Positions 1-42,488 of a stretch of 42,488 nucleotides of DNA are shown here, piece by piece. The stretch spans positions 1 through 42,488 of the forward strand of contig JAAYZA010000318.1 of the NCBI GenBank assembly GCA_012515055.1, read 5' to 3'. The stretch comes from Syntrophomonadaceae bacterium (lineage in GTDB: Bacteria > Bacillota > Syntrophomonadia > Syntrophomonadales > Syntrophomonadaceae). A program made the translations under genes and the position numbers. Positions within the stretch are counted from its first letter, which is position 1; every line of letters begins with the position of its first letter. The notes below the pieces were generated by a model that had not been told where the DNA came from, made no database searches, and saw only the letters and a list, made by a program, of their open reading frames with translations.

Positions 1-2
1 AT

Positions 3-641
3 ACCGGCAATTATATTTTTGCTCATGCCCTGACTCTTTTGGAAGGATATGACCGCACCGATATGATCAGCATACTGGCAGATACCAGCATGAAGATCTG
101 TGATGGTGAAATCAATCAGATGCTGAGCTGCTATAATACTGATTTGGGCCTGAAAAATTATCTGCGCCGTATTGAACGTAAAACCGCCCTGCTTATTTCT
201 GTCAGCTGCCAGCTGGGAGCCATGGTCAGCAATGCTGAAGAAGAATATGTCCGGGTCCTCAAGGAATATGGTTATTATCTGGGGATGGCTTTTCAAATCA
301 CTGATGACATCCTGGACCTGGTAGCTGACGAAAAAACTCTGGGTAAGCCTACCGGCAGTGATATCAGACAGGGAGTCATTACTTTGCCGGCCATCTATGC
401 CCTGCATCATGATCCTCGCCGGGAGGAACTTAAAAGACTGCTGGGCTCTCCTGAATCATGCATAAATGATGCGGAACGTATTATTGATATCATCATTGAT
501 TCTGATGGTGTTGATTATGCCTCGTATGCCGCCGATCATTTTGCCGCCCGGGCACAGAAAAAGGCCAGGGCACTGCCTCCTTCACCTTTGCGCCAAACCT
601 TTATCGATCTGGCTGATTTTTTATCAGTAAGGGAATATTAA
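3..641 (+). CDS. Polyprenyl diphosphate synthase, 5'-truncated by window edge
   Basis: Trans-isoprenyl diphosphate synthase (heptaprenyl/octaprenyl type), which condenses IPP units onto an allylic diphosphate to make the quinone or undecaprenyl-type side chain. The frame is open from base 3, where GNYIFAHAL matches the family segment usually found as GD(Y/F)LFA(R/K)A after the first Asp-rich motif. The second Asp-rich motif ITDDILDLVADEK and the following K-P-T-GSDIRQGVITLPA stretch are intact near the middle. The first DDxxD motif and the true start lie before the window. The C-terminus ends normally in SVREY-stop, 12 bases before tatC. A menaquinone side-chain role (HepT/HepII-like) is inferred from family and from the quinone-reducing oxidoreductase 13 kb downstream; chain length cannot be read from this fragment. 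Confidence 0.9.
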   Translation, partial: TGNYIFAHALTLLEGYDRTDMISILADTSMKICDGEINQMLSCYNTDLGLKNYLRRIERKTALLISVSCQLGAMVSNAEEEYVRVLKEYGYYLGMAFQITDDILDLVADEKTLGKPTGSDIRQGVITLPAIYALHHDPRREELKRLLGSPESCINDAERIIDIIIDSDGVDYASYAADHFAARAQKKARALPPSPLRQTFIDLADFLSVREY

Positions 642-653
642 AGGGGGATCATT

Positions 654-1406
654 GTGGCATTCAAGGATCTGAGTGTAGAAGATAAACAAACCATAATCCA
701 GCATCTGGATGAGTTGAGAAAATCATTGATAATCAGTGTGATTGCAATAGTCGTTGCTTCTGTCTTTGCTTTCGCATTCAATGAGCAGATCCTGGCTTTT
801 ATAATCCAGCCTTTATCCGTCCTTAATGAATCATTAATCGTTACCGGAGTCACGGAAGCTTTTTTTGTTAAGCTTAAACTGGCATTTCTGGCAGGATTTA
901 TTATTGCTTTTCCGGTTATTTTCTGGGCCATATGGCGTTTTTTCAAACCGGCGCTGTATGAAAATGAAAGAAAGTATATCTATATTCTTTTCCCGGTAAG
1001 CATCGGCCTGTTCGTCTCCGGGATACTGTTTGCTTATTTCGGGATTTTACGCATGGTCTTAAAGTTCTTTATATATATTGCCGGTGCCAACCTGGAAACC
1101 ATGTTCAAGGTCGATCAGTATGTTTCTTTCGTGATTGCCTTTACCCTTCCTTTCGGCCTTGTCTTTGAACTGCCGGTGATTGTTTACTTTCTCACCAGGA
1201 TTGGAATCATAAAGCATGAAATGTTGTCGAAAAATCGTAAATACGCCCTGTTGATCATTGTTATACTTGCCGCTGCCCTGACCCCGGGACCAGATCCCAT
1301 TTCACAGATCATGATGGCGGGGCCAGTTTATTTACTATTTGAAATAAGCATACTGGTGTCAAAAATGGCAGATCGCCGCAAAACGAAAGATGTAGTGGAA
1401 GATTAA
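654..1406 (+). CDS. tatC: Sec-independent protein translocase TatC
   Basis: Core receptor of the twin-arginine translocase in the cytoplasmic membrane; it binds the RR signal peptide of folded, often cofactor-loaded proteins. The 250-residue protein has the family's cytoplasmic N-terminus with HLDELRKSL (the conserved Glu is E20) followed by about six hydrophobic membrane segments, including FPVIFWAIWRFFKPALYENE and the TPGPDPISQ loop before the last helices. It starts with GTG at 654, preceded by AAAGGGGG at 640-646. tatA follows after a gap that carries its own promoter-like sequence. With only one small TatA nearby this looks like a minimal TatAC system. Confidence 0.95.
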   Translation: MAFKDLSVEDKQTIIQHLDELRKSLIISVIAIVVASVFAFAFNEQILAFIIQPLSVLNESLIVTGVTEAFFVKLKLAFLAGFIIAFPVIFWAIWRFFKPALYENERKYIYILFPVSIGLFVSGILFAYFGILRMVLKFFIYIAGANLETMFKVDQYVSFVIAFTLPFGLVFELPVIVYFLTRIGIIKHEMLSKNRKYALLIIVILAAALTPGPDPISQIMMAGPVYLLFEISILVSKMADRRKTKDVVED

Positions 1407-1443
1407 AGGGGCAGAAGGCAAAAACAGGGACAATCCAGCGTCG

Positions 1444-1472
1444 TTTACATTAAACTGTTTTTTTGACATAAT
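1444..1472 (+). promoter_or_regulatory. Putative sigma-A promoter upstream of tatA and the heme operon
   Basis: TTTACA (1444-1449), a 17-base spacer, then CATAAT (1467-1472) resembles a vegetative promoter in the 143-base gap between tatC and tatA. A nearby TTGACA (1463) and TATAAT (1477) are only 8 bases apart, so they cannot form one promoter together. If real, this could drive tatA and the downstream tetrapyrrole genes. Confidence 0.4.
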
Positions 1473-1549
1473 AGTCTATAATGCTAAAACAATTGTCAAT
1501 GATGCGGTCAGATTCAAATTATTGAGCAAAGGTACAGGAGGGATAGCAC

Positions 1550-1753
1550 ATGTTCGGCTTGATCGGAAATTTTGGCCCTTGGGAATTGGGGTTTATATTG
1601 GTTATTGTCCTGATCATTGTGGGACCGGGCAAACTGCCCCAGGTGGGGGAATCCATTGGCAAGGCTATGAAAAATTTTAAAAAGGCTCGTGATGATGAAG
1701 AGCAAAAAGAATTGCTGAACGCCAGTAAAGATACCGACGACGATGAAGACTAG
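1550..1753 (+). CDS. tatA: Twin-arginine translocase pore protein TatA
   Basis: Small membrane protein of 67 residues that oligomerises to form the Tat translocation element. It shows the typical TatA plan: a short N-terminus, one membrane helix (about residues 9-24, GPWELGFILVIVLIIVGPGK), the LPQVGESIGKAMKNFKKA amphipathic helix, and a charged acidic tail ending in DDDED. A ribosome site AGGAGGGA sits 8 bases before the ATG. It lies between tatC and the tetrapyrrole genes. Confidence 0.93.
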   Translation: MFGLIGNFGPWELGFILVIVLIIVGPGKLPQVGESIGKAMKNFKKARDDEEQKELLNASKDTDDDED

Positions 1754-1783
1754 TTATGGGCTGCGAATTTCTGGGGTGGAATA

Positions 1784-2422
1784 ATGCATTTGTTTCCTAT
1801 AAATATCAATTTGCATAATAAACAATGTCTGGTAATCGGCGGGGGGCAGGTAGCCGGGAGAAAAATCAGCAATCTTCTTTTATATGGAGCAATAATAACA
1901 GTTGTCAGTCCCGGGGCGGAAAAGGAAATCGCATCACTGGCTTTGCAAGGGACGATTATTTGGATACAAAGGAATTTTGTCGAAGAAGATTTGCGGGACA
2001 AATTTCTGGTTTTTATCGCCACAGATGACAACAATATCAACCAATATATCAGTCAGCTGTGCCAGCGAAAAGGTATTCTGGTCAATGCAGTAGATGATCC
2101 GCCTAACTGTGATTTTTATGTACCAGCCGTAGTCAGGCGCGGTTCTTTGACCGTGTCAATTTCCACCGAAGGCAAGAGCCCGCTTATGGCCAAAAAGCTG
2201 CGTCAGGAACTGGAGAAAATAATAACGATGGAATATGGGGTTTTGGTTGACATATTGGGGGAACAACGGGAGATTATCAAAACCCGGATCGAAGATATTG
2301 AAACCAGGCAAAAAATATTCCGGGAACTGGTTGATTTGGATGTTTTAGAACTGCTTGCCGCGGGGGAAGAAGAGAGGGCAAGGGAAAGAATAAAGGAATG
2401 TATATCCTTTTGGCTGGATTAA
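1784..2422 (+). CDS. Precorrin-2 dehydrogenase (SirC/Met8/CysG-N type)
   Basis: NAD-dependent oxidation of precorrin-2 to sirohydrochlorin; some relatives (Met8, CysG) also insert Fe2+ to give siroheme. The 212-residue protein opens with FPININLHNKQCLVIGGGQVAGRK, a Rossmann GGGxxAxRK motif, then NCDFYVPAVVRRG and VSISTEGKSPLMAKKLRQ, hallmarks of the family. The length fits a stand-alone enzyme; no SUMT domain is fused here because that is in the CobA-HemD fusion downstream. Its 3' end overlaps the hemA start by 25 bases, indicating coupling. Whether it is also the ferrochelatase cannot be decided from sequence by eye, and no separate CbiX/SirB gene is seen in the window. Confidence 0.88.
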   Translation: MHLFPININLHNKQCLVIGGGQVAGRKISNLLLYGAIITVVSPGAEKEIASLALQGTIIWIQRNFVEEDLRDKFLVFIATDDNNINQYISQLCQRKGILVNAVDDPPNCDFYVPAVVRRGSLTVSISTEGKSPLMAKKLRQELEKIITMEYGVLVDILGEQREIIKTRIEDIETRQKIFRELVDLDVLELLAAGEEERARERIKECISFWLD

Positions 2423-3717
2423 ACCATCGCACGGCACCGGTGGAAATCAGGGAAAAATTAGCTATTGCAGATTCGGAACTGGGTAAAGCCTATAAGTATT
2501 TTGGGGCAAATGAAGCTATTGAAGGAACAATTATTCTAACCACCTGCAATAGAACAGAAATCTATGCTGCCACTCGCAACATAGATGAAGGGCAGAAGGT
2601 GTTGCGGCAATATTTCCGGGATTATGCCGGATTTGATGAGGCGGCACTGGACAAGTATTTTTATCTGCCTAACTGCAATGATGCCATTCTTCATTTATTC
2701 AGGGTAGTTTCAGGTCTGGATTCAATGATTCTGGGTGAAACTGAGATCCTGGGACAGGTCAAAGAAGCATATCAGCATGCCATTGAAGCTGAAGCATCGG
2801 ATAATGTGTTAAATGCTTTATTTCAAAAGGCAATATATATAGGGAAAAAAGTAAGAACTGAAACGGAAATTGACCAACATTCACTATCCGTAGGTCATGT
2901 TGCTGTGCAACTGGCAGGGGAAGCACTGGGTAATCTGGCCGACAAAACGGTTTTGGTCATAGGTGCCGGCAGAATGGGTGAGATAACGGCTCGTAACTTG
3001 ATGGCCAACGGGGTCAAAACTGTTCTTGTTTCCAACCGTTCTTATGATAAGGCGGCAGACATGGCTCGGAACCTTAATGGCCGGGCGATTCGCCTGGACC
3101 AAATTACAGAAGAACTTACGGCGGCAGATATTGTCATCAGCTGTACCGGGGCCAGTCATTATGTAATTCGTCCTGACCGTGTCGCCGACATCTTGGAATC
3201 TCGGCAGGGCAAACCAATTCTGATGATTGACATAGCGGTTCCCCGGGATATAGATCCGGCTTTACAGGAGATTGCCGGAGTGCAGATTCTGGACATTGAT
3301 GATCTGCAGGGGGTGGTGGATGCCAACTATGAGCAGCGCCTCAAGGCTTCCATTGCAGCGGAAGATATTATCCGGCAGGAACTGGAGGAATTTGATCAAT
3401 GGCTGGGTAGTTTATGTGTTGTGCCGGTCATAACCGCTTTGCAAGAACATGGTAAAATGATAACGAACATTGAAGTAAAAAAAGCTTTTAATAAATTAGG
3501 TACTGTGACTGAGCAGGAAGAACGAATCATAAACTCCATGGCGCAGGCAATTACAAATCAGCTTCTAAAGGGACCGATTGTAAATTTAAAACAAATGGCA
3601 GCCAGCGATGAAGGTCATTCCTATGCTAAAATGGTCAAAAACCTTTTTGGTCTGGATGTCAATATCGAGGAGACAACCGAGTTTGGGAACTATAAGACTG
3701 GGGACCAGGGGCAGTAA
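2398..3717 (+). CDS. hemA: Glutamyl-tRNA reductase
   Basis: NADPH-dependent reduction of glutamyl-tRNA(Glu) to glutamate-1-semialdehyde, the first committed step of tetrapyrrole synthesis by the C5 route. The 439-residue protein begins MYILLAGLNHRTAPVEIREK; the catalytic cysteine is C50 in TTCNRTEIYA, followed by GLDSMILGETEILGQVKEAY and the NADPH-binding VIGAGRMGE. The C-terminal dimerisation helices are complete. It overlaps the preceding precorrin-2 dehydrogenase gene by 25 bases and the hemC start by 35 bases, so translation of the three is probably coupled. Confidence 0.97.
   Translation: MYILLAGLNHRTAPVEIREKLAIADSELGKAYKYFGANEAIEGTIILTTCNRTEIYAATRNIDEGQKVLRQYFRDYAGFDEAALDKYFYLPNCNDAILHLFRVVSGLDSMILGETEILGQVKEAYQHAIEAEASDNVLNALFQKAIYIGKKVRTETEIDQHSLSVGHVAVQLAGEALGNLADKTVLVIGAGRMGEITARNLMANGVKTVLVSNRSYDKAADMARNLNGRAIRLDQITEELTAADIVISCTGASHYVIRPDRVADILESRQGKPILMIDIAVPRDIDPALQEIAGVQILDIDDLQGVVDANYEQRLKASIAAEDIIRQELEEFDQWLGSLCVVPVITALQEHGKMITNIEVKKAFNKLGTVTEQEERIINSMAQAITNQLLKGPIVNLKQMAASDEGHSYAKMVKNLFGLDVNIEETTEFGNYKTGDQGQ
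3667..3673 (+). promoter_or_regulatory. Ribosome binding site that fixes the hemC start
   Basis: GAGGAGA inside the 3' end of hemA, nine bases before TTG at 3683. It favours this TTG over the upstream ATG at 3608, which would add 25 residues without family similarity. Confidence 0.65.
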
Positions 3718-4615
3718 ACTGGCTGTCTGGCAGGCTGAATATACAGCGGCACAATTGAAAAAACAAAATCCGGACTTAAATGTTCAAATTAAAATAATCA
3801 AAACTACCGGTGACAAAGTTCTGGATGTTGCTATGGCCAAAATAGGTGATAAAGGATTATTTACCAAAGAACTGGAAGTGGAATTAAAACGAGGAACTAT
3901 TGATCTGGCAGTGCACAGCTTGAAGGACATGCCGGCGGAGTTGGAGGCCGGTCTTACCATTAGTGCAGTTCTGGCCCGGGAAAACCCGGCTGATGTATTA
4001 CTGACCATGAATAATGCCCAACTGAGTGATTTGCCGGCTCAGGCAGTTATTGGCACTTCAAGTTTACGCAGGCGGGCACAACTGGCTGCCTGGCGGCCCG
4101 ATCTGCAAATCGTCGATATCAGGGGCAATGTGGAAACCCGTTTGAGAAAAATGCAGGAACAGGGTCTGGACGGAATAATTTTGGCTTATGCGGGTATAAA
4201 ACGTCTGGGACTGGAAGAATACATCAGCGATATTTTGTCTTACGAGACCATGATGCCTGCTGTCGGTCAGGGAATTATTGCCGTTGAGACCAGGGATACA
4301 TATGATGAGGTCAGAAAAATCGTATCGGCAATAAATGATCATGCTACACATCTTGCGGCATTGGCGGAAAGAAGTTTTCTGGCGGCAATCCAGGGAGGGT
4401 GTCAGGTGCCAGTGGCGGCCTATGCACGATATAGCGATGGCTGCCTGGAGCTGAGCGGTCTGATTGCCTCCCTTGACGGGGATATCATACTGAGAGATTG
4501 CAGAAAAGGCACGGCAGCGGAAGCGGAAGAAATCGGGCGCTTCCTGGCCAACAGCCTGTTGCAGTCCGGGGGAGCAGAGATTTTGGACCATATCAGAAAT
4601 ATGGGAGAAAGATAG
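3683..4615 (+). CDS. hemC: Hydroxymethylbilane synthase (porphobilinogen deaminase)
   Basis: Polymerises four porphobilinogen units to hydroxymethylbilane on a covalently bound dipyrromethane cofactor. A TTG start at 3683 gives a 310-residue protein beginning MGTIRLGTRGSKLAVWQAEY, in line with the family's usual N-terminus and length. The substrate-binding HSLKDMPAELEAGL and IGTSSLRRRAQL segments are present. The cofactor-attachment cysteine is C240 in AIQGGCQVPVAAYA. An ATG at 3608 in the same frame is less likely because it lies deep inside hemA and lacks a good ribosome site. The stop abuts the next start directly (TAG then ATG). Confidence 0.95.
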   Translation: MGTIRLGTRGSKLAVWQAEYTAAQLKKQNPDLNVQIKIIKTTGDKVLDVAMAKIGDKGLFTKELEVELKRGTIDLAVHSLKDMPAELEAGLTISAVLARENPADVLLTMNNAQLSDLPAQAVIGTSSLRRRAQLAAWRPDLQIVDIRGNVETRLRKMQEQGLDGIILAYAGIKRLGLEEYISDILSYETMMPAVGQGIIAVETRDTYDEVRKIVSAINDHATHLAALAERSFLAAIQGGCQVPVAAYARYSDGCLELSGLIASLDGDIILRDCRKGTAAEAEEIGRFLANSLLQSGGAEILDHIRNMGER

Positions 4616-6142
4616 ATGATGGTAAAGCAAGGTAAGGTATTCCTGATAGGTGCAGGTCCCGGGGATCCGGAACTTTTCACATTGAAAGGAAGAAGGCTGC
4701 TGGAAACAGCAGAAGTAGTGATCTATGACCGTTTGGTGAACAAAAAAATACTGGCATATGTTCCGGCTGATGCTGAATTGATATATGCCGGGAAGGAATC
4801 ATCTAACCATGCCTTGCCACAGGAAGAGATCAATCAGCTTCTGGTTGACAAAGCCCGGGAGGGCAAACGGGTTATGAGATTAAAAGGGGGAGATCCTTTT
4901 GTCTTTGGACGCGGCGGTGAAGAAGCTCAATACATAAGGGAAAATGACTGCGATTTTGAAATAGTACCGGGTATTACTTCCGCTATAGCCGTTCCAGCCT
5001 ATGCCGGTATACCTGTAACTCATCGGGATGATACATCCAGTGTGACATTGGTTACCGGTCACGAAAAAGAAGGCAAGGAAACCAGTTCCATCGACTGGGA
5101 GGGAATAGGAGCAGGCCATGATACCATAGTATTTTTAATGGGGGTGGAAAACCTTCCTTTCATATGCGGACAATTAATGAAATACGGCCGGAAGCCAGAT
5201 ACGCCCATTGCTCTTATCAGATGGGGCACTTTGCCTGCTCAGGAGGTTTTAATCGGGGAACTGAGTAATATCGAAGCAAAAAAGCAAAAGGCTCAATTTA
5301 AGCCCCCGGCAGTTATTGTGGTTGGCGAAGTGGTCAAACAAAGGCAGGCATTGCAATGGTTTGAAAACAAACCCTTATGGGGAAAAAAAATCGTTGTCAC
5401 CCGGGCCCGGGCCCAGGCCAGTGTATTGGTGGATAAGATCACTGATTTGGGCGGGGAAGCCATTGAGTTTCCTTCTATTACGATTAAGCCCTGGGAAAAT
5501 CTCAGCCCCTTGTATAAAGCCCTGAAGGGCATCGAACATTATAACTGGATTTTGTTTACCAGTGTCAACGCTGTGGATATTTTTTTTGAGGCCTTAAAAA
5601 ATCAGGGAATAGATATCAGGGACCTGAAAGGAATTAAAATTGGGGCAATAGGTACGGTTACCAGTGCCAGGATCATGGCCAGGGGATTGAAAGTGGATGT
5701 GGTACCGGATGAATTTGTAGCGGAAAGCCTGGTGCAGGCCTTAACGGGCAAAATTAACCGGGGGGATTGGGTCCTTTTACCTCGTGCCCGGGGGGCGAGA
5801 AGTATTTTGCCCGAGGCACTGAAAAACATCGGGGCCAGTGTCAATGAAGTGATCATCTATGAGGCCATAGCCAATCGCGATGTGGGCCAGGAGGTTCTGG
5901 CGTCGATCGAAAGCGGACAGATCGATTACATAACTTTTACCAGTTCTTCTACTGTCAGCAATTTTGTGAATATTATCGGATGGGAGAATGTCGGTTTGAT
6001 AAATCGACGGAGCAAAATAGCCTGTATTGGCCCAATTACTGCCAGGACAGCCGGGGAACATGGTTTGAAAACCGATATCCAGGCGGAAAGATATACCATC
6101 GATGGGTTGGTGGAAGCTATATTGAAAACGATCCGGATATAG
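4616..6142 (+). CDS. cobA-hemD: Uroporphyrinogen-III C-methyltransferase / uroporphyrinogen-III synthase fusion
   Basis: Bifunctional 508-residue protein. Residues about 1-250 are the SUMT domain (VFLIGAGPGDPELFTLKG, DPFVFGRGGEE, VPGITSAIAVPAYAGIPVTHR), which methylates uroporphyrinogen III twice with SAM to precorrin-2. Residues about 255-508 are uroporphyrinogen III synthase (KKIVVTRARAQA, FTSVNAVDIFFEAL, YITFTSSSTVSNF), which cyclises hydroxymethylbilane. The fusion is common in Clostridia and sends product straight toward siroheme. Tandem ATGs at 4616 and 4619 follow GGGAGA; the second may be the true start. A good fit for an organism that makes heme from siroheme. Confidence 0.95.
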   Translation: MMVKQGKVFLIGAGPGDPELFTLKGRRLLETAEVVIYDRLVNKKILAYVPADAELIYAGKESSNHALPQEEINQLLVDKAREGKRVMRLKGGDPFVFGRGGEEAQYIRENDCDFEIVPGITSAIAVPAYAGIPVTHRDDTSSVTLVTGHEKEGKETSSIDWEGIGAGHDTIVFLMGVENLPFICGQLMKYGRKPDTPIALIRWGTLPAQEVLIGELSNIEAKKQKAQFKPPAVIVVGEVVKQRQALQWFENKPLWGKKIVVTRARAQASVLVDKITDLGGEAIEFPSITIKPWENLSPLYKALKGIEHYNWILFTSVNAVDIFFEALKNQGIDIRDLKGIKIGAIGTVTSARIMARGLKVDVVPDEFVAESLVQALTGKINRGDWVLLPRARGARSILPEALKNIGASVNEVIIYEAIANRDVGQEVLASIESGQIDYITFTSSSTVSNFVNIIGWENVGLINRRSKIACIGPITARTAGEHGLKTDIQAERYTIDGLVEAILKTIRI

Positions 6143-6162
6143 TAAAAATGGGGGGGTAAAGG

Positions 6163-7341
6163 GTGATAGGCTGTACCAAATTGTTATGTGGAACTGCCAC
6201 TGTTTCGGAGGCAATAAAATTCAATCGAACTGATAATATACCGCCGCAGTTTTTGCAGTTTTCCGATAAGAACCGGCCATTGGTGGTATGGAATACCACC
6301 AACCGCTGCAATTTGCGCTGCAAGCATTGTTATATCAATGCCGAGGATATTGATTACAGTAATGAGCTTACCCATGATGAGGCCCGGGAGTTTATTCGCG
6401 ATCTGGCCGCAATGAGGGCGCCGGTGTTACTATTCTCCGGCGGTGAACCGCTGTTAAGAAAAGATTTGTTTGAGCTGGGCAGATATGCAGTGGATATGGG
6501 CTTAAGGGCAGTTATTTCATCCAATGGCACATTGATCGATGATGAAATGGCCCAAAAAATAAAAATGGCGGGCTTTCAGTATGTAGGCATCAGTATTGAC
6601 GGCGCTCCAGAGACCCATGATGATTTCCGCAATAAAAAAGGAGCCTTCGACGAAGCTTTGCGCGGGGTTAAAGCCTGTCAGAAAATTGGTATCAAAACTG
6701 GTGTGCGCTTCACTGTCAACAAGCACAATCAGCAGGATCTGCCGGAAATATTTGATATTCTTAAAAATGAGGGCATCCCGCGCTTCTGTATGTATCACCT
6801 GGTTTATGCGGGCCGGGGAGAACAAATGATAGAAATGGATACCACCCTGGACGAAAAGAGAAAGATATTGGAGCTGGTGAGCCAGAAGACAGTCGAACTT
6901 CATAACCAGGGGGTAGAAGTGGAGATATTAACCACCGACAATCATGCCGACGGCATATATTTATTAAATCAGATCCGCCGGCGGCAGCCGGAACGCAGCG
7001 AAGAAATCATTAAGCTTCTGGAAATGCATGGGGGTTGTTCAGCGGGGACTAAATTCGCTAATGTTGATCCCCAGGGAAATGTACACCCCTGTCAATTCTG
7101 GCAGGATTATTCCGTAGGCAATATCCGGGAGAAGCCTTTCAGTGAAATTTGGACATCGGATGATGAAATGATGGTAAAACTGCGGGAAAAAGAGAAGCAT
7201 GTAACCGGTAAATGCGGCAGCTGTAATTATAAATCACTCTGCGCCGGCTGCCGGATAAGAGCCAGAGCAGTTTACGGTGATATATGGGCAGAAGATCCGG
7301 CTTGTTATTTGACTGCCGAAGAATTAGGTATTGCTGAATAG
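6163..7341 (+). CDS. ahbC: Radical SAM 12,18-didecarboxysiroheme deacetylase AhbC (NirJ1 type)
   Basis: Radical SAM enzyme of the alternative heme pathway; AhbC removes the two acetate side chains of 12,18-didecarboxysiroheme to give Fe-coproporphyrin III. The 392-residue protein starts MIGCTKLLCGTATVSEAI, a characteristic NirJ1/AhbC N-terminus, and has the cluster motif CNLRCKHC at C49/C53/C56, then FSGGEPL. A C-terminal SPASM-like region (GGCSAGTKFANVDPQGNVHPC, then CGSCNYKSLCAGC) should bind auxiliary 4Fe-4S cluster(s). The start is GTG at 6163 after a GGGGGG tract. It lies between cobA-hemD and hemB. Assignment as AhbC rather than AhbD rests on the N-terminus and on the second, shorter paralogue downstream. 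Confidence 0.85.
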   Translation: MIGCTKLLCGTATVSEAIKFNRTDNIPPQFLQFSDKNRPLVVWNTTNRCNLRCKHCYINAEDIDYSNELTHDEAREFIRDLAAMRAPVLLFSGGEPLLRKDLFELGRYAVDMGLRAVISSNGTLIDDEMAQKIKMAGFQYVGISIDGAPETHDDFRNKKGAFDEALRGVKACQKIGIKTGVRFTVNKHNQQDLPEIFDILKNEGIPRFCMYHLVYAGRGEQMIEMDTTLDEKRKILELVSQKTVELHNQGVEVEILTTDNHADGIYLLNQIRRRQPERSEEIIKLLEMHGGCSAGTKFANVDPQGNVHPCQFWQDYSVGNIREKPFSEIWTSDDEMMVKLREKEKHVTGKCGSCNYKSLCAGCRIRARAVYGDIWAEDPACYLTAEELGIAE

Positions 7342-7356
7342 ACAGGAGGGCTTATT

Positions 7357-8340
7357 ATGTCTTTCCCGCGAAATCGCATGAGAAGACTCAGAAACAGTGA
7401 GAATATTCGCCGTCTGGTGCGGGAAACTGCTTTATCCGTGGAGGATTTTATTTATCCTTTGTTTATTGTCGGCCAGGAGGGGGTGAAACAGCCAATCCAA
7501 TCCATGCCGGGTATATGGCAGCTTTCCGTGGATCAACTGGCCGCGGAAATTGAAGAAATTATGGCACTGGGCATAAAAGCTGTTTTGCTTTTCGGATTGC
7601 CCGAGTATAAAGATGCTGTCGGCAGTGCTTCCTGGCAGGATAATGGGGTGGTGCAAAGGGCGATCAGGGAAATAAAATCCCATTCCCCTGATCTCCTGGT
7701 AATTGGTGATGTGTGTTTGTGCGAATATACTGACCATGGTCATTGCGGATACATAGAAAATAATGATGTAAACAATGATAAAACCCTGGAACTTCTGGCC
7801 AGGCAGGCGCTGTCATATGTTGGCGCGGGATGTGATATTATTGCTCCTTCCGACATGATGGACGGGCGCATCGGTTTTATCAGGGAAGAACTGGACGCCA
7901 ATAATTATCAGGACACCATTATAATGTCCTATGCAGCCAAATATGCTTCTGCTTTTTACGGACCTTTTCGGGAGGCAGCTGATTCAGCACCGCAATTCGG
8001 CGATCGGCGCACTTATCAGATGGATCCGCCCAATATCAGGGAAGCCCTGCGGGAGGTAAAACTGGATATTGAGGAAGGGGCAGACATTGTTATGGTAAAG
8101 CCTGCGCTGGCTTATCTGGATGTTATTAAAGCTGTTAAAGATGAATTCAATCATCCCCTTGCTGCTTATAATGTCAGTGGTGAATACTCCATGATCAAAG
8201 CAGCGGGCATGAAGGGCTGGATCGATGAAGAAAGAGTCATGCTGGAAATGCTGACTGCCATTAAAAGAGCGGGTGCTGATATGATAATTACTTATTTTGC
8301 TAAAGATGCAGCCCGGGTGTTAAACCGCCAGAAGATGTGA
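7357..8340 (+). CDS. hemB: Delta-aminolevulinic acid dehydratase (porphobilinogen synthase)
   Basis: Condenses two 5-aminolevulinate molecules to porphobilinogen. The 327-residue protein carries both Schiff-base lysines, K195 in [17 protein letters not shown] and K248 in [11 protein letters not shown] cysteine-type zinc site is visible as C120, C122 and C130 in [14 protein letters not shown], so this is a zinc-dependent form. ATG at 7357 follows AGGAGGG at 7343-7349, 15 bases after ahbC, within the operon. Confidence 0.97.
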
Positions 8341-8388
8341 AGGGGGGGACAGTAAGGGGGAAGATTTTTCCCGGCTTACGGAATATAA

Positions 8389-9387
8389 ATGCTCGTATCC
8401 TGGAATTCCACCAATCAGTGTAATATGTTTTGCGACCATTGTTATCGTGACGCCGGTGCTAAACTGGATGATGAATTGAATACGGATCAGGCCAAAAAGA
8501 TGATTCGGGAAATACAAGCGGCGGGCTTCAAAATTATGATTTTCTCCGGGGGCGAATCGATTATGCGCCCTGATATATTTGAACTGGGCAGTTATGCAAC
8601 TGCAACGGGATTAAGGGCTGTTTTGGGCACCAATGGCACCCTGATTACACCAGATATAGCAGCAGGACTTAAAACAGCGGGTTTTAAGGCGGCGGGTGTG
8701 AGTCTGGACAGCCTGGATGCGGGGAAAAATGACCAGTTCCGCAAATTTGACAAAGCGCATGATCTGGCTATTCAAGGGATGATAAACTTGAAAAATGCCG
8801 GGGTGCCTTTTCAGATCCATACCACAGTGATGGATTGGAATGTAAGGGAACTGGAGGAAATAACTGATTTCGCCATAGAAATAGGGGCCATGGCCCACCA
8901 TGTGTTCTTCCTGGTTCCTACTGGCCGGGCGGTGAATATTGAGGATGAAGCCCTGCGCAAGATGGAATATGAGCGAACAATAACCAGGTTGATGAAAAAG
9001 CAAACGGAAATTGAGATTGAGATCAAACCGACCTGTGCCCCGCAGTTTATGAGGATCGCCCAGCAAAAAAACATGCCAATGCGTTTTTCGCGGGGATGTC
9101 TGGCGGGTATCAGCTACTGCATTATCAGCCCCAAGGGCAATGTTCAGCCCTGTGCTTATTTGGATATTGCCCTTGGCAATGTAAAAGAGAAGCCTTTTGA
9201 TGAAATATGGCGGGATAGTCAGATGTTTAAGGAATTAAGAACAATGGCCTATGAGGGCAAATGTGGATATTGTGATTATATAGACAGCTGCGGGGGGTGC
9301 AGGGCCCGGGCTTATTATTACACACAGGGAAATTATATGGCTCAGGATGATTGGTGTCTTTACCAGCCGCGGGGTGAAAATAAGTGA
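8389..9387 (+). CDS. ahbD: Radical SAM heme b synthase AhbD (NirJ2 type)
   Basis: Radical SAM enzyme proposed for the last step: oxidative decarboxylation of the two propionates of Fe-coproporphyrin III to vinyls, giving heme b anaerobically. The 332-residue protein begins MLVSWNSTNQ and has the cluster motif CNMFCDHCYR (C11, C15, C18), FSGGESI, and a C-terminal SPASM-like set (RGCLAGISYCIISPKGNVQPC, CGYCDYIDSCGGC). A TAA directly precedes the ATG at 8389, so no longer start is possible. The ribosome site next to this start is weak, and a GGGAA/TTCCC hairpin covers the nearest strong purine tract. Paralogue of ahbC, separated from it by hemB; the C/D split is inferred. Confidence 0.82.
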   Translation: MLVSWNSTNQCNMFCDHCYRDAGAKLDDELNTDQAKKMIREIQAAGFKIMIFSGGESIMRPDIFELGSYATATGLRAVLGTNGTLITPDIAAGLKTAGFKAAGVSLDSLDAGKNDQFRKFDKAHDLAIQGMINLKNAGVPFQIHTTVMDWNVRELEEITDFAIEIGAMAHHVFFLVPTGRAVNIEDEALRKMEYERTITRLMKKQTEIEIEIKPTCAPQFMRIAQQKNMPMRFSRGCLAGISYCIISPKGNVQPCAYLDIALGNVKEKPFDEIWRDSQMFKELRTMAYEGKCGYCDYIDSCGGCRARAYYYTQGNYMAQDDWCLYQPRGENK

Positions 9388-9845
9388 TGGTTCTTACAAC
9401 ACGGGAAAAGGAAATACTAAATCGATTACAAAATGATTTCCCCCTGACAGTTGCACCCTATAAGGATATTGGGGCAGCAATGGGAATAAGTGAGGAAGAA
9501 GTAATTAAAACCATTCACCGGTTGAAGGAAGCGGGTATTATAAGAAGGATCGGGGCAGTTTTTGATTCTCCGGCCATGGGTTTTGCCTCCACTCTTTGTG
9601 CTATGCAGGTCCCGGAAGACAAACTTGAACGGGCGGCAGTCATGATCAATCAACATAAGGGTGTAACTCATAATTATCTGCGGGACAATTCTGTTTTTAA
9701 CCTTTGGTTTACAGTAACAGCACCATCCAGGCAAGAATTAGAGGAAATAATGACGGAATTGGAACGGGAAAGCGGACTGGAAATTCACCGTATGCCGACG
9801 AAAAAAGCTTATAAAATTAAAGCTGTTTTCGAAATAGGAGAATAG
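9387..9845 (+). CDS. ahbA: Siroheme decarboxylase subunit, Lrp/AsnC-like (AhbA/NirD type)
   Basis: One half of the heteromeric siroheme decarboxylase that removes the C12 and C18 acetate carboxyls of siroheme. The protein of about 152 residues has an Lrp-like winged-helix N-terminus (PYKDIGAAMGISEEEVI, IIRRIGAVFD) and the family's VTHNYLRDNSVFNLWFT segment, whose His is a candidate heme-iron ligand. The start is ATG at 9387, overlapping the ahbD stop as TGATG (a GTG three bases earlier is possible), with GGGGTGA upstream. Fold similarity could cause annotation as a transcription regulator; the pairing with a second such gene and ahbC/ahbD argues for the enzyme. Confidence 0.85.
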   Translation: MVLTTREKEILNRLQNDFPLTVAPYKDIGAAMGISEEEVIKTIHRLKEAGIIRRIGAVFDSPAMGFASTLCAMQVPEDKLERAAVMINQHKGVTHNYLRDNSVFNLWFTVTAPSRQELEEIMTELERESGLEIHRMPTKKAYKIKAVFEIGE

Positions 9846-9850
9846 TATAA

Positions 9851-10333
9851 TTGGTTAAATACAACAATAAATTCAGTGAACTGGAAAAGCAAATAATCGC
9901 CTATACTCAGGGGGATTTACCCTTGGAGCCCAGGCCTTTTAAGCCTCTGGCAGATCAACTGGGTATTTCTGAAACCGAGGTCATCACCCGGATCAAAAAC
10001 CTTAAGGCCGGGGATTATATAAGGAGATTCGGGGGGGTACTGCGCCACCAGAAAGTTGGTTATCAGTCCAATGCGCTGGTAGCCTGGGAAGCAACAACGG
10101 CCAATGCCGATCAGGCTGGTGAAATAATGGCTGGATGCCAGCAGGTGAGTCATTGTTATCTTAGGGAAACGCCGGAGGAATTTTGTTATAATCTATTTAC
10201 CATGATCCATGCCTGCAGTGAAACAGATTTACAAAATATCATTGAAAAATTAGCCCGGGCTTCCGGTCTGTCCAGATATACCGTAATCAGGACCAGGCAT
10301 GAATATAAGAAGACCTCCATGGTGTATTATTAA
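9851..10333 (+). CDS. ahbB: Siroheme decarboxylase subunit, Lrp/AsnC-like (AhbB/NirL type)
   Basis: Partner subunit of the siroheme decarboxylase. The 160-residue protein shows the Lrp-like helix-turn-helix (PFKPLADQLGISETEVI), YIRRFGGVLRHQKVGY, and the diagnostic VSHCYLRETPEEFCYNLFTM segment of AhbB/NirH-like proteins, including a His before Cys-Tyr-Leu-Arg. It starts at TTG 9851 with AGGAG at 9837-9841 overlapping the end of ahbA. Which of the two subunits is A and which is B is inferred from these motifs. Confidence 0.83.
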   Translation: MVKYNNKFSELEKQIIAYTQGDLPLEPRPFKPLADQLGISETEVITRIKNLKAGDYIRRFGGVLRHQKVGYQSNALVAWEATTANADQAGEIMAGCQQVSHCYLRETPEEFCYNLFTMIHACSETDLQNIIEKLARASGLSRYTVIRTRHEYKKTSMVYY

Positions 10334-10359
10334 TATTTTCTGGCAGGGGAGGTAAGTGG

Positions 10360-11658
10360 ATGCTGAAAATGGATAAATCGCAAGAATTATTTGCTGTTGC
10401 CTGCGGTCTTATGCCGGGCGGCGTTAACAGTCCGGTCCGGGCTTTTAAATCGGTGGGGATGGAGCCCCTGTTTATCGAAAAAGCCGCCGGATGCAGAGTA
10501 TATGATGTGGACCAGAATGAATATATTGATTATGTTGGTTCCTGGGGACCGCTTATATTAGGACACAGCCACCCGCAGGTAGTGGAGGCAATCATTAAAA
10601 CCGCCGAAAAAGGCACCAGTTTTGGCGCGCTTTGCCCGGAAGAAATTGAACTGGCTGCGCTGATTACGGCTGCTATACCTTCTATGGAAAAGATCCGTAT
10701 GGTCAATTCCGGCACAGAAGCTGCCATGAGCGCTATTCGTCTTGCTCGGGCCTATACCGGCCGGGATAAGATAGTAAAGTTTGCCGGTTGTTACCATGGG
10801 CATGGTGACAGCTTCCTGGTCCAGGCTGGTTCAGGAATGCTGACCTTTGGTATTCCTTCCAGTTCGGGAGTGCCGTCCGGCATAGCTGAAGATACTCTGG
10901 TCGCTGATTATAATGATCTGCTGTCAGTGGAAAGGATTTTTGCCGAAGAAGGCCCCGATATAGCTGCCGTTATTGTTGAACCGGTGGCAGGGAATATGGG
11001 ATTGGTACTGCCCCGCCGGGAATTTTTGGCGGGATTGCGTAAATTAACAGCAGATCATGGCGCTGTACTTATTTTTGATGAAGTTATAACCGGATTCAGG
11101 ACCTGCTATGGTGGATTTCAAAATTTTGTGGATATCAGCCCCGATCTGACCACACTGGGTAAGATCATTGGCGGGGGATTACCGGTGGGAGCCTATGGAG
11201 GCAAAAAAGAATTGATGGATATGGTTGCACCGCTGGGAACTGTGTACCAGGCCGGGACTCTGTCAGGGAACCCGCTGGCAATGGCTGCCGGGGCTGCAAC
11301 GCTGAAGATCCTGCAGAACAATGATTGGTATGAAAGATTGGAAGTAGCCGGATATATTCTGGGTGCCAGACTGAAAAAAGTATTTGAAGATGCGGATCGT
11401 TATTATACCATCAACCGCTTTGGTTCAATGTTTACTATTTTCTTCAATGAACAGGATGAAACAATAGAAGACTATGAGGCAGTAAGAAGGAGCAATGACG
11501 AGGAATATGGCCGCTTCTACCGGCAATTGCTGGAGGAAGGGGTATATCTGCCGCCATCCCAGTTCGAAGTCGGTTTTATTTCTTGTGCTCATGAACTGGA
11601 AGATATTGACCGGACTGTCAATGCTTTTGCCCGGACTCTGGAAAAATTGAATCAGTAA
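10360..11658 (+). CDS. hemL: Glutamate-1-semialdehyde 2,1-aminomutase
   Basis: PLP enzyme that converts glutamate-1-semialdehyde to 5-aminolevulinate, the step after HemA. The 432-residue protein has GLMPGGVNSPVRAFKSVG near the start, the PLP-phosphate region VNSGTEAAMSAIRLAR, FDEVITGFR, and the Schiff-base lysine K268 in TTLGKIIGGGLPVGAYGG. A ribosome site GGGGAGG precedes ATG 10360; ATG 10369 is an alternative. It is the last gene of the tetrapyrrole operon and is followed by a 320-base gap. Confidence 0.97.
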   Translation: MLKMDKSQELFAVACGLMPGGVNSPVRAFKSVGMEPLFIEKAAGCRVYDVDQNEYIDYVGSWGPLILGHSHPQVVEAIIKTAEKGTSFGALCPEEIELAALITAAIPSMEKIRMVNSGTEAAMSAIRLARAYTGRDKIVKFAGCYHGHGDSFLVQAGSGMLTFGIPSSSGVPSGIAEDTLVADYNDLLSVERIFAEEGPDIAAVIVEPVAGNMGLVLPRREFLAGLRKLTADHGAVLIFDEVITGFRTCYGGFQNFVDISPDLTTLGKIIGGGLPVGAYGGKKELMDMVAPLGTVYQAGTLSGNPLAMAAGAATLKILQNNDWYERLEVAGYILGARLKKVFEDADRYYTINRFGSMFTIFFNEQDETIEDYEAVRRSNDEEYGRFYRQLLEEGVYLPPSQFEVGFISCAHELEDIDRTVNAFARTLEKLNQ

Positions 11659-11829
11659 GGCGGCGCATTTTTCAAGTTTATTCAAGTGTTGGGATGGGCG
11701 CAGTTATGATAAACTGCATAAAAGCATGGGGTTTGTTTTGGCAGGGTAATGGCCGCGTTTTGAAGAGCAGGTAATAATTAAGTTTTTATAAAGCTAAAAA
11801 AGCAGGAAATCCAATCTTAATATCGAAAG

Positions 11830-11858
11830 TTTAAAGTTGAAACATAATGTTTTATAAT
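11830..11858 (+). promoter_or_regulatory. Putative promoter of the etfBA-oxidoreductase operon
   Basis: TTTAAA (11830-11835), a 17-base spacer and a consensus TATAAT (11853-11858), about 125 bases before etfB. The -35 is imperfect, which may mean activator dependence. Confidence 0.5.
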
Positions 11859-11972
11859 TATCACTGGCGGTAAACTTGCCGTAGGCAAAAGATATAAGCG
11901 CTTTCTTGGGGGTGGTGGAAAGTCGTATTTTCTTTGGGAGTGAAAGGTATGCTCAAAAACTATAATTCAAAA

Positions 11973-11979
11973 AGGAGGA
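11973..11979 (+). promoter_or_regulatory. Ribosome binding site that fixes the etfB start
   Basis: AGGAGGA directly abuts ATG 11980 but stands an ideal 7 bases (counted from GGAGG) before TTG 11986. The TTG start yields MKVLVCVKQ, the usual EtfB N-terminus, so TTG is preferred. Confidence 0.65.
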
Positions 11980-11985
11980 ATGGAC

Positions 11986-12741
11986 TTGAAGGTTCTAGTG
12001 TGTGTTAAGCAAACATTTGACACAGAAGCCAAGATTGAATTGAAGGATGGCAAAATTGCTGAGGCTGGTATCAATTTAATCATTAACCCTTATGATGAAG
12101 TAGCGGTTGAAGGTGCTATTCAGCTTAAGGAGAAAAAGGTTGTTGATGAAGTAGTCGTTGTTTCAGCTGGTGCTGACAAAGCCATGGACACCATCCGTAC
12201 TGCACTGGCAATGGGTGCTGATAGAGGCATTCTAATTAAACAGGATGTTGCAGCGGATGAATTTGCACGTGCGGTTGCATTAGCTGCGGTAATCAAAGAG
12301 GAAAACCCCGAATTGATACTGGCAGGCCATGTTGCCGCTGATGATGGTTCCTCACAGGTACCGACTCGTATCGCCGAAATTTTAGGCTATCCCCATATCA
12401 ACGTAATAACTTCATTGGATATTGCTGGGGGGAAAGTAACCTGCGCCAGTGAAGCAGATGGCGGAACCCAGGTTACCGAAGTCAGTCTGCCGGCAGTCAT
12501 TTCCAGTCAGGTTAGCTGGAATGAGCCCCGTTATCCTTCCATGAAAGGTATCATGCAAGCCAAGAAAAAACCGGTTGCAACTGTGGACGCTGTTGCTGCG
12601 GACAATAAAACTACCATCGTTGAGTATGCACTTCCCGCTGCTAAACAGGCCGGTGTTAAGATTGAAGAAGATCCCGATGTGGCGGCAGCTAAATTAGCGG
12701 ACTGGATCGCCAATACTGCTAAAGCAGAAATTAAAAAATAA
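11986..12741 (+). CDS. etfB: Electron transfer flavoprotein, beta subunit
   Basis: Smaller subunit of the EtfAB heterodimer that takes electrons from acyl-CoA dehydrogenases. The 251-residue protein begins MKVLVCVKQTFDTEAKIELK with TTG as start, then INPYDEVAVEGAIQLKE and the nucleotide-binding GADKAMDTIRTALAMGADRG region. LAGHVAADDGSSQVPTRIAE matches the family's mid-domain. First gene of an operon with etfA (31-base gap) and a membrane oxidoreductase, the arrangement known for the EtfAB2 system of syntrophic butyrate oxidisers. ATG 11980 is an alternative start adding two residues. Confidence 0.95.
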   Translation: MKVLVCVKQTFDTEAKIELKDGKIAEAGINLIINPYDEVAVEGAIQLKEKKVVDEVVVVSAGADKAMDTIRTALAMGADRGILIKQDVAADEFARAVALAAVIKEENPELILAGHVAADDGSSQVPTRIAEILGYPHINVITSLDIAGGKVTCASEADGGTQVTEVSLPAVISSQVSWNEPRYPSMKGIMQAKKKPVATVDAVAADNKTTIVEYALPAAKQAGVKIEEDPDVAAAKLADWIANTAKAEIKK

Positions 12742-12772
12742 TTTACTGGAATAGTAAAAAGGAGGGTAATAG

Positions 12773-13726
12773 ATGGCAGGCACATGGGTATTTGTAGAAC
12801 AAAAAGACGGTAATATCCGTAAAGTTACTTTCGAAATGCTGTCCGAAGCTAAAAAATTCGGTGATGAAGTTAGTGCAGTAGTGTTTGGCAAGGGCGTTGA
12901 ATCACTGGCACCCGAATTTGCCAAATATGGTGCAGATAAGGTATATGTTGCCGATGATGATGTATTTGGTGAATATAATACTGGTGCATTTGTGGTCCAG
13001 ATGGCAGCAATGATTGCTGAGTATAAACCCAATGCAATCATGTTTGCCCATACATTTAACGGCAGAGACTTTGCTGCCCGGCTGGCACAGAAACTGGAAG
13101 CGGGTTTGGCCACTGATGTTGTAAAAGCTGAAATCAGTGCTGGCAAAGGCTTATTTACCAGAGCTATCTATGCTGGTAAAGTATTATCCAAGGTCGAAGT
13201 TACCACTGATCCGATTTTAGCCACTATTCGCGCGGGTGTCTTTGAAGTAGCTGAAGGTGCAGCAGCTGGCGAAGTTGTAAAACCAGCGGTGGCAGCGACA
13301 GCTGCTGACGTATATCAGACCATTAAAGATTTTCAGCCTTCCGTATCTGCCCGGCCTGAATTGACCGAGGCTCCGGTAGTAATATCCGGCGGACGTGGAT
13401 GTAAAGGACCTGAAGGCATAAAGATCGTGGAAGAACTGGCTGATCTCCTGGGGGCTGCCCTGGGCGGTTCCAGAGCTTCCATCGACTCGGGATGGCTGGG
13501 ACATGAACTGCAGGTTGGGCAAACTGGAAAAGTTGTTAACCCAAATCTGTACATCGCTTGCGGTATTTCAGGAGCTATCCAGCATCTGGCTGGAATGTCT
13601 TCCTCGAAATTCATCGCCTGTATAAACACTGACCCGGAAGCACCGATATTCAATGTTTCAGATTTTGGTGTTGTAGGAGACCTGTTCAAAGTGGTTCCTC
13701 TTACCGTTCAAGAATTGAAGAAATAG
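12773..13726 (+). CDS. etfA: Electron transfer flavoprotein, alpha subunit
   Basis: FAD-carrying subunit of EtfAB. The 317-residue protein has the N-terminal domain I (about 1-190) and a C-terminal FAD domain with GGRGCKGPEG (206-215), GGSRASIDSGW (231-241), QVGQTGKVV (247-255), GISGAIQH (264-271) and INTDPEAPIF (284-293). The length fits a subunit without an extra ferredoxin domain. ATG follows GGAGGG. A 13-bp hairpin lies between this gene and the next, so the amounts of Etf and oxidoreductase may be set separately. Confidence 0.96.
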   Translation: MAGTWVFVEQKDGNIRKVTFEMLSEAKKFGDEVSAVVFGKGVESLAPEFAKYGADKVYVADDDVFGEYNTGAFVVQMAAMIAEYKPNAIMFAHTFNGRDFAARLAQKLEAGLATDVVKAEISAGKGLFTRAIYAGKVLSKVEVTTDPILATIRAGVFEVAEGAAAGEVVKPAVAATAADVYQTIKDFQPSVSARPELTEAPVVISGGRGCKGPEGIKIVEELADLLGAALGGSRASIDSGWLGHELQVGQTGKVVNPNLYIACGISGAIQHLAGMSSSKFIACINTDPEAPIFNVSDFGVVGDLFKVVPLTVQELKK

Positions 13727-13747
13727 CAGATGATGGGGGAATGGGGG

Positions 13748-13779
13748 CACGGGATATATGTTTTCGCATATATCCCGTG
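13748..13779 (+). repeat. Perfect 13-bp hairpin between etfA and the oxidoreductase gene
   Basis: CACGGGATATATG (13748-13760), a 6-base loop ttttcg, and CATATATCCCGTG (13767-13779) form a perfect stem. No U-tract follows, so it is not a standard intrinsic terminator. It may stabilise the etfBA mRNA or mark a processing site. Confidence 0.85.
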
Positions 13780-13818
13780 ATAACCTTTAGGTGTTGATAG
13801 AGGAGGGAAAAAGAGAAT

Positions 13819-15963
13819 ATGTATTTTGGATTTACCGAATTGCAAGGCGGATACGATATCCCGATGCGCATCGTTGGTGCAAACGTCCCATACGAATGGC
13901 TGATCTATATTATCATGTGGATCCCAATTGCGATTTTCCTCTATGGTGCATGGACGAGAATCAGGCTCTGGCTGTTGGCTAAAGGTGAACAGCATCGTAA
14001 TGACAATATTGGTAAGCGCATTTTCTCGTGGATTACTTTCACCTTTGCCCAGATTAGAGTTATTCAAAAACCTTTTGCCGGGTTTATGCATTTTTTGCTG
14101 TTCTGGGGATTTATAGTTCTGGCTATTGCTGCCGGAGTGGATGCAGCTCACTATTGGCTTGGCTGGCCCCACATTGAAGGAGCTTCTTATATCTGGTTCT
14201 CATTTGTCGTTGATGTGCTGGGGATGCTGGCTATGATTGGAATCGTAGTCCTGGCAATTGTTCGTTACCTACAAAAACCTGACCGGCTCAATGATACGAA
14301 AGTATCTGATGGGTGGGTTATTTTATTGATATTTGCCATATTGCTGACGGGATTTGTCATCGAAGGTTTGAGAATCAGTGCACAAATTACCATGTCCAGC
14401 ACTTTGCAGCAGATCCTTTATGAAAGATCTGCATCTCCTTTCGGCTGGCTGTTTGCCCAGCTCTTTTTGAATATATCCCTTGATTCCATGCTCATATGGC
14501 ATCGCATCTTGTGGTGGTTCCATATGGCTATTGCTTTTGTTTTCATTGCTCTGGTTCCCTTTACAAAACTCTGGCATATTTTCAGCGGCATGCTCAACTA
14601 TTTCTTCCGCGATCTGGGGCCGTCTGCTGTTCCCATGGTATACAATATTGAGGAAGCAGAGACCTTTGGTGTGGAAAACATTGAAGAATTCGGCTGGAAA
14701 GATCTGCTGGACCTGGATGCCTGTATCAGATGCGGCCGATGTCAGGAGAATTGTCCGGCTTATAATACCGGCAAGGCCCTTAATCCCAAAATAAGCATCA
14801 TTCAGAACATGAAGGCACATCTGGAAGCCAAAGGGCCTTATTTGCTGGAAGCCAAAGCTGCTGGTACTCATGAGGAAGCGGAAGTGGCTATGACCAGTGA
14901 AGCGGCGGAAGCAGCTGAAGCGGTTAATCCCATGGAGCAAAGTCTCTTGTATGATATTGTTACAACAGAAGCTATTTGGGATTGTACCAACTGCAGAGCC
15001 TGTATGGAGCATTGCCCGATGTTTATCGAACATATCCCCAAAATTGTTCAAATGCGCCGCAACCTGGTTATGTGGCAGGGGGATATGCCCAGTGAAGCGC
15101 AAATGGCCTTTACCAATATGGAAAGAAACTATAACCCGTGGGGAGTAGGATTTGCCAACCGCGCTGACTGGCTTAATGAAAGAGGAGTTCGTGAGCTGGT
15201 CAATCTGGTTCCGGAAGATGGCAAGCCCTTTGAGTATTTATTGTATGCTGGTTGTGCGGTTTCCTTTGATGATCGATACAAGAGGGTCGGTGAAGCTCTG
15301 GTAAGATTACTGGACAAAGCGGGAGTCAGTTTCGGTTATTTAGGGACGGAAGAATACTGTTGCGGTGATTCTGCCCGCCGGTTAGGCAATGAGTATTTGT
15401 ATCAGACTCTGGCACAATCCAATCTGGATTCATTTAATAATTATGGTGTCCAAAAAATCATTGTTGTTTGTCCCCATGGATATAACACTCTTAAGAATGA
15501 ATATCCGCAAATGGAGGGCAAATACGAAGTATATCATTATACCGAGTTCCTGGATAAACTTATTGCCGAAGGTAAATTGAAAGTTGATAAAGCACTGGGG
15601 TCTAAAATAACTTATCATGATTCCTGTTTCCTGGGCAGACACAACAATATTTATGATCAGCCAAGGAAAGTCCTTAAAGCAGCCGGGACCAATGTAGTCG
15701 AAATAGAAAAAGCCAAGAGAAGCGGTTTCTGCTGCGGTGCCGGCGGTGGACGCATGTGGCTGGAAGAAGATGCAATGGAAGGCTACAAGCGCATCAATGA
15801 TACGAGAACTGACCAGTTGCTGGTACCGGGACCAGAAATGATAGTTACCAACTGTCCCTTCTGTCTTACCATGATTTCTGATGGTGTGAAAGCAGCGGAG
15901 GCAGAGGAAAACACCAAAGTTTTCGACGTTGCTGAAGTCTTGTGGAAGTCCATGAGTAATTAA
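13819..15963 (+). CDS. Membrane-bound EtfAB:menaquinone oxidoreductase (DUF224/CCG, EMO type)
   Basis: Predicted to pass electrons from EtfAB to menaquinone in the membrane. The 714-residue protein has an N-terminal NarI-like cytochrome b domain (about 25-265, five to six hydrophobic segments) with candidate heme b ligands H91, H228, H235 and H253. Two 4Fe-4S motifs follow: C302/C305/C308/C312 and C389/C392/C395/C399. Two CCG domains follow: C479, C514-C515, C551 and C603, C638-C639, C679/C682. The first CCG domain has CPHG (G554) where CPHC is expected. An Ala/Glu-rich stretch (about 344-370) lies between the two 4Fe-4S motifs. AGGAGG precedes ATG 13819. The third gene after etfB-etfA, as in Syntrophomonas wolfei; function follows from the characterised family. 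Confidence 0.92.
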   Translation: MYFGFTELQGGYDIPMRIVGANVPYEWLIYIIMWIPIAIFLYGAWTRIRLWLLAKGEQHRNDNIGKRIFSWITFTFAQIRVIQKPFAGFMHFLLFWGFIVLAIAAGVDAAHYWLGWPHIEGASYIWFSFVVDVLGMLAMIGIVVLAIVRYLQKPDRLNDTKVSDGWVILLIFAILLTGFVIEGLRISAQITMSSTLQQILYERSASPFGWLFAQLFLNISLDSMLIWHRILWWFHMAIAFVFIALVPFTKLWHIFSGMLNYFFRDLGPSAVPMVYNIEEAETFGVENIEEFGWKDLLDLDACIRCGRCQENCPAYNTGKALNPKISIIQNMKAHLEAKGPYLLEAKAAGTHEEAEVAMTSEAAEAAEAVNPMEQSLLYDIVTTEAIWDCTNCRACMEHCPMFIEHIPKIVQMRRNLVMWQGDMPSEAQMAFTNMERNYNPWGVGFANRADWLNERGVRELVNLVPEDGKPFEYLLYAGCAVSFDDRYKRVGEALVRLLDKAGVSFGYLGTEEYCCGDSARRLGNEYLYQTLAQSNLDSFNNYGVQKIIVVCPHGYNTLKNEYPQMEGKYEVYHYTEFLDKLIAEGKLKVDKALGSKITYHDSCFLGRHNNIYDQPRKVLKAAGTNVVEIEKAKRSGFCCGAGGGRMWLEEDAMEGYKRINDTRTDQLLVPGPEMIVTNCPFCLTMISDGVKAAEAEENTKVFDVAEVLWKSMSN

Positions 15964-15986
15964 AGCCGATTTAAAACCAATTGAAG

Positions 15987-16024
15987 ACAGAGCCCGTTTT
16001 AAAATAAACGGACTCTGTTTTTTT
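15987..16024 (+). terminator. Intrinsic terminator of the etf operon
   Basis: ACAGAG-c-CCGTTT (15987-15999) pairs with AAACGG-a-CTCTGT (16006-16018), one mismatch, followed by a run of T to 16024. It lies 23 bases after the oxidoreductase stop. Confidence 0.92.
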
Positions 16025-16240
16025 ATGTAACTACCAGGGGAGGTGATTGTTTATACAGAGGATGGAAGCCTGGTTTTGCGCTGTATAACCGATTCAGGAA
16101 AAACAAAATATATTATAAGCCGGCGACAGTAAAAATGAAAGAATAAGGGACTAAAAACACTTTCACAGCAGGAGATAGCAGAAGTTAAAGCGAATAAAGG
16201 TCAATAGGTTTTACCCATTTCGTAGTAAAGGGCTGATATA
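16025..16240 (+). other. Intergenic stretch before coaD with a strong orphan ribosome site
   Basis: Holds AGGGGAGGTGATTG (about 16036-16049), nearly the full complement of the 16S rRNA 3' end, but only very short reading frames follow: 13 codons from TTG 16048, or 29 codons from GTG 16043. The coaD ribosome site AAAGGG is at 16227-16232. No clear promoter is seen. Confidence 0.4.
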
Positions 16241-16723
16241 ATGCGAATAGCTGTATATCCGGGCAGTTTTGACCCGGTAACCAACGGACATATCGATATC
16301 TTAAACAAGACCAGCAAACTTTTTGACCGGGTCATCGTGGCGGTGGTGCATAATGTTACCAAAACAGCATTGTTTACTTTAGAGGAAAGAAACCACATGA
16401 TAAAAGAGAGCACCAAACATCTGGAAAATATAGAAGTAGAATGTTTTAATGGTTTATTGGCCAACTTTCTGGCCGATAAAAATGCTTGTGCCTTGATCAG
16501 GGGACTTCGGACGGTAAATGATTTTGAATATGAAATGCATATGGCCTGGTATAATAAAATATTTTCTCCGGATGTGGAAACGATTTTTGTCATCTCCAAT
16601 AGTAACAATATTTTTGTCAGTTCCAGCGGTGTCAAGGAAGCAGCTTTGCTGGGCGGTGATGTCAGCAGTCTGGTCCCGCCGATAGTGGAAAAAGGTTTGC
16701 AGCAGAAATTGACAAAGATTTAG
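16241..16723 (+). CDS. coaD: Phosphopantetheine adenylyltransferase
   Basis: Transfers AMP from ATP to 4'-phosphopantetheine, the penultimate step of coenzyme A synthesis. The 160-residue protein begins MRIAVYPGSFDPVTNGHIDI, containing the nucleotidyltransferase (T/H)xGH motif as NGHIDI, and has LIRGLRTVNDFEYE and FVSSSGVKEAALLGGDVSSLVP. AAAGGG precedes ATG. In Bacillus it sits beside rsmD (ylbH-ylbI); here rsmD is 8.6 kb downstream. It is followed by a long hairpin terminator shared with the convergent gene. Confidence 0.97.
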   Translation: MRIAVYPGSFDPVTNGHIDILNKTSKLFDRVIVAVVHNVTKTALFTLEERNHMIKESTKHLENIEVECFNGLLANFLADKNACALIRGLRTVNDFEYEMHMAWYNKIFSPDVETIFVISNSNNIFVSSSGVKEAALLGGDVSSLVPPIVEKGLQQKLTKI

Positions 16724-16772
16724 ACAGTTTATATATCCTTACGCGAAACCTAATGTTTGTTCAAAAACATCA

Positions 16773-16817
16773 AAAGCCCCGCAGTTATGGTGAATTAATA
16801 AATAACTGCGGGGCTTT
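16773..16817. terminator. Bidirectional terminator between coaD and the convergent carbonic-anhydrase-like gene
   Basis: AAAGCCCCGCAGTTAT (16773-16788) pairs perfectly with ATAACTGCGGGGCTTT (16802-16817), 16 bp with a 13-base loop. T-rich flanks exist on both strands (TTT on plus, CTTTTGATGTTTTTG on minus), so it can serve both genes. Confidence 0.88.
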
Positions 16818-16833
16818 GCCATGTAATGTTTTT

Positions 16834-16866
16834 TGCCCGAGGGCTAATTCTTAGCCGGTTCGGGCA
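16834..16866. repeat. Second, two-part hairpin downstream of the carbonic-anhydrase-like gene
   Basis: TGCCCGA (16834-16840) pairs with TCGGGCA (16860-16866), and inside it GGCTAA (16842-16847) pairs with TTAGCC (16851-16856). No T-run follows on either strand, so it may be a stabilising 3' structure of the minus-strand transcript. Confidence 0.6.
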
Positions 16867-16902
16867 GAATTTACAAGCACCGGAACCAACTGCCGAAATT
16901 AT

Positions 16903-17433
16903 TTAATCCTCGATCAGCTTCAGTCCATCTTTGCAGCGCTGGTTTAAATCCTTATACAGCTGAACACCGATCTGATTATACATGACCATATGTTCAGTCA
17001 CATCTTTTATTGCCCGGGCGGGATTTCCCAGGGCTACTTTCCTATCAGGTATGATCCGTCCCGGCGGCAGTATGCTGCCCGCTGCCAGCAGACTTTCCTT
17101 CCCCAGTTCACAGCCGGTAGAAACCAGGGACATCATTCCAACTGTAGTATTGGCTTTTACCAAACAGGGACCGTGTATCACCGCCGCGTGTCCTACCAGG
17201 ACGTTTTCTTCCAGAATAGCAATTGTTTCCGGTTCTGAATGGATCAAACTATTTTCCTGGATATTACTGCCGCTGCCAATGACGATTTTACCATAATCGC
17301 CTCTGAGAATGGCGCCGGCGCCTACATAACAGCTTTCACCCAGTACAACTTCGCCAATTATTACTGCCTGGGGGTGGATGAAACAGGACGAGGGTATTAC
17401 CGGCCTTTTTCCTTCAAATTCATAAAGTGCCAA
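16903..17433 (-). CDS. Gamma-carbonic-anhydrase family protein (left-handed beta-helix)
   Basis: The 176-residue protein is built of hexapeptide repeats (for example VIIGEVVLGESCYVGAGAIL) with the gamma-CA active-site set: LRGD (R44, D46), IQENSLIH (Q59, H65), and VLVGHAAVIHG (H82, H87). The three histidines can bind Zn or Fe. Family members include YrdA, PaaY, CaiE and true Cam carbonic anhydrases, so CO2/bicarbonate conversion is possible but not certain; a CoA-thioester role as in PaaY is another option. The start ATG has AAGGAGGTG upstream on its strand. It is transcribed alone, divergent from hslO. Confidence 0.85.
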   Translation of the reverse strand: MALYEFEGKRPVIPSSCFIHPQAVIIGEVVLGESCYVGAGAILRGDYGKIVIGSGSNIQENSLIHSEPETIAILEENVLVGHAAVIHGPCLVKANTTVGMMSLVSTGCELGKESLLAAGSILPPGRIIPDRKVALGNPARAIKDVTEHMVMYNQIGVQLYKDLNQRCKDGLKLIED

Positions 17434-17479
17434 ACCATGACACCTCCTTAATCTTTATTTTTAATTATTTACACACAGG

Positions 17480-17500
17480 GGCGGGCAATTCCTGCCCGCC
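17480..17500. repeat. GC-rich inverted repeat between divergent genes
   Basis: GGCGGGCA (17480-17487) and TGCCCGCC (17493-17500) form a perfect 8-bp palindrome with a 5-base centre. Both flanking genes start outward from here, so it cannot be their terminator. It could be an operator or a leader hairpin. Confidence 0.55.
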
Positions 17501-17516
17501 AGCTTATTTCCCCTCG

Positions 17517-17544
17517 TTGCTTTCACGTGTTTTAAGGGTATAAT
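17517..17544 (+). promoter_or_regulatory. Putative promoter of hslO
   Basis: TTGCTT (17517-17522), a 16-base spacer and consensus TATAAT (17539-17544), ending 33 bases before the GTG start of hslO. Confidence 0.65.
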
Positions 17545-17577
17545 ATGTAAGAAGATATTAAGGGAAGGATTTTATAG

Positions 17578-18465
17578 GTGCATAAAGATATTTTAATAAA
17601 AGCCATGGATTTAGATAATCAGGTGCGGGTCATTTTAGCCCGCACAACAGACCTGGTCAATGAAGCAGCCCGACGCCATAAAACTTCTGCCACTGCTGCG
17701 GCAGCTCTGGGCAGAGTGATCACTGCTGCTTTGATCATGGGGTCTGATTTAAAAGGTGAAAAAGATATGCTGACAATAAGAATCGATGGTAAAGGACCGG
17801 GGGGGGCCTTGATCGCTTCTGCTGATGCCCATGGTACAGCCCGGGCATTAATATCTAATCCCCAGGCTGATGTGCCTTCGAGCCAGAAGGGCAAACTGGC
17901 AGTGGGGGAATTGGTGGGCCGGGAGGGTTTTGTCGAGGTGATCAAAGACCTGGGTTTAAAACAACCTTTTGTCGGCAAAGTGGAATTAGTCAGCGGCGAA
18001 ATTGCTGAAGATATTGCCCATTATTATTTAAAGTCTGAGCAGACCCCTTCCCTGGCAGCCCTGGGTGTGATGGTAGCACCAGATCTGCAGGTGATCAGTG
18101 CCGGGGGCTTGCTGGTCCAGGCTATGCCAGGGGCCAGTGATGATTTACTGCTGCGGCTGGAAGAAAACATAGCAAAAATCGGTAAATTAAGCATCGCCCT
18201 GGAAAAAACACCGGTTCTGGAAGATGTAATGGCACGAATCATGGAAGGAATCGATCATCAAATAGTTGGTCAGCAGGATCTTCATTTTAAATGCAGCTGC
18301 AGTTTTGCAAGGCTTAAAAATATTTTAGGCTCATTAGCGGAGACGGAAATGGATAAAATGTGGAATGAAGACGGACAAATCGAGATAGTATGTAATTTCT
18401 GCAATGAGGTATATCATTATACACGGGAAGATATACGCAAAAAAGCCCCGGACATTGAAGCCTGA
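17578..18465 (+). CDS. hslO: Redox-regulated chaperone Hsp33
   Basis: Cytosolic holdase chaperone that is switched on by disulfide formation under oxidative stress. The 295-residue protein has the Hsp33 N-terminal domain (ATAAAALGRVITAALIMGSD, TIRIDGKGPGG) and the C-terminal zinc switch: CSCSF near residue 240 and CNFCNEVYHY near residue 276 (CXC...CXXC), complete. It starts with GTG at 17578 and has its own promoter-like sequence. Convergent with rpmB, only 24 bases from its stop, with no obvious terminator between them. Confidence 0.95.
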   Translation: MHKDILIKAMDLDNQVRVILARTTDLVNEAARRHKTSATAAAALGRVITAALIMGSDLKGEKDMLTIRIDGKGPGGALIASADAHGTARALISNPQADVPSSQKGKLAVGELVGREGFVEVIKDLGLKQPFVGKVELVSGEIAEDIAHYYLKSEQTPSLAALGVMVAPDLQVISAGGLLVQAMPGASDDLLLRLEENIAKIGKLSIALEKTPVLEDVMARIMEGIDHQIVGQQDLHFKCSCSFARLKNILGSLAETEMDKMWNEDGQIEIVCNFCNEVYHYTREDIRKKAPDIEA

Positions 18466-18489
18466 GGCTATTTTGAAGTTTTATGCTGG

Positions 18490-18678
18490 TTATATGGCTC
18501 TTTCGACTTTTCCTGAGCGCAAGCAACGAGTGCAGACATAGAGTTTTTGCGGGCTGCCATTAACAATTGCTTTTACCCGTTGAATATTTGGCTTCCATTG
18601 CCGGTTGGTCCTTATATGGGAATGGCTGTACTTTTTGCCAAAAGTAACCCCTTTACCGCATATTTCGCATTTGGCCAC
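18490..18678 (-). CDS. rpmB: 50S ribosomal protein L28
   Basis: Large-subunit ribosomal protein of 62 residues beginning [20 protein letters not shown]. It is the zinc-binding C+ form, with CEIC near the N-terminus and CTRC near the C-terminus ([15 protein letters not shown]). Divergent from yloU/fakA, the same neighbourhood as in Bacillus. Ribosome site GAGGGGG on its strand. Confidence 0.96.
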
Positions 18679-18799
18679 TTTATTTGCCCCCTCTCATAAA
18701 CAATGCACTTAAACATTTTAACAAAAGAGGACGGAAAGGGCAAGAAGAAGGAAAAAATATCAGGGCGTAGAATTTAAATAACAGATTGGAGGGATTTTC

Positions 18800-19162
18800 A
18801 TGTTCAGTATAAAAACCACCGAATTAGGAGATATATTAGTTGCGAAAGAGGTCGTGGAGACAATTGCCGGTTTGGCGGCGATTGATTCTTATGGTTTAGT
18901 GGGCATGGTAGCCCAGGATTTTGCCTCAGGTCTATCCAGTATTCTGGGTCTGGAGTCGATTCGCAAAGGAGTGCAGGTCAGTTCTTCTGAGGAAGGATTG
19001 ATAGTTGATGTTTATATTATGGTGGGTTATGGCATCAAAATCAGGGAAGTAGCAGCCAATGTTATGCAAAAGGTAGTCTATGATCTTGACAAGCAAGCGG
19101 GATTAAAAGTTGCAACAGTGAATGTGAATGTCAAAGGGGTAAAAGTAATAACTGAGAAATAA
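18800..19162 (+). CDS. yloU: Asp23/Gls24 family protein (YloU-like)
   Basis: The 120-residue protein has the family layout: an N-terminal ELGDILVAKEVVETIAGLAA, a central VQVSSSEEGLIVDVYIMVGYG, and VYDLDKQAGLKVATVNVNVKGV at the C-terminus. Asp23 proteins associate with membranes and envelope stress in Firmicutes; the YloU type is regularly encoded before the fatty acid kinase gene and may work with it, though its exact role is unknown. GGAGGG precedes ATG. Gap of 15 bases to the next gene. Confidence 0.9.
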   Translation: MFSIKTTELGDILVAKEVVETIAGLAAIDSYGLVGMVAQDFASGLSSILGLESIRKGVQVSSSEEGLIVDVYIMVGYGIKIREVAANVMQKVVYDLDKQAGLKVATVNVNVKGVKVITEK

Positions 19163-19177
19163 GGAAGGAGCACTGAT

Positions 19178-20806
19178 TTGAGTTTGCAGTTTATAAATGG
19201 AAAAGATTTAGTAAGCAGTGTAAAATCAGGGTGCGAAAAACTTGGATATAACCGCGAAAAGGTAAACTTGCTAAATGTTTTCCCGGTGCCGGACGGTGAT
19301 ACAGGGACCAATATGTATTTGACCCTGCAGGCGGCCGTAAAAGAAGGGGAAAAAAACGTGGATAAGCCTCTGGGCAAGGTGGCCCGGGCAATATCTTCCG
19401 GTTCTTTGATGGGGGCCCGCGGCAATTCCGGGGTGATCCTTTCGCAGATATTCAGAGGAATAGCTAAAATATTGGATGGTAAAGATGAGGCTGATGCATT
19501 GCTTTTTGCCCAGGCTCTTAAGTCGGGCTCAGATACAGCTTACAAAGCGGTTATGAAACCGGTTGAAGGCACGATCCTTACTGTGGTGCGGGAAATATCC
19601 CGGGCTTGTGAGGCGGAAGCGAAAAAGAGCAATGATTTGACCGCTTGCTTAAAAGCGGGGATCGATGCCGGTTATATTACTCTGGAAAAAACACCTTTGA
19701 TGCTGCCGGTGTTGAAAGAAGCGGGGGTAGTTGACAGCGGCGGGCAGGGTTTGCTTTATTTTATGGAGGGAATGCTGGAAGCTCTGGCCGGGGAATATTA
19801 TTTCCAGCCTCAGAAGCATGAAGAAAGGACCTCCGCCGACGAAATGAAAACAGAAAAAGAAGCAGTCAGTCTCGATTTTCAGTATTGCACTGAAGTGCTG
19901 GTCAAAGGGACTGATCTTGATGTGGATAAATTGCGGGAGCAGTTAAGCCCTCTGGGAGATTCGATGCTGGTGGTAGGTGAAGAAGAGATCATAAAGGTAC
20001 ATATCCATTCCAACCATCCGGGACAGGTTCTGGAAAAATGTTTAAAATGGGGCAGTTTATCTGATATCAAAATAAATAATATGCTGGAAGAAGTACACGA
20101 ACAAATGCTTGTCTGGGAAGAAACCGAACCGGAAAATAGGCTGGGGATAAAAAAAATTGGTTTGGTGGCAGTTGGTGTGGGCGAAGGGATTATTGAGATC
20201 CTGAAAAGCCTGGGTGTTGATATAGTGGTAGAAGGCGGGCAGACCATGAATCCCAGCACGGAAGAACTGCTGGTTGCCAGTAATGAGATCAATGCTGATG
20301 CGGTGATTATACTGCCCAATAACAGTAATGTCATCATGGCCGCTGAACAGGCTGTTCACCTTAGTGAACGCCGGATCGAGGTGGTGCAGACAAAATCAGT
20401 CATGCAGGCCGTGACTGCTTTGATTGCCTATGAACCGGAGGGTGAAATAGATGAGGTTGCCAGTGCCATGCGCCAGGAGATCGAGAACGTTAAATATGGT
20501 GAGATAACCTATGCGGTAAGGGATTCATCAGTAAATGGTTTTAAAATAACAAATGGTGATGTTTTAGGAATCCTGGCAGGAGAAATCGTAGCGGTCTGTC
20601 CAAAAATCGACGAGGCGGTGGCTCAATTGCTGAGGAGCATGGTTGATGACAGTACCGAATTGATTACCCTGTTTTATGGCGAAGATATCTCCGCTGAAGA
20701 GGCAGCAGCAATATCCACCATGATTCAAGAGAAATATGAAGATGCAGAAGTGGAAATACATTATGGCGGGCAGCCCCATTATAGTTTTCTTTTATCAGCT
20801 GAATAA
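19178..20806 (+). CDS. fakA: Fatty acid kinase catalytic protein FakA (DAK2/YloV)
   Basis: Phosphorylates fatty acids held by a FakB (DegV) protein, yielding acyl-phosphate for PlsX/PlsY phospholipid synthesis. The 542-residue protein has an N-terminal DhaL-type kinase domain with NVFPVPDGDTGTNMYLTL (metal-binding aspartates) and GARGNSGVILSQIFRG, a middle domain, and a C-terminal domain with GEITYAVRDSS and TLFYGEDISAEEA. It starts at TTG 19178 behind AAGGAAGGAG. A partner FakB gene is not in the window, but plsX is, 12 kb downstream. For a fatty-acid-oxidising syntroph this gives a direct route for exogenous fatty acids into lipids. Confidence 0.93.
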   Translation: MSLQFINGKDLVSSVKSGCEKLGYNREKVNLLNVFPVPDGDTGTNMYLTLQAAVKEGEKNVDKPLGKVARAISSGSLMGARGNSGVILSQIFRGIAKILDGKDEADALLFAQALKSGSDTAYKAVMKPVEGTILTVVREISRACEAEAKKSNDLTACLKAGIDAGYITLEKTPLMLPVLKEAGVVDSGGQGLLYFMEGMLEALAGEYYFQPQKHEERTSADEMKTEKEAVSLDFQYCTEVLVKGTDLDVDKLREQLSPLGDSMLVVGEEEIIKVHIHSNHPGQVLEKCLKWGSLSDIKINNMLEEVHEQMLVWEETEPENRLGIKKIGLVAVGVGEGIIEILKSLGVDIVVEGGQTMNPSTEELLVASNEINADAVIILPNNSNVIMAAEQAVHLSERRIEVVQTKSVMQAVTALIAYEPEGEIDEVASAMRQEIENVKYGEITYAVRDSSVNGFKITNGDVLGILAGEIVAVCPKIDEAVAQLLRSMVDDSTELITLFYGEDISAEEAAAISTMIQEKYEDAEVEIHYGGQPHYSFLLSAE

Positions 20807-20837
20807 TGGTGCAGTGAAAAAACCAGTCAGGGGGCTG

Positions 20838-20945
20838 ATGATTGAATTGCCCGTCAGCAACAGGTCAAGAACAAGTCAGCCTGAAACGGATACCTGGATA
20901 CATGTATCGGCACTGCAGGTGAACGAAGTGATTGACCTTTTTTAA
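20838..20945 (+). CDS. Possible small ORF between fakA and recG
   Basis: A 35-codon frame (MIELPVSNRSRTSQPETDTW...) starts at ATG 20838 just after AGGGGG, and could extend upstream to GTG 20814. It resembles nothing I recognise. The ribosome site is too close to the ATG, so this may be a chance frame in the 177-base gap. Confidence 0.2.
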   Translation: MIELPVSNRSRTSQPETDTWIHVSALQVNEVIDLF

Positions 20946-20983
20946 TGGTTTAAAAAATTGAGCCGCTTTTAAAAGGAGCCCGG

Positions 20984-23008
20984 ATGAAAAAATTACAAAG
21001 CAGCATACAGTTTATCAAAGGAGTAGGGCCGGCCCGGTATGAGCAGCTTAAAAAGCTGGAAATAGAAACAGTTTTTGACCTGCTGTGGCATATGCCGCGG
21101 GGATATGTCGACCGCGAAGCCGTGACACCCATAAGTGACCTGCGGGCTGGTGATCAGACCAGTATCAAAGCTAAAGTCATGGGCACCAATATAGTGCGTA
21201 CCCGCCGCGGAATGTCACTTTTTAAAGCATTACTCCAGGATGACAGCGGACTGATAACGGCCGTCTGGTTTAATCAGCCTTTTCTTAAGAACAGTTTAAA
21301 AAAAGGCATGAACATTTATGTCAGCGGTAAAGTTTCCTGCATGGGGAATCAATTGGAAATAAATGTGGCTGAATATGATTATCTGGACGGTGAAGATAGC
21401 GATAGAATTGTTCCGATATACCCTCTGACCGAAGGTATCAGCCAAAAAAGCCTGCGCAGGATCATTATGGCAGTATTGAAGGATCACCTGGAGTCTTATC
21501 CGGAAATATTGGCCGAGGAAATCCGGCAGGAAATGGGGCTGTGTGATATTGGATTTGCCTTCCGCCACATACATAGCCCGGCTGATCGGCATAGTTATTT
21601 AACAGCCAGACAACGCCTGGCTTTTGAGGAGTTGTTGATATTTCAGCTGGGTTGGCAGCACCGGAATGCTCAGATTAAAAAAGTGACGGGCCTATCCCTG
21701 CAGGAAAAAGATGATTTGCTGTTAAAAGTGAGGAAAAACCTGCCCTATACCCTTACCCGGGCTCAGGAGAGGGCCGTAAAGGAAATATTTTCTGATATGG
21801 AATCCCTTCAAAGCATGGGCCGGCTCCTGCAGGGTGATGTGGGAGCCGGTAAAACGGTGGTAGCGGCTCTGGCAACAGCTAAATGTGTTTCCAGCGGATT
21901 TCAGGCGGCTATCATGGTTCCGACTGAAATTCTGGCCCGCCAGCATCTGGCCTCATTGCAAAAGTTCTTTGCCGGCACTGATGTTGCCATGGCTTGTTTG
22001 ACCAGCGGCACCCATCCAACGGCCCGGGAACAGATTCTGGCAGCATTGGGCAGCGGGGAAATCAGAATAATCATAGGTACCCACAGCCTTATTCAAGATG
22101 ACCTGATTTTCCTGGATTTAGGTCTGGTCATTATTGACGAGCAACATCGCTTTGGTGTAAGACAAAGGGCCAAACTCAGCAGCAAAGGTCATACCCCTGA
22201 CCTGCTGGTGATGACAGCTACTCCCATCCCCAGAACTCTGGCTCTTACACTGTATGGAGATCTGGAGATGTCCGTCATCGACGAACTTCCCCCCGGCAGG
22301 AAAGAGATCCTGACCAAATACGTCCCGGCTGCTGCCCGTAAATCAGTTTACGAATTCATAGGCAAACAGCTGGAAAAAGGAGCTCAGGCTTATTTTGTCT
22401 GCCCCCTGGTGGAAGAATCTCAAAAACAGGATCTGCAGGCGGCGGTAAGTTTATATGAGGAATTAAGCCGGGAGGTATTCCCGGATAATAAAGTAGGATT
22501 GTTACATGGGCGGATGAAACCTGCTGAGAAAGAGACCATAATTCAATCCTTCAAAAGGGGAGAAATAGAAATATTGGTGACAACCACCGTTATCGAAGTA
22601 GGGATCGATGTACCGGCAGCAACCTTGATGGTTATCGAGCATGCGGAAAGATTCGGCATTGCCCAGCTGCATCAATTGCGAGGCAGAGTAGGACGGGGGG
22701 AAAAACAATCTTACTGTATATTGCTGGGCAATCCCCAGACTCCGGAAGCAGTACAGCGCATAAAAGCAATGGAGGCTACCAATGATGGCTTTATACTGGC
22801 CCAGGAAGATTTGAAAATACGCGGACCAGGTGAATTTATGGGGACCAGGCAGCATGGCTTGCTGCAATTTAAGGTGGCCGATCTGGCCGTCGATATCGAA
22901 CTCAGTGAAAAAGCCCGCCGCCTGGCTAAAGATTTCCTTTGGCCGGACTATTTGCATCAATATTTGCAATTGAAATTTAAAAATGGATTGGAAGGCGCTG
23001 GTGATTAA
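20984..23008 (+). CDS. recG: ATP-dependent DNA helicase RecG
   Basis: Branch-migrating helicase that remodels stalled forks and Holliday junctions. The 674-residue protein has the N-terminal wedge/OB region (FIKGVGPARYEQLKKLEI), Walker A QGDVGAGKTVVAALA, the DEQH box IIDEQHRFGVRQ, motif III TATPIPRTLALTLYGDL, and motifs V/VI TTTVIEVGIDVPAAT and QLHQLRGRVGRG. Length and motif order are normal. AAAAGGAG precedes ATG. It follows fakA as in Bacillus and is followed by a terminator-like hairpin. Confidence 0.97.
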   Translation: MKKLQSSIQFIKGVGPARYEQLKKLEIETVFDLLWHMPRGYVDREAVTPISDLRAGDQTSIKAKVMGTNIVRTRRGMSLFKALLQDDSGLITAVWFNQPFLKNSLKKGMNIYVSGKVSCMGNQLEINVAEYDYLDGEDSDRIVPIYPLTEGISQKSLRRIIMAVLKDHLESYPEILAEEIRQEMGLCDIGFAFRHIHSPADRHSYLTARQRLAFEELLIFQLGWQHRNAQIKKVTGLSLQEKDDLLLKVRKNLPYTLTRAQERAVKEIFSDMESLQSMGRLLQGDVGAGKTVVAALATAKCVSSGFQAAIMVPTEILARQHLASLQKFFAGTDVAMACLTSGTHPTAREQILAALGSGEIRIIIGTHSLIQDDLIFLDLGLVIIDEQHRFGVRQRAKLSSKGHTPDLLVMTATPIPRTLALTLYGDLEMSVIDELPPGRKEILTKYVPAAARKSVYEFIGKQLEKGAQAYFVCPLVEESQKQDLQAAVSLYEELSREVFPDNKVGLLHGRMKPAEKETIIQSFKRGEIEILVTTTVIEVGIDVPAATLMVIEHAERFGIAQLHQLRGRVGRGEKQSYCILLGNPQTPEAVQRIKAMEATNDGFILAQEDLKIRGPGEFMGTRQHGLLQFKVADLAVDIELSEKARRLAKDFLWPDYLHQYLQLKFKNGLEGAGD

Positions 23009-23057
23009 AAACATCAAAATTTGGGCAAATAAAAATTTATATAATCGGTCAAGCTAT

Positions 23058-23091
23058 TACTGTTGATCCACTGGATCAGCAGTATTTTTTT
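23058..23091 (+). terminator. Terminator-type hairpin after recG
   Basis: TACTG-t-TGATCC (23058-23069) pairs with GGATCA-g-CAGTA (23073-23084), loop ACT, followed by seven T. The ribosome site of the next small ORF begins directly after the T-run, which is unusual. Confidence 0.82.
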
Positions 23092-23106
23092 AGGAGGAAT
23101 AATAAG

Positions 23107-23208
23107 GTGGCCAAAAAATCAAAACGGGAACGAGTCGAAAGACTTAAAAACGAAGTAGCTGAGGAAATCGGTTTGACCGGGCAGAAAAACAAAAAAGAAA
23201 AAAGTTAA
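23107..23208 (+). CDS. 33-residue SASP-like mini protein
   Basis: GTG 23107 is preceded by TAGGAGGAATAA and opens a 33-codon frame. The product is very basic. It begins MAKKSKRERVERLKNEVAEE and continues IGLTGQKNKKEKS. RLKNEVAEEIGL matches the segment around the germination-protease cleavage site of alpha/beta SASPs (compare QFKFEAAQEVGV in the next gene), but the C-terminal GGQMVKKMI DNA-binding half is absent. It may be a minor SASP, a remnant of a truncated one, or a decoy substrate. The link to SASPs is inferred from this one motif and from position. Confidence 0.6.
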   Translation: MAKKSKRERVERLKNEVAEEIGLTGQKNKKEKS

Positions 23209-23289
23209 AAAGTCTTGAAAATACTTCTAGCATATAACTTTTTGACCGGGAAACAATAAGATTACATCAAAACAAAGGAGGTGACAAAA

Positions 23290-23499
23290 ATGGCACCAAG
23301 CAGCAACAGACTCCTTGTTCCCCAGGCCAGGGCCGCAATGGACCAGTTTAAATTCGAAGCGGCTCAGGAAGTCGGAGTAAACTTAAAACAGGGCTATAAT
23401 GGCGACCTGACTTCCAGAGAAGCTGGCAGCATCGGCGGACAGATGGTTAAAAAGATGATACAGGCTTATCAACAGGGTCAAGCCGGTGGATTGTCCTAA
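23290..23499 (+). CDS. Alpha/beta-type small acid-soluble spore protein
   Basis: DNA-coating spore protein that protects spore DNA and is digested at germination. The 69-residue protein MAPSSNRLLVPQARAAMDQF... has FKFEAAQEVGVNLKQGYNGD, which includes the GPR cleavage region, and the conserved LTSREAGSIGGQMVKKMI helix that binds DNA. ATG 23290 stands 7 bases after AAAGGAGG; GTG 23281 in the same frame overlaps that site and is unlikely. It is convergent with gpr, which encodes the protease for this substrate. Confidence 0.95.
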   Translation: MAPSSNRLLVPQARAAMDQFKFEAAQEVGVNLKQGYNGDLTSREAGSIGGQMVKKMIQAYQQGQAGGLS

Positions 23500-23529
23500 T
23501 AGTAAAGCGATAAACTGATATACTATACT

Positions 23530-23562
23530 AAACAAGCGGATGAAACAATATCCGCTTGTTTT
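23530..23562. terminator. Bidirectional terminator between SASP gene and gpr
   Basis: AAACAAGCGGAT (23530-23541) pairs perfectly with ATCCGCTTGTTT (23550-23561), followed by TT on plus; on minus the arm also ends in CTTGTTTAG. It separates two convergent genes. Confidence 0.85.
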
Positions 23563-23595
23563 CATGGTATGACCCGGAATTTACATTTACCAATA

Positions 23596-24555
23596 TCAGG
23601 TAGCATACAAAACCAGTTGTTCTTCTTCTATACCGGGGAATAATGATTTGCCCACCCCCAGTGCTATTATACGGGAAGTATTCTCAATTATGTCGTCAAT
23701 TTCCTTGGGTGTGACGGTTAATCCCCCGCCAAAAAAGGACAAAATTTCTTTAACTGCTTCAATCGAAGCATTATTATCATATTCAGCTGACATCCGGGAA
23801 CAGAAGCTGCGGACAGCCTGATCCGCTATGAGGGCTGCATTGACGATGGTGGGACAACCAACGGCGATAACAGGTACTCCTAATCCTTCCACAGTTAAAG
23901 CCTGGCGTTGATTGCCTATGCCGCCACCGGGCTGGATGCCGGTATTGGACATCTGGATGGTGGTGCCGATGCGTTCAACACTGGCAGCGGCCAGCGCATC
24001 TACTACCACCAATAAAGCTGGTTTGATTTTCTCCACTACTCCTTTGACAACTTCAAAGGTTTCCACACCGGTAATGCCAAGAACTCCGGGAGCTATCCCC
24101 GAGGTCGGACGCATGCCCTTGACCAGGGCATCTGGTGCATGTTGATGGTAATGCCGGGTAATAGGACTGTATTCAATGAATTTGGGTCCCAAAGAATCTG
24201 CTGTAGCCCGCCAGTTGCCCAGACCGACCAATAATACTGAATCGCGGGATGTGAGTAAATCCGCAGTCAGAAGCTGCATGGCTTTTTCCATAGCCTGGAT
24301 GATTTCTGCTTTTACATAGGGGTCATTAAATTTTAAGGGGGGGGATTCAATAGTGATATAGCTTCCCTTCGGCCTTCCCAGAGATCGGGCTCCTTTTTCG
24401 TTTAGAATAGTAATTGTTGTGGTTTTGATGAATTCACCCTGAGTAATTTCTTCTTTGACGCCTTCCACTTCCCGGCGGGTTGCACCCCGCAGTAAATCAT
24501 GGGCTTCTATGGCCAGATCCAGGTTCAGGTTGAATTCTTCGATGAGCTTTTTCAT
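23596..24555 (-). CDS. gpr: Germination protease GPR
   Basis: Spore endopeptidase that starts the breakdown of SASPs at germination; it is made as a zymogen in the forespore. The 319-residue protein has the family's LDLAIEAHDLLRGATRREVEGVKEE, GSYITIESPPL, VLLVGLGNWRATADSLGPK, PGVLGITGVETFEVVKGVVEKI and VVVDALAAASVERIGTTIQ blocks. AAAAGGAGGTTGTAA precedes its ATG. A short N-terminal propeptide ahead of the LAIEAHDL region is consistent with autoprocessing. Its substrate gene is its immediate convergent neighbour. Confidence 0.96.
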   Translation of the reverse strand: MKKLIEEFNLNLDLAIEAHDLLRGATRREVEGVKEEITQGEFIKTTTITILNEKGARSLGRPKGSYITIESPPLKFNDPYVKAEIIQAMEKAMQLLTADLLTSRDSVLLVGLGNWRATADSLGPKFIEYSPITRHYHQHAPDALVKGMRPTSGIAPGVLGITGVETFEVVKGVVEKIKPALLVVVDALAAASVERIGTTIQMSNTGIQPGGGIGNQRQALTVEGLGVPVIAVGCPTIVNAALIADQAVRSFCSRMSAEYDNNASIEAVKEILSFFGGGLTVTPKEIDDIIENTSRIIALGVGKSLFPGIEEEQLVLYAT

Positions 24556-24576
24556 TTACAACCTCCTTTTAAACGG

Positions 24577-24606
24577 TATTGTCTGTTATAAGGGAGTGTT
24601 TTATAC
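24577..24606 (-). promoter_or_regulatory. Possible forespore (sigma F/G) promoter of gpr
   Basis: Read on the minus strand, GTATA (24606-24602), a 17-base spacer and AGACAATA (24584-24577) resemble the forespore sigma pattern GTATA-N(15-18)-xxxxAATA. This agrees with the known forespore expression of gpr, but the -10 match is partial. Confidence 0.35.
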
Positions 24607-24608
24607 CC

Positions 24609-24728
24609 AACCAAATAAAACGGCGACTTTTTCAAGTCGCCATTTTGGGGAGAGGAGAATTTTGTAAAGTTGTTGGGGAGGGTTTGTTTCCAGACTTTCT
24701 CTGGTAATAATATGATTGCCCGGTAGAT
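24609..24728 (-). ncRNA. Candidate C-rich small RNA between gpr and rsmD
   Basis: On the minus strand a consensus TATAAT (24739-24734) is followed by about 120 bases without coding potential. This stretch has a CCAGA/TCTGG hairpin (24704-24690), the single-stranded C-rich blocks CCCTCCCC (24682-24675) and TCTCCTCTCCCC (24658-24647), and an intrinsic terminator GGCGACTT-gaaa-AAGTCGCC (24641-24622) followed by GTTTTATTT. C-rich loops complementary to Shine-Dalgarno sequences are typical of Firmicutes regulatory RNAs. The -35 region is only A/T-rich, so the promoter is uncertain. Confidence 0.42.
24617..24646. terminator. Intrinsic terminator in the gpr-rsmD gap
   Basis: AAAA-c-GGCGACTT (24617-24629) pairs with AAGTCGCC-a-TTTT (24634-24646), with T-rich flanks on both strands. 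It lies upstream of both neighbouring genes, so it belongs to neither. Confidence 0.75.
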
Positions 24729-24836
24729 AAGATATTATACAAAAAAATTAAAAAAATTTTATATGATAAAATATGTTAAAGCAAAAGAGGAAAATATCTT
24801 TAAAAATCGAATCAGCTAGAAGGAGATACTTTATCA

Positions 24837-25406
24837 ATGAGGGTTATCAGCGGCATTGCCCGGGGCAAAAATTTAAAGGCTCCGCCAGGCAATGAGACCA
24901 GGCCCATAACCGATATGATCAAAGAAGCCCTGTTCAATGTTTTGGGGCCAGATATACAGGGAGCAGATTTCCTGGATCTTTTCGCTGGCAGCGGCAGTGT
25001 GGGCATAGAAGCCTTGAGCCGGGGGGCTGACCGGGTTGTTTTTATTGACAACAGCGGCCCAGCGGTGCAGGTTATTCAGGCCAATCTGGACCATTGCCAT
25101 TTTACCGAAAAATATGAAGTGTTTAAAAATGATGTTTTTAAAGCTGTTGACCGCCTGAAAAAAGATAGTAGTTGGTTTGATTATATTTATATTGACCCGC
25201 CCTTTACTCAGGAAAACATTTTTCCTGAAATACTGGGGAAAATGGACGAAACACAATTGTTAAAAGATCAGGGGACTCTGATTATCAGGACACCCAGAAA
25301 GATGAAAATGCCGGCCGCTTTAAAAAATATGCAGCGGGTACGGCATAATCATTATGGTGAATCTACCTTACATTATTATCAATCAATCATAAAAGGAGGT
25401 AATTAA
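24837..25406 (+). CDS. rsmD: 16S rRNA (guanine966-N2)-methyltransferase
   Basis: Methylates G966 of 16S rRNA in the assembled small subunit with SAM. The 189-residue protein begins MRVISGIARGKNLKAPPG, then the SAM-binding LDLFAGSGSVGIEALSRGA (about residues 46-64) and the catalytic YIYIDPPF, an NPPY-type motif. AAGGAG precedes ATG 24837. Five bases separate it from the following coiled-coil gene, so they are cotranscribed. Confidence 0.95.
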   Translation: MRVISGIARGKNLKAPPGNETRPITDMIKEALFNVLGPDIQGADFLDLFAGSGSVGIEALSRGADRVVFIDNSGPAVQVIQANLDHCHFTEKYEVFKNDVFKAVDRLKKDSSWFDYIYIDPPFTQENIFPEILGKMDETQLLKDQGTLIIRTPRKMKMPAALKNMQRVRHNHYGESTLHYYQSIIKGGN

Positions 25407-25411
25407 GAAAA

Positions 25412-25873
25412 ATGGAGATACTGCGAATTCTGGATGAATTGGAAGTGCTGTTTAAAGGAAGTAGAAAACTGCCGCTTGGTTATGGTACGATCGTTGACGC
25501 AGATAGATTTTTAGACCGTTTGGATAAGATCAGGGCTATTTTACCCGAAGATATCATGCACGCTAAATTGGTTATCAATGAAAAAGACCGTATTGTGCAC
25601 GAGGCCTATGAAGAGGCGCAGAAATATGTGGAAAAGTCTCAGGATACAGTTGCTAAGTTGGTAGAAGATAATGAGATCACCCGCGCCGCCCGGATAACTG
25701 CTGATGAGATCATTGCCAATGCCGAAGAGATGGCCAAAGAAATCAGAAGGGATGCCAATGAATATGCGGAGAGTATATTAATACATATGGAGATCGTACT
25801 TAAAAAGGCGGTTGAAACGGTCAACCAGGGTAAATTTGAAATCAGGGAGGGACTGGAAAACGACGATTATTAA
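25412..25873 (+). CDS. Coiled-coil protein of unknown function
   Basis: The 153-residue, mostly helical, acidic cytosolic protein has no signal peptide or membrane segment. Residues about 1-45 (MEILRILDELEVLFKGSRKL...ADRFLDRLDKIRAILPEDIM) look like a small N-terminal module. Residues 50-130 form a long charged coiled coil with AYEEAQKYVEKSQDTVAKLV and a DEIIANAEEMAKEIRRDANE segment like the stalk of F/V-type ATPase peripheral subunits or DivIVA-like proteins. Such genes often follow rsmD in Clostridia and are annotated only as ATPase-like or hypothetical. AAAGGAGGT precedes ATG. Its stop overlaps the ylbJ stop on the other strand. Confidence 0.8.
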   Translation: MEILRILDELEVLFKGSRKLPLGYGTIVDADRFLDRLDKIRAILPEDIMHAKLVINEKDRIVHEAYEEAQKYVEKSQDTVAKLVEDNEITRAARITADEIIANAEEMAKEIRRDANEYAESILIHMEIVLKKAVETVNQGKFEIREGLENDDY

Positions 25874-27042
25874 TCCTTGATGATAATTGCCATTATCACC
25901 AGGATGATTAATAAAATAAAACTGCCCAGGATACTGTAACTGACTATTGATAAGGCATCAAATGAATAAAGGATTTTATAGGAATCCATGGTTATAGCCG
26001 GTAATATTCCCTGCCGGGACAACCAGAATTTATAACCGAGCAGTGTGATAATACAGGAAAAAACCATCTGCATCAGACGGGATAATAAATAAAAAGACAG
26101 TCTGATGGGAGTTCCGGCAAAGATACCCATGATTTGTGCTATTACTGACAGGCCGCTGAAAGCCAGTACTAGACTGGTGGCAGCCAATTGGGCAGATAAA
26201 CCTGCTGCAGGGGCAGCAGCGACAGTCTGGATGCCGATGGTCATTTCAAAAATGCCCATTGCTGTACCATAGGCACACTGCCAGGAGACATCCACAAAGA
26301 AAAGCAGATTTTGTATTATTTTTGCCAGCAGACCCATTACTCCCCACCAGGTAAGCATGCGGGTGATTACCGAGAATATCAGGATGAAGCCGCCAATTGC
26401 CAGAATATTGTTGACACTGTTTTTTATCGCTTCACTTAAAACGCTTCCTATATCAAGGTTGAGCCATTTATCCTGCAGCAACACCCGGGCTGCGGTTTGC
26501 TCCCTGGCCTTTTCCCGGTTTCTTTTTATTCGGATGGGGGCCTTTGTTTTCCACAGGATTCCTACTAAAAAGTTGGCAGCATAATGTGATAAGGCCAATA
26601 AATATCCGATTTCCCTGGAAGCGAACATGCCAATCCCCACAGCCCCCAGAATAAAAAGTGGACTGGAATTATTGGTGAAGGAGGTCAGGCGCTCAGTTTC
26701 TTCTGCCGTCAAAAGCTTTTCATCATATAGTTTACGGCTCAGCAGTGCACCTACCGGAAAACCAGAGGTAAACCCCATGGCCACAACCAAAGAACTGCAG
26801 CCAGGCAGACGGAACAGTGGCTGCATGATGGGTTCCAAAAACATGCCCAAAATATAAACCAGCCCCAGGCTGAACATTAATTCTGCCACAATAAAAAACG
26901 GCAGCAAAGCAGGAAGCACTACCTTGGACCAGAGCTTCAAACCTTCGGCAGCTGCTTCAACGGTTGCCTCGGGATGTATTATCATGAAAAGGGCAAGAAT
27001 TAATATTATAATTAAGAAAAACAGACTGGAGTACTGTTTCAT
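25870..27042 (-). CDS. ylbJ: Sporulation integral membrane protein YlbJ (SpoVV)
   Basis: Polytopic membrane protein of 390 residues; in Bacillus, YlbJ/SpoVV moves dipicolinic acid across the outer forespore membrane during sporulation. The sequence has an N-terminal membrane segment (LFFLIIILILALFMIIHPEA), LKLWSKVVLPALLPFFIVAELM, the conserved GFTSGFPVGALLSRKLYDE and TSFTNNSSPLFILGAVG blocks, and further membrane helices to the C-terminus (nucleoside-recognition/Gate fold). Mother-cell expression would be expected; I see no clear promoter. Convergent with the preceding gene, four-base overlap. Confidence 0.92.
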   Translation of the reverse strand: MKQYSSLFFLIIILILALFMIIHPEATVEAAAEGLKLWSKVVLPALLPFFIVAELMFSLGLVYILGMFLEPIMQPLFRLPGCSSLVVAMGFTSGFPVGALLSRKLYDEKLLTAEETERLTSFTNNSSPLFILGAVGIGMFASREIGYLLALSHYAANFLVGILWKTKAPIRIKRNREKAREQTAARVLLQDKWLNLDIGSVLSEAIKNSVNNILAIGGFILIFSVITRMLTWWGVMGLLAKIIQNLLFFVDVSWQCAYGTAMGIFEMTIGIQTVAAAPAAGLSAQLAATSLVLAFSGLSVIAQIMGIFAGTPIRLSFYLLSRLMQMVFSCIITLLGYKFWLSRQGILPAITMDSYKILYSFDALSIVSYSILGSFILLIILVIMAIIIKD

Positions 27043-27120
27043 TTTTACTCCTTCACTTGTTTAACTAAAATATATGAATGATGTCGGGGAACTTAGAAGT
27101 TTATTAAAGGGGGGAATACT

Positions 27121-27906
27121 GTGGGCAAAAAGAAACCAAAGATTGCATTGGTGCTGGGGGCCGGCAGTGCAAGGGGCCTGGCCCATATTGGGGTTTTGCA
27201 GGTATTCAATGAGAACGGTATTTTTCCTGATATAATAGTGGGCAGCAGTATGGGGGCCATGGTGGGCGGCGTATATGCCTGTGGTGCAGATCTGGCGATG
27301 CTGGATAAAATGATTGCCCGGATGGATAATAGGATTTTCTTTGATGTAAGGGTGCCTCGCCTGGGGTTTGTTGCGGGCAGAAAAATTAGTTATCTGCTGG
27401 ATTTGCTGACTAAAAAGAAACAATTTAATGAACTGGATATTATATTGCAGGTGGCGGCAACTGACCTCCTTTCTGGGCAAACCATTGTATTGGAGGAAGG
27501 TTCCATCGCCGAAGCTATAAGAGCCAGCATCTCGATTCCGGGTATTTTTCATCCGGTTAAAAAGGAAGAGATGATCCTGGTGGATGGTGCCATAACAGAC
27601 CGTCTTCCGGTAGATATAGCCCTGCAGCATGATGTTGATTTGCTCATCGCTGTTGATGTGACCTTTACGGAAGGACGCGCCGTTGAGATAAGGAATGTAT
27701 TGGATGTGATTATGAGTTCCCTTGATTTAATGCAGAAGCAGCATTTTGAAGCCAGTGCTCAAAACACTGATTTTTTATTACAGCCCCGGGTGGGCGCTTT
27801 TGCTTCCAGCGATTTTAACAAATCGGCTGAAATAATAGAAATGGGACGTGTGGCTGCCCGGGAACAGGTAAATGATATTCTGGCGGCCCTGGGGGAAATT
27901 AATTGA
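27121..27906 (+). CDS. Patatin-like phospholipase family protein (YlbK type)
   Basis: Predicted serine lipid hydrolase of 261 residues with a Ser-Asp dyad. GAGSARGLAHIGVL (13-26) is the oxyanion motif, GSSMG (41-45) holds the nucleophile S43, and VDGAITD has the catalytic D155. It starts with GTG behind AAAGGGGGG. Together with ylbJ and tmcAL it keeps the Bacillus ylbJ-K-(L)-M neighbourhood, but on alternating strands; ylbL (PDZ protease) is absent. Its last 8 bases overlap the tmcAL 3' end. Substrate unknown. Confidence 0.9.
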   Translation: MGKKKPKIALVLGAGSARGLAHIGVLQVFNENGIFPDIIVGSSMGAMVGGVYACGADLAMLDKMIARMDNRIFFDVRVPRLGFVAGRKISYLLDLLTKKKQFNELDIILQVAATDLLSGQTIVLEEGSIAEAIRASISIPGIFHPVKKEEMILVDGAITDRLPVDIALQHDVDLLIAVDVTFTEGRAVEIRNVLDVIMSSLDLMQKQHFEASAQNTDFLLQPRVGAFASSDFNKSAEIIEMGRVAAREQVNDILAALGEIN

Positions 27907-29155
27907 CATACAAAGAGGAAGTAAGAAAATCCTTCCCGCCTTTTCGCATTTCAGGCCAGGGTGCCAGCAGGCTGTAAATATCGCTGGCCAGTATATCAAC
28001 AGCCAGTAAATTGCCGGCCAGGCTGTCTGTTTCCCCGCTCAATTTTTTCACCTGACTGCCCCGGCTCAGGATGGGCAATGGTGAGCTGTTTTTTATTGTT
28101 TGCAGGATTTCGCGGCCTTTTGACGAAAATGCCAGTATATGAAAATATTGTGGTCCTTGTTGGTCCAAGGCAGCGAATTGTTCTTTGTCCAGGCGGAAAA
28201 GGGAGTATAGTAGAATACGGTCGATTCGTGACAGGCTGTAACGTTTTGATTTTATTCTCTGGCGCAGTTCTTCAAGGCTGCCGCTTTGCAGTGAAGCTGT
28301 TTTGATCCGATGCTCCAGACCTTCACTGACTTCATATATTTCCTTTAGGGAAGCCAGTTCCATTTGGCGCAGATTGGACAGGATAATTGGTCCCAGAGTT
28401 TCGGAGCCAATGGGGGCGCGTCCCTCAAGTATTTCCCTTTGCAGGATGAACCGGCTGCTGTCAGGCAGTACTTTTTCGATGGCACTGGTAATGACGGGCT
28501 TTTTATATAAGGCGGTCCTTATGGCACCAGCACTGGAATAATCTGAACCGGAGATACACTGACTATGATAGTCATCTCCCTGGCGGGGAATAGTAAAGGG
28601 CTGCAGATTCAAATTGTCTTTTATGATATTATGCAGGTATTCAATTGCCAGGATATTGTTGGGACCTTTTAGCAGTTCATACACATCATTGGACTGGGAC
28701 CCCATATACTGCTGCAAAGCCTGGGAACGGGCGACAGGATAGCTTAATCCCTGGGCCAGCGAATTTTTAAGCAGTACCCGGTAATCATCGGGTTCTGCCG
28801 CCAGAAGGGAGGCAATTTTCATCAGCATATCCAATTGACCCTGTTCACTGCCGAAGCCTAAATGGCTTACTACCCCTGTCTGGGCCAGAAGATGCACCGC
28901 CCCGCGGGCAAAATAATAGGCACTGCGGACCGAAAAACATAAGGGCAATTCGATGACCACATCAACACCGCCGTGGATTGCCATTTCAGCCCGGGACCAT
29001 TTGTCACATATCGTTGGCTGAGCCCGCTGGGAAAAGTTACCGCTCATTACACTGACAACAGCATCAAAGGGACCATTTTTTTTAGCAGTATCGATGAAAT
29101 ACTTATGGCCGTTATGGAAGGGATTAAATTCGGCAATGACACCCAGGACGTTCAT
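27899..29155 (-). CDS. tmcAL: tRNA(Met) cytidine acetate ligase TmcAL (YlbM)
   Basis: Nucleotidyltransferase-fold enzyme that makes acetyl-AMP from acetate and ATP to form N4-acetylcytidine at the wobble position of elongator tRNA(Met). The 418-residue protein starts MNVLGVIAEFNPFHNGHKYF with the HxGH ATP motif (HNGH), then SVMSGNFSQRAQPTICDKW, IELPLCFSVRSAYYFARGAV, and LGFGSEQGQ. Tail-to-tail with the patatin gene. Its neighbour on the other side is pta-ackA, the acetate pathway, an interesting match of substrate and context that may be coincidence. Confidence 0.95.
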   Translation of the reverse strand: MNVLGVIAEFNPFHNGHKYFIDTAKKNGPFDAVVSVMSGNFSQRAQPTICDKWSRAEMAIHGGVDVVIELPLCFSVRSAYYFARGAVHLLAQTGVVSHLGFGSEQGQLDMLMKIASLLAAEPDDYRVLLKNSLAQGLSYPVARSQALQQYMGSQSNDVYELLKGPNNILAIEYLHNIIKDNLNLQPFTIPRQGDDYHSQCISGSDYSSAGAIRTALYKKPVITSAIEKVLPDSSRFILQREILEGRAPIGSETLGPIILSNLRQMELASLKEIYEVSEGLEHRIKTASLQSGSLEELRQRIKSKRYSLSRIDRILLYSLFRLDKEQFAALDQQGPQYFHILAFSSKGREILQTIKNSSPLPILSRGSQVKKLSGETDSLAGNLLAVDILASDIYSLLAPWPEMRKGGKDFLTSSLYVN

Positions 29156-29287
29156 GCAGGTACTCCTTTAAGCTGGTACTGGTCTTATAAATCTTACCAC
29201 TTATAAGGTTACTTATGCTAGAATTAATAAGATAAGAAAAGGAAGGGTAAGTAATAATTATTACTTAAAATTTGGGGAGGTTGAAGG

Positions 29288-30280
29288 ATGAGTTTATTAG
29301 CGGAAATTAAAGAGAAGGCATCGAAAAAAGGGAAATCGATTGTTCTTCCGGAGGGGACGGAGGAAAGAACCTTGTTGGCTATTAAAGACATTGTCAGCAA
29401 TAAAATAGCCAACCCTATTCTGCTGGGTAATGAAGGTGATGTAAAAGCAGCAGCTTCCAAGTTTGGCGCCGACATCACCGGGGCAGAGATAGTTGACCCC
29501 GGCAAGGCAGCTTATTTTGATGATTTTGTCCAGGCATTTTACGAAATGCGCAAAAGCAAGGGCGTGGATTTGGACAAAGCCAAAGCAAGTATGCTGGACC
29601 CGCTCTTCTTTGGTTCCATGATGGTGAAAATGGGCAAAGCGGATGGCAAAGTAGCCGGAGCAGAAAACACTACCGGCAATGTATTAAGACCAGCTTTGCA
29701 GATCATCAAAACTGCGCCGGGAATATCAGCAGTATCAGGATCTTTTATTGTTATTGTGCCTGATTGTGAATATGGGGATAAGGGCACCTTTGTTTTTGCC
29801 GACTGCGCTGTAACACCAGTAGGAACTGCTGAACAGCTGGCTGAGTTTGCCAAGACTTCAGTTGAAACGGCGGTAGATCTTTGCGGCATGACGGATCCTA
29901 AAGTTGCTATGCTGTCTTTTTCCACTATGGGGAGTGCCAGCCACGAATATGTTGATAAAATGGTCAATGCTACCAATATCGCCAAGGAAAGATTCCCGGA
30001 ATTAAAAATTGACGGCGAATTGCAGGCCGATGCAGCCATGGTGCCCAGTGTGGGCGCATCAAAAGCGCCGGGCAGTCTGGTGGCCGGACAGGCCAATGTT
30101 CTTATCTTCCCTGATCTGCAAGCAGGAAATATTGGTTATAAACTGGTGCAAAGATTAGCTAAAGCTGAAGCCATTGGACCTATTCTTCAGGGTCTGGACA
30201 AACCGGTCAATGACCTTTCCCGAGGCTGCAGCATAGAAGATATTGTCAACGTGGTAGCCATGATAGCTGTAAAGGCTTAA
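29288..30280 (+). CDS. pta: Phosphate acetyltransferase
   Basis: Converts acetyl-CoA and phosphate to acetyl phosphate and CoA. The 330-residue protein is the short single-domain form (KGKSIVLPEGTEERTLLAI, FGSMMVKMGKADGKVAGAEN, VGTAEQLAEFAKTSVETA, DGELQADAAMVPSVGASKAPGS, ANVLIFPDLQAGNIGYKLVQR). GGGGAGG precedes ATG. With ackA it forms an acetate/ATP-producing pair; in a butyrate oxidiser this is the substrate-level phosphorylation step. Confidence 0.97.
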   Translation: MSLLAEIKEKASKKGKSIVLPEGTEERTLLAIKDIVSNKIANPILLGNEGDVKAAASKFGADITGAEIVDPGKAAYFDDFVQAFYEMRKSKGVDLDKAKASMLDPLFFGSMMVKMGKADGKVAGAENTTGNVLRPALQIIKTAPGISAVSGSFIVIVPDCEYGDKGTFVFADCAVTPVGTAEQLAEFAKTSVETAVDLCGMTDPKVAMLSFSTMGSASHEYVDKMVNATNIAKERFPELKIDGELQADAAMVPSVGASKAPGSLVAGQANVLIFPDLQAGNIGYKLVQRLAKAEAIGPILQGLDKPVNDLSRGCSIEDIVNVVAMIAVKA

Positions 30281-30329
30281 TTAAAGATTAATCCAATCAA
30301 TAATTAAAGGAATTTAGGAGGTTGTATAA

Positions 30330-31526
30330 ATGAAAGTTCTGGTTGTTAATGCGGGTAGTTCATCAATTAAATATCAGGTTTTTGATATGACCAATGAAGC
30401 AGTTCTGGCCAAAGGCCTGGTTGATAGAGTAGGGATTCCGGGGAGTTCTTTAAAACATGAACCATTGGGCAAGGATGAAGTTGTTATAAAGCAGGATCTG
30501 CCTGACCATACTGAAGGGATGAAATTGGTTTTCGATGTTCTGGTTAATCCTGACTATGGATGTATCAAGAGCATGGATGAAATTGGTGCAGTGGGACACC
30601 GGGTAGTACACGGCGGAGAAGAATTTGCCAGTTCCGTCATTATTGATGACAGTGTAAAAAAGGTTATCAAAGATTGTTTTGATATTGCGCCCCTGCATAA
30701 TCCACCCAATTTGATGGGGATTGAGGCCTGTGAAAGCCTGATGCCCAATGTTCCCCATGTAGCGGTTTTTGATACTGCTTTCCATCAGACCATGGGGCCC
30801 GAAAACTATATGTATGCGCTGCCCTATGAAGTTTATGAACAATATAAAGTCAGAAGATATGGATTCCATGGGACATCTCATTTTTATGTCTCCCATCGGG
30901 CGGCCGAAATGCTGGGCAAACCATATGAAGAATGTAAAATTATAACCCTGCATCTGGGTAATGGTGCCAGCATGGCAGCTGTTAAAGGCGGCAAGGTTGT
31001 CGATACTTCCATGGGCTTTACCCCACTGGAAGGATTGGTAATGGGGACCCGCTCCGGGGATATCGATCCGGCGATTGTTTTTTACTTGATGGACAAACTG
31101 GGCATGAATTCATCTGAAGCCAACAGCTATTTCAACAAAAAGGCGGGCATGTTAGGCTTATCCGGTGTATCCAACGACCTGCGCGATATCCTGGCAGCAG
31201 CCAAATCTGGCAATGACAGAGCCCAGATTGCCCTGGCCGTATATTATAATAAGATCAAGGGATATATCGGCAATTATATGGCAAAATTAAATGGTTGTGA
31301 TTGTCTGGTATTTACCGCTGGAGTGGGCGAAAATGCTGCCGATGTCAGAGAAAGCATTTGTTCTAATCTGGAGTATCTGGGTGTAAAGATCGATGCGGAA
31401 AAGAATAATGTCAGAGGTAAGGAAGTAGACGTAGCTGCAGCCGACTCAAAAGTTAGAATATTTATCATACCCACCAATGAAGAATTGGTTATCGCTCGTG
31501 ATACTATGGGATTAGCCAATAAATAA
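30330..31526 (+). CDS. ackA: Acetate kinase
   Basis: Forms ATP and acetate from acetyl phosphate and ADP. The 398-residue protein begins MKVLVVNAGSSSIKYQVFDM (phosphate motif), with VGHRVVHGGE, FDTAFHQTM, YGFHGTSHFYVSHRA, ITLHLGNGASMAAVKGGK, DTSMGFTPLEGLVMGTRSGD and FTAGVGENAADVRE. AGGAGG precedes ATG; 49 bases separate it from pta. A strong terminator closes the unit. Confidence 0.98.
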   Translation: MKVLVVNAGSSSIKYQVFDMTNEAVLAKGLVDRVGIPGSSLKHEPLGKDEVVIKQDLPDHTEGMKLVFDVLVNPDYGCIKSMDEIGAVGHRVVHGGEEFASSVIIDDSVKKVIKDCFDIAPLHNPPNLMGIEACESLMPNVPHVAVFDTAFHQTMGPENYMYALPYEVYEQYKVRRYGFHGTSHFYVSHRAAEMLGKPYEECKIITLHLGNGASMAAVKGGKVVDTSMGFTPLEGLVMGTRSGDIDPAIVFYLMDKLGMNSSEANSYFNKKAGMLGLSGVSNDLRDILAAAKSGNDRAQIALAVYYNKIKGYIGNYMAKLNGCDCLVFTAGVGENAADVRESICSNLEYLGVKIDAEKNNVRGKEVDVAAADSKVRIFIIPTNEELVIARDTMGLANK

Positions 31527-31534
31527 TCTCCCAT

Positions 31535-31568
31535 AAAGAGGCGGGGACGGCCCCGCCTCTTTTGTTTT
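31535..31568 (+). terminator. Intrinsic terminator after ackA
   Basis: AAAGAGGCGGGG (31535-31546) pairs perfectly with CCCCGCCTCTTT (31551-31562), loop ACGG, followed by TTGTTTT. Confidence 0.95.
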
Positions 31569-31631
31569 AAACCAGGTTTAAGGCGCCTGCAACATTGGAA
31601 TGATATTAATTAAGCGGGGGGCATTGCTTTA

Positions 31632-31661
31632 TTGACAAGCCCGGGCAGGGCAGACTATAAT
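31632..31661 (+). promoter_or_regulatory. Strong sigma-A promoter of the yceD-rpmF-plsX operon
   Basis: Consensus TTGACA (31632-31637), an 18-base spacer and consensus TATAAT (31656-31661), 30 bases before the yceD start. Confidence 0.85.
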
Positions 31662-31690
31662 TAATCTGGTGTTTTTGCGAGGTTTTGATC

Positions 31691-32200
31691 ATGAAAATCA
31701 ATTTGCAGCAATTAAAACTCTACCGGGAAGATGCCGTTTATTACCAATACAATGGCCAAATGGATGATGGTTTTTTGGCTGACAATGGAGCCGGGCTCCA
31801 GTCAGCAGTAAAAATTGCATTAACCATAAATAGGCGCGACCAGGTTTTTTATGGAACGGGAACTCTGGAGACGGTAATTGAGTATAATTGTTCCCGCTGT
31901 CTGAAAGGATTTACCCGGACTATTTCTCCGCCATTGTCATTTATAATAGCTGAACCTGAGGGAGAAAAGGATTATGAGGAAGAGGTCTTGCTGCTGGAAA
32001 ATGATGAAGTAGACATCACTTCCTATCTTCAAGGGGTAATCTTTGCTGAAATTCCGTTAAGCCCTATTTGTGACCCGAATTGCAAAGGTCTTTGCCCCTT
32101 TTGCGGTGGGGATAAAAACATAAAAGATTGCCAGTGCAGGAATGAGGAAATCGATCCCCGCTGGGAAAAACTGAAGATGTTAAACAGGGAAGGAGGTTAA
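31691..32200 (+). CDS. yceD: DUF177/YceD family protein (YlbN)
   Basis: A 169-residue protein of the family encoded next to rpmF in nearly all bacteria and linked to 23S rRNA/ribosome maturation. It has YNCSRCLKGFTRTISPPLSF in the middle and a cysteine-rich end, ICDPNCKGLCPFCGGD and CQCR, which suggests metal binding. ATG 31691 stands 8 bases after GCGAGG; TTG 31685 in the same frame is too close to it. Followed by rpmF after five bases. Confidence 0.92.
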   Translation: MKINLQQLKLYREDAVYYQYNGQMDDGFLADNGAGLQSAVKIALTINRRDQVFYGTGTLETVIEYNCSRCLKGFTRTISPPLSFIIAEPEGEKDYEEEVLLLENDEVDITSYLQGVIFAEIPLSPICDPNCKGLCPFCGGDKNIKDCQCRNEEIDPRWEKLKMLNREGG

Positions 32201-32205
32201 ATCTA

Positions 32206-32385
32206 ATGGCAGTCCCTAAAAGAAGACATTCGCATTCCCGAACCAATAAGCGGCGTGCAGAATGGAGGAAAATTGACAAACCGGGTCTGGTCGAATGCCC
32301 CCAATGTCATGAATTGAAAATGCCTCATCACGCATGCTTGAACTGTGGTCATTATAAAGGGAAAGCAGTTTTAGAAGTCAAATAG
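32206..32385 (+). CDS. rpmF: 50S ribosomal protein L32
   Basis: Large-subunit protein of 59 residues beginning MAVPKRRHSHSRTNKRRAEW. It carries a zinc ribbon, CPQC and CLNC, so this is the C+ form, like L28 in this genome. AGGAGG stands 8 bases before the ATG at 32206. Cotranscribed with yceD. Confidence 0.97.
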   Translation: MAVPKRRHSHSRTNKRRAEWRKIDKPGLVECPQCHELKMPHHACLNCGHYKGKAVLEVK

Positions 32386-32396
32386 AATAATTTTAT

Positions 32397-32439
32397 CAAA
32401 AAGTAAGTTGGAGTCATCAGGCACAAATCTTACTTTTTG
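32397..32439 (+). repeat. 11-bp inverted repeat in the plsX leader
   Basis: CAAAAAGTAAG (32397-32407) and CTTACTTTTTG (32429-32439) form a perfect stem with a 21-base loop, between rpmF and plsX. The 3' arm is T-rich and ends 7 bases before the plsX ribosome site. It could be an operator or an attenuator; it does not match the FapR box as I know it. Confidence 0.7.
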
Positions 32440-32460
32440 TCTTATAAGGAGTTGTTGCCG

Positions 32461-33426
32461 ATGAGAATAGCCGTTGATGCAATGGGAGGAGAAAATGCTC
32501 CTGGGGAAATCATTGCTGGTGCTTTGCAATGGACGAAGGAGACTTCATCAAACATTATACTGGTAGGAAGGGAAATGGTGATAAAGGAAGAATTGAGCCG
32601 TTTTACCTATGACCCGGCCCGGGTGGAAATTGTAAATGCCAGTGAAGTTATCGGGATGGAAGAATCACCTGCCCTGGCTTTTCGCCGCAAAAAGGATGCC
32701 TCCATCGTGGTAGCGACCAAATTAGTCAAGGAAAAGCGGGCGGATGGTCTGATTTCCTGCGGCAGCACCGGAGCGCAAATGGCTGCGGCCATCTTCATCC
32801 TGGGACGAATCGAAGGTGTTGACAGGCCGCCGCTTATATCTGCCCTCCCCAATTCTTCCGGTTCTTTTACTTTTTTGATGGACCTGGGTGCCAATGTGGA
32901 TTGTAAAGCCTCACAATTGGTGCAGTTTGCCTTTTTGGGCAATGCCTATGCCCGCTTATTCCTTGAAGCGGATGATCCCCGGGTGGCTTTGCTGAGCAAT
33001 GGGACCGAAGAAACCAAGGGCAATGCAGTTACATTGGAAGCCCATGATTTGCTGACCCGGCAAAAAAACATCAATTTTATCGGCAATATTGAAGGCCGGG
33101 ATATTTTCGCCGACGAAGCCGATGTGGTTGTCTGTGATGGTTTCGTAGGTAATATTGTCTTAAAAACCATTGAAGGCATGGCCGCATTTATCAGTGCCGC
33201 AAGCTGGAAAGAAACCGGGAAAATACCTGCTTATTTTCAGCAGCTGGATTATACCCGGATTGGCGGCGCCCCCTTGCTGGGAGTTGAAGGGATCAGTATA
33301 GTCTGCCATGGCAGTTCCGGACGGGAAGCAGTTTACAATGGGATGAAAATTGCAGAAAAATCCAAGCAGGACAATATTATTGAGGCTCAGAAACAATCCT
33401 TGAATCTGATGGATAGTCAGGAATAA
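32461..33426 (+). CDS. plsX: Phosphate acyltransferase PlsX
   Basis: Makes acyl-phosphate from acyl-ACP for PlsY in phospholipid synthesis. The 321-residue protein begins MRIAVDAMGGENAPGEIIAG, with CGSTGAQMAAAIFILGRI, LMDLGANVDCKASQLVQFA, LLSNGTEETKGNAVT, IEGRDIFADEADVVVCDGFVGN. ATG 32461 has AAGGAG at a 9-base spacing; an in-frame ATG at 32437 overlaps the leader repeat and adds eight residues with no family match. fapR and fab genes, which flank plsX in Bacillus, are missing here. Confidence 0.95.
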   Translation: MRIAVDAMGGENAPGEIIAGALQWTKETSSNIILVGREMVIKEELSRFTYDPARVEIVNASEVIGMEESPALAFRRKKDASIVVATKLVKEKRADGLISCGSTGAQMAAAIFILGRIEGVDRPPLISALPNSSGSFTFLMDLGANVDCKASQLVQFAFLGNAYARLFLEADDPRVALLSNGTEETKGNAVTLEAHDLLTRQKNINFIGNIEGRDIFADEADVVVCDGFVGNIVLKTIEGMAAFISAASWKETGKIPAYFQQLDYTRIGGAPLLGVEGISIVCHGSSGREAVYNGMKIAEKSKQDNIIEAQKQSLNLMDSQE

Positions 33427-33451
33427 GCTAGAAAATTATCCAGGATATAAT

Positions 33452-33479
33452 TTGTCAACCAATTTAAATAGAATATAAT
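33452..33479 (+). promoter_or_regulatory. Putative promoter upstream of acpP
   Basis: TTGTCA (33452-33457), a 16-base spacer and consensus TATAAT (33474-33479), about 30 bases before acpP. Confidence 0.7.
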
Positions 33480-33510
33480 CATAGTATATACAGGCACTGG
33501 AGGAGAGATT

Positions 33511-33762
33511 ATGGAAGAGTTTTTTGAACTGGCCAGAAAAATATTAGCCGAGCAATTGGACATTGAACCCGGGGCAATAACCATGGAAACGACTTTTGAG
33601 GAAATAGAGGCTGATTCCATCGATGTAGTGGAAATGATCATGGCCCTGGAAGATGTTTATGATGTGGAGTTTCCGGAAGAAGATCTGGAAGATTACCCGG
33701 AAATGGGCTTACTTATAAAAGCACTTTACGCTTTCTGGCAACAGGTGCAGGATGGTCGATAA
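33511..33762 (+). CDS. acpP: Acyl carrier protein
   Basis: Phosphopantetheine-carrying protein of fatty acid synthesis. The 83-residue acidic helical protein has the attachment serine S36 in EADSIDVVEMIMALEDVYDV (DSI instead of the common DSL). The C-terminal tail ALYAFWQQVQDGR is a little longer than usual. GGAGGAG precedes ATG; its last 11 bases overlap the rnc start, so translation is coupled. It has its own promoter-like sequence. Confidence 0.95.
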   Translation: MEEFFELARKILAEQLDIEPGAITMETTFEEIEADSIDVVEMIMALEDVYDVEFPEEDLEDYPEMGLLIKALYAFWQQVQDGR

Positions 33763-34450
33763 AATACAGGAGTTTTCCAGAACAAAGGGTCTTCAGTTTA
33801 AAAATGAGTCCTTATTGACCATGGCTTTGACCCATCCTTCCTATCATCAGGACAATAATTATCCCGATGATAACCAAAGGCTGGAATTTTTAGGGGATGC
33901 GGTTCTTTCCCTGATTATAACCGAAGTCTTGTTTGAAAAATTCCCTGACCAGGACGAAGGTTTTCTCACCAAAATAAGGGCTAAAATCGTATGCGAAAAG
34001 GCTCTGGCGCAGGTAGCGAAAACCATGGATCTGGGGGATTATCTGCGTCTGGGCAAAGGCGAGCAGATGTCCGGCGGCCGCAGCCGCAAATCGATTCTGG
34101 CTGATGCTATGGAGGCGGTGATCGGCGCGATATACCTGGACCAGGGTCATGATGCCGCCGGAGATTTTATCCGGCAGCATTTCCGGGAAGTTATATTTAA
34201 AGCACTCACCGAAGATTATAATGATTATAAATCCAGGCTGCAGGAAATTGTACAGGCCAAAAACCAGCAGGGCGTTACCTATGCCATACTGAGTGACAGC
34301 GGACCCGCCCATGCCAAAACTTTTACCGCCGGGGTTTACTATCAGGATATACTGCTGGCAACCGGCAGCGGCCGCAGTAAAAAGGAAGCCGGGCAGAATG
34401 CCGCGGAAAAGGCCCTGCAAGACCAGTCGATGCTGAAAAGTATATTATAA
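33752..34450 (+). CDS. rnc: Ribonuclease III
   Basis: Double-stranded RNA endonuclease for rRNA and mRNA processing. The 232-residue protein has the signature QRLEFLGDAVLSL (E45, D49), the second acidic pair ILADAMEAVIGA (D118, E121), and a C-terminal dsRNA-binding domain (about 157-228: DYKSRLQEIVQAKNQQGVTY, GSGRSKKEAGQNAAEKAL). It begins inside the acpP end. It belongs to the conserved plsX-acpP-rnc-smc-ftsY block. Confidence 0.97.
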   Translation: MVDKIQEFSRTKGLQFKNESLLTMALTHPSYHQDNNYPDDNQRLEFLGDAVLSLIITEVLFEKFPDQDEGFLTKIRAKIVCEKALAQVAKTMDLGDYLRLGKGEQMSGGRSRKSILADAMEAVIGAIYLDQGHDAAGDFIRQHFREVIFKALTEDYNDYKSRLQEIVQAKNQQGVTYAILSDSGPAHAKTFTAGVYYQDILLATGSGRSKKEAGQNAAEKALQDQSMLKSIL

Positions 34451-34474
34451 AATGTCAGGACAAAAAGGAAAGCT

Positions 34475-35569
34475 ATGGCACATTTCAACATACCCATTTT
34501 CATCCCTCATTCAGGCTGCCCTTTCCAATGCATATTCTGTAATCAACATAAAATAACGGCCATGGATCATATTGCCGGTGATGATGAGATACAGGATACG
34601 ATTGCCATTGCCTTAAGGACCCTGCCTGATGACCGGGATGTGGAAACAGCTTTTTTCGGCGGGAGCTTCACTGCCATCGATAAAGGAAGGCAAAAGCATT
34701 ATCTGGATCTGGTGAAGCCTTATCTGGACGCAGGTGTGATCCAGGGGATCAGAATATCAACCCGTCCGGATTTTATTGACCGGGAAGGATTGGATCTGCT
34801 CCTGGAGGCCGGGGTCACGACTATTGAATTAGGAGTCCAATCTCTTGATGACCAGGTACTGACAGCTTCAGGACGGGGTTACAAAAGTGAAAGGGTCTTC
34901 CAGGCCGTGGAATTGCTCCGGCAGTATCCTTTTCAGGTGGGCATACAATTGATGATTGGCCTTCCCCAGGATCATCCGGCGGCCGATATTGAAACAACGG
35001 TCAAAACCATCGGACTCAAACCTGATATGGTCAGGATATATCCGACCCTGGTTATTGCGGAGACTCCTCTGGCCAGACTTTACCAGGCAGGCCGATACAA
35101 ACCTTTGACATTGCAGGAAGCTGTGAAAACCAGCATGGAGATGTATTTGCGCTTTCAACAGGCCGGCATCAGAGTGATCAGATTAGGGCTTCATGCCGAT
35201 GAGGAACTCATCCAGGGGAATAACATACTGGCAGGGCCCTTCCACCCCAGCTTTGGTGAACTGGTTCAGCAGGAGATCTACAAGGAACAAGCAGCCCTTT
35301 TGCTGAAGGATTTGCACCGCCGGGACCAGAATATTAAAAAGATAAAGGTATATGTCAACCGACGGGATATATCCAAGCTGACTGGTCATCGCAGAAGCAA
35401 TATATTGTACTGGCAGCAGGCCTTTGGGCTGGAAAGCATCACCATTGAACCCGCAGAAGGGGCTGCCCGGGATTCTATTTCGATTTGTGATGAAGGATCT
35501 GTATCAACAGCGGCGGCCATTACCCGGTCGGAGTTTATTCGCACATATTTATTAACGGATGATCTATAA
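34475..35569 (+). CDS. Radical SAM protein, Elp3-like catalytic domain family
   Basis: The 364-residue protein has an N-terminal cluster motif CPFQCIFCNQHKIT (C15, C19, C22), FFGGSFTAID, IRISTRPDFID, TIELGVQSLDDQVL and QLMIGLPQD, which place it with Elp3/MiaB-like radical SAM proteins often encoded between rnc and smc in Clostridia. The C-terminal part (about 280-364) is not a recognisable acetyltransferase domain. The substrate is unknown; a role in RNA modification is only a guess from family and neighbours. ATG after AAAAGGAAAG. Confidence 0.88.
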   Translation: MAHFNIPIFIPHSGCPFQCIFCNQHKITAMDHIAGDDEIQDTIAIALRTLPDDRDVETAFFGGSFTAIDKGRQKHYLDLVKPYLDAGVIQGIRISTRPDFIDREGLDLLLEAGVTTIELGVQSLDDQVLTASGRGYKSERVFQAVELLRQYPFQVGIQLMIGLPQDHPAADIETTVKTIGLKPDMVRIYPTLVIAETPLARLYQAGRYKPLTLQEAVKTSMEMYLRFQQAGIRVIRLGLHADEELIQGNNILAGPFHPSFGELVQQEIYKEQAALLLKDLHRRDQNIKKIKVYVNRRDISKLTGHRRSNILYWQQAFGLESITIEPAEGAARDSISICDEGSVSTAAAITRSEFIRTYLLTDDL

Positions 35570-35632
35570 GGGGTATTTGTCAATCATCCAGATGAGCTGG
35601 CAGTTAAAACAATAGGCAATGAATATTTAACC

Positions 35633-35638
35633 TGGAGG
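35633..35638 (+). promoter_or_regulatory. Ribosome binding site that fixes the smc start
   Basis: TGGAGG overlaps the ATG at 35639 too closely but sits an ideal 9 bases before GTG 35648, which gives the usual Smc N-terminus MYLKRLEIKGFKSFA. Confidence 0.6.
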
Positions 35639-35647
35639 ATGGTTTTT

Positions 35648-38600
35648 GTGTATCTGAAAAGACTGGAAATCAAAGGATTTAAATCCTTTGCAGAAACAAC
35701 TGAAATAAATCTTAAGCCAGGCATAAATATCGTGGTTGGACCCAATGGCTGCGGCAAAAGCAATCTGGTGGATGCCATCCGCTGGGTCCTGGGGGAAAGC
35801 AATATTCGCCATATCCGGGGGCAAAGAAACGAAGATATAATCTTCAGCGGGACTGATAAGAAAAAATCCCAGGGGATGGCATATGCGGCCATAACTGTAG
35901 ATAATAATGACCATTTATTGCCGGTGGACTTTACTGAAGTCACGGTAGAGAGAAAATCTTTTCGCTCGGGAGAAAGCGAGTTCTTTCTCAATAAATCCAG
36001 AGTGAGGATGAAGGATATCAGCGATTTATTTACCGGTACCGGTTTAGGGAAAAAGGGATACTCCATAATAAGTCAGGGTGAATTGGAACAGGTTTTAAAT
36101 GGCCAGCCTCTGGAGCGTCGTTTGATTCTGGAGGAAGCTTCAGGAATCATACGCCATCGCCATAAAAGAGATGAAGTGCAAAAACGTCTGGCCATGACCA
36201 GCAATGATATATTGCGACTGGGGGATCTGCTGGCTGAATTGGAAAGCCGCCGGGATGAAGTGGGGGAAAAAGCTGCCCGCGCTGCTCAATATCAAAAATA
36301 TCACCAGCGCTATACAGAATTGGAACATCTGGTTTTAACCTATGAATGGCTGAAAATAAACCGGGATATAGACAACCGCCGGGCTGATATGGTTGCCCGG
36401 CAGGATATATTGACCGGTATTCAGCAAGAGATCGCTGCTATAGAAGCGGGCTTGCAGCAAAGGGGAGCCATTTTACAGAAGGGCGGCCAGGATTTAAATA
36501 GTTTAAAAGAAAAAAAACATGATTATGAAACCAGGATAAACAACTGCCAGAGCGAGATCCGGCTGGGAGAGGAAAAAATACGCAATGCCAGTGAACGGAT
36601 AGCCGGGGCGGAAAATGATAGTACCAAATATTTTTCCATGTTAAATAGTTTGAGCCAGGATATAGAAGTCACCGCCGAAGCTTTTAAACTGGATCAGGAA
36701 CAAATGGAGTTAAAAAAACAGGAATTTCTTCAAGTTGAAGCTGAAACGGGAGTTTTGGAGGAGAAAATCCGGCAGCTCCAGGAAGAATTTGAAAGCAAAA
36801 AAAATGAAGCATTTGAGCGGGCCCGGCTGGAAACGGAAGCCGGCAACGAATCAATTGCCAATGAAGAAGAGCTTAAAAGGGTCCAGGAACGGCATCAACG
36901 TATAAGTATCCACCTGGAGGACATTCAGGAGAAGATCATTGCCAATCAAAATATGGCAGCCAAACTGCAGGAGCAGACAGCTGGTTTGCAGCAGATGGAA
37001 AATGGGATCAGCCGGGAGATCAAGGAATTTAACCATGAAAGAGAACAATTGCAGCAAATTATCGATGGATTGAAGAATGATCATGACCAGAGCCGGGAAC
37101 AGTTACATAAATTATCCAGTAAACTGGCTGCCAATAAAGAAATGCAAAAAAATCTTGCCGGGTATTCTTCCGGGGTTAAAGCCCTGGCCAGCAGCTTTAA
37201 AGGAGATAGTAAATTAAAGGGCATGGTAGGAATTGTGGGCGAATTGATCGATGTTAAACCCGGTCTGGAACTGGCGGTTGAAACAGCTCTTAATCGTGGA
37301 TTGGAAAACATCGTCGTTGAATCAATGGATGATGCCCGGGCGGCTATTGATCTTCTTAAGCAACGGAAAATGGGGAGAGTGACTTTCCTGCCGCTGGATG
37401 CTTTGAAGTTCCAGCCGCTGCCAGCTGCCCTGCGGGAAAAGCTGCGAAAAATACCGGGCGTAACCGGTTTGGGTTCTGAATTGGTGCAATATGAAGCCCG
37501 CTGTAAAAAAGCAGTTGAATACCTCCTGGGAAGAGTATTGATCGTGGAAAACATGGAAACAGCCATAAAAATTTATCACAACCCTGGTTTCCCCGGACGC
37601 ATCGTCAGCCTGGAGGGGGAGATAATTAATAATAGTGGTGCTATTACCGGTGGACACCGGGAATCAGCCCAACCGGGAGTGATTCAGCGCAAAGGGGAAG
37701 AGAAAGAACTAACCGGTATATTACAGGCAATAAATAAAAAAATGGCGCAAACCGCAGGAACTATTGCAGAAAAAAAGGTTTATCTTGACCAACTGGAACA
37801 GGTTATCAGCGCTAGAAAAAAAGATTCGATGGAATATACTTTGAAACTGGGGCTGTTAGGTGAGGAAAAGGAAAAAATGCAGTCGGAAAATGACTTGCTG
37901 AAACAGCAGCGGGAATCATATCTTTCTCAATTAAGCCAGATAGAGGAAGAAATAGTACTTTTGAATGAAAAACAACTGGCCCTGCAGGAAGAGAAGAAAT
38001 TTTTGCAGGCGGGCAGCAGCAAATTGCATGAAGAATTGGAGTCCTGCCAACAAAAGCTGGAAACTGATACCCGGGATCTGGAAGTAGGCCGGGAAAGATT
38101 GAGATCTTATCAGGAACAGCTGGAAATGAAAAGCAGAGAATTGGAAAATAGCAGCAAAAACATCCTCCAATTTGAGCAGGTCAAAGCTTCATATCAACAG
38201 TCAATGGAGACCGCTGCCCAGATCAAGGAGCGCATGGAAAAAGAAATAACCGCTGAGAACGAAAACATGGCCCTGAAGAGGGCAGCCATTCAGGAAATGG
38301 ATAATGTTTTACAGGAAGTTTTGCGTGAAATCATCCATTGCAATGAAAAAACTGCGCAAGCCAGAAATGAAAGTGAAGAATACGCCAGGGCCTTGCTCCC
38401 CTTGCGTCAGAAGCTTGCCCAGACGGAAAACAATCAGCGCAATGCCGAACTGAACATCGCCAGATTGGAAACAGAAGGGGAGAATATGCGCAGAAACTGG
38501 CAGGAAAAATATCAGGAACTGCCGACAGTTGAACCAGCGGATTTTACTTATAAAAGCGGGGACATTCGAAATTTTAATCTGGAGATGGGCCAGCTGAAAA

Positions 38601-39229
38601 CGGAAATGGAGAGTCTATGGCCGGTGGATCTTACGGCAGTGCAGGAACATGAGGAAATTATCGCCCGCTGTGATTTCCAGCAGAAACAGTATCAGGATCT
38701 GGTCCAGGCTCAGGACACTTTGCATAAACTTCTGGAAGAAACGGAAAAAATCATGTCCAAAGATTTTTCTCATTTTCTGCTGCTGGCCAATGAGAGTTTC
38801 AAGGCTACTTTTAAGGAGATTTTTGGCGGGGGAGAAGCTTTGCTCAGACTGGCGGCCGGGGCGGACAAACTGGAAACCGGCGTTGAGATTGAAGTGAAAA
38901 TGCCGGGTAAAAGAACGCAGTCACTGGACCTGCTCTCAGGCGGGGAACGGGCCCTTACCTGCATTGCCTTCATATTTGCCCTGCTGGCCTTAAGGCCAGC
39001 ACCCTTCAGCCTGCTGGATGAGATCGATGCTTCTTTGGACGACACTAATTTAACCCGCTTTACCAATTTTTTAAACAAGATGTCTGCCAATATGCAATTC
39101 ATCGTAATTACCCATCGCCAGGCAACAATAGCTGCGGGGAACAATATATACGGAGTAACCATGCCGGAGAAAGGTATTTCCTCCATATTGACACTGAGTC
39201 TGGAGGAAGCGGAGAATCTGGCCGGATAA
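35648..39229 (+). CDS. smc: Chromosome segregation protein SMC
   Basis: Bacterial condensin ATPase that loops and segregates chromosomes, with ScpA/ScpB (not in this window). The protein is 1193 residues from GTG 35648. Walker A GPNGCGKSNLVDAIRW lies at residues 31-46; a long coiled coil follows to about 500; the hinge (about 505-670) contains GYSSGVKALASSFKGD and GAITGGHRES; a second coiled coil follows; and the C-terminal head carries the signature LLSGGERALTCIAFIFALLA (about 1094) and the Walker B LLDEIDASLDDTN. Length and order are normal. It is followed 26 bases later by ftsY. Confidence 0.97.
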   Translation: MYLKRLEIKGFKSFAETTEINLKPGINIVVGPNGCGKSNLVDAIRWVLGESNIRHIRGQRNEDIIFSGTDKKKSQGMAYAAITVDNNDHLLPVDFTEVTVERKSFRSGESEFFLNKSRVRMKDISDLFTGTGLGKKGYSIISQGELEQVLNGQPLERRLILEEASGIIRHRHKRDEVQKRLAMTSNDILRLGDLLAELESRRDEVGEKAARAAQYQKYHQRYTELEHLVLTYEWLKINRDIDNRRADMVARQDILTGIQQEIAAIEAGLQQRGAILQKGGQDLNSLKEKKHDYETRINNCQSEIRLGEEKIRNASERIAGAENDSTKYFSMLNSLSQDIEVTAEAFKLDQEQMELKKQEFLQVEAETGVLEEKIRQLQEEFESKKNEAFERARLETEAGNESIANEEELKRVQERHQRISIHLEDIQEKIIANQNMAAKLQEQTAGLQQMENGISREIKEFNHEREQLQQIIDGLKNDHDQSREQLHKLSSKLAANKEMQKNLAGYSSGVKALASSFKGDSKLKGMVGIVGELIDVKPGLELAVETALNRGLENIVVESMDDARAAIDLLKQRKMGRVTFLPLDALKFQPLPAALREKLRKIPGVTGLGSELVQYEARCKKAVEYLLGRVLIVENMETAIKIYHNPGFPGRIVSLEGEIINNSGAITGGHRESAQPGVIQRKGEEKELTGILQAINKKMAQTAGTIAEKKVYLDQLEQVISARKKDSMEYTLKLGLLGEEKEKMQSENDLLKQQRESYLSQLSQIEEEIVLLNEKQLALQEEKKFLQAGSSKLHEELESCQQKLETDTRDLEVGRERLRSYQEQLEMKSRELENSSKNILQFEQVKASYQQSMETAAQIKERMEKEITAENENMALKRAAIQEMDNVLQEVLREIIHCNEKTAQARNESEEYARALLPLRQKLAQTENNQRNAELNIARLETEGENMRRNWQEKYQELPTVEPADFTYKSGDIRNFNLEMGQLKTEMESLWPVDLTAVQEHEEIIARCDFQQKQYQDLVQAQDTLHKLLEETEKIMSKDFSHFLLLANESFKATFKEIFGGGEALLRLAAGADKLETGVEIEVKMPGKRTQSLDLLSGGERALTCIAFIFALLALRPAPFSLLDEIDASLDDTNLTRFTNFLNKMSANMQFIVITHRQATIAAGNNIYGVTMPEKGISSILTLSLEEAENLAG

Positions 39230-39255
39230 ATTTTAAATAAAGGATGGATTAAAAA

Positions 39256-40386
39256 ATGGATTGGCTGGGCAGGATAAAAGGCCGTAAAAAGGATGGGGCA
39301 GATAACAGAAAAACTGGACTGCCGGCAGAAGCCACAGAAGAAAAGGAAGAAATCTCCCTGGAGCCGGAAGAGTCTATAACCGAGCCGGAAGAAATCATGG
39401 CAGAGCCGGAGACTTCCAGTGCAGTAACCAGTGATGAGGCTGTGCCTTCTTCCGGGGAGGGCGAAAAACGGAAAACGGGCTGGCTGGATAGAATCAAAAC
39501 CGGACTGAGCAAGACCAGGAAGAATCTGACTGATAAAATTGAAGGATTGGTAAAAAGAACGGGGGAAATCGACGAGGATTTCTGGGAGGAACTTGAAGAT
39601 ATTCTGATCCAGGCTGATGTGGGGGTAAAAACTTCCCTGGCCCTGATCGGCAATATACGCAGCCGGGTAAGAAAAGAAGGCATAAAAGAGGCCCGGGAGG
39701 TCTTTGACCTGTTAAAAACCGAAGTGGAAAAAATGCTGGCGGAAAATGAAACAGGTGAAATAAAAAGGGGTCAGCCCCATGTTATTTTGGTAGTAGGGGT
39801 CAATGGAGCCGGGAAGACGACCTCCATCGCTAAAATGGCACATAAGTTTAAAAACGATCAGCAAAAAGTTTTACTGGCGGCGGCAGACACCTATCGTGCT
39901 GCCGCTATCGATCAGCTGCAAACCTGGGCGGACCGGGCCGGTGTGGAATTGATCAAACACCAGGAAGGCTCTGACCCGGGGGCGGTGGTTTTTGATGCCA
40001 TTGCCGCCGCCAGAGCCCGCAAGAGTGATGTTTTGATCATCGATACTGCCGGGCGGCTGCAAAACAAAACCAATTTGATGAAAGAGATCAGTAAAGTTAA
40101 AAAAATCATTGCCCGGGAGATGGAAGAAGACCAGGTCGAAGTATTGCTGGTCCTTGATGCTGCCACCGGTCAAAATGCCATCAGCCAGGCCCGACTCTTT
40201 CAGGAAGCAACCGGCATATCGGGAATCATTCTTACGAAATTGGACGGTACGGCCAAAGGCGGCATAGTATTAGCCATTGCTGATGAGTTGAAATTACCGG
40301 TAAAATATGTTGGGGTAGGGGAAACCATGGACGATTTGCGGGAATTTTCCGCTGGAGTATTTGCAGAAGGACTATTTGGTGAATAA
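39256..40386 (+). CDS. ftsY: Signal recognition particle receptor FtsY
   Basis: GTPase that docks SRP-ribosome complexes at the membrane. The 376-residue protein has an acidic N-terminal A domain (about 1-75, rich in Glu: EATEEKEEISLEPEESITEP), the four-helix N domain, and the G domain with G1 GVNGAGKTTSIAKMA (about 181), AADTYRAAAIDQLQTWA, DTAGRLQNKTNLMKE and TKLDGTAKGG. ATG after AAAGGATGG. Placement behind smc is the common Firmicutes order. Confidence 0.97.
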   Translation: MDWLGRIKGRKKDGADNRKTGLPAEATEEKEEISLEPEESITEPEEIMAEPETSSAVTSDEAVPSSGEGEKRKTGWLDRIKTGLSKTRKNLTDKIEGLVKRTGEIDEDFWEELEDILIQADVGVKTSLALIGNIRSRVRKEGIKEAREVFDLLKTEVEKMLAENETGEIKRGQPHVILVVGVNGAGKTTSIAKMAHKFKNDQQKVLLAAADTYRAAAIDQLQTWADRAGVELIKHQEGSDPGAVVFDAIAAARARKSDVLIIDTAGRLQNKTNLMKEISKVKKIIAREMEEDQVEVLLVLDAATGQNAISQARLFQEATGISGIILTKLDGTAKGGIVLAIADELKLPVKYVGVGETMDDLREFSAGVFAEGLFGE

Positions 40387-40398
40387 GGGGGTTATATA

Positions 40399-41187
40399 GT
40401 GGAAACAGCGATAATAGGCGGGACCGGTGTTTATGATCCGGAATTGCTGGATAACATCAGGGAAATAGTAGTCGATACTATTTACGGCCGGGTAAAATTG
40501 ATGGCCGGATCCTATCAGGGGACAGAAATTGCTTTCATTCCCCGTCATGGTTCCGATCATGGTGTGCCACCCCATCTGATTAACTATCGGGCTAATATAA
40601 TGGCATTGCATCAGTCGGGGGTGAAAAACATAATAGCCACAGCAGCAGTGGGATCCTTGAACTTTGAGTTAAAACCAGGGCAATATGTACTGGCAGATCA
40701 ATTTTTGGATTTCACCAAAAACCGTCAGCACACTTTTTTTGAGGGAGGGAGCCAGGGGGTATCCCATTGTGACATGACAGTTCCGTACTGTCCGGATTTA
40801 AGAAAGTCTCTGGCTGATGCCGGGCAGGACTTGGGATTGGATGTGTTCAACGGCGGGGTATATGTCTGTACCGAAGGACCCCGTTTCGAAACGACGGCAG
40901 AAATTAAGATGTTTAAAATGCTGGGGGGGGACTTGATCGGTATGACCAGTGTTCCGGAAGTATCCCTGGCCCGGGAATTGGGCATGTGCTATGCCAATAT
41001 TTCCATTGTGACCAATTTTGCTGCCGGTATATCCGGGGCGGTCCTGACCCATAGTGAAGTAGTTGAAATGATGCAGACGAAAATAATTGATGTAAGAAAA
41101 CTGATAATGGCAGGAATTAAAAGGATATCCCCGGACAAAAGCTGCACCTGCGGAAGTATACTGACCGAAAGCGGTATGACAAAATGA
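40399..41187 (+). CDS. mtnP: S-methyl-5'-thioadenosine/thioinosine phosphorylase
   Basis: Phosphorolysis of 5'-methylthio-nucleoside to methylthioribose-1-phosphate and purine base. The 262-residue protein has IIGGTGVYDPELL, the phosphate-site FIPRHGSDHGVPPHLINYRA, and YVCTEGPRFETTAEI, MTSVPEVSLARELG. The base-binding loop reads IVTNFAAG with N206 where adenine-specific enzymes such as human MTAP have the Asp pair ATDYD. An Asn there is associated with 6-oxopurines, so the substrate is likely methylthioinosine. This agrees with the deaminase gene two places downstream. GTG start after AAGGGGG; overlaps mtnA by 4 bases (ATGA). Confidence 0.9.
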   Translation: METAIIGGTGVYDPELLDNIREIVVDTIYGRVKLMAGSYQGTEIAFIPRHGSDHGVPPHLINYRANIMALHQSGVKNIIATAAVGSLNFELKPGQYVLADQFLDFTKNRQHTFFEGGSQGVSHCDMTVPYCPDLRKSLADAGQDLGLDVFNGGVYVCTEGPRFETTAEIKMFKMLGGDLIGMTSVPEVSLARELGMCYANISIVTNFAAGISGAVLTHSEVVEMMQTKIIDVRKLIMAGIKRISPDKSCTCGSILTESGMTK

Positions 41188-42233
41188 TCGCACCATTGAT
41201 ATTTAACGGGGAGGCCATTGAAATACTGGATCAGAATCGGCTCCCGGATGAAATAGTTTACGTAAGCTGTCAATCAGCGGAAGAAACTGCCGCCGCCATC
41301 AGGACATTGCAAGTTAGAGGTGCGCCGCTGATAGGAATTGCCGCCGCCTTTGGCCTGGCACTGGCAGTGAGAAATTTTTCCGGAACCCGGGGCCAGCTGG
41401 AGGAAGATTTTTTAAAAAGCAAAAACCTCCTGGCTGCTGCCCGGCCCACGGCCGTTAATTTGTTCTGGGCCTTGAACCGAATGGAAAGAGTTTATCACAA
41501 CAATAAAGGGCAGGGAATCGAAGATTTAAAAACTGCATTGCTGGGAACCGCCGAAAATATCCTGGCCGAAGATATTAAAATCAATCAAAGCATCGGCAGT
41601 TTTGGGGAAGGATTGCTGGGACAAAACAGCCGGGTCCTGACCATCTGTAATGCGGGAGCACTGGCAACCGGAGGTTATGGTACGGCATTGGGCGTCATCC
41701 GTGCCGCCCATCACAACGGCAAGGTCAGTCAGGTGTGGGCCTGTGAGACCAGACCAGTGCTGCAGGGAGCCCGTCTGACGGTCTGGGAATTGATGCAGGA
41801 TAAGATTCCCGTCACCCTTATAACTGATAGCATGGCGGGCTATGTCATGCAGCTGGGCAGGGTGGATGCAGTCATTGCCGGTGCTGACCGAATTACCGCC
41901 AATGGGGATACCGCCAATAAGATCGGCACCTATACCCTGGCAGTCCTGGCAGCATATCATAATATCCCCTTTTATATCGCTGCCCCCCATTCCACCATTG
42001 ATATCACTATGGATTCCGGCCGTCAGATTCCCATCGAGGAACGTTCCCATCTGGAAATCAAACAATTGCGGGGCATCAATCTGACCGTACCGGATGTCGA
42101 TGTTTTTAATCCGGCTTTTGATGTGACCCCCGGGCAGTTGATCACCGGGATTATTACCGAAACCGGGGTTATCAAAGCCCCTTTCCGGGAAAATATCGAA
42201 AAACATTTCGCTTGCAAACGAGGAGGAAAATAA
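41184..42233 (+). CDS. mtnA: S-methyl-5-thioribose-1-phosphate isomerase
   Basis: Aldose-ketose isomerase that converts methylthioribose-1-phosphate to methylthioribulose-1-phosphate. The 349-residue protein has VRGAPLIGIAAAFGLALA, the catalytic-cysteine motif TICNAGALATGGYGTALGVI, and the aspartate motif GADRITANGDTANKIGTY, then IEERSHLEI near the C-terminus. The start overlaps the mtnP stop as ATGA, and the stop overlaps the next ATG (TAATG). No gene for the next pathway step is visible before the window ends. Confidence 0.96.
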   Translation: MIAPLIFNGEAIEILDQNRLPDEIVYVSCQSAEETAAAIRTLQVRGAPLIGIAAAFGLALAVRNFSGTRGQLEEDFLKSKNLLAAARPTAVNLFWALNRMERVYHNNKGQGIEDLKTALLGTAENILAEDIKINQSIGSFGEGLLGQNSRVLTICNAGALATGGYGTALGVIRAAHHNGKVSQVWACETRPVLQGARLTVWELMQDKIPVTLITDSMAGYVMQLGRVDAVIAGADRITANGDTANKIGTYTLAVLAAYHNIPFYIAAPHSTIDITMDSGRQIPIEERSHLEIKQLRGINLTVPDVDVFNPAFDVTPGQLITGIITETGVIKAPFRENIEKHFACKRGGK

Positions 42234-42488
42234 TGAGGACATTATTGCATAATGCCAGTATCATCCCAATGGATGGCGGCACGCAGATCATTGAAAATGG
42301 TTATATCGTAATAGAGGATAATACCATTACTGCAATGGGCAGCGGGGAAATTGACACTGGGGGTTTTGATAAGGTAATAGAAGGAAATAACAAAGTGGTC
42401 CTGCCGGGATTCGTCAACACTCATACCCATGCGGCCATGACTTTGTTGCGGGGATATGCCGATGACCTGCCCTTGAAAGAATGGCTGG
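42233..42488 (+). CDS. mtaD: Methylthioadenosine/S-adenosylhomocysteine deaminase, 3'-truncated by window edge
   Basis: Amidohydrolase that deaminates methylthioadenosine (and SAH) to the inosine form. Only the first 85 codons are in the window: MRTLLHNASIIPMDGGTQII, then VLPGFVNTHTHAAMTLLRG, which holds the HxH metal ligands and LRGYADDLPLKEWL, typical of the MtaD/SsnA/AtzA-like branch. AGGAGG lies 7 bases before the ATG at 42233, which overlaps the mtnA stop. The catalytic C-terminal residues are beyond the edge. A chlorohydrolase-type annotation is the usual alternative. Confidence 0.88.
   Translation, partial: MRTLLHNASIIPMDGGTQIIENGYIVIEDNTITAMGSGEIDTGGFDKVIEGNNKVVLPGFVNTHTHAAMTLLRGYADDLPLKEWL

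Follow-up and report, generated by a model that had tools for sequence, protein, structure and literature searches.

The gap between gpr and rsmD in the window, by which we mean the whole analysed stretch of 42,488 nucleotides, raises the question of whether it holds an RNA gene in its own right and, if so, to which known RNAs this gene is related. A sequence-only reading had proposed a C-rich regulatory RNA here, and the features it named, a TATAAT (24739-24734), a hairpin, two C-rich blocks and an 8-bp GC-rich stem, all lie on the minus strand. Our analysis places the RNA gene at approximately 24705-24612 of that strand, with a 5' hairpin, an open linker containing the two C-rich blocks, and an intrinsic terminator. 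At a probability of roughly 0.75, we read it as a diverged homologue of CsfG, a sporulation-specific small RNA (sRNA) of Bacillus, with a forespore promoter and its own terminator, which would act in trans on Shine-Dalgarno regions. The features of the locus, starting from rsmD, the gene called ylbH in Bacillus, are the following:

24837..25406, plus strand: rsmD (ylbH), the divergent neighbour and marker of the CsfG locus (Pfam PF03602; synteny).
24736..24740, minus strand: -35 element GTATA of a putative forespore-type (sigmaF/sigmaG) promoter, a motif conserved in homologues.
24711..24720, minus strand: putative -10 element GGCAATCATA; the commonest forms in relatives are GGTAATGATA and GGCAATGATA.
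24612..24705, minus strand: predicted small RNA of about 94 nt, from conservation and covariation; the 5' end follows from promoter spacing and may shift by a few bases either way.
24690..24704, minus strand: 5' hairpin CCAGA-GAAAG-TCTGG; 20 distinct stems in 47 copies, with compensatory changes.
24675..24682, minus strand: C-rich block 1, CCCTCCCC, invariant in 46 aligned copies.
24647..24682, minus strand: single-stranded linker of 36 nt, conserved across the order and unpaired in folds.
24647..24659, minus strand: C-rich block 2, TTCTCCTCTCCCC, whose first 12 bases also occur in CsfG from Bacillus and from other Clostridia.
24612..24646, minus strand: intrinsic terminator, a stem-loop (24646-24617) followed by ATTT; 25 distinct stems of 7-14 bp in 47 copies.
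24577..24606, minus strand: candidate forespore-type promoter of gpr itself, GTATA-N18-GACAATA, 3' of the sRNA terminator and suggested by its motif only.
23596..24555, minus strand: gpr, germination protease (Pfam PF03418).

The full linker reads CCCTCCCCAACAACTTTACAAAATTCTCCTCTCCCC, starting with CCCUCCCC and finishing with UUCUCCUCUCCCC. The terminator stem comprises 13 pairs, one of them G-T, and contains the perfect 8-bp GC-rich stem GGCGACTT/AAGTCGCC; in a simple scan of 2.5 kb it was the strongest of six matches. Folded as the minus strand, the element surpassed 200 of 200 shuffles (z = -3.7), and our own covariance model had this locus as its sole match in the window, with 109.6 bits.

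A search with gpr identified Syntrophomonas and Syntrophomonadaceae genomes as the nearest relatives of this genome, that of a spore-forming anaerobe of the Syntrophomonadaceae kind. Across the order Syntrophomonadales, a 127-base stretch of the locus was present in 40 of 46 genomes (E <= 1e-16). The sequence-only reading had made conservation of the C-rich blocks and the stem in relatives a test of its proposal, and this conservation was found: 44 of 46 distinct copies have the same linker, the other two (L069 and L074) carrying one small change each, and both hairpins covary. At the same loci, protein identity falls to 52% for gpr and to 42% for RsmD. In the two hairpins, 8 of 11 pairs have changed on both sides; such changes filled 54 cells, compared to 14.4 in shuffles, with none of 500 shuffles as high, and pairing was kept in 93.7% of cells, compared to 16-40% for slid structures. 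The combination of a constant linker with covarying hairpins shows that the element is not a product of chance. Judged from these alignments, it is the pattern expected of an RNA that interacts through an unchanging single-stranded region, and the comparison strongly supports the proposed small RNA of the minus strand, C-rich, non-coding and ended by a terminator, as a real and highly conserved gene.

The same alignments bear on the possibility of a very short peptide encoded by the conserved stretch. Here, the sole sizeable local frame on the minus strand, which has 36 codons and a TTG start (24742-24632), overlaps the element. Because the overlapped hairpins change length between relatives, this frame is not a conserved gene; the flanking hairpins vary in sequence as well, with their pairing kept, and the constant linker contains no ATG and holds every base, third codon positions included. 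A peptide is thus highly improbable.

Six Syntrophomonadales genomes gave no match (G040, G014, G016, G042, G018, G033). In G040 the contig end falls inside the 5' hairpin, and the assembly of G014 is without rsmD. G016 and G042 yielded no sigG-grade match, and in G042 rsmD and its upstream region are present with no such RNA element there. G033 and G018 are members of a single genus; their loci (L113, L114) have retained promoter, 5' hairpin and terminator, but the C-rich blocks in them have decayed.

Where the transcript begins depends on the promoter, and in this respect the sequence-only reading, which took TATAAT as a promoter element and expected the 5' end near 24728, was probably wrong. 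TATAAT starts inside the GTATA of the -35 element; relatives read GTATAGA, GTATGTT or GTATATT at this site, so that TATAAT is not conserved, whereas GTATA is, and GTATA fits a -35 rather than a -10 position. The promoter of this sRNA reads GTATA-N15-GGCAATCATA, and the general form of the motif (GTATA or GTATG, 14-15 bases, GGNNANNHTR) occurs in 40 of 47 distinct copies, compared to 0.7% of shuffles. It fits the sigmaF/sigmaG consensus of B. subtilis, and a similar motif stands before a SASP gene in the same window. The promoter is probably of the forespore type (sigmaF/sigmaG), and its spacing would put the transcript start at the base of the 5' hairpin, near 24705.

The alpha/beta SASP gene lies at 23281-23499, with the forespore-type promoter motif GCATA-N14-GGAAACAATA ahead of it (23230-23258, plus strand); as the gene of a small acid-soluble spore protein, it is an expected forespore gene. 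This gene, the germination protease gene gpr and the sRNA are found within 1.5 kb.

Of the two neighbours only rsmD is divergent; gpr lies downstream of the element on the same strand, so that the earlier description of both genes as starting outward from the gap is right for rsmD and wrong for gpr. This arrangement, seen in most of the order, would suit a cis-acting leader or attenuator of gpr, whose terminator stops transcripts before the gene until a signal permits the polymerase to proceed. In Thermosyntropha, however, the RNA stays beside rsmD with gpr about 3 kb away (L004 compared to L043), and gpr is often absent near CsfG-type loci, the neighbour of CsfG in Bacillus being ylbG, whereas that of the Syntrophomonadales RNA is gpr. 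Further, there is no conserved alternative pairing that could break the terminator, the linker being open, and a separate promoter-like motif stands between the terminator and gpr. We consider control of gpr in cis to be improbable. Because a putative forespore-type gpr promoter follows it (24606-24577), the terminator appears not to serve gpr, and the earlier proposal that it serves neither neighbour still looks right.

An Rfam scan of the window found no family at its gathering score. The weak matches shown, to RmaA, SQ2397, STnc250 and other families, are mostly due to the terminator stem and were discarded; RsaE was not among them. The ylbH leader model (RF00516) matched the element on the plus strand with 14.2 bits, below its gathering cut-off of 50, and taken at its name this would make the element a plus-strand leader of rsmD. 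Yet the terminator tail is functional on the minus strand only, a Northern blot in B. subtilis gave a signal for no strand but the one opposite ylbH (PMC3574147), and transcription from the conserved promoter would lead away from rsmD. An rsmD leader has, in our estimate, a very small chance of being correct. The RF00516 entry, filed as cis-regulatory, is itself the reverse complement of CsfG, and thus an sRNA gene entered on the wrong strand.

CsfG has been described as conserved in endospore formers. In B. subtilis it contains conserved CU-rich stretches and co-purifies with Hfq (PMC3574147, PMC8216469); it is controlled by sigmaF and sigmaG in the forespore, and no target was known in 2021 (PMC8216469). 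In B. velezensis, RF00516 scores 130 bits and UUUCCCCAUAAGUUCUUCCUCCGGUUUCUCCUCUCCC lies on the strand opposite rsmD. The pattern CCCTCCCC-N5-30-TTCTCCTCTCCC was present in 79 of 398 genomes of the phylum and its reversal in none of the 398; outside Syntrophomonadales most copies read CCCTCCCCCATRAGCTCTTCCTCCGGTTTCTCCTCTCCC, which is near the Bacillus linker. In 27 of 30 analysed loci of this CsfG type, rsmD is divergent at 91-250 nt, and GTATA-N17/18-CATAATA or AATAATA occurs in 18 of these 30, compared to 0.96% of shuffles; of 13 loci scored with RF00516, 12 gave a match on the opposite strand, with 29-45 bits (cut-off 50). In the Syntrophomonadales, all loci holding rsmD have the start side of the RNA facing it, at about 109-460 nt. 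Three CsfG-type loci (L082, L083, L092) had no rsmD within about 1.5 kb, and one genome (G093) has two CsfG-type copies, on contigs C4 and C18.

The Syntrophomonadales RNA and the CsfG of Bacillus share their divergence from rsmD/ylbH, a promoter motif of the forespore type, a terminator, spore-forming hosts, a C-rich first block and, exactly, the block UUCUCCUCUCCC. They differ at the 5' side, where CsfG has a hairpin carrying its first C-block, whereas the Syntrophomonadales RNA has a short hairpin without one; further, the middle C-block of CsfG, CUCUUCCUCC, is absent and the whole order has AACAACUUUACAAAA instead. With the clostridial CsfG-type RNAs (CCCTCCCCCATRAGCTCTTCCTCCGGTTTCTCCTCTCCC) it has in common both end blocks, including CCCUCCCC, the position and the promoter class, but not the linker middle or the first hairpin. 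In CsfG-type RNAs block 1 is located in or near a hairpin loop, whereas in the Syntrophomonadales RNA both blocks are on the open linker. In alignments of the linker to that of clostridial CsfG, only 6 of 5000 doublet shuffles scored as well or better; the similarity to the Bacillus linker was weak, with 468 of 5000 as good. R1, a covariance model built on the Syntrophomonadales RNA, found five CsfG-type loci in the right place, with E-values of 0.0019-0.18. Descent from a CsfG-type ancestor is likely, mainly on the grounds of place, promoter and shared end blocks. Since neither the first hairpin nor the middle C-block of CsfG is present, and the RF00516 score lies below the cut-off, we class the RNA as a diverged CsfG-type sRNA and not as a member of RF00516.

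The association with sporulation was followed across the phylum. We found sigG (E <= 1e-95) in 77 of 79 pattern-positive genomes, the two exceptions being 81% and 61% complete, and in 256 of 319 pattern-negative ones (Fisher p = 5.7e-5, overstated since the species are related). Among good assemblies, all 69 positives had sigG (p = 5.9e-6, overstated for the same reason). Upstream of rsmD in the non-sporulating Listeria and S. aureus there was nothing similar. By these counts, CsfG-type RNAs track sigG across the phylum and appear confined to endospore formers.

Two other C-rich RNAs have to be considered: RoxS/RsaE, to which the sequence-only reading had likened the element, and FsrA, a Fur-regulated iron-sparing RNA that sits at another locus than the Syntrophomonadales RNA. 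As a working analogy the likeness to RoxS/RsaE is fair, given that RoxS, FsrA and CsfG have been placed together as the three sRNAs of B. subtilis that contain C-rich regions (PMC8216469), but the closest relative is CsfG, because of the place, the promoter type and the shared motif. RoxS/RsaE is likewise a small RNA with several C-rich regions able to pair with Shine-Dalgarno sequences (PMC4409812), yet RoxS is controlled by ResDE (PMC4409812), whereas the Syntrophomonadales RNA has a sporulation-type promoter; the C-rich regions of FsrA are predicted to be single-stranded (PMC4409812, PMC8216469). An independent sRNA like RsaE/RoxS or FsrA, sharing place and motif with CsfG through convergence, would be in line with C-rich blocks that are short and of low complexity, with an RNA middle unlike that of CsfG, and with the weak alignment of the Bacillus linker when taken alone. 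Against such an origin, the element matches CsfG in place, strand, promoter class and the order of two exact blocks, as well as in its terminator and its sporulation association, and no Rfam family was found at threshold. We therefore regard convergence as unlikely.

How would a diverged CsfG act? The sRNA would be transcribed from its sigmaF/sigmaG promoter, presumably in the forespore only, and ended by its own terminator, the 5' hairpin protecting the RNA end. The two constant single-stranded C-rich blocks, both complementary to G-rich ribosome-binding sites, could then pair in trans with Shine-Dalgarno regions, perhaps assisted by Hfq, and would thereby keep some mRNAs of the developing spore from being translated. 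RoxS acts in this manner (PMC4409812). An hfq gene is present in the same genome and in 11 of 12 relatives. Of the mechanisms considered, we infer Shine-Dalgarno pairing in the forespore to be the best supported.

The sequence-only reading had suggested target prediction against Shine-Dalgarno regions. Complements of the blocks before start codons provided a list of candidate targets in the same genome. The one striking candidate, rpsU, was demoted by controls. Block 1 is exactly complementary, over 8 nt, to the rpsU ribosome-binding site, GAGGGGAGGGA. In the Syntrophomonadales (L198-L221), the rpsU (bS21) site reads GAGGGGAGGGA in all 20 loci written out and is of the GGGGAGGG type in 24 of 24. 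Near-identical sites (GGAGGGAGGGA or similar) are found in Listeria, Paenibacillus, Monoglobus, Subdoligranulum and Acetoanaerobium, and also in G042, which has neither sigG nor the RNA. As the site is kept where the RNA is absent, it must be conserved for another reason: rpsU may be bound by the sRNA, but the conservation of its site is no evidence for this. The unusually constant Shine-Dalgarno site may point to a control specific to bS21. A search in relatives for GGGAGAGGA before ATG showed no recurrent gene above the G-rich Shine-Dalgarno background.

A broader role is conceivable, though doubtful, in which CsfG-type RNAs are decoys of the 16S anti-Shine-Dalgarno tail and help to shut down translation as the forespore goes dormant. 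Their CUCC-rich blocks would then cover Shine-Dalgarno sites in general, or attach to bS21 or to the rpsU mRNA, whose ribosome-binding site GGGGAGGG is exactly complementary to block 1.

For the family, these results mean that Rfam RF00516 describes the wrong strand of the gene and fails to detect the whole order Syntrophomonadales. The near-identical linker offers a precise mutant series for finding targets, and the loci with decayed C-rich blocks (L113, L114) are a natural test of the purpose of these blocks. The diverged form of the RNA in these syntrophic bacteria suggests which parts of CsfG are indispensable, namely the two C-rich ends, the forespore promoter and the terminator, the linker being kept almost identical and the rest being free to change.
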